From: Rhizobiaceae bacterium
GTDB lineage: Bacteria; Pseudomonadota; Alphaproteobacteria; Rhizobiales; Rhizobiaceae
Length of the DNA stretch: 10,052 bases
Reading direction: 5' to 3'
NCBI GenBank assembly: GCA_014380965.1
Contig: JACMIV010000196.1
Location: 1 to 10,052 of the forward strand
Part shown: positions 1 to 10,052 of the stretch, in pieces
Numbering within the stretch: position 1 is the first letter of the stretch
Layout of the letters: each line of letters begins with the position of its first letter
The notes under the pieces: generated by a model
The model's input: the letters and a program-made list of their open reading frames with translations, nothing else
Databases searched by the model: none
What the model was told of the DNA's origin: nothing
Made by a program: the position numbers and the translations under genes

Positions 1-2933
1 ATGCACATGTAGGCGCCGCCGATGCCGACGGCGTTTTCCGGCGTCCAGGTGCGGGCGGGATTGTACTTCGTCGTCACCAGCCGGTGGCGCGGATCGAGGG
101 GCGTCGCCACCGGCGCGCCGAGATAGACGTCGCCGAGGCCCATGACGAGGTAGCTGGCGTCGAGGATGGTGCGCTGGACCGCGGCCTCGTCGGAAAGCCC
201 GTTGATCCGGCGGATGAACTCGATGTTGTCGGGGCACCAGGGCGCGTTCGGCCGCACCAGCTCCATGTATTTGCGCGCGGCAAGCTCTGTCTCTGGATCG
301 CGCCAGGACAGCGGCAGGTGGACGATGCGGCTCGGCACCGCGATGTCCTCGATCGCCGGCAGCGACTTCTCGATCTCCGACAGCGCGCCGAGAAGCTTTG
401 CACGAGACAGCGCCGACGGATCGTAATGGACCTGCAGCGAGCGGATGCCGGGCGTGAGGTCGACGACGCCGGGGAGGCGCATCTCCTGAAGCGCCTGCAT
501 GAGAACATGGGCGCGCAAGCGCAGTCCGATGTCGAGGGTCATGTCGCCATATTCGACGAGGACGTTCTCGTCGCCCTGACGGCGGTAGACGACCTTGACG
601 GGGCCGTCCTCGCGAAACCCGAGGATCGCGGAACCCGCCTCCGAGCGCCGGAGCAGGGCGGGTCCCGCCAAAGGATCGGCCGGACGCGCGACGGGCCTGA
701 AGCGAACGATGTCACCCGGCTTCAACTGACCAATCTTCCAGAGGTCTTCGGCGGCAACGACAGCCGGGCAGACGAAGCCGCCCAGGCTCGGTCCATCCGG
801 GCCGAGGATGATCGGCGTGTCGCCGGTGAAGTCGAGCGCGCCGACGGCATAGGCGTTGTCGTGGAGGTTCGATGGGTGGAGGCCCGCCTCCCCGCCATCG
901 GCGCGTGCCCATTCGGGCTTCGGCCCGACGAGCCGCACGCCGGTGCGCGCGCTGTTGAAATGTACCTCGTAGGGCGTGGAAAAAAGCGTTTCGACATCGG
1001 CATCCGTGAAGAAATCCGGCGCGCCGTGAGGGCCGTAGACGACGGCGAGCTCGACCACTTGCGACAGCGGCGCGAGCGGTATCGGCGTGGGCGCGGCGAC
1101 CGGCTCCGTGCCGCCGAAAGGCAGGATGTCGCCAACTTTCAACGTGCCGGTCGCATGGCCGCCGAAGCCGCCGAGCGCGAAGCTCGCCCGCGAGCCGAGA
1201 ATCTCCGCCGCGTCGAAGCCGCCGCGGATGGCGAGATAGGTCCGCTGCCCCGGCCCTTCGATCGCGCCCATGTCCAGCGTCTGGCCGGCTTGGATCATCA
1301 CCGGTTCGCCGTAGGACACGCCGCGCCCTTCGACCCTTGCCGGCATCGCGGCGCCGGAAAGGCCGATGACGGCGTCGCGGTGGAAGACGAGCCTTGGCCC
1401 AGAGACTGTCAGTTCGAGCGCCGCACTCTTCTCGTCATTGCCGACGATCCGGTTGGCGATCTCGAAGGACTTTGCGTCCATCGGCCCGCTCGGCGGGACG
1501 CCAACATGCCAGAGGCCGAGCCGGCCCGGCAGTTCCTGGAGGCTCGACTGCGTGCCCGGCAGCAGCACCTCCACCGCGGCGGGCCGGTAGACGAAGGCGC
1601 CGAGCACGGAGGTCGCGACGTCGGCGGCCGCGAACATATCGCTGGCGGCGATGGCTTTGAGGTAACCGAGATTGGTCTCGATGCCGGCGACCGTCGTCCC
1701 GGCGAGCGCTTCGTTCAGTCGTGCGAGCGCATCCTTGCGGGTCTCGCCGCGCACGATGATCTTGGCCAGCATCGGATCGTAGAACGGCGTCACGTCGCTG
1801 CCCGTCTCGATCCAGCCGTCGATCCTGATGTCGCCGCCTTCCGGAGCATCGGGAAAGCGCACCTTGGTCAGTCGGCCGGCGCTCGGGCGAAAACCCTGCA
1901 GGGCGCTCTCGGCATAGAGGCGGACCTCCATCGCGGCGCCTTTCGGCGGCGCCCGCCGATAGCCCGCAAGCACGTCCTCGCCCGCCGCCTGCCGGATCAT
2001 CCATTCGACGAGATCGATGCCCGTCACCATCTCGGTCACGGGATGCTCGACCTGAAGGCGGGTGTTCACCTCGAGAAAGGAAAAAGCCGACCGCTCGACG
2101 TCGTAGACGAACTCGACCGTCCCGGCGGAGGCATAGGACACGCTCTTGCAGAGCGCGACGGCAGCAGCGTGGAGGTCCGCGCGCTGTTGGTCCGACAATC
2201 CCGGCGCCGGCGTCTCCTCGACGACCTTCTGGTTGCGCCGCTGGAGCGAGCAGTCCCGCTCGCCGAGCGCTGCGACCTCGCCTCGGCCGTTGCCGAAGAT
2301 CTGGACCTCGACGTGCCGGGCTTTTGAAACGAAGCGCTCGAGATAGACGCGGGCGTCGCCGAAACTCGCCTTGCCCATGCGGCGCACGGTCTCGAAGGCG
2401 TCGGACAGACTTGCCGCGTCGAGGCAGAGCTGCATGCCGATGCCGCCGCCCCCGGCGGTGGATTTCAGCATGACGGGATAGCCAACGACATCGGCCGCGG
2501 CGAGCGCTTCGGACACCGATGAGAGGAGGTCGGAGCCTGGTAGGAGAGGCACGCCGGAGGCGCGGGCGAGGTCGCGCGCGGTGTGCTTCAGGCCGAAGGC
2601 TTCGAGATGGGCCGGCTCCGGCCCGATGAAGACGATGCCTTCCGCAGCGAGAGCCCGGGCGAAGGCGACGTTCTCCGAGAGGAAGCCGTAGCCGGGATGG
2701 ACCGCCTCCGCGCCGGTCGCGCGGCAGGCCTCGACGATGCGCTCGGCCATGAGATAGCTCGCCGCCGCCGGGGCCTCGCCGATGACGACATGCTCGTCGG
2801 CATCGAGGACGGCGCGGTGGAAGCGGTCGGCCTTGGAGGCGACTGCGACGGAGGCGATGCCCATGCGTTTCAGAGTGCGGGCGACGCGCCCGACGATCTC
2901 GCCGCGATTGGCGATGAGGACCTTGCGGAACAT
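1..2933 (-). CDS. uca: Biotin-dependent urea carboxylase family protein, probably guanidine carboxylase (3' end off window)
   Basis: ATP- and biotin-dependent carboxylase. 977 codons are visible; the family is usually about 1,200 residues, so the rest of the carboxyltransferase and the C-terminal biotinyl domain lie off the left edge. The N-terminus MFRKVLIANRGEIVGRVA is a classic biotin carboxylase start. The ATP-grasp glycine loop KSTAGGGGIGM is near residue 155, HVEVQIFGNG near 208, RDCSLQRRNQK near 225-236 and the catalytic loop NTRLQVEHPVTEM near 290. The carboxyltransferase/KipA-like part begins near 470 (GVPPSGPMD, Met485) and a KipI-like part near 775. The visible protein ends in NAVGIGGAYMC, typical of urea carboxylases. 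Spot checks at four places give one continuous frame. The ATG lies 3 bases after the UAAP2 stop, with GGGGAT 7 bases upstream. Family membership is certain. The guanidine substrate is inferred from the ykkC riboswitch and the UAAP genes; urea remains possible. Confidence 0.95.
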   Translation of the reverse strand, partial: MFRKVLIANRGEIVGRVARTLKRMGIASVAVASKADRFHRAVLDADEHVVIGEAPAAASYLMAERIVEACRATGAEAVHPGYGFLSENVAFARALAAEGIVFIGPEPAHLEAFGLKHTARDLARASGVPLLPGSDLLSSVSEALAAADVVGYPVMLKSTAGGGGIGMQLCLDAASLSDAFETVRRMGKASFGDARVYLERFVSKARHVEVQIFGNGRGEVAALGERDCSLQRRNQKVVEETPAPGLSDQQRADLHAAAVALCKSVSYASAGTVEFVYDVERSAFSFLEVNTRLQVEHPVTEMVTGIDLVEWMIRQAAGEDVLAGYRRAPPKGAAMEVRLYAESALQGFRPSAGRLTKVRFPDAPEGGDIRIDGWIETGSDVTPFYDPMLAKIIVRGETRKDALARLNEALAGTTVAGIETNLGYLKAIAASDMFAAADVATSVLGAFVYRPAAVEVLLPGTQSSLQELPGRLGLWHVGVPPSGPMDAKSFEIANRIVGNDEKSAALELTVSGPRLVFHRDAVIGLSGAAMPARVEGRGVSYGEPVMIQAGQTLDMGAIEGPGQRTYLAIRGGFDAAEILGSRASFALGGFGGHATGTLKVGDILPFGGTEPVAAPTPIPLAPLSQVVELAVVYGPHGAPDFFTDADVETLFSTPYEVHFNSARTGVRLVGPKPEWARADGGEAGLHPSNLHDNAYAVGALDFTGDTPIILGPDGPSLGGFVCPAVVAAEDLWKIGQLKPGDIVRFRPVARPADPLAGPALLRRSEAGSAILGFREDGPVKVVYRRQGDENVLVEYGDMTLDIGLRLRAHVLMQALQEMRLPGVVDLTPGIRSLQVHYDPSALSRAKLLGALSEIEKSLPAIEDIAVPSRIVHLPLSWRDPETELAARKYMELVRPNAPWCPDNIEFIRRINGLSDEAAVQRTILDASYLVMGLGDVYLGAPVATPLDPRHRLVTTKYNPARTWTPENAVGIGGAYMC

Positions 2934-2936
2934 CGC

Positions 2937-3593
2937 TCAGATCCCCGGCGCGGGAAGGATCTGGACGCGCACCGGCGTCGGGTTGAAGCCGTTGCACGGG
3001 TTGTTCACCTGCGGGCAGTTCGAGATGACGCAGAGGAGGTCCATCTCCGCCACCATCTCGACGATGCCGCCCGGCTCCGAGATGCCGTCGGCGATGACGA
3101 GATCGCCGTTCGGCGCGATGGGCACGTTCATGAAGAAGTTGATGTTCGGCACGATGTCGCGCTTGGTCATGCCGTAGCGCGCGACCTCCAGCACGAAGTT
3201 CTCGCGGCAGGCGTGGAGATATTTCGTGTGATGGCCGAAGCGCACGGTGTTGCTCTCGCAGGAGCAGGCTCCGGCGGACGTGTCGTGCCGGCCGCAGGTG
3301 TCGGCGGTGATCGTCGCCATCACGCGCCCCTCGTTGGAGAGGATGCGCGTGCCGAGCCCAAGGTAGGCGGAGCCCTGCGCGCGGAGCGTATCCTGTCCGC
3401 TGTAGCGCTCGGCGAAATCGTCGGCGCGGTAGAACAGCGTGTCGACGGCCTGCTGGCCCTCGCTGTCGATGATCCGCAGCGTCTCGCCGCGATGGATGTA
3501 GCCAGACCAGGGGGCGCGGGCGGGAACGAGATGGTCGAGCCGGGGCGCGGCTGCGACATTGGCGGGCGAGCCGTCGAAGAGGGTCGTAGTCAT
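2937..3593 (-). CDS. DUF1989 protein UAAP2; probable carboxyguanidine deiminase subunit
   Basis: A 218-residue DUF1989 protein of the urea-carboxylase-associated protein 2 type. Such UAAP pairs beside ykkC-linked carboxylases have been shown to be carboxyguanidine deiminases (CgdA/CgdB), which turn carboxyguanidine into allophanate and ammonia. The visible signature includes EGQQAVDTLFY (45-55), ERYSGQDTLRAQ (62-73), ADTCGRHD (Cys100, His103), ACSCESNTVRFG (110-120), NINFFMNVP (150-158) and SNCPQVNNPCNGFNPTP (Cys193, Cys200). The conserved Cys and His residues are candidate metal or catalytic ligands. No signal peptide or membrane segment is seen, so it should be cytoplasmic. The ATG at 3593 was chosen over an upstream in-frame ATG at 3671 because a strong GAGGAG lies 7 bases before it, and the longer version would overlap UAAP1 by 67 bases. 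It sits 11 bases after UAAP1 and 3 bases before the carboxylase, implying one transcript. I do not know which subunit is called A or B. Confidence 0.93.
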   Translation of the reverse strand: MTTTLFDGSPANVAAAPRLDHLVPARAPWSGYIHRGETLRIIDSEGQQAVDTLFYRADDFAERYSGQDTLRAQGSAYLGLGTRILSNEGRVMATITADTCGRHDTSAGACSCESNTVRFGHHTKYLHACRENFVLEVARYGMTKRDIVPNINFFMNVPIAPNGDLVIADGISEPGGIVEMVAEMDLLCVISNCPQVNNPCNGFNPTPVRVQILPAPGI

Positions 3594-3604
3594 CCTGTCT
3601 CTCC

Positions 3605-4429
3605 TCAGACGGCCAAAGCGGCGGCGGTGTTCTCGAAGCCACGACGGGCCTCGGCGCTCGCCGTGCGGCATGGATCGTCGATCGCGGCCGCCGGCATGCG
3701 AAACCGGACGACATCGACCGGTCCGGGCGCGTAAGGCCTGGCTGTGTCGAGCGGATGCGGGGTGTTCGACAGGAGGACGAGAAGGTCGATCTCCGCCCTG
3801 AGGTCGACGAAGTCGCCGGGCTTGCGAACGCCCTCACGCCAGACGAAGCGCTCGTTCTCGCCGACATGGACGGGGGCGAAGAGGGTAACGCACGGCCCGA
3901 TGTCGCGTTTCGACAGCCCGAGCTTCAGCGCCCCCTGCACGGCATTGTCGCGGGCGTTGCGGAACGGACCCGGCCCGAAGGCGGCAAGCGTGGAGGCGGC
4001 GGTCGAGCCCCCGAGAAGCGCGTCATGCGCGCCGCTCGTGTCCTCGACGATCGAGAGGATCACCCGGCCCATGTCGGAGAAGAGAACGCGGCCTTTGCGC
4101 AGGGTCACCGACCACTGGATCTTAACGCTATCGGCGTGGTTCAGCCGCTCGGACGTGTCGGCGGCATTCCAGGCGAAGAGCGAGACGGCGGACGCACCAG
4201 TCGTGTTGACGAGGCGCAGGCCCTCGCCGCGGCGAAGTCGGAGGCAAGTGTACCAGCCGCCGGGAACGGTCTTGGACGAGACGATCGCTTCGGGATCGAG
4301 AGACGCGCCACCCCGCACGGTCGGCTCCGGCAGGGCGTGCCCGACATCGCCGGTGCCGGCGGCTTTCAGCGCCTCGTAGCGGCTTCGATGCGCGTCCATC
4401 GCGGCGCGGGCATCCGGGGAAAGGTCCAT
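3605..4429 (-). CDS. DUF1989 protein UAAP1; probable second carboxyguanidine deiminase subunit
   Basis: A 274-residue DUF1989 protein matching urea-carboxylase-associated protein 1, a paralogue of the next gene. Shared landmarks are the PGGWYTCLRLRRGEGLRL strand pair (56-73), LFAWNAADTSERLNHADSVK (84-103), LFSDMGRVILSIVEDTSGAHD (Ser118-Asp136), a GLSKRD segment (171-176) and LSNTPHPLDTARPYAPGPV (220-238). At the places where UAAP2 has cysteines, this protein has Ser132 (TSGAHD versus TCGRHD) and SNTPHPLD in place of SNCPQVNNPC. It may therefore be a structural or regulatory partner rather than the metal-bearing subunit; this is inference. The ATG at 4429 has AAGGA 8 bases upstream, and that ribosome-binding site overlaps the stop codon of the ABC ATPase gene, so translation is probably coupled. 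The first 45 residues or so are a variable, charged extension. Expected to be cytoplasmic. Confidence 0.92.
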   Translation of the reverse strand: MDLSPDARAAMDAHRSRYEALKAAGTGDVGHALPEPTVRGGASLDPEAIVSSKTVPGGWYTCLRLRRGEGLRLVNTTGASAVSLFAWNAADTSERLNHADSVKIQWSVTLRKGRVLFSDMGRVILSIVEDTSGAHDALLGGSTAASTLAAFGPGPFRNARDNAVQGALKLGLSKRDIGPCVTLFAPVHVGENERFVWREGVRKPGDFVDLRAEIDLLVLLSNTPHPLDTARPYAPGPVDVVRFRMPAAAIDDPCRTASAEARRGFENTAAALAV

Positions 4430-4441
4430 GTGAGGCGTCCT

Positions 4442-5293
4442 TCAGGTGGTTTCGCGCGGGTCGTCCCGCGAAGGCTCCGGGCGAAGCGCCGCGTCGTCGC
4501 GGGCGGAGCGGAGGGAAACGACGTTGCCGGGAAGTGCGCCAGGCGTCTTCGGCGGCCAGAGGTCGATGTCGCGGGTGATCTTGGCGCCGTAGCGCTCGCG
4601 CTCTTCCGGCCGGTCGCGCGGCCGCTCGAAGGCGACGACGCGCGTGCCGAGGCCGAATGCTTCGGGGAGATCGTGCGTGACCATCACGACCGTGAGGTCG
4701 CAGGTGTTCCAGATCCGGCGCATGAGGGCGTGGATGTCCGCGCGGATGCCGGGATCGAGCGCGCCGAAGGGTTCGTCGAGGAGGAGGATCTTCGGCTTCT
4801 GCATCAGCGCCTGGGCGAGCGCGAGGCGCTGCTGCATGCCGCCGGATAGCTGGGCGGGATATTTGTCCTCCTGGCCGGCTAGGCCGACTTCGGCGAGAAG
4901 CGCCATCGCATCCTCGCGCGCCTGCTGCCGCGCGGCGCCGAAGAGGCGCGCGAAGAAGCCGCCGGTCTGGAATTCACGGCCGAGCATGACATTTCCCACG
5001 GCGGTCAGGTGCGGAAAGACCGAATAGCGCTGGAACACAACGCCCCGGTCGGATCCCGGCTCGGGCGCCAGCGGCCGGCCGCCGACAAGGATCTCGCCGC
5101 GCGTCGGCTTCTCCTGGCTGAGCAGCATGCGCAGGAACGTCGTCTTGCCGCAGCCTGACGGGCCGACGAGGGCGACGAAGGCGCGGGGCGCGATCTCGAT
5201 CGAGATGTCCTCCAGCACGATCTGGTCGCCGAACTCCTTCCAGACGTTGCGGACGCTGATCGCGCCGTCGTCTTCGATCGTCGATCCAGCCAT
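4442..5293 (-). CDS. ABC transporter ATP-binding protein, nitrate/taurine type, for guanidine (or urea) uptake
   Basis: A 283-residue cytoplasmic ATPase that powers the importer formed with the adjacent permease and the upstream binding protein. All ABC motifs are intact: Walker A GPSGCGKT (44-51), Q-loop Gln88 in VVFQRYSVFPHL, signature LSGGMQQR (149-156), Walker B ILLLDEP (Asp173, Glu174) followed by FGALD, and switch His207 in VVMVTHD. It resembles the TauB/SsuB group, with a charged C-terminal tail after about residue 225 (WPPKTPGALPGNVVSLR) often seen in transporters beside urea carboxylase genes. Its ATG shares one base with the permease stop codon (TGATG), so translation is coupled. 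It ends 12 bases before UAAP1. The substrate is inferred from the guanidine riboswitch and the neighbouring enzymes; the ATPase itself carries no substrate information. Confidence 0.95.
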   Translation of the reverse strand: MAGSTIEDDGAISVRNVWKEFGDQIVLEDISIEIAPRAFVALVGPSGCGKTTFLRMLLSQEKPTRGEILVGGRPLAPEPGSDRGVVFQRYSVFPHLTAVGNVMLGREFQTGGFFARLFGAARQQAREDAMALLAEVGLAGQEDKYPAQLSGGMQQRLALAQALMQKPKILLLDEPFGALDPGIRADIHALMRRIWNTCDLTVVMVTHDLPEAFGLGTRVVAFERPRDRPEERERYGAKITRDIDLWPPKTPGALPGNVVSLRSARDDAALRPEPSRDDPRETT

Positions 5294-6177
5294 CAGCCTG
5301 CCCTCCCTGCGAACCAGGGAAAGGCGCGTGCCTGGAGCAGACGCAGCGCAAAATCCATGAGGAAGGCGATGAGCGTGATCCAGGCGACGTAGGGGAGAAT
5401 TACGTCCATCGAGAGATAGCGCCGCACGAGGAAGATGCGGTAGCCGAGGCCCGATTCCGAGGCGATCGCCTCCGCCGCGATGAGGAACAGCCAGGCCGGC
5501 CCGAGCGACAGGCGCACGGAATCGATGAGGCGCGGCAGGATCTGAGGCAGCGTCACGCGGAGCGCCAGCTGCCAGCTCGTCGCGCCCAGCGTCTCGGCCT
5601 TGATCGTCTGCTCGCGCGGCAGTTCCTCGACACGCGCCGCAAGGTCCCGAATGAGAAAAGGCGTTATGCCGATGGCGATGAGCGTGATCTTGGCGCTTTC
5701 GCCGAGCCCGAGCAGGATGAACAGGATCGGCAGCAACGCCAGCGGCGGCACCATCGAGACCACCGACACGAAGGGCGCGAATGTCGCCCGCGCCATCGGC
5801 AGCAGACCGAGGACGAGGCCGACGACGAGAGCGAGGACGGTGGAGATCGCCAGTGCCGCGAGGATGCGCGTGACGCTCGCGGCCGTGTCCACCCACATGA
5901 GGTAGTCCCCGGTGCGCGGATCGGGCGTCAGGGCCATGCGGCGGAAGCCGGCGGCGATGGTCTCGAAGGCGGGAAGCAGCTTGTCGGCAGGATTGGCGGC
6001 GAGGCGCAGGTCGGAAGCGACGGCATAGAGAACCAGCGCGGCGACGAAGGGGAGCATTGCAAGGAAGACCGCGCTGGTCCGGCTGGGGCGACGGTTGATC
6101 CAGCGCACGCCGGGCGTGCGCTCGGTCGGCGCTGTCGGCAAGGTGGCCGGAGCGGCGTTGCTGGAGGGTAAAGACAT
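5293..6177 (-). CDS. ABC transporter permease, nitrate/taurine type, for guanidine (or urea) uptake
   Basis: A 294-residue inner-membrane permease (binding-protein-dependent transport family). About six hydrophobic segments are visible, near 36-55, 103-127, 135-157, 163-180, 224-244 and 258-280. The cytoplasmic EAA loop that docks the ATPase is AETLGATSWQLALRVTLPQILP in outline (about 194-215). A long periplasmic stretch follows the first segment. I chose the ATG at 6177 because AGGGGA lies just upstream. The frame stays open up to an ATG at 6348, but that extension would run through the riboswitch and has no membrane or family character. The gene is the first translated after the ykkC aptamer, and its ribosome-binding site can be hidden in a hairpin, so its translation is probably induced by guanidine. 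It overlaps the ATPase gene by one base. Confidence 0.94.
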   Translation of the reverse strand: MSLPSSNAAPATLPTAPTERTPGVRWINRRPSRTSAVFLAMLPFVAALVLYAVASDLRLAANPADKLLPAFETIAAGFRRMALTPDPRTGDYLMWVDTAASVTRILAALAISTVLALVVGLVLGLLPMARATFAPFVSVVSMVPPLALLPILFILLGLGESAKITLIAIGITPFLIRDLAARVEELPREQTIKAETLGATSWQLALRVTLPQILPRLIDSVRLSLGPAWLFLIAAEAIASESGLGYRIFLVRRYLSMDVILPYVAWITLIAFLMDFALRLLQARAFPWFAGRAG

Positions 6178-6181
6178 CGGG

Positions 6182-6203
6182 TCCCCTGGCGAACATTCGG
6201 GGA
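6182..6203 (-). promoter_or_regulatory. Hairpin masking the permease ribosome-binding site (riboswitch expression platform)
   Basis: On the minus strand, TCCCC (6203-6199) can pair with GGGGA (6186-6182) across a 12-base loop. GGGGA is part of the AGGGGA ribosome-binding site 4 bases before the permease ATG at 6177. No run of U follows any hairpin between the aptamer and the ATG, so control of translation is more likely than transcription termination. The pairing is seen; its role as the switch is inferred. Confidence 0.5.
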
Positions 6204-6245
6204 TCGGCACGAGACGTCGCTCGGCCGATCGGGTCGGCTTGTCGC

Positions 6246-6371
6246 GAGGTCTCCCGGGTTTTTGTCCCGCCGTGCTCCGCGCGGATGAAGCCCGCACGGT
6301 GGCAGCTCTCGGACCAGCGGTCTCGCTCGATCTTGCGATCGACGACACCCGGAACCCTAGCCACCAACTCC
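6246..6371 (-). ncRNA. Guanidine-I riboswitch (ykkC class aptamer)
   Basis: The minus strand carries the conserved ykkC blocks in the right order. CTAGGGTTCCG is at 6360-6350, CTGGTCCGAGAGC at 6317-6305, and a 3' block CGGGACAAAAACCCGGGAGA at about 6269-6250. Helices support the fold. GGTGGC (6365-6360) pairs with GCCACC (6303-6298), enclosing the first two blocks. TCGATC-GCAA-GATCGA (6342-6327) makes a GNRA-capped hairpin. CGTGC near 6298-6294 pairs with GCACG near 6275-6271 as the second domain. Guanidine-I riboswitches bind guanidinium and are normally ON switches. Here the aptamer lies in the permease leader, between the binding-protein gene and the rest of the operon. A covariance-model match to the ykkC Rfam family would confirm it. 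Confidence 0.93.
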
Positions 6372-6381
6372 GGCAATGCCT

Positions 6382-6398
6382 TGCAAAGATCGTGCCAG
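6382..6398 (-). promoter_or_regulatory. Sigma-54 (RpoN) promoter for the riboswitch-permease-ATPase-UAAP-carboxylase operon
   Basis: The minus strand reads CTGGCACGATCTTTGCA, matching the -24/-12 consensus YTGGCACG-N4-TTGCW at every fixed position, with 10 bases between the invariant GG and GC. The predicted transcription start is near 6371, exactly where the guanidine aptamer begins. Sigma-54 promoters need an enhancer-binding activator; for nitrogen genes this is usually NtrC. I saw no convincing NtrC site in the upstream part of the binding-protein gene. Confidence 0.85.
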
Positions 6399-6432
6399 AG
6401 ACCGGGCGCGCTACCGCCGATCCGCGAAGGGA

Positions 6433-7500
6433 TCAGAGCTTGCCATCGGCAGCCGCCTGCATGAACGTATCGACGAACCTCAGCTTCACGTTCGCCGCAT
6501 CCCCGAGCGTCGTTCCGTCGGCCAAGGTGATGCCGATCACGTCGGCGGACGCTGCGCCGCTTCCGAAGAGGCCCTTGTCGAAGAGGAAGGTCCGCACGGC
6601 GTCCATCTTCGCCTTAACATCGGCGCCCTTGATGAAGTCGAGACCGGTTGCCGGAGTCGCGAAGAGGTTCGTCGCGGCGAGCTGCGCCTCGAAGCCGGCG
6701 CGGTCGGAGCCGGACGCCTTGCCCATCGCCTCCCGCGCGGCTTCGCCCTCGGGCGTGTCGGCGGTCATCACCGCCATCGTCTCGTACCAGATGCCGGCAA
6801 GCGCGAGGCCGAAGTTTGGATTGTCGGCGAGGACCTCGGTCTTGGCGACGGTCAAATCCATGATCTCGCCGGGAATCTTCGAGGAATCGAACAGCACCTT
6901 GCCGTTGCCGGCGCTGACGATTTCCGAGGCGAGCGGGTTCCAGGTGACGACGGTGGTCACGTCGGGCGTGCCGGCGACAGCGACCATGTCCGCATCCGAG
7001 GTGTTGACGACGGTCACGTCCTTTTCGGAGAGACCGGCCGACTCGAGACCGCGGGCGAGGAGGTAGTGCGAGACCGAGAGCTCGACGAGGTTTATGCTCT
7101 CGCCTTTCAGGCCCGCGAGATCGGCAGCTTTTTTGGCGATCACCATGTCGTTGCCGTTGGAATAGTCGTTGATGACGACGACCGAGGTGTCGACGCCGCC
7201 CGCCGACGGGATAGAGAGTGCATCCATATTGGTCAGTGTGACTGCATCGTAGTCAGAGGCGGTGTATTGGTTGATCGACTCGATGTAGTCGTTGAACTGT
7301 GTCACCTCGATCGTGATGCCGTATTTGTCGGCCCATTTCTTGACGATCCCCGCGTCGTTCGCCCACCCCCATGGCATCCAACCGACATAGATCGACCAGC
7401 CGAGCTTGAAGTCGGTCTTGGCTTGCGCGACCGCCAACGTCGGGGTGCCGAGAAGGAGAGCTGCGCCGAAGGCGGCAGAGATCAGTCGGGTGAATCGCAT
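6433..7500 (-). CDS. Periplasmic substrate-binding protein, urea-carboxylase-associated (probable guanidine binder)
   Basis: A 355-residue secreted protein that should capture the substrate in the periplasm and hand it to the adjacent permease. Residues 1-27 form a signal peptide: a basic start (MRFTR), a hydrophobic core (AAFGAALLLG) and likely cleavage after AVA or AQA. The mature start KTDFKLGWSIYVGWMPWGWA and the blocks TLTNMDALSIP (88-98), YSNGNDMVIAKK (113-124), TVVTWNPL (183-190) and ATNLFATP (276-283) fit the NitT/TauT-like family found beside urea carboxylase genes. Trp35, Tyr38, Trp41, Trp44 and Trp46 form an aromatic-rich strip near the expected ligand cleft. The ATG at 7500 has AAGGAAA 5 bases upstream and starts at the signal peptide; an in-frame ATG at 7554 lacks this support. 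It is transcribed from its own sigma-54-like promoter and lies upstream of, not under, the riboswitch. Confidence 0.93.
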   Translation of the reverse strand: MRFTRLISAAFGAALLLGTPTLAVAQAKTDFKLGWSIYVGWMPWGWANDAGIVKKWADKYGITIEVTQFNDYIESINQYTASDYDAVTLTNMDALSIPSAGGVDTSVVVINDYSNGNDMVIAKKAADLAGLKGESINLVELSVSHYLLARGLESAGLSEKDVTVVNTSDADMVAVAGTPDVTTVVTWNPLASEIVSAGNGKVLFDSSKIPGEIMDLTVAKTEVLADNPNFGLALAGIWYETMAVMTADTPEGEAAREAMGKASGSDRAGFEAQLAATNLFATPATGLDFIKGADVKAKMDAVRTFLFDKGLFGSGAASADVIGITLADGTTLGDAANVKLRFVDTFMQAAADGKL

Positions 7501-7581
7501 GGCGGTTTCCTTGGCTGGTGATATCATTGGCGCCGTCAACGGCCCGACATGCATGACGCGGCTTGGGTCGACGCTCGACGC

Positions 7582-7603
7582 GCCTCATTGCATGCAATGA
7601 GGC
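7582..7603. promoter_or_regulatory. Perfect 22-bp palindrome, candidate operator
   Basis: The core CCTCATTGCATGCAATGAGG (7583-7602) equals its own reverse complement and is extended by a G/C pair on the outside. It covers the -12 element and the predicted start site (about 7590) of the sigma-54-like promoter. A dimeric regulator bound here would block that promoter. The regulator is unknown and no regulator gene lies in the window. As RNA it could only form a hairpin in a transcript starting further upstream. Confidence 0.55.
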
Positions 7604-7617
7604 AAGCGCCGTGCCGA
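7601..7617 (-). promoter_or_regulatory. Sigma-54-like promoter for the substrate-binding-protein gene
   Basis: The minus strand reads TCGGCACGGCGCTTGCC. It keeps GGCACG, the TTGC element and the 10-base spacing between the invariant GG and GC, and differs from YTGGCACG-N4-TTGCW at the T before GG and at the last base. The predicted start near 7590 gives a leader of about 90 bases before the ATG at 7500. The position upstream of a nitrogen-uptake gene, and a second better sigma-54 site in the same cluster, support it. Confidence 0.65.
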
Positions 7618-7620
7618 AGT

Positions 7621-7638
7621 CGCCTCCGGCCCGAGGCG
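7621..7638. repeat. Inverted repeat CGCCTC-N6-GAGGCG
   Basis: A 6-base-arm inverted repeat just upstream of the sigma-54-like promoter. Its left arm CGCCTC recurs exactly 40 bp away at 7581-7586, where it begins the left half of the 22-bp palindrome. It may be a second binding site for the same regulator, or chance in GC-rich DNA. Confidence 0.35.
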
Positions 7639-7748
7639 ATGTCCGCGCGTGATGGAATTCGGCGATCCCCCTTTCCCGCAGATGCGACGTCGTCCAACTC
7701 CATGGCCTTGGACTTCGAGACCTCTCGGTCATAGGTGTCGATGGTGGC

Positions 7749-9635
7749 GTGGACGGCACGTCGCTTGCTGGGCAAACAAGGGAGGATTTTCGACTGGCCG
7801 GACCGACGACATTCAGGGAACGTCTGGGGGCCTTGCGCAACCTGCCGCCCTTCTTCGCACTGGTCTGGCGCGCGAGCCCCGGCCTGACGACGCTTTCCGC
7901 AGTCATCCGCCTCCTGCGCGCGCTCCAGCCCGCACTCGCGCTGTTCGTCGGCAAGCTGATCATCGATGAGATCGTCATGCTCGCCCAGAGGCCCGAGCGG
8001 CCCGAGACCTTCGGCGCCTGGGTAGACAGCGGGCTTCTCGACTGGATCGCGCTCCTTCTCCTTGCCGAACTCGCGCTCGCGATCCTCGCCGACCTCCTCG
8101 GCCGGATCGTCTCCTTCACCGAGAGCCTGCTTTCCGAGCGCGTATCGAACTCTTCGAGCGTCAGACTGATGGAGCATGCGGCGACGCTCGATCTCGAGAG
8201 CTTCGAAGATGCCGAGTTCCAAAATAGCCTGGAGCGCGCCCGCCGGCAGACCAGCGGCCGGATGACGCTGATGACGCAGGTCTTCGGGCAGGCGCAGGAT
8301 CTCGTGACGGTCGCAAGCTTTGCCGCGGGCCTCGTCCTCTACGCGCCCTGGCTCATCGCCTTTCTGATGCTGGCGCTGATTCCCGGCTTTCTCGGCGAGG
8401 CACATTTCAATGCCGAGAGCTACCGGCTCGCCTATTCCCGCACGCCCGAACGGCGTGAGCTCGACTACGTCCGACAGACCGCGGCGAGCGCCGAGACGGC
8501 GAAGGAGGTCAAGATCTTCGGCCTCCAAGCCTTCCTCACCGAGCGTTATCGGAGTTTGGCTGCGGAGTTCTATCGGGCGAACCGTGACCTTGCGCTGCGC
8601 CGCGCCGGATGGGGGGCCGTCTTCGCCGCACTCGGAACGATCGCCTATTACGTCGCCTATGCCACGATCGTCTGGCGCACGCTCGCCGGCGCCTTCTCCA
8701 TCGGAGACCTCACCTTCCTCGCCGGCTCGTTCCTGCGTCTGCGGGGCCTCCTCGAAGGTCTCTTGGCCGGCTTTTCGACGACAGCGGCGCAAGCGCTCTA
8801 TCTCGGCGATCTCTTCTCCTTCTTCGAGGTGAAGCCGAGGATCGTCTCGCCCGCAAATCCCCGGCGGTTTCCCGATCCGATCGCAGAAGGTTTCCTCTTC
8901 GAGGATGTCGGCTTTCTCTATCCAGGCGCCGAACGCTGGGCGGTTCGGCATCTCTCCTTCGCACTGCGTCCGGGCGAAGTGGTCGCGCTCGTCGGCGAGA
9001 ACGGGGCGGGCAAGACGACGCTGGTGAAGCTGCTGGCGCGTCTCTACGATCCCGTCGAGGGGCGCATCCTCCTCGACGGGCACGACCTCAAGGATTACGA
9101 CCTCAACGCCGTGCGCGCCAAGATCGGCGTCATTTTCCAGGACTTCGTCCGCTACAACTTGAATGCCGGCGACAACATCTCGGTCGGCCGGATCGAGGCG
9201 CGCGACGACAGGCCGCGGATCGAACGGGCGGCCGGCCGCAGCCTTGCCGACAGCGTCATCGCCAAGCTCCCGGCCGGTTACGACCAGATGGTCGGCAAGC
9301 GCTTCATGAACGGCGTCGAGCTCTCCGGCGGCGAATGGCAGAAGATCGCGATCGCGCGGGCCTACATGCGCGAAGCCGAGGTCCTGATCCTCGACGAGCC
9401 GACGGCAGCGCTCGACGCGCGTTCCGAATACGGCGTCTTCGAGCGCTTCCGGGAGCTCAGCCGCGGCAAGACCACGGTTCTCATCTCCCACCGCTTCTCC
9501 AGCGTGCGCATCGCCGACCGTATCCTGGTGCTTGCCGACGGCAAGGTCGAGGCGTCGGGTACGCACGAGCAACTGATGGAGGCGTCCGGCCGATATGCCG
9601 AACTCTTCGAGCTGCAGGCAGCCGGCTACCGGTGA
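7749..9635 (+). CDS. ABC exporter half-transporter (fused membrane and ATPase domains), substrate unknown
   Basis: A 628-residue MsbA/MdlB-type transporter that should work as a dimer in the inner membrane. The N-terminal two thirds is a membrane domain with hydrophobic stretches near residues 45-75, 95-125, 180-215, 285-310 and 315-345. The ATPase domain follows, with Walker A GENGAGKT (416-423), Q-loop in VIFQDFVRYNL, signature LSGGEWQK (525-532), Walker B VLILDEP (Asp549, Glu550), D-loop ALDA and switch His581 in ISHRFSS. All catalytic motifs are intact. The listed start is a GTG with only a poor AGGTG upstream; a better ribosome-binding site AGGGAGGA (7779-7786) precedes an in-frame CTG at 7794, so the true start is uncertain by 15 codons. 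It is divergent from the guanidine cluster and has no co-transcribed partner in view, so its substrate cannot be inferred; drug, lipid and peptide export are all possible. Confidence 0.92.
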   Translation: MDGTSLAGQTREDFRLAGPTTFRERLGALRNLPPFFALVWRASPGLTTLSAVIRLLRALQPALALFVGKLIIDEIVMLAQRPERPETFGAWVDSGLLDWIALLLLAELALAILADLLGRIVSFTESLLSERVSNSSSVRLMEHAATLDLESFEDAEFQNSLERARRQTSGRMTLMTQVFGQAQDLVTVASFAAGLVLYAPWLIAFLMLALIPGFLGEAHFNAESYRLAYSRTPERRELDYVRQTAASAETAKEVKIFGLQAFLTERYRSLAAEFYRANRDLALRRAGWGAVFAALGTIAYYVAYATIVWRTLAGAFSIGDLTFLAGSFLRLRGLLEGLLAGFSTTAAQALYLGDLFSFFEVKPRIVSPANPRRFPDPIAEGFLFEDVGFLYPGAERWAVRHLSFALRPGEVVALVGENGAGKTTLVKLLARLYDPVEGRILLDGHDLKDYDLNAVRAKIGVIFQDFVRYNLNAGDNISVGRIEARDDRPRIERAAGRSLADSVIAKLPAGYDQMVGKRFMNGVELSGGEWQKIAIARAYMREAEVLILDEPTAALDARSEYGVFERFRELSRGKTTVLISHRFSSVRIADRILVLADGKVEASGTHEQLMEASGRYAELFELQAAGYR

Positions 9636-9671
9636 CGGCGCAACGCCTGCTGCCTGCAAAGAGAGGCCGGG

Positions 9672-10052
9672 TCAGGCGTCGAGCAGCGCCTCGACGGCCA
9701 GCCGGTAGGACAGCGGTCCGAAGCCTGCGATCACCCCACGGCAGACGGCGGCGATCTGCGAGACGTGCCGGAAGTGTTCGCGGGCATGGACGTTGGACAG
9801 ATGCACCTCGATCACCTCCGCCTTTGCGCCCGAAATCGCATCGCGCAAGGCGATCGACGTGTGGGTGTAGGCGCCGGCGTTGAGGACTATGGCCGTGCCA
9901 GCAAGTCCCGCCTCCTGGACCGCGCCGACGAGGTCGCCCTCGACGTTCGACTGGCGGAAGGCGAGGACGGCGCGGCCCTCGAAGCGGCGCGCCAGGTCGG
10001 CCTCGATGTCGGCGAGCGTCGTCGTGCCGTAGATGCCGGGCTCGCGCAGCCC
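9672..10052 (-). CDS. aroQ: Type II 3-dehydroquinate dehydratase (5' end off window)
   Basis: The visible 126 residues cover all but about the first 12-20 residues of a protein usually about 145-150 long. The enzyme removes water from 3-dehydroquinate to give 3-dehydroshikimate in the shikimate pathway (or quinate breakdown). Family motifs are clear: LREPGIYGTTTLADIE at the visible start, with the mobile-loop Arg3 and catalytic Tyr8; FRQSNVEGDLV (32-42); LNAGAYTHTSIALRDA (57-72); and EVHLSNVHAREHFRH (82-96) with catalytic His84. The C-terminus GVIAGFGPLSYRLAVEALLDA is also typical. It ends 36 bases from the convergent ABC exporter gene, with no clear terminator between them. Whether this is the housekeeping copy or a second, quinate-linked copy cannot be judged without its neighbours. 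It looks unrelated to the guanidine cluster. Confidence 0.95.
   Translation of the reverse strand, partial: GLREPGIYGTTTLADIEADLARRFEGRAVLAFRQSNVEGDLVGAVQEAGLAGTAIVLNAGAYTHTSIALRDAISGAKAEVIEVHLSNVHAREHFRHVSQIAAVCRGVIAGFGPLSYRLAVEALLDA

What the first reader, a model, noticed from the sequence alone, without database searches (positions are those of the whole stretch)
6246..6371. Guanidine-I riboswitch inside a 'urea carboxylase' cluster
Three conserved ykkC blocks and three supporting helices are present on the minus strand in the 255-bp gap before the permease gene. This gives direct sequence evidence that the cluster responds to guanidine, although homology alone would label every gene here as urea-related.
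Basis: partly seen in the sequence, partly recalled or inferred. Interest (0 to 1): 0.88.

Follow-up and report, generated by a model that had tools for sequence, protein, structure and literature searches.

The report
Guanidine riboswitch behind a sigma-54 promoter
A guanidine-sensing RNA switch sits right at the predicted start of a transcript made from a nitrogen-starvation type promoter, so the genes for taking up and breaking down guanidine probably turn on only when the cell both lacks nitrogen and has guanidine; the same pairing recurs in many related bacteria.

Summary
In detail: Rfam Guanidine-I (RF00442) matches 6249-6371 on the minus strand with 75.4 bits, gathering score 63. It is the only match in this partial genome. 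That such riboswitches precede 'urea carboxylase' (guanidine carboxylase) clusters is already known.

An exact sigma-54 -24/-12 box (TGGCACG-N4-TTGCA, 6382-6397) ends 10 nt before the aptamer and puts the predicted transcript start at its first base. Three exact boxes exist in the 2.57-Mb assembly. The pairing is conserved: 62 of 74 sampled alphaproteobacterial aptamers over the gathering score have a box, against 0.22% of random windows; 1 of 40 in other sampled Proteobacteria does, and 0 of 12 variant aptamers before EamA-type transporter genes. NtrC-type enhancer motifs are enriched upstream in relatives, but the window's own promoter has no exact one.

Best reading: an AND gate in which nitrogen limitation (sigma-54, probably NtrC) and guanidine (RNA) jointly switch on uptake and degradation. 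Unusually, the unit lies between binding-protein and permease genes; 2 of 69 places show this, window and same-genus G166.

The parts
6382..6397 (-). sigma-54 (-24/-12) promoter box TGGCACGATCTTTGCA; predicted +1 at about 6371-6372
   Evidence: Exact match to TGGCACGNNNNTTGCW; 0.01 expected per window from shuffles; 3 exact sites in the whole assembly; box at similar spacing in 62 of 74 sampled alphaproteobacterial aptamers over the gathering score
6249..6371 (-). Guanidine-I (ykkC subtype 1) riboswitch aptamer
   Evidence: RF00442, 75.4 bits, gathering score 63, E 2.1e-12
6178..6248 (-). putative expression platform with candidate switching helices and the Shine-Dalgarno AGGGGA of the permease; function inferred
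   Evidence: Similar to relatives' leaders; candidate helices counted; folding with and without an aptamer constraint
6433..7500 (-). ABC transporter substrate-binding protein gene (guanidine/'urea' type), upstream of the internal promoter
   Evidence: TIGR03427 ABC_peri_uca, 500.1 bits, cut-off 333.9
7602..7616 (-). weaker sigma-54-like site CGGCACGGCGCTTGC upstream of the binding-protein gene; no aptamer found after it
   Evidence: One mismatch (6 sites with up to 2 mismatches found in the window against 3.19 expected, so weak); no Guanidine-I match in 7400-7800 at E up to 10
5293..6177 (-). ABC transporter permease gene, first gene after the riboswitch
   Evidence: PF00528, 70.9 bits; homologues in relatives' clusters
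4442..5293 (-). ABC transporter ATP-binding protein gene
   Evidence: PF00005, 115.1 bits
3605..4429 (-). UAAP1, DUF1989; by recalled literature a subunit of carboxyguanidine deiminase
   Evidence: TIGR03425, 257.7 bits, cut-off 205.95; PF09347
2937..3593 (-). UAAP2, DUF1989; by recalled literature a subunit of carboxyguanidine deiminase
   Evidence: TIGR03424, 322.1 bits, cut-off 284.7; PF09347
1..2933 (-). urea/guanidine carboxylase gene, cut off by the contig end (977 aa present)
   Evidence: TIGR02712, 1502.3 bits, cut-off 1303.85, profile 1-998 of 1201

Best explanation
This is a conserved two-input control unit. A sigma-54 promoter, most likely activated by phosphorylated NtrC under nitrogen limitation, starts a transcript whose first bases are the Guanidine-I aptamer. 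When guanidine binds, the leader changes fold and lets the downstream genes be expressed: ABC permease, ABC ATPase, UAAP1 and UAAP2, and guanidine carboxylase. In this window the leader probably acts on translation of the permease, since its Shine-Dalgarno is predicted to be mostly hidden without ligand and the leader shows no U-tract terminator. Guanidine is then imported and degraded to ammonium only when nitrogen is short and guanidine is present. In this genus the unit sits between the binding-protein and permease genes, so the binding protein has a separate, guanidine-independent supply. Shown by computation: aptamer, promoter box, spacing, conservation, gene content, presence of RpoN and of an NtrC-like protein fragment in the genome. 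Inferred: ligand, NtrC as the activator, ON direction, translational mechanism, AND logic.
For: RF00442 at 75.4 bits. Exact sigma-54 consensus directly upstream: 0.01 expected per window; 3 in the 2.57-Mb assembly, 0 for the reversed-pattern control on either strand. Conservation: a box of at least 10/12 within 45 nt upstream in 62 of 74 alphaproteobacterial aptamers over the gathering score (46 of 49 in the window's family, 16 of 25 in other families) against 50 of 22,513 random windows of the same loci. In 65 aligned sites TGGC and the TG of TTGC are invariant while spacer and flanks vary (sites were selected by score, which favours this). Contrast groups: 1 of 40 other Proteobacteria and 1 of 12 low-scoring alphaproteobacterial aptamers. 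Eleven of those 12, plus L275 at 58.4 bits, precede related transporter frames; three of these frames were run and are EamA, PF00892. None of these 12 has a box; the one low-scoring aptamer with a box, L084, is the one without such a frame. TGC-N11-GCA, recalled as the NtrC consensus, ranks first among palindromes upstream of the boxes: 31 of 64 against 4.8 expected. RpoN is in the genome, and an NtrC C-terminal part at 453.9 bits lies on C309. In Burkholderia cenocepacia under nitrogen limitation, 'urea carboxylase' BCAS0272 falls 6.0-fold in an ntrC mutant and BCAS0269 and BCAS0271 have no reads there (PMC5491218, passages).
Against: No exact TGC-N11-GCA lies within 250 nt upstream of the window's own internal promoter; the best sites have 5 of 6. 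The motif also occurs in 12 of 40 places of other Proteobacteria, of which 39 lack the box, so it does not by itself prove NtrC. 12 of 74 alphaproteobacterial aptamers lack the box, and 11 of those 12 precede the same kinds of genes. In the window's leader, helix B does not overlap the Shine-Dalgarno helix as it does in relatives; covariation support for B and C is modest, and helix C slid by one column pairs almost as well, 96.3% against 97.1%. The TIGR01818 hit in the window's genome is under its cut-off, 453.9 against 558.6 bits, covering positions 167-463 only. No expression or binding was measured.
Confidence: 0.74

Rival explanations
1. Ordinary guanidine riboswitch on a polycistronic operon read from a promoter upstream of the binding-protein gene. 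The sigma-54 box at 6382-6397 is a chance or vestigial site, and only guanidine matters.
For: The binding-protein gene lies upstream on the same strand and has its own sigma-54-like site. No exact NtrC motif is found near the internal box.
Against: Exact consensus with 0.01 expected by chance, and 62 of 74 related aptamers carry a box at similar spacing. In same-genus G166 each of the two aptamers of the cluster has its own box, 11/12 and 11/12.
Confidence: 0.1
2. Sigma-54 plus riboswitch is right, but the activator is another enhancer-binding protein that senses carbon status, guanidine or a breakdown product, not NtrC.
For: No exact NtrC motif at the window promoter, and 33 of 64 other box-bearing places have none within 250 nt.
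Against: No GAFTGA-type activator frame was found in the loci of the 129 places (motif search only). TGC-N11-GCA is enriched. NtrC dependence is reported for Burkholderia genes of the same names (PMC5491218).
Confidence: 0.12
3. The aptamer senses another ykkC ligand (ppGpp, PRPP or similar, subtype 2).
For: Subtype 2 RNAs share the ykkC scaffold (recalled); guanidine binding was not tested here.
Against: The Guanidine-I consensus blocks match, and the downstream genes are those of guanidine assimilation, not of amino-acid or purine synthesis.
Confidence: 0.03

Closest known systems
Guanidine-I (ykkC subtype 1) riboswitches upstream of guanidine/urea carboxylase operons
   Same: Same Rfam family over the gathering score, same gene set, same expected ligand
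   Different: Here placed inside the cluster between binding protein and permease, and joined to a sigma-54 promoter, a pairing not mentioned in the passages read
Predicted sigma-54 regulon of Pseudomonadota (PMC12316311, passages)
   Same: Predicts sigma-54 promoters for 102 COG3665 genes, 59% of them named urea carboxylase, and for COG0715/COG0600/COG1116 transporters called nitrate type
   Different: 'guanidine' has no occurrence in that text and 'riboswitch' one, in a reference title; no link between the two is made in the passages seen
NtrC regulon of Burkholderia cenocepacia (PMC5491218, passages)
   Same: Urea carboxylase-type genes BCAS0269, BCAS0271 and BCAS0272 depend on ntrC under nitrogen limitation
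   Different: 'guanidine' has no occurrence there; I did not check whether that locus has a Guanidine-I aptamer or a sigma-54 box
Guanidine-II (mini-ykkC) riboswitch within the same operons of relatives
   Same: A second guanidine sensor inside the operon in 11 of 14 relatives' clusters examined
   Different: Different RNA class, apparently before UAAP1; no gathering-level Guanidine-II match in the window

Membership tests
Guanidine-I riboswitch (RF00442) | Covariance-model score at or above the curated threshold | tested here: met
   75.4 bits against 63, full length
Guanidine-I riboswitch (RF00442) | Conserved sequence blocks of the family | tested here: met
   Blocks match the consensus in the alignment
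Guanidine-I riboswitch (RF00442) | Binds guanidine and switches expression | not testable with these tools
   Needs in-line probing and a reporter
Guanidine-I riboswitch (RF00442) | Expression platform that couples the aptamer to terminator or ribosome site | tested here: inconclusive
   Candidate helices conserved in relatives with modest covariation; the window's version differs
Sigma-54-dependent promoter | -24 GG and -12 GC elements with consensus TGGCACG-N4-TTGCW (recalled; GGcacg-N4-ttGC in PMC5491218) | tested here: met
   Exact match at 6382-6397
Sigma-54-dependent promoter | Conserved at the corresponding position in relatives | tested here: met
   62 of 74 alphaproteobacterial aptamers over the gathering score, background 0.22%
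Sigma-54-dependent promoter | rpoN present in the genome | tested here: met
   PF04552, 220.4 bits on C385
Sigma-54-dependent promoter | Upstream enhancer for an activator | tested here: inconclusive
   Enriched in relatives, 31 of 64; no exact site at the window promoter
Guanidine carboxylase / carboxyguanidine deiminase cluster | Carboxylase plus two DUF1989 proteins plus ABC importer | tested here: met
   TIGR02712, TIGR03424, TIGR03425, TIGR03427 over cut-offs; permease and ATPase by Pfam
Guanidine carboxylase / carboxyguanidine deiminase cluster | Active-site residue or kinetics favouring guanidine over urea | not tested
   The carboxylase is cut off at residue 977 by the contig end; no residue analysis made

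The most novel reading that the evidence does not exclude
Guanidine assimilation in most Alphaproteobacteria that use Guanidine-I RNAs, and in Acinetobacter, is governed by a standard promoter-riboswitch module: a sigma-54/NtrC start site whose first transcribed bases are the aptamer. This gives nitrogen-limitation AND guanidine logic, while EamA-type transporters (probably exporters) of the same bacteria use variant aptamers without sigma-54. In the window's genus the module was duplicated into the operon and the upstream RNA lost, so the importer's permease, but not its binding protein, needs guanidine.
Probability: 0.6. Interest if true: 0.68.

Novelty: new variant of a known kind. Interest (0 to 1): 0.58.

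Why it matters
A 2025 review (PMC12186494, passages) says guanidine is a stressor for some bacteria and a nitrogen source for others. A conserved link between a nitrogen-starvation promoter and a guanidine RNA in uptake and degradation operons, absent from the 12 EamA-linked variant aptamers examined, would show how the same bacteria tell these roles apart: uptake and breakdown are wired to nitrogen need, the transporters that look like exporters are not. The module is easy to test in a laboratory species such as Rhizobium leguminosarum. It would also be a clear natural case of a riboswitch hard-wired to a sigma-54 promoter.

Tried and rejected
A hidden or decayed aptamer upstream of the binding-protein gene in the window: no Guanidine-I match at E up to 10 in 7400-7800. 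In G166 that place does hold one, and the local alignment of the two upstream regions showed no clear similarity.

A pathway-specific activator gene beside the cluster: no G[AS]FTGA motif in any frame of at least 150 aa in the loci of the 129 places. This is a motif search only, and a few loci are short.

An IHF site rule: WATCAAN4TTR in 4 of 64 upstream regions against 0 of 1136; too rare to use.

A single conserved platform: relatives of the CTCG type share candidate helices, but G166 and other families diverge (the print was cut in the middle). RNA folding gave a z-score of only -1.40 for the window leader. The switch model is therefore kept as an inference. The constrained fold predicts three Shine-Dalgarno positions more open with the aptamer enforced (0.35-0.51 against 0.01), but of the other two one closes (0.03 against 0.8) and one stays closed.

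What the other two exact sigma-54 boxes of the genome control: frames were printed but not identified.

The sigma-54 threshold of 10/12 was set after seeing the family set; the phylum and class sets were scored afterwards. The upstream stretch was changed from 60 nt plus 10 to 45 nt, and a 5-nt margin used was dropped because it hid one box (L312). The one box in other Proteobacteria (L265) has a poor -24 element (CGGCAAG).

Full report
Observation. The window is a whole 10,052-base contig of a 66%-complete, 2.57-Mb assembly. Rfam's Guanidine-I model matches 6249-6371 on the minus strand with 75.4 bits (gathering score 63, E 2.1e-12) over its whole length, and it is the only match in the assembly. 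Gene content on the same strand, 5' to 3': a binding protein (TIGR03427, over cut-off), the aptamer, an ABC permease, an ABC ATPase, UAAP1, UAAP2 and a urea carboxylase cut off by the contig end.

The promoter. The 255-bp gap holds TGGCACGATCTTTGCA at 6382-6397 on the minus strand, an exact sigma-54 consensus (0.01 expected in shuffles of the window, 1 of 200 shuffles with a match). The whole assembly has three such exact sites, with none for the reversed pattern. Counting 12 nt on from the C of the -12 element puts the start at about 6371-6372, the first base of the aptamer (direct reading). The genome has RpoN and a fragment of an NtrC-like protein on C309, 453.9 bits over positions 167-463, under the curated cut-off of 558.6. 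Same-genus G166 has a full NtrC over the cut-off at 687.3 bits.

Conservation. I took the aptamer places from the family, phylum and class searches (53 of 297, 43 of 398 and 21 of 289 genomes with a match). These gave 129 distinct places, the window included; one place at a contig start was dropped. A box was called when at least 10 of 12 consensus positions matched within the 45 nt before the aptamer. Over the gathering score, 62 of 74 alphaproteobacterial places have it, 46 of 49 in the window's own family and 16 of 25 in other families; 2 of 3 with 55-63 bits and 1 of 12 with lower scores have it; 1 of 40 places in other Proteobacteria has it. Random 45-nt windows of the alphaproteobacterial loci give 50 of 22,513. 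Box starts lie 20 to 32 nt before the aptamer, most often 27 (all). In 65 aligned sites TGGC and the TG of TTGC are invariant, the first T of TTGC is kept in 62 and the C in 58, while the spacer and flanks are near random; sites were chosen by score.

Contrast by gene type. By comparison with the window's proteins, 61 of the 62 alphaproteobacterial box-bearing places over the gathering score precede binding-protein or DUF1989 genes (25 with both, 33 transporter without DUF1989 within reach, 3 DUF1989 without binding protein), and 1 is unresolved. Of the 12 without the box, 11 also precede such genes, so gene type does not fully predict the promoter. Of the 12 low-scoring places, 11 precede frames related to one another, as does L275 at 58.4 bits; three of these frames were run against Pfam and all three are EamA transporters. 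None of these 12 EamA-linked places has a box; the single low-scoring place with one (L084, 45.1 bits, 10/12) is the one without such a frame. That EamA proteins here export guanidine is an assumption. In other Proteobacteria the same assimilation genes follow aptamers without the box; 21 of 40 have ACAAT close to the aptamer start against 0 of 62 in the box-bearing alphaproteobacteria, which suggests another promoter type there.

Named genomes. These include Acinetobacter and Solimonas, gammaproteobacteria by recalled taxonomy, so the pairing is not confined to one class. In 106 of the 122 pattern hits in these stretches at least one cluster gene follows within 5 kb; in 16 none was found. Of 18 loci picked for diversity, all 18 hold an Rfam Guanidine-I.

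Activator. A blind search for palindromic half-sites in 250 nt upstream of 64 boxes ranks TGC-N11-GCA first, 31 of 64 with 4.8 expected from 1136 random segments, 62 to 184 nt upstream. I recall this as the NtrC consensus. Against it: the window promoter has no exact site, and 12 of 40 places in other Proteobacteria, 3 of 13 boxless alphaproteobacterial places and 0 of 12 low-scoring ones have it. In print, PMC12316311 (passages) predicts sigma-54 control of 102 COG3665 genes, 59% called urea carboxylase. PMC5491218 (passages) reports, for nitrogen-limited Burkholderia cenocepacia, BCAS0272 'urea carboxylase' 6.0-fold lower in an ntrC mutant, and BCAS0269 and BCAS0271 as na(m); the legend says na means that the mutant has no reads. 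Neither text has an occurrence of guanidine.

Position. Of 77 alphaproteobacterial places with at least 55 bits, 67 have the binding-protein gene downstream of the aptamer, 2 have it only upstream, and 8 have none within the locus. The 2 are the window and one of two aptamers of same-genus G166, where binding protein, aptamer and permease follow each other as in the window. G166's other aptamer precedes the binding protein, and each has an 11/12 box. The window lacks the upstream RNA and keeps only a one-mismatch sigma-54-like site there. Of two further same-genus genomes one has only a 33%-identical relative of UAAP2 and one has none, so the cluster is not universal in the genus. The likely history is duplication within the genus, then loss of the upstream RNA in the window; this rests on two genomes.

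Leader. Twenty leaders, the window's and 19 relatives' out of 27 of the type found, align. Relatives can form a helix AAGGGAUUGGC/GCCGAUCCCUU (97.7% of cells paired, 1 pair with two-sided change; covariation score reached by 19 of 500 shuffles) and a helix CCCUUUU/AAAAGGGG that hides the Shine-Dalgarno (97.1% paired, score reached by 0 of 500 shuffles, but 96.3% paired when slid by one column). In relatives these overlap and so exclude each other. The window keeps shortened versions that no longer overlap and has no U-tract, so a terminator is unlikely there (my reading). The minimum-energy fold pairs the conserved GGGUUCC of the aptamer with GGGACCC at the Shine-Dalgarno when the aptamer is not enforced. 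This would give an ON switch at translation, but it is a weak inference (z-score -1.40).

Literature search. Searches for guanidine + riboswitch + sigma54, + sigma-54, guanidine carboxylase + riboswitch + NtrC, ykkC + rpoN, guanidine + riboswitch + nitrogen limitation and riboswitch + sigma54-dependent promoter listed 3, 1, 0, 1, 1 and 11 papers, none of which by title and start of abstract describes the pairing; passages of two of them were read. The library lacks most subscription papers; the 2021 paper on guanidine as nitrogen source is not held.

Verdict. The joining of promoter and riboswitch is a conserved feature that I did not find described in these searches, best read as a nitrogen-limitation AND guanidine gate. 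The computation supports the architecture strongly; the logic remains to be tested.

Noticed in passing
L052, L056, L061, L063, L065, L067, L069, L070, L074, L076, L077; also L115, L154, L169, L194: Relatives carry a second guanidine sensor of another class, Guanidine-II (mini-ykkC), inside the same operon about 2.8-3.1 kb after the Guanidine-I aptamer: 11 of 14 loci and 4 of 18. No gathering-level match in the window or in L036 of G166.
   Followed up: partly
L051, L081-L083, L085-L087, L252, L253, L275-L277: Low-scoring Guanidine-I-like RNAs (33-58 bits) with the core CTAGGGTTCCG precede related transporter frames, EamA by Pfam in the three tested, and have no sigma-54 box. They may be a variant aptamer class.
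   Followed up: partly
L299, L307, L311 (family f14): The -24 element is lost while TTTGCT remains and TATACA appears just before the aptamer, which looks like a swap from sigma-54 to a housekeeping promoter in one lineage.
   Followed up: no
L036 (G166), aptamer upstream of the binding-protein gene: This aptamer reads CUGCGACCGAGAGC where the family has CUGGUCCGAGAGC, a change in a highly conserved block, while its sister copy in the same cluster is canonical there.
   Followed up: no
window 7584-7601: Perfect 18-bp palindrome CTCATTGCATGCAATGAG just downstream of the sigma-54-like site before the binding-protein gene; possibly a repressor operator.
   Followed up: no
L042 (G166 C1:4317552-4317658): A third Guanidine-I aptamer with a 12/12 sigma-54 box in the same-genus genome, in front of a frame that reads like a different ABC transporter ATPase.
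   Followed up: no
L189 and L135: Records titled Anaerolineae MAG and Mycobacterium sp. KBS0706 carry the box-plus-aptamer unit; possibly binning or naming errors, as the L189 unit reads the same as that of L250 from an alphaproteobacterium.
   Followed up: no
window 7749-9635, plus strand: Divergent ABC exporter gene (MsbA-like, below the cut-offs listed) next to the cluster; no sign that it belongs to guanidine control.
   Followed up: no
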